Part shown: piece after piece, positions 1 to 7,863 of the stretch | How the letters are laid out: the number at the start of each line of letters is the position of its first letter | Numbering within the stretch: position 1 is the stretch's first letter | DNA from: Chloroflexota bacterium | GTDB taxonomy: Bacteria > Chloroflexota > Limnocylindria > Limnocylindrales > CSP1-4 | Direction: 5' to 3' | Length of the DNA stretch: 7,863 nucleotides | Assembly (NCBI GenBank): GCA_021812735.1 | Contig: JAKAMV010000453.1 | Span: forward strand, 1 to 7,863 | The notes under the pieces: model-generated | Told to the model about the DNA's origin: nothing | The model's database searches: none | What the model saw: the letters and a program-made list of their open reading frames with translations, nothing else | Made by a program: the position numbers and the translations under genes

Positions 1-43
1 ATCTCTCGAGCACTCGCTCGAGGCACCGGTGGCCGGACGATGA
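1..43 (+). CDS. 3' end of an upstream gene (partial)
   Basis: An open frame enters from the left edge, with codons from base 2, and ends with TGA at 41-43. Its last residues read SLEHSLEAPVAGR. The stop overlaps the ATG of the next gene as ATGA, the same coupling used throughout this operon, which is the main reason to believe the frame. Thirteen residues are too few to identify a product. Confidence 0.5.
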   Translation, partial: SLEHSLEAPVAGR

Positions 44-216
44 CCGCCGACGGCGCCTCCTTGGTCCTGTTCGTCCTCGGCCTCGCCCTGCTCGCGGTCG
101 GCGCGTTCGCGACTGCGGCCTTCGTCGGGTTCGCGGTCGCGGTCCTGCTCGGCCTCGCCGAGAGCGACGAGCGGCGCGATGCGAGGCGCCGCAACCAGGC
201 GAGGCGTGTGCGATGA
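40..216 (+). CDS. Small membrane protein, 58 aa
   Basis: The 58-residue product is unrecognised. Residues 8-41 are almost wholly hydrophobic (Leu, Val, Ala, Phe, Gly). They could form one long helix or two short helices, with a possible turn near residue 25. An acidic patch (ESDE) and a strongly basic tail (RRDARRRNQARRVR) follow, so by the positive-inside rule the C-terminus is probably cytoplasmic. Both ends show four-base ATGA overlaps, with the upstream frame at 40-43 and the HNH gene at 213-216, so it sits inside a translationally coupled operon. No strong Shine-Dalgarno precedes the ATG, which fits coupling. Small membrane proteins of mobile elements include holin-like and superinfection-exclusion proteins, but nothing here allows a choice. 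Confidence 0.65.
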   Translation: MTADGASLVLFVLGLALLAVGAFATAAFVGFAVAVLLGLAESDERRDARRRNQARRVR

Positions 217-704
217 GCGTCCGCGACATCGTCACCCTGCACCTGCCGATGGAGATGGGCGCGGCTGGCCGGATCATGAAGGCCGTCGCCCGCGACCGCG
301 CCAACCGCGAGCGGTGGGCAGTGAGGGACCGCGAGCGACGCCTCCGCGACCCCGGTGCCGCCCGCGAGCGGGCGCGGCGCTGGCGCCTGTCCCATCCCGA
401 CCGGGCGCGCCAGCACCGCCGGCGGTGGCTCGACGACGTGCCGCTCCGCGAGGCGGCGCAGCGCTGCGCCATGACCGCCAACCGCCGCGCCCGCATGTAC
501 GGCGTCGACGGCCAGATCGGGTACGAGGCCGTGCTCGAGGTCTGGCGGCTCCAGCCTGTTTGCGTCGACTGCGGCGAGGGCCGCGGGCTCGACCACGTCA
601 TCCCGCTGTCGCGGGGCGGCCCGAACACGAGCGGCAACCTGGCCAACCGCTGCCGGTCCTGCAACTCCGTCAAGGGCGTCCGGATGCCGGAGGTGCCGGC
701 GTGA
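213..704 (+). CDS. HNH endonuclease
   Basis: This 163-aa protein has a C-terminal HNH/McrA-type zinc-dependent nuclease fold. A CVDC pair (C117, C120) and a second RCRSC pair (C147, C150) would hold the structural zinc. D127-H128 in LDHVIPLS carries the catalytic His, and N138 and N142 sit in the NTSGNL segment; the protein ends in the usual NSVKG stretch. Residues about 25-75 are very rich in Arg, Glu and Trp and are probably helical. This N-terminal extension is frequent in phage HNH proteins and likely contacts DNA. The ATG at 213 overlaps the previous stop and has GAGG at 201-204, 8 nt upstream. Phage HNH proteins nick or cut DNA, often near packaging or replication sites, or home as free-standing nucleases. 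No large terminase or portal gene is present here to support a packaging role. The family is sure and the biological target unknown. Confidence 0.93.
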   Translation: MSVRDIVTLHLPMEMGAAGRIMKAVARDRANRERWAVRDRERRLRDPGAARERARRWRLSHPDRARQHRRRWLDDVPLREAAQRCAMTANRRARMYGVDGQIGYEAVLEVWRLQPVCVDCGEGRGLDHVIPLSRGGPNTSGNLANRCRSCNSVKGVRMPEVPA

Positions 705-928
705 CGGCCCTGCGAGCTCCCCTCGACGAGCCCCTGCGGCCGCCCCTGCGCCTCCTGGGCGAGGCCCAGCTGTTCCGGGCCCACGGGCTCGACCTCGAGC
801 CGCTCCGGGCGCCATGCGCGTGCGGCGGCCTCATCACCGTGCCCGCCGGCGAGGAGGTCGCCGAGGCCGTCCTCGCCCACAACCGAACCGCCCGCCACGC
901 CGCGTGGCGTGCCTGGAGGGAGGCCTAG
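701..928 (+). CDS. Hypothetical small protein, 75 aa
   Basis: This 75-residue protein is not recognised. The frame stays open far upstream, but a GTG at 701 overlaps the HNH stop codon as GTGA. GGAGG at 689-693 lies 7 nt before it, so this start is preferred. The N-terminal half is Pro/Leu-rich with the helical stretch LLGEAQLFRAHGLD. A CACGG motif (C39, C41) sits in the middle and could be a half metal site, but no second Cys pair is present. The C-terminus (about residues 50-75) looks like an amphipathic helix ending in WRAWREA. It ends with TAG directly abutting the ATG of the initiator gene. Confidence 0.7.
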   Translation: MTALRAPLDEPLRPPLRLLGEAQLFRAHGLDLEPLRAPCACGGLITVPAGEEVAEAVLAHNRTARHAAWRAWREA

Positions 929-1480
929 ATGCCCTGGGGACGGCTCGACGACGGCCTCTACGACCACCCGAAGGTGGAGCAGCTCCCGCGGCGGCTGCGC
1001 AACTCCTGCGTCGGCCTCTGGGCCCGCGCCATCAGCTGGTCCAACCGCTACCTCACGGACGGCCGCGTGACCATGGAGCGCCTGGCCAAGCTCGACGGCA
1101 GCCAGGCCGAGGTGGACGCCCTGGTGTGCGTCGGCATGCTCGAGCGGGACGGCGACGGCGTGCTGATCCACGACTTCGCCGAGTACAACGAGACGGCCGA
1201 CGCATGGCGCGCGCGGCGCGGCCGGATGCACGAGCTCGCGAAGCGCGGCGGTCGGGCGTCAGGCGAAGCGCGGCGCTCAACCGCAGCGGTCAAGCGTGAC
1301 GGTGAACCGCAGCGGTCAAGCGCAGCGGTCAACCGCACCGCGAAGCGGCGTGGGTTGAACTCCGAATCCGAATCCGAAGAGGAATCCGAACGGAGGGTTA
1401 ACGAGACCGTAGAGGTCACTCCGGGCGCGCGCCCTGACGGCCTCGTCGACCCTGTGGCAGACGAGGCGCTGCCGTGGTGA
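929..1480 (+). CDS. Phage-type replication initiator (replisome organizer) with embedded origin repeats
   Basis: This 183-aa protein is built like phage replisome organizers of the lambda O type. Residues 1-100 (MPWGRLDDGLYDHPKV..., CVGLWARAISWSN, LTDGRVTMERLAKL, GMLERDGDGVLIHDFAEYN) match the winged-helix N-terminal domain I know from many actinobacterial prophages; this is recognition from memory. Residues about 101-143 are a basic linker, 145-154 are a Ser-Glu repeat, and the tail is acidic and ends in ALPW. Such proteins bind repeats at the element's origin and recruit the host helicase. The linker-coding DNA holds 13-bp tandem repeats and a low-GC hexamer patch, the likely binding sites and melting region. 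The ATG at 929 follows the previous TAG directly, with GGAGG/GGGAGG at 915-923. A plain DNA-binding regulator is the main alternative. Confidence 0.75.
   Translation: MPWGRLDDGLYDHPKVEQLPRRLRNSCVGLWARAISWSNRYLTDGRVTMERLAKLDGSQAEVDALVCVGMLERDGDGVLIHDFAEYNETADAWRARRGRMHELAKRGGRASGEARRSTAAVKRDGEPQRSSAAVNRTAKRRGLNSESESEEESERRVNETVEVTPGARPDGLVDPVADEALPW
1269..1333 (+). repeat. Tandem 13-bp iteron-like repeats
   Basis: Five consecutive 13-bp units start at 1269, 1282, 1295, 1308 and 1321. The 12-mer CGCAGCGGTCAA is exact at 1282, 1308 and 1321, differs at two positions at 1269 and at four positions at 1295. A related unit stands apart at 1244. Each unit holds the short inverted motif CCGC-N-GCGG or a close variant. 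The exact copies are read in different frames, as AAVK or AAVN at 1282 and 1321 but as PQRSS at 1308. Protein repetition therefore cannot explain the array, and a DNA-binding role is likely. The position inside the initiator gene matches origin iterons. Confidence 0.8.
1358..1402 (+). other. Low-GC TCCGAA hexamer patch, candidate DNA unwinding element
   Basis: TCCGAA occurs at 1361, 1367, 1373 and 1385, with a degenerate unit GAGGAA at 1379. The patch runs on to a GTTAAC palindrome at 1397-1402. By hand count the stretch is about half A+T, clearly richer in A+T than its surroundings. It encodes a Ser-Glu repeat with GAA glutamate codons, although GAG dominates elsewhere in the window. It starts about 25 bp after the iteron array. 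Lambda-type origins have the same order of iterons followed by an A+T-rich melting region, but melting itself is inferred. Confidence 0.5.
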
Positions 1481-2016
1481 CCTACAGCGCCGAGGACTAC
1501 CGGGCGGCACGGCAGGCCTGGCTCGACGGCGAGTTCGGCGAGGCCTGGGACCCGTTCCGGGCGGCGGCCGCGGAGCGCGGCTTCGTCTACCCGCCGACAG
1601 GGTCGCGGTGGGACAGCTGGGAGGACGACCGGCCGAGCCAGCGCGCCGTCCTGTGGCGCGCCGTCGAGGAGACGCCGCAGCTGCTGCTCGAGTGCATCGG
1701 CCGGAGCCGCTCGTGGTCGGAGGTGATCCGGATCCTCCTGGCCCGCCGCGACGCCTGGCGCGAGGTCACGGCCCGCCGAGACGAGGAGGAGGCTCGGCGC
1801 CGCGAGCGTGGCCCGTCGCCCGACGAGGCCGCCGCCCTGCTCCCGCAGCTCGTCGCCGCGGCGACGGCTCACCGCCAGGCACAGCTCGAGGCGGCGGCGG
1901 CGGCCGCCCGCGAGGTGGTCCGCCTGGCGAACGGGGTCGGCCTCGACGACGACGAGTGGGGGCAGGCGCTCACCACCCTCGAGGGCCTCCTGCTCGCCCT
2001 GGACGGGGGCGCGTAA
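1474..2016 (+). CDS. Unrecognised protein after the initiator, 180 aa, C-terminal coiled coil
   Basis: I do not recognise this 180-aa protein. The N-terminal half is aromatic-rich and ordered (YRAARQAWLDGEF, GFVYPPTGSRWDSWEDD, PSQRAVLWRAVEET, ECIGRSRSWSEVIRILLARRDAW). Residues about 90-165 are charged and Ala-rich and probably form a long coiled coil, and the tail is acidic. It directly follows the initiator, the slot where lambda has the helicase loader P. However, no Walker A or B motif is visible, so it is not an AAA+ loader of the DnaC type, and a loader role would rest on position alone. GTG at 1474 has GAGG at 1463-1466, 7 nt upstream. GTG at 1477, which forms a GTGA overlap with the previous stop, is an equally possible start. 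Confidence 0.75.
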   Translation: MVTYSAEDYRAARQAWLDGEFGEAWDPFRAAAAERGFVYPPTGSRWDSWEDDRPSQRAVLWRAVEETPQLLLECIGRSRSWSEVIRILLARRDAWREVTARRDEEEARRRERGPSPDEAAALLPQLVAAATAHRQAQLEAAAAAAREVVRLANGVGLDDDEWGQALTTLEGLLLALDGGA

Positions 2017-2324
2017 TGGCCGCGCTCGACGACCCCGCGGCCGCCGTGGCCGCCTCGCTGTGCCTCGCGTCGCGGACCCGCGACGACCGGCGCACCGCCC
2101 GCCACCCGGGCCGCTGCGGCTGGTGCGACTACCCCGCCGGCGAGCTCCGCCGCATGGTCGAGGGCTTCAACGCCTGGGCCGGGCTCGACCAGCGGCGCGG
2201 CGCCTACGCCCGGCTCGAGGCCCGGTGGTTCAGCGAGATGCCCAGGGCCGAGCAGCAGCGCCGCGTGCTCGAGGCGCAGGGGCTCGAGTCCGCCGGCGAC
2301 CAGGAGGACCTGCCGTGGCTGTGA
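2016..2324 (+). CDS. Hypothetical protein with CGWC motif, 102 aa
   Basis: This 102-aa protein is unrecognised. The ATG at 2016 shares its A with the preceding TAA (TAATG), so translation is coupled. The frame is open further upstream, but that part overlaps the previous gene antiparallel to no evidence of its own. The N-terminus is Ala-rich, followed by a basic stretch (SRTRDDRRTARHPGR) leading into CGWC at about residues 33-36. This could be half of a zinc site or a redox CxxC, but no second Cys pair follows. The rest is probably helical with several Trp and Arg residues and ends in an acidic EDLPWL, much like the ALPW end of the initiator. The last codons overlap the start of the next gene. 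Confidence 0.7.
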   Translation: MAALDDPAAAVAASLCLASRTRDDRRTARHPGRCGWCDYPAGELRRMVEGFNAWAGLDQRRGAYARLEARWFSEMPRAEQQRRVLEAQGLESAGDQEDLPWL

Positions 2325-2557
2325 CCCCGGGCACCGCCGCCGGCCGCGAGCTGATGCGCTCGTTCGACCAGCCCGACGAGCCGTTCACCAACGAGGTCGT
2401 CCGGCTGGGCGTCCTCGCCGTCGAGGCCGAGGCCGCGCTGGCCGTCGCCCGCCGGTTCGACGCGGATGCCTTCGCCTGCGACTTCGGCGGCGCGACCGCG
2501 GTCAACCTGCCGAACCTCGGCCTGGTCATCCCGCTGGAGGCGTCCCATGGCGACTGA
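2315..2557 (+). CDS. Hypothetical small acidic protein, 80 aa
   Basis: This 80-aa protein is unrecognised. GTG at 2315 is chosen because GGAGG at 2303-2307 ends 7 nt upstream. A second GTG at 2321, which forms a GTGA overlap with the previous stop, is 13 nt away and less well placed. The sequence is acidic with a central Ala/Glu helix (LAVEAEAALAVARRF) and a hydrophobic C-terminal segment (VNLPNLGLVIPLEA). No cysteine pair, membrane segment or HTH is convincing. It overlaps the next small gene by 11 nt. Confidence 0.65.
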   Translation: MAVTPGTAAGRELMRSFDQPDEPFTNEVVRLGVLAVEAEAALAVARRFDADAFACDFGGATAVNLPNLGLVIPLEASHGD

Positions 2558-2678
2558 CATCCGCGACGCGCTGGCCGAGGCGCTGCACGAGCAGATCAGC
2601 CACGTGCCGGCACTGGACGCACGGCGCCTTATGCCGCCGCACGCCCCCGAGTGGAATGAGGGCCGCACCGATGGCTGA
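2547..2678 (+). CDS. Very small protein, 43 aa
   Basis: This 43-residue frame has a well-placed GGAGG at 2536-2540, 6 nt before the ATG at 2547. It overlaps both the previous gene (ends 2557) and the next one (starts 2671), as its neighbours do. The first half is an amphipathic helix (ATDIRDALAEALHEQISHV) and the second is Pro/His-rich (LMPPHAPEWNEGRTDG). Function is unknown. The strong ribosome site and operon fit, not similarity, support it. Confidence 0.6.
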   Translation: MATDIRDALAEALHEQISHVPALDARRLMPPHAPEWNEGRTDG

Positions 2679-3087
2679 GCCCGGAAGCGACGACATGACG
2701 CCGGGGACGCCCCTGTTCGTCCTGACCGAGGTCGTCCAAGAGGCAGTCGTCAGCGCCGACGGCTTCGGCCCCATCCGCGACGAGCGGCGGCTGCCCGTCT
2801 ACCGGCGCATCTCCAAGCGCATCGCGGCGGTGCTGCTGTCCAACGGCGTGACGCTGGCGCCGCTCGACCGGACCCGCGCCGGGGCCCTGACGCCGGAGGC
2901 GCTGGCGCGGGCGCTCTGGCTGCTGATGAAGCGCGATGGACTGCGAGTGTGGTCGAACGGCGCGGGCGACATGCCGCCGAACCTCCTCGCCGATCGCATC
3001 CTCGCCGCGCTGCGGGAGGCCGGGGAGCGCCCGGCCAGCCCGTGGACGGGCGACCCGGCCGACTACGACGGGGACGGGGGCCGATGA
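2671..3087 (+). CDS. Hypothetical protein, 138 aa
   Basis: This 138-aa protein is unrecognised. ATG 2671 is preferred because GAGGG at 2658-2662 sits 8 nt upstream; ATG 2656 in the same frame has no good ribosome site. Residues about 10-30 (GTPLFVLTEVVQEAVVSADG) look like a beta strand plus helix. A basic helix (PVYRRISKRIAAVLLSNGV) follows, then a second helical part (TPEALARALWLLMKRDGLRVW) and a short helix before an acidic tail. The basic helix and the VWSNGAG segment could suit nucleic-acid binding, but no named motif is present. The stop overlaps the next ATG as ATGA. Confidence 0.75.
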   Translation: MAEPGSDDMTPGTPLFVLTEVVQEAVVSADGFGPIRDERRLPVYRRISKRIAAVLLSNGVTLAPLDRTRAGALTPEALARALWLLMKRDGLRVWSNGAGDMPPNLLADRILAALREAGERPASPWTGDPADYDGDGGR

Positions 3088-3680
3088 CCCGCCCGCCCGC
3101 CTGGCGCGACCCGGCCTTCTGGCACGGCTTCCGACGCGGCTACGTCGCCGGGTGCCTCCTCGCCCTCGCCTTCCTCGCCGGCCTGCTGGTCGGCGTCCAG
3201 ATCGCCAGGGGCGCCGAGCCGTCCGGGTCGGCGCAGGAGTACCGACAGCCACGCCCGTGGTTGCGTATTGGCGCCGCGGAGCAACCGGCGCCCTTGCCTG
3301 CGCCGGCCGGGACGGCCCATGCCGCTCCCTCCTCTCCCCTGCCGGCGGCGCCGAGTGCTGTGCCCAGCACCGCGGCGCCCGCCCTGGCCGCGATGGCCGG
3401 GGCGTCCGCGCCGGCAACACCGCGCGTCGTCGCCGGGATCGCCTCGACGTACGGCAGCGGGTGGGCCGGGTGGCTGGCGCTGCCCGAGGGGCCGGGCGTC
3501 ACGGTTCGGGTCTGCGGGCCGGCCGCCTGCATCGTCCGGACCAGCAACGACGCCGGGCCGGACCTCGCCATGCAGCGGGCCGGGCGGGTAGTCGACCTCG
3601 GGCCCCGCATGTTCGAGCAGGTGTGCGGCTGCGCCTGGACCCGCGGCCTCGTCGAGGTCACGGTGGAGTACCTGCGGTGA
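3084..3680 (+). CDS. Membrane-anchored RlpA-like double-psi beta-barrel protein
   Basis: This 198-aa protein has a short basic N-terminus and one hydrophobic helix at residues about 19-40 (GCLLALAFLAGLLVGVQIA). A long Pro/Ala-rich linker to about residue 113 follows, then a C-terminal double-psi beta-barrel at 114-198. The barrel reads like RlpA/expansin domains: GIASTYGSG, GVTVRVCG, TSNDAGPD with D156, and GRVVDLGPRMF with D171, ending in VTVEYL. RlpA proteins bind or cleave denuded peptidoglycan. Here the helix would tether the barrel outside the membrane, with the linker spanning the wall. In a mobile element this could serve wall remodelling for DNA transfer, lysis or exclusion; that role is inference. 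Four Cys residues in the barrel may form disulfides. The start overlaps the previous stop (ATGA) and the stop overlaps the next GTG. Confidence 0.8.
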   Translation: MTRPPAWRDPAFWHGFRRGYVAGCLLALAFLAGLLVGVQIARGAEPSGSAQEYRQPRPWLRIGAAEQPAPLPAPAGTAHAAPSSPLPAAPSAVPSTAAPALAAMAGASAPATPRVVAGIASTYGSGWAGWLALPEGPGVTVRVCGPAACIVRTSNDAGPDLAMQRAGRVVDLGPRMFEQVCGCAWTRGLVEVTVEYLR

Positions 3681-4114
3681 CCGCGGCCTGGACCCGCCCG
3701 CCCCGCGAGCGCCGGCGCCTGACCGACCACGAGCGCGAGCTCCGCGCCGTCAGCGAGCGCGACTTCCAGCGCCAGGTCTGCGACCTCGCCGAGCTGCTCG
3801 GCTGGACCTGGTGCCACTGGCGCCCGCTGCGCAACGGGCGCGGCATCTGGCAGGTGCCGGTCGAGGGGCCGCTCGGCAAGGGCTGGCCGGACCTGACGCT
3901 CGTCCGGGTCCGCGACCGCCGGCTGGTCTTCGCCGAGCTCAAGCGCGAGACGGAGGACCCGAAGCCCGAGCAGCTCGCCGTCCTGGAGACGCTCCGCGAC
4001 CTCGCCGGCGAGTCGAGCGACACCCTCACCACCTGCATCGAGGTCCACGTCTTCCGCCCGAGCGACCTGGCGGACCCGGTCGAGCAGAGCCGCATCTACC
4101 GGGTGCTGCGGTGA
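3677..4114 (+). CDS. VRR-NUC domain nuclease
   Basis: This 145-aa protein has the PD-(D/E)xK fold of the VRR-NUC family. The visible catalytic set is E27 in SERDFQRQV, D72 in GKGWPDLTLV, and E87-x-K89 in FAELKRE; the PEQLAVLETL helix follows. A short strand (EVHVFRP) and the ending SRIYRVLR complete the fold. Stand-alone VRR-NUC proteins of phages cut branched or flap DNA, including Holliday junctions, and usually sit with replication and recombination genes, as here. The length is typical for phage copies. GTG 3677 overlaps the previous stop (GTGA); the same frame is open upstream but lies inside the RlpA-like gene. The family is certain; the exact DNA structure cut is not known. Confidence 0.92.
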   Translation: MTAAWTRPPRERRRLTDHERELRAVSERDFQRQVCDLAELLGWTWCHWRPLRNGRGIWQVPVEGPLGKGWPDLTLVRVRDRRLVFAELKRETEDPKPEQLAVLETLRDLAGESSDTLTTCIEVHVFRPSDLADPVEQSRIYRVLR

Positions 4115-4146
4115 CCGCCGTTCCGCGCGGAAGGGTGCTCCGGTGA
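4111..4146 (+). CDS. Possible 11-codon linker ORF
   Basis: GTG 4111 overlaps the VRR-NUC stop (GTGA). The frame gives VTAVPRGRVLR and stops at 4144-4146, overlapping the next GTG in the same way. It exactly bridges the only real gap (28 bp) between coupled genes in this stretch. It may serve only to carry ribosomes to the downstream gene, or it may be chance. Confidence 0.25.
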   Translation: MTAVPRGRVLR

Positions 4147-4424
4147 CGCGCATCACGCCCCGCGCCATCGAGGCGCTCGAGCTCGCCGCCCGCGGCATGA
4201 GCAACCGAGAGATCGCCGACGCGCTCGGGGTCACCGAGCAGAACGTCAAGAACCGCCTCTCCGAGGCCTTCGCGGCCCTGGGCGTCCAGTCGCGCACGGC
4301 CGCCTGCATCGCCGCCGAGATGCTGGTGCCGCGGCAGGAGTGCGGCGTGGTGATGCGCTGCACGCGCCCCGCCGCCCACACGGGCCAGCACGGCGGATTC
4401 CGCAAACAGGGGCCGGGCGCGTGA
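4143..4424 (+). CDS. LuxR-type HTH protein with C-terminal Cys/His motif
   Basis: This 93-aa protein has a LuxR/GerE four-helix HTH at residues about 4-61 (ITPRAIEALELAARG, SNREIADALGVTEQNVKNRL, LGVQSRTAAC). No receiver or ligand-binding domain is present, so it should bind DNA constitutively or be controlled by level or a partner. The C-terminus carries C67-x5-C73-x5-H79-x3-H83, a spacing that could bind zinc or another metal; this is inference. GTG 4143 has GGAAGGG at 4129-4135, 7 nt upstream. The gene overlaps a second HTH gene of the same family, and xis follows, so a role in timing excision or early transcription is plausible. It resembles sigma-70 region 4 in fold class, but the sequence fits GerE better. 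Confidence 0.85.
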   Translation: MTRITPRAIEALELAARGMSNREIADALGVTEQNVKNRLSEAFAALGVQSRTAACIAAEMLVPRQECGVVMRCTRPAAHTGQHGGFRKQGPGA

Positions 4425-4630
4425 CGCCGCTCGTCTGCGAGCTCACCGACCGCGAGGAGGAGGTCGTCCGCCTGCTGTCCGAGGGCCTCGAGTACCGCGG
4501 CGTTGCCCGGCGCCTGGGCATCAGCCACAACACCGTCCGCGAGCATGTCCAGAACGGCTGCCGCAAGACCGGCGCGCTCAACAAGACGCACCTGGTGGCG
4601 CTGTACAACCGCGGGGCGGCGCCGAGATGA
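4421..4630 (+). CDS. Minimal LuxR-type HTH protein, 69 aa
   Basis: This 69-aa protein is essentially one GerE HTH domain: LTDREEEVVRLLSEGLEYRGVARRLGISHNTVREHVQNGCRKTGALNKTHLVALYNRG. The recognition helix (SHNTVREHVQN) and the usual final helix are intact. GTG 4421 overlaps the previous stop (GTGA) and has CAGGGG at 4407-4412. The frame stays open upstream, but that part lies inside the previous gene. It is clearly a diverged relative of the preceding HTH protein (NREIADALGVTEQNVKNRL against YRGVARRLGISHNTVREHV), so the pair may have arisen by duplication or may act as a heterodimer. The stop overlaps the excisionase ATG. Confidence 0.85.
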   Translation: MTPLVCELTDREEEVVRLLSEGLEYRGVARRLGISHNTVREHVQNGCRKTGALNKTHLVALYNRGAAPR

Positions 4631-4806
4631 CGCTCGCGCCGCTGCTCACGCTCGACGAGGCCGCGCGCCTGCTCGCCGTCTCGCGCCGGACGGTCGAGCG
4701 GCTGATCGACGCCGGTCGGATCCGGCCCATCCGGATCGGGCGGGCAGTGCGCGTCACCGAGCGGGAGGTCGAGGCGTACCTCGCGGCGGCGTCTCGCCGG
4801 CGCTAG
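4627..4806 (+). CDS. xis: Excisionase (recombination directionality factor)
   Basis: This 59-aa protein is a MerR-like winged HTH of the excisionase family: LLTLDEAARLLAVSRRTVERLIDAG, then the wing RIRPIRIGRAVRVTEREVEAYL, then a basic tail SRRR. Such proteins bind near attL and attR, bend DNA and steer the integrase toward excision. The ATG overlaps the previous stop (ATGA). The TAG at 4804-4806 lies only 9 nt before the integrase ATG and in the same reading frame, so xis and int are a single frame separated by one stop codon. Position directly upstream of int is typical. The symbol is by family and context only. Confidence 0.88.
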   Translation: MTLAPLLTLDEAARLLAVSRRTVERLIDAGRIRPIRIGRAVRVTEREVEAYLAAASRRR

Positions 4807-4809
4807 ACT
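4804..4809 (+). promoter_or_regulatory. Candidate -10 element for leaderless int mRNA
   Basis: TAGACT fits the actinobacterial TANNNT -10 consensus. It ends 6 nt before the int ATG, so transcription would start at the ATG itself. No Shine-Dalgarno is visible before this ATG, which fits a leaderless message. The expected -35 position (about 4781-4786, TCGCGG) is a poor match to TTGACA. Int may therefore have its own promoter, but this is a motif match only. Confidence 0.35.
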
Positions 4810-4815
4810 GCTCGC

Positions 4816-5949
4816 ATGGCAGCCGAGGTCGAGCGGCGGCGGAGGGGAACCGGGTCGGTCTACCCGGAGGGCGACGGCTGGCGCTACGCCCTGCCGCGTC
4901 GGGCCCGCGGCCGCGGCCTCGAGGGCCGGCGGCGCTGCCCGACCCGATCCCAGGCCGAGGCGGCGCTCGAGGGCGCGCTCGACGCGCTGGAGCGGCGTGG
5001 CGACCCCGGGGGCCAGACGCTCGACGACTGGCTCGCCGCGTGGCTGGCCTCGGTCCGGAGCAAGGTGCGCGCCTCGACGTGGGCGAGCTACGAGGGCCAC
5101 GCCCGGCTGCACATCTCGCCGCTGCTCGGCGGCATCCCCCTGCGCGAGCTCCGCGCCGCCGACGTGATGCGGCTCGAGGCCGCGCTGCTGGCGTCCCGGT
5201 CGCACCGGGGGAAGCGCAAGACCGCCCCGACGATCAGCCCCAACACCGCGGCGCGCGTCCTGACCACGCTGCGCATCGCCCTCGCGGCCGCCGTCCGGGC
5301 CGAGGCCGTCCCGCACAACGTCGCCGCCCTCACCGGCAGGCTGCCCCGGGCCGAGCGCGACGAGGTCGAGGCGATGACCCCCGCGACCGCCGCCCTGTAC
5401 CGCGAGGCGTTCCGGGAGACGTGGCTGGGCCCGCTGGTCCGCCTGCTGCTCGGGACGGGCCTGCGCCTCGGCGAGGCGCTCTCGCTCGACCAGGGCGACG
5501 TCGGCCCGGCCGAGGCGTGGGTCCGGATCCGCCGCTCCAAGACGCGGGTCAGGGCGGTCCCGGTCGCCCGGGGGGACGCCCGCCAGGCGATCCGCGACGC
5601 GCTGGCCGAGTGCCCGGTCCGGGGAGCGCGCGAGCCGCTCTTCTGGTCGCCCCGGCGCAACCTGCGCGGCCGCGGGCAGCGCGGCCGGCTCGCCGTGGCC
5701 AGCGTGTCCCATGCCGTCCCCGAGCTCGCCGAGGCGGCCGGGCTCCCGCGGATCACGCCGCACGGCTTCCGCCACGGCGCCGCGACGATCATGGTCGCCG
5801 GCGGCGCCCACATGCGCCTCGTCGCGGCCCAGCTGGGCCACGCCAACCCGGCCCTCACGGCCCGCGTCTACGCCCACGTCGTGCCCGAGGCGCAGGCGGA
5901 GGCGGCCGACCTGCTCGGCTCCGCGGAGGCCTCCGCGGAGCGAGATTGA
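4816..5949 (+). CDS. int: Tyrosine recombinase, phage-type integrase
   Basis: This 377-aa protein is a full-length tyrosine integrase. Residues about 8-60 form the arm-binding N-terminal domain (GTGSVYPEGDGWRYALP). Residues about 68-175 are the SAM-like core-binding domain (TLDDWLAAWLASV..., STWASYEGHARLHI). The catalytic domain shows R217 in TGLRLGEALSL, K242 in RRSKTRV, H316-x-x-R319 in TPHGFRH, H342 in AAQLGHANP and the nucleophile Y352 in ARVYAHVVPE, so the catalytic set is complete. It should integrate and, with the preceding excisionase, excise the element. The tRNA-His-like core lies 43-50 bp past its stop, as expected for attP or attR beside int. The ATG at 4816 is the first start after the in-frame TAG of xis. 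No ribosome site precedes it. Confidence 0.97.
   Translation: MAAEVERRRRGTGSVYPEGDGWRYALPRRARGRGLEGRRRCPTRSQAEAALEGALDALERRGDPGGQTLDDWLAAWLASVRSKVRASTWASYEGHARLHISPLLGGIPLRELRAADVMRLEAALLASRSHRGKRKTAPTISPNTAARVLTTLRIALAAAVRAEAVPHNVAALTGRLPRAERDEVEAMTPATAALYREAFRETWLGPLVRLLLGTGLRLGEALSLDQGDVGPAEAWVRIRRSKTRVRAVPVARGDARQAIRDALAECPVRGAREPLFWSPRRNLRGRGQRGRLAVASVSHAVPELAEAAGLPRITPHGFRHGAATIMVAGGAHMRLVAAQLGHANPALTARVYAHVVPEAQAEAADLLGSAEASAERD
5918..5941. repeat. Perfect 24-bp palindrome at the end of int
   Basis: The half-site GCTCCGCGGAGG is followed at once by its exact reverse complement, with no spacer. It contains two copies of the self-complementary 10-mer CTCCGCGGAG, spaced 12 bp apart. It lies within the last codons of int. 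As RNA it could form a hairpin; as DNA it could bind a dimeric protein near the attachment site. Confidence 0.7.
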
Positions 5950-5966
5950 CTCCCGATCGACTCCCG
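5945..5966 (+). repeat. Tandem 11-bp repeats, candidate arm-type site
   Basis: ATTGACTCCCG (5945-5955) and ATCGACTCCCG (5956-5966) are adjacent and differ at one base. They span the int stop codon and lie 27 bp before the tRNA-like core. Direct repeats of about one helical turn beside the core are typical of integrase arm-type or excisionase sites, but two units alone are modest evidence. Confidence 0.45.
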
Positions 5967-5982
5967 GCAGGCCGTCCTGCCG
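5965..5982 (+). terminator. Terminator-like hairpin after int
   Basis: CGGCAGG (5965-5971) pairs fully with CCTGCCG (5976-5982) around a four-base loop. It starts 16 bp after the int stop. No T tract follows, which is common for high-GC actinobacterial terminators, so termination is plausible but unproven. It would close the long operon before the attachment site. Confidence 0.5.
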
Positions 5983-5992
5983 CACGTCGGCA

Positions 5993-6042
5993 TCGGATTG
6001 TGGCTCCGAAGGTCGCGGGTTCGAGCCCCGCAGGCCACCCCA
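5993..6042 (+). other. Attachment site: 3' fragment of tRNA-His
   Basis: This stretch reads as the 3' part of a tRNA. An anticodon stem TCGGA/TCCGA encloses the loop TTGTGGC with anticodon GTG (6000-6002, His). The variable loop, a T arm GCGGG-TTCGAGC-CCCGC, the acceptor strand AGGCCAC, a C discriminator and CCA follow. The loop and CCACCCCA end match bacterial tRNA-His as I know it. The 5' acceptor strand (it would read GTGGCCT) and D arm are absent upstream. This is what integration into a tRNA gene leaves at the end distal to the intact copy, and int lies beside it. It is therefore attR/attL, or attP if the molecule is circular. Confidence 0.85.
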
Positions 6043-6099
6043 ACTCCCCCTCGTGGCTCCTCCGCCGAGGGCCGCCACTTCCCGTCGAGACCCGCCCCG

Positions 6100-6128
6100 T
6101 AGGGTGCGCTAGGGTGGCAGTTAGGGTG
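6100..6128 (+). promoter_or_regulatory. Triple TAGGGTG repeat, candidate promoter region
   Basis: TAGGGTG occurs at 6100, 6110 and 6122; the last two copies extend to TAGGGTGGC. TAGGGT matches the actinobacterial -10 pattern TANNNT. The last copy would start transcription near 6134, just before the ATG at 6139. No good -35 is visible. Regulator-binding or integrase arm sites are alternatives. The rest of 6043-6099 shows nothing recognisable. Confidence 0.35.
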
Positions 6129-6138
6129 GCGGCTGGCG

Positions 6139-6885
6139 ATGCGGCTGCTCGAGCCCCCGCGAACAGGGTCTGCCCGGTTTGCACGCACCGGGTCGGGCCT
6201 TCGCGGTCGGTGGCGGCGACGTGCAAACGGACAAACCGGACCTCTGACTTGCCGCTGGTGGCGGGACGCCGACGGTGCGAGCGTGGACCTACTCTCGCTG
6301 CTCCGGCACCGCCGGGCTGTTGACCGGGGTGTGATCCGGCTGCCCGACGGGAGCGCGGTCGTGGACGTGGAGGGGCCGGGGCGCCGCGTGGGCGGGCTGG
6401 CGGTCCCGGCCTGCAGTGCCGCGTCGACGGCGCGTCAGGGACCGGCAGCGAGGCACCCCGAGGCCGCAGGCGCCGCCCAGCCGCAGGTCGAGGCCGTGGC
6501 GCCGGCGAAGGCGCCGGCCGCCCCGCGACCCGCGCCGGCCCCTCCAGCCGCCGCGCCGCGCTCCGCCATCGGTGGCGACCCTCGCGCAGCCGGCGTGACG
6601 CCGCGGGTGAAGCGCCGGGCTACCCCGGACGAGCTGGTGGCCGTCGAGTTGCTGGTGTACCTGTACGAGGCCAGCCCGCTGCCCTGGACGGCCTCAGTCG
6701 CGGCGCGCAAGTGGGGCGTCCAGACGCGCTACGGCGTCAGGCGGGGCGAAGCGGCGCTGAACCAGCTGGGCGTGTGGGGCCTGGCGTGGCGCGACCACCG
6801 GAACGCGCCGTGGCGGTTCGCCGACCGCGCCGCAGCCCGGAGGTTCGCCGACGCGCGGTGGGGCTACCGGCCGAAACGACTCTAG
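6139..6885 (+). CDS. Unrecognised protein beyond the attachment site, 248 aa
   Basis: I do not recognise this protein. The start is uncertain. ATG 6139 lacks a clear ribosome site, its first 45 residues look unlike a folded domain, and GTG 6283 in the same frame is an alternative. From there the order is a small predicted domain (VDLLSLLRHRRAV, GVIRLPDGSAVVDVEG), a long Ala/Pro-rich linker (about residues 92-150), and a C-terminal basic and aromatic domain. That domain (TPDELVAVELLVYLYEAS, AARKWGVQTRYGVRRGEAALNQLGVWGLAW, PWRFADR) could be a winged helix. The DNA under residues 12-35 contains an inverted repeat, so part of the proposed N-terminus may really be regulatory. It lies outside the tRNA-His scar and so may be host or another element. 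Confidence 0.55.
   Translation: MRLLEPPRTGSARFARTGSGLRGRWRRRANGQTGPLTCRWWRDADGASVDLLSLLRHRRAVDRGVIRLPDGSAVVDVEGPGRRVGGLAVPACSAASTARQGPAARHPEAAGAAQPQVEAVAPAKAPAAPRPAPAPPAAAPRSAIGGDPRAAGVTPRVKRRATPDELVAVELLVYLYEASPLPWTASVAARKWGVQTRYGVRRGEAALNQLGVWGLAWRDHRNAPWRFADRAAARRFADARWGYRPKRL
6177..6228. repeat. Inverted repeat GTTTGCACG / CGTGCAAAC
   Basis: A perfect 9-bp inverted repeat has arms at 6177-6185 and 6220-6228 with a 34-bp spacer. In addition CCGGTTTG (6174-6181) is matched in reverse by CAAACCGG at 6232-6239. The arms are lower in G+C than their surroundings. This may be an operator upstream of the GTG 6283 start, or chance. Confidence 0.35.
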
Positions 6886-6981
6886 TCGGCGCCTGGTACG
6901 TCAGTCCCGGCCGTCAGCAGGACCATCGGATCAGCTGCGTATCCGTGGCTCGATCGGCGGGGCGGCGCGACAGTCGTGTCA

Positions 6982-7002
6982 GGCCGGGCGGACGACCCGG
7001 CC
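6982..7002 (+). other. Hairpin just before the ribosome site of the next gene
   Basis: GGCCGGG (6982-6988) pairs with CCCGGCC (6996-7002) around a seven-base loop, in the 136-bp gap between two genes. GGGAGG (7006-7011) follows at once. It could end the upstream transcript without a T tract or control initiation of the gene at 7022. No other signal is recognisable in this gap. Confidence 0.35.
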
Positions 7003-7021
7003 ACAGGGAGGACCTGGACCG

Positions 7022-7366
7022 ATGGCACGACGGCGGCACCCGGCGCACCACATCGCCGAGATCGACTTGAAGCTCGGCTACCCGTTGTTTGATGACATCT
7101 TCGGGCGCGACCGCTGGTGCAAGCACCAGGCGGCGTTCGCCAGGAGCGTGGTGCGTCGGTTGGCCGATGACATCCGCCAGGTGTACCCGCGGACCGCGGT
7201 TCGAGTCTCGCTCTCCGACGTGTCGGGGACTGCCGTCCAGCTGGCGCGGTGCTGCCACCAGACGACCGGGCGCAGGATCGACACGGCGACCAGCGACGTG
7301 ATGGCGCTCGCATCCGACGCGCTCGACGGCGCGCTGGATCGATGGAATGAAGAGAACGCGGCATGA
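7022..7366 (+). CDS. Unrecognised protein, 114 aa
   Basis: This 114-aa protein is not recognised. GGGAGG at 7006-7011 precedes the ATG by 10 nt, a reasonable ribosome site. The N-terminus is basic (ARRRHPAHH). It continues with IAEIDLKLGYPLFDDIFGRDRWCKHQAAFARSV in short ordered pieces, a helix (VVRRLADDIRQVY), a strand-like part (TAVRVSLSDVSG), a CC pair (ARCCHQTTGRR) and a long C-terminal helix (DVMALASDALDGALDRW). No membrane segment or signal peptide is present. Its codon use admits a few TTG, TTT and GAT codons near the start, slightly less G+C-biased than the element genes. The stop overlaps an ATG at 7363 (ATGA). Confidence 0.65.
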   Translation: MARRRHPAHHIAEIDLKLGYPLFDDIFGRDRWCKHQAAFARSVVRRLADDIRQVYPRTAVRVSLSDVSGTAVQLARCCHQTTGRRIDTATSDVMALASDALDGALDRWNEENAA

Positions 7367-7446
7367 TGCGCGACGACGAGATCGCGTCCCCGCCCACGGG
7401 ATCGGCATTGCGCCCGGCCCGCGCCAGCGCCACGATCGCGGCATGA
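7363..7446 (+). CDS. Possible 27-codon micro-ORF
   Basis: ATG 7363 overlaps the previous stop (ATGA). The frame MMRDDEIASPPTGSALRPAR... runs 27 codons and stops at 7444-7446, overlapping the ATG of the next gene. It fills the gap between two genes with stop-start overlaps on both sides. No ribosome site or similarity supports it, so it may be only a coupling leader or chance. Confidence 0.25.
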   Translation: MMRDDEIASPPTGSALRPARASATIAA

Positions 7447-7863
7447 CCGAGCAGGTCGACCGCCCCTTCTTCATCGCGGGTGGCATGGACGCCGACCTCG
7501 AGGAGCTGCTGCTCGACGCCGGGGGCGTGTTCTGGCCGGAGCCCTTGCAGGAGCCCGGGCCGGACCCGGCCGGCCCCTGCGTGTGGCTCGTCTTCGGCCC
7601 GGGCCGGGGTGAGGACGCCGATCTGGCGCGGCGCGTCTGCGTCGACCACGACTGGCCCTCGCAGCGCGTCGTCGACGGCCCCCGAACCGAGGTCCGCGTC
7701 CAGGAGGTGGTCGCCGTCCGCCTGCTCGCTATGCTCGCCAAGCGCCGACCCGAGCCCGACGCCGTCAGGGTCCAGGACGGCGACCTGCTGCCGGCCCAGC
7801 TTCACGGGCTCCGCGAGGCGCTCCCGCCGGGCGCCCGCCTGGAGGTCGCGGGCCGGGCCGACC
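7443..7863 (+). CDS. Unrecognised protein, partial (runs off the window)
   Basis: An ATG at 7443 opens a frame with no stop before the window end, giving at least 140 residues. It starts MTEQVDRPFFIAGGMDADLEE, is acidic early, and continues with GPCVWLVFGPGRGEDADLARRVCVDHDW, VVDGPRTEVRVQEVVAVRLLAMLAKRRPEPDAVRVQDGDLLPAQLHGLREALPPGARLEV given here in parts. Alternating strands and helices suggest a small globular domain. Codon use is strongly G+C-ending, like the element genes. No signal peptide or known motif is visible and no good ribosome site precedes it, so the start is provisional. Confidence 0.6.
   Translation, partial: MTEQVDRPFFIAGGMDADLEELLLDAGGVFWPEPLQEPGPDPAGPCVWLVFGPGRGEDADLARRVCVDHDWPSQRVVDGPRTEVRVQEVVAVRLLAMLAKRRPEPDAVRVQDGDLLPAQLHGLREALPPGARLEVAGRAD

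What the first reader, a model, noticed from the sequence alone, without database searches (positions are those of the whole stretch)
1269..1333. 13-bp iteron array inside the replication initiator gene
The 12-mer CGCAGCGGTCAA recurs exactly at 1282, 1308 and 1321 and degenerately at 1269 and 1295, always in 13-bp steps. Since 13 is not a multiple of three, the copies are read in different frames (AAVK/AAVN against PQRSS). The repeat must therefore be conserved as DNA. Lambda and related phages keep their origin iterons within the O gene, so this is a strong candidate origin whose binding protein is encoded around it.
Basis: partly seen in the sequence, partly recalled or inferred. Interest (0 to 1): 0.8.

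Follow-up and report, generated by a model that had tools for sequence, protein, structure and literature searches.

The report
Phage replication origin inside initiator gene
The repeat is very probably the replication start site of a virus-like element of bacteria, written inside the gene for the protein that reads it; in many related phage genes the repeat differs in a way that largely follows a short stretch of that protein, which suggests a readable recognition code.

Summary
In detail: CGCAGCGGTCAA lies at 1282, 1308 and 1321 and degenerately at 1269 and 1295, in 13-bp steps. The host gene (929-1480) matches PHROG phage replication initiators (E 1.5e-26). Relatives show that the array is a DNA element. 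Many linkers carry short half-sites in both orientations, mostly 11-12 bp apart, beyond synonymous-codon shuffles. Palindromes are in excess there (310 against 117.5) but not in 244 control ORFs. Where the gene ends early, 8 of 19 have an array near or after the stop. A C-rich 5/6-bp tandem tract and an AT-rich dip often follow.

New: the half-site largely tracks the basic helix after the winged-helix domain. Rules frozen after fitted 40 of 54 genes in one later set (4 of 9 outside the dominant class) and 56 of 68 in another. The window's own helix type lies outside the rules (a miss; three relatives in hand).

Best reading: an in-gene origin like those of lambda O and SPP1 gene 38. Binding and origin activity are inferred.

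The parts
929..1480 (+). Replication initiator gene (183 aa): N-terminal winged-helix-like domain, long basic helix, unstructured linker
   Evidence: PHROG 2447 replication initiation protein E 1.5e-26, PHROG 3926 6.3e-19; 145 proteins at E 0.001 or less including the window's own, 120 listed; AlphaFold2 block means of pLDDT 89 or more for residues 11-110, lower after that
929..1189 (+). Coding part of the winged-helix-like domain (residues 1-87; fold named from my reading of the secondary structure)
1196..1300 (+). Coding part of the long basic helix (residues 90-124), type MHELAKRGG; the corresponding region in relatives predicts the half-site
   Evidence: Helix 90-124 in the model, its end at lower confidence; class tests; for the window's own type only L001-L003 are available
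1266..1337 (+). Iteron array, period 13 bp, at least five units
1277..1335 (+). Five TSAASCG half-sites at 1277, 1290, 1303, 1316, 1329
   Evidence: pattern chosen after seeing the array
1267..1336 (.). Palindromes inside the array: 1267-1277, 1280-1290, 1306-1316, 1325-1336
   Evidence: 6 palindromes in gene nt 270-480 of this gene against 2.9 expected; 4 of them in the array
1359..1390 (+). Tandem TCCGAA tract next to the iterons, read as SESESE; counterpart of the (CCCGA)n tract of relatives
   Evidence: 1361-1390, period 6, 5 copies; run 13; 2 of 100 synonymous shuffles reach it
1340..1419 (.). AT-rich dip, GC 0.55-0.58 in 60-bp windows where most neighbours are 0.68-0.83
   Evidence: relatives with a tract show a mean 10.7-point GC dip in the 30 nt after it (132 genes)
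1395..1408 (+). GGGTTAACGAGACC, possible second DNA element, apparently read in two frames among homologues
   Evidence: inferred from protein tails of 8 of the 120 listed homologues, DNA of the other seven not held
1477..2016 (+). Separate downstream ORF (GTG start overlapping the stop of the initiator; in-frame GTG at 1474 also possible), homologous to the C-terminal part of longer homologues
   Evidence: BLASTP to P0062 E 8e-9, to P0038 E 6e-8; 4 further homologues

Best explanation
The array at 1266-1337 is the initiator-binding part of the replication origin of an integrated phage-like element and lies inside the gene of its own initiator. Copies of the initiator bind the half-sites, mainly through the basic helix that runs on from the winged-helix domain, and line up about one helical turn apart in both orientations. 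The assembly strains the adjacent tandem tract (1359-1390) and AT-rich stretch (1340-1419), which open; the helicase-loading function is supplied by the partner domain encoded at 1477-2016 together with host proteins. Shown: the array, its DNA-level nature, its counterparts in many relatives, the order array - tract - AT-rich dip, and the statistical link between helix and half-site in relatives. Inferred: binding, strand opening, helicase loading, origin activity.
For: Array and shuffles. Initiator family. Palindrome excess in 73 linkers, 310 against 117.5 expected (63 of 73 genes above expectation), concentrated at gene nt 360-405 (141 against 26.6), no excess in 244 control ORFs (435 against 440.5). 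Half-site arrays in 30 of 82 genes at 15 of 300 shuffles or fewer. Same-orientation distances 11-13 bp in 140 of 252 and 22-24 bp in 93 of 252. Arrays near or after the stop codon of short initiators: 8 of 19. Tract: 100 of 179 initiators against 1 of 329 control ORFs. Helix and half-site: 58 of 70 (set that suggested the rules), 22 of 26 (set already seen), 40 of 54 (rules frozen), 56 of 68 (rules frozen). A helicase annotated just downstream in 5 of 23 named phage regions. Known in-gene origins.
Against: No binding or replication experiment. For the window alone some tests are only moderate (6 of 200; 10 of 300). Its regex class was a miss; its helix type is shared only with L001-L003, of which L003 shows a weak array (16 of 300). 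A step of 13 bp is rare in the family (7 of 252). DNA of the closest homologues P0002 and P0003 could not be read. In the third set only 4 of 9 agreed outside class C. 11 of 19 short initiators showed no significant array downstream. The N-terminal coding region has a small palindrome excess too (166 against 134.4). The nine window ORFs scanned include no helicase, and 18 of 23 phage regions viewed show none just downstream. Permutations over genes ignore kinship; collapsed to winged-helix clusters at 60% identity the fourth set gives 34 of 42 cells, third plus fourth 46 of 59, all sets 77 of 97; at 50% identity 11 of 12, 12 of 18 and 18 of 26. Pairwise profile similarities are modest (mean cosine 0.12-0.24).
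Confidence: 0.82

Rival explanations
1. The array is an operator: the initiator or another regulator binds it to control its own gene or the downstream genes, and replication starts elsewhere.
For: Palindromic sites one turn apart are typical of repressor operators, and initiators often autoregulate (both established knowledge, no call).
Against: The array lies about 340 nt inside the gene, not at a promoter; no sigma-70-like promoter was found in 900-2100 (a simple consensus scan that misses other promoter types); a C-rich tandem tract and an AT-rich dip follow the array in many relatives, which operators do not need.
Confidence: 0.08
2. A partition (parS-like) or packaging site that happens to lie in the initiator gene.
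For: Repeat arrays are also used as centromeres; parABS phages exist among mycobacteriophages (passages of PMC7157519).
Against: No ParA or ParB match among the nine window ORFs scanned; arrays stay attached to the initiator gene in coding and, in some relatives, noncoding form, and their sequence follows the initiator's helix.
Confidence: 0.03
3. The repeats serve the protein: a low-complexity basic linker made by slippage, with no role as DNA.
For: Linkers are low in complexity and rich in repeats; tandem duplication makes such arrays.
Against: Excess over synonymous shuffles; units read in all three frames, for example L044; arrays after the stop codon in some relatives; link with a protein segment encoded upstream.
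Confidence: 0.05

Closest known systems
Phage lambda ori within gene O (and the Stx-phage versions)
   Same: Iterons in the middle of the initiator gene; iterons are imperfect inverted repeats; an AT-rich stretch adjoins (passages of PMC7466680)
   Different: Lambda has four iterons with a 19-bp inverted repeat; here half-sites of about 5-7 bp recur every 11-13 bp. No Pfam family, so no O-protein family, matched the protein above its cut-off. A strand-biased 5/6-bp tandem tract lies between iterons and AT-rich dip in many relatives, and the half-site changes between lineages with the helix
Phage SPP1 oriL within gene 38
   Same: Direct repeats plus an AT-rich unwinding element inside the initiator gene; initiation needs gp38, a helicase loader and a DnaB-type helicase (passages of PMC6316719)
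   Different: No comparison of the two proteins was made here; SPP1 also has a second origin (oriR)
RepA-like initiators of extrachromosomal mycobacteriophage prophages (Miko, Rachaly, Jeeves)
   Same: Actinophage initiator with a predicted N-terminal helix-turn-helix; origin presumed within or just upstream of repA (passages of PMC7157519)
   Different: [quoted passage not shown] whether its RepA belongs to the family described here was not tested
RepA_N plasmid initiators

Membership tests
Phage replication initiation protein, PHROG 2447 / 3926 | Significant profile match over the N-terminal half of the profile | tested here: met
   E 1.5e-26 (residues 1-169) and 6.3e-19 (residues 1-174)
In-gene iteron origin (lambda ori / SPP1 oriL kind) | Iterons inside the initiator coding sequence, beyond what the protein sequence demands | tested here: met
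   for the window; 25, 33, 40, 50 for relatives
In-gene iteron origin (lambda ori / SPP1 oriL kind) | Adjacent AT-rich stretch | tested here: met
   GC 0.55-0.58 at 1340-1419; mean dip of 10.7 points in the 30 nt after the tract in 132 relatives
In-gene iteron origin (lambda ori / SPP1 oriL kind) | Initiator binds the iterons | not testable with these tools
   Needs EMSA or footprinting
In-gene iteron origin (lambda ori / SPP1 oriL kind) | Segment supports autonomous replication | not testable with these tools
   Needs a plasmid assay
In-gene iteron origin (lambda ori / SPP1 oriL kind) | Helicase loader or helicase partner | tested here: inconclusive
   Annotated just downstream in 5 of 23 named phage regions (Schmidt, MenE, TZGordon, Shoya, Stark); in the window only the C-terminal-domain ORF 1477-2016 of unknown function
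Lambda O protein family | Match to a curated O-family profile | tested here: not met
   The Pfam scan at E 1 gave only DUF4778 (E 0.5, below its cut-off); that Pfam holds an O-family model is recalled
bZIP-like basic helix reading short half-sites | Basic helix enters the major groove at each half-site | not testable with these tools
   Only the correlation helix - half-site is shown; the bZIP resemblance is recalled

The most novel reading that the evidence does not exclude
Actinophage-type initiators read their origin through a compact recognition code in the helix after the winged-helix domain (for example -RM- with CGAAC/GTTCG, RQ..[WFY] with GTAAC, AG..GG with AAGCA/AGCAC, RQR.[SH]R with GTGAC). 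Helix and array lie within about 150 bp of each other and can change together on a nearly constant winged-helix domain, so origin specificity moves as one cassette and can often be predicted from protein sequence. The C-rich pentamer tract is a second, general element of these origins, and the PDPTRPDP-type linkers are its readout rather than a protein feature.
Probability: 0.6. Interest if true: 0.9.

Novelty: new variant of a known kind. Interest (0 to 1): 0.77.

Why it matters
Origins of most phages of Actinomycetota are unmapped as far as I know; here the likely origin can be pointed to from sequence. 612 of 50,697 phage records match some part of one member, the Murp initiator, by tblastn (some of the listed matches cover only its C-terminal part), and 168 match the window's protein. 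If the helix-to-half-site link holds at the bench, it gives a natural series of initiator-origin pairs in which specificity changed on a nearly constant scaffold, useful for questions of replicon compatibility, prophage and satellite interference, and module exchange.

Tried and rejected
Close-relative scan of viral contigs with the window protein alone: 8 stretches, none confirmed. GGGTTAACGAGACC scanned in viral contigs: 47 stretches, fewer than chance would give by my rough estimate; they were not checked for initiators. A scan with up to 2 mismatches of L001-L099 found no copy inside their initiator genes, so the two-frame element rests on protein tails alone. ARAGORN found no tRNA; Rfam shows only a sub-threshold tRNA remnant. 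Foldseek in PDB gave no match at E 0.001. Plasmids: 1 of 72,556 records matched. Two searches of 396 genomes of one phylum gave 7 and 8 genomes with a match; those loci were not used in any count.

Considered and set aside: that lag 10 is an iteron spacing (I read it as largely the (CCCGA)n tract); that the winged helix itself sets the half-site (partial Mantel r 0.069, permuted maximum 0.068, against 0.200 for the basic region, permuted maximum 0.076); that 13 bp is the family period (11 and 12 dominate). Rules that fail or are too broad: class B and F regexes (3 of 5 each; class B 0 of 4), and class C members with K shortly before RQ.RW, which carry AGACG/CGTCT instead. A note says 9 of 19 short initiators were significant; the output gives 8 of 19, one of them (L182) for the tract unit rather than a half-site.

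Rows dropped before counts: near-duplicates (14 of 100; 23 of 91; 46 of 160; one search kept 35 new long genes of 80 loci); genes too short for the linker tests (one search used 71 of 86, 73 of 86, 82 of 94, 179 of 180; 6 and 4); one short gene with too little downstream DNA (L331). Control ORFs are the longest mechanical ORFs of the same loci, not verified genes.

Hold-out honesty: the set was looked at before the regexes were fixed, and class C was formed with its help, so 22 of 26 is not a clean test; the sets and were scored with unchanged rules.

Full report
OBSERVATION. CGCAGCGGTCAA is exact at 1282, 1308 and 1321 and degenerate at 1269 and 1295; Tandem Repeats Finder gives 1266-1337 at periods 13 and 26 and 1241-1332 at period 39. 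Synonymous-codon shuffling of the gene, which keeps the protein, reaches the observed lag-13 match in 1 of 2000 and the best any-lag match in 4 of 2000. The copies include palindromes (ACCGCAGCGGT twice, GCGGTCAACCGC), and a 7-base reading TSAASCG recurs five times at exactly 13 bp (chosen after seeing the array).

THE GENE. ORF 929-1480 matches PHROG 2447 and 3926, replication initiation proteins (1.5e-26 and 6.3e-19), with no Pfam match above its cut-off. 145 proteins, the window's own included, were found (120 listed). AlphaFold2 gives a confident domain that I read as winged-helix-like and a long helix over residues 90-124 (its end at lower confidence), then a disordered linker; BFVD matches include Gordonia, Mycobacterium, Arthrobacter and Propionibacterium phage proteins and 'replisome organizer' entries. 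The ORF that starts in the stop codon (GTG 1477 or 1474, to 2016) is homologous to the C-terminal part of longer homologues (E 8e-9 and 6e-8), so the initiator is split here. Of 23 named phage regions viewed, 5 have a helicase annotated just downstream (Schmidt, MenE, TZGordon, Shoya, Stark); the stretches shown were short, and 18 show none there.

RELATIVES. Loci were fetched from viral contigs (80 of 111 kept; 80 of 136; 80 of 191; 80 of 352; 80 of 236), from genome contigs (19) and from named phage records. In the first set, 86 genes were nonredundant of 100. Lag excess over synonymous shuffles in the linkers of 71 genes stands out at 10, 11 and 12 (16, 12 and 5 genes at p 0.01 or less) and at 22-24 (5, 7 and 4); lag 13 has 2. 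In the N-terminal domain (86 genes) the highest count is 7, at lag 11, and in the C-terminal part (52 genes) 5, at lag 45. A motif-chain search gave 8 of 84 genes at 2 of 200 or fewer and 21 at 10 of 200 or fewer; units differ between lineages and some run through all three frames, such as L044. Palindromes with arms of five or more are in strong excess in 73 linkers (310 against 117.5), slightly so in 86 N-terminal regions (166 against 134.4). By position the excess is sharpest at gene nt 360-405 (141 against 26.6) and extends to nt 540; 244 control ORFs of the same loci show none (435 against 440.5). Bins nt 180-225 (52 against 24.3) and 675-720 (29 against 16.0) are also raised, unexplained. 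Half-site arrays in both orientations reach 15 of 300 or fewer in 30 of 82 genes, 3 of 300 or fewer in 23. For four class motifs, 140 of 252 same-orientation distances are 11-13 bp and 93 are 22-24 bp; 98 of 252 are not multiples of three.

NONCODING VERSIONS. Twenty nonredundant short initiators were found; 19 could be scored; 8 have a significant array near or after the stop, one of them (L182) for the tract unit. In the Sinomonas locus L099 the DNA after the stop runs half-sites (GTTACGTAACGCGTTAGTAACG...), then (CCCGA)n, then an AT-rich stretch; phages B22 and Dori, whose next annotated genes start 190 and 277 nt after the stop, carry theirs mostly in that gap. Eleven of 19 showed nothing significant.

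TRACT. A 5- or 6-bp tandem tract of run 12 or more lies in 100 of 179 linkers against 1 of 329 control ORFs; all 71 with run 14 or more have more C than G on the coding strand; median gene position 429. The 30 nt after it are on average 10.7 GC points below the gene mean (132 genes). Proline-rich PDPTRPDP-type linkers are thus, I infer, largely the readout of a DNA tract. The window counterpart is TCCGAA at 1359-1390 (run 13, 2 of 100 shuffles), inside an AT-rich dip. Of the closest relatives, L001 and L003 have no tract by this measure and L002 a weak one (run 8, 18 of 100).

HELIX AND HALF-SITE. Sorting arrays by half-site showed that the stretch right after the winged-helix domain goes with the half-site. 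Classes written as regexes agreed with the enriched 5-mers in 58 of 70 classified genes of the set that suggested them (13 more unclassified) and 22 of 26 of a second set that I had already seen (9 unclassified). With rules unchanged, a third set gave 40 of 54 (permuted mean 31.3, maximum 38; 45 of the 54 are class C; 4 of 9 outside it; 8 unclassified) and a fourth, more mixed set 56 of 68 (permuted mean 17.9, maximum 34; 45 of 54 outside class C; 42 unclassified). Genes are related, so these permutations overstate certainty: collapsed to winged-helix clusters at 60% identity the fourth set gives 34 of 42 cells, third plus fourth 46 of 59, all 77 of 97; at 50% identity 11 of 12, 12 of 18 and 18 of 26. 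Within the 10 clusters (60%) that hold several classes 110 of 134 agree against 71.7 on shuffling inside clusters (maximum 86). A partial Mantel test over 180 genes gives r 0.200 for the basic region given the winged helix (permuted maximum 0.076) and 0.069 for the winged helix given the basic region (permuted maximum 0.068); the mean pairwise similarities behind it are modest, 0.12 to 0.24. Pairs among L031, L035, L042, L045, L060 and L082 with winged helices about 85% identical but different helices carry different half-sites. The window's own helix (MHELAKRGG) is of the type of L001-L003; TCAASCG or close variants recur in L001 and L002 at 14-bp steps, in L003 weakly; its regex class was a miss.

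MECHANISM. Most likely the initiator coats the array, helices in successive half-sites, strains the tract and AT-rich stretch, and brings in the helicase through the C-terminal domain, here a separate polypeptide. Only the anatomy and statistics are shown. Lambda ori (four iterons in the middle of O, 19-bp imperfect inverted repeats, AT-rich tract; passages of PMC7466680) and SPP1 oriL in gene 38 (passages of PMC6316719) work in a comparable way; sharing the kind does not make this protein a lambda O homologue.

NOVELTY. In-gene iteron origins are known. I found no paper on such arrays in this family, on the C-rich tract or on a helix-half-site link in nine library searches, seen as listings and covering open-licence PMC papers only; PMC7157519 (passages) presumes an origin in or near repA of some mycobacteriophages and reports no repeats in the region it looked at.

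CONTEXT. The window looks like one end of an integrated element: HNH gene 213-704, integrase 4816-5949 and a tRNA-like remnant at 5979-6031 below Rfam's threshold.

Noticed in passing
window 1395-1408: GGGTTAACGAGACC: homologues' tails read RVNE(T/A) (P0001, P0002, P0027, P0031, P0037) or GLTR(P/S) (P0003, P0033, P0036), the two open frames of this sequence; the third frame holds a stop. Possible second DNA element of the origin.
   Followed up: partly
window 1477-2016: The C-terminal domain that longer homologues carry in one chain is a separate, overlapping ORF here (GTGA overlap).
   Followed up: partly
window 5979-6031: tRNA-like 3' portion right after the integrase gene (Rfam 27.1 bits, cut-off 29), probably the attachment site; by eye the anticodon would be GTG (His).
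   Followed up: partly
P0033, P0085, P0087 (Pfam HNH domains); L022 by eye: HNH endonuclease domains lie inside the initiator chain; in P0033, P0087 and L022, by eye, soon after the winged-helix domain, where the basic helix and array would be in others.
   Followed up: no
L207, L262, L266, L267, L274, L276, L277, L294, L318: Helices with K shortly before RQ.RW carry AGACG/CGTCT in place of GTAAC, a likely finer level of the code; EKLRKWR types (L358, L372, L373, L411) carry GGTTA.
   Followed up: no
initiator genes, nt 180-225 and 675-720: Two smaller palindrome excesses outside the linker (52 against 24.3 and 29 against 16.0 expected), unexplained.
   Followed up: no
L099 after the stop codon: A complete-looking noncoding origin in a Sinomonas genome contig: half-sites, (CCCGA)n, AT-rich stretch.
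   Followed up: partly
relatives with (CCCGA)n or (CCCAA)n tracts, e.g. L048, L329: The opposite strand has runs of GGG every 5 bases, which could fold as G-quadruplexes; not computed.
   Followed up: no
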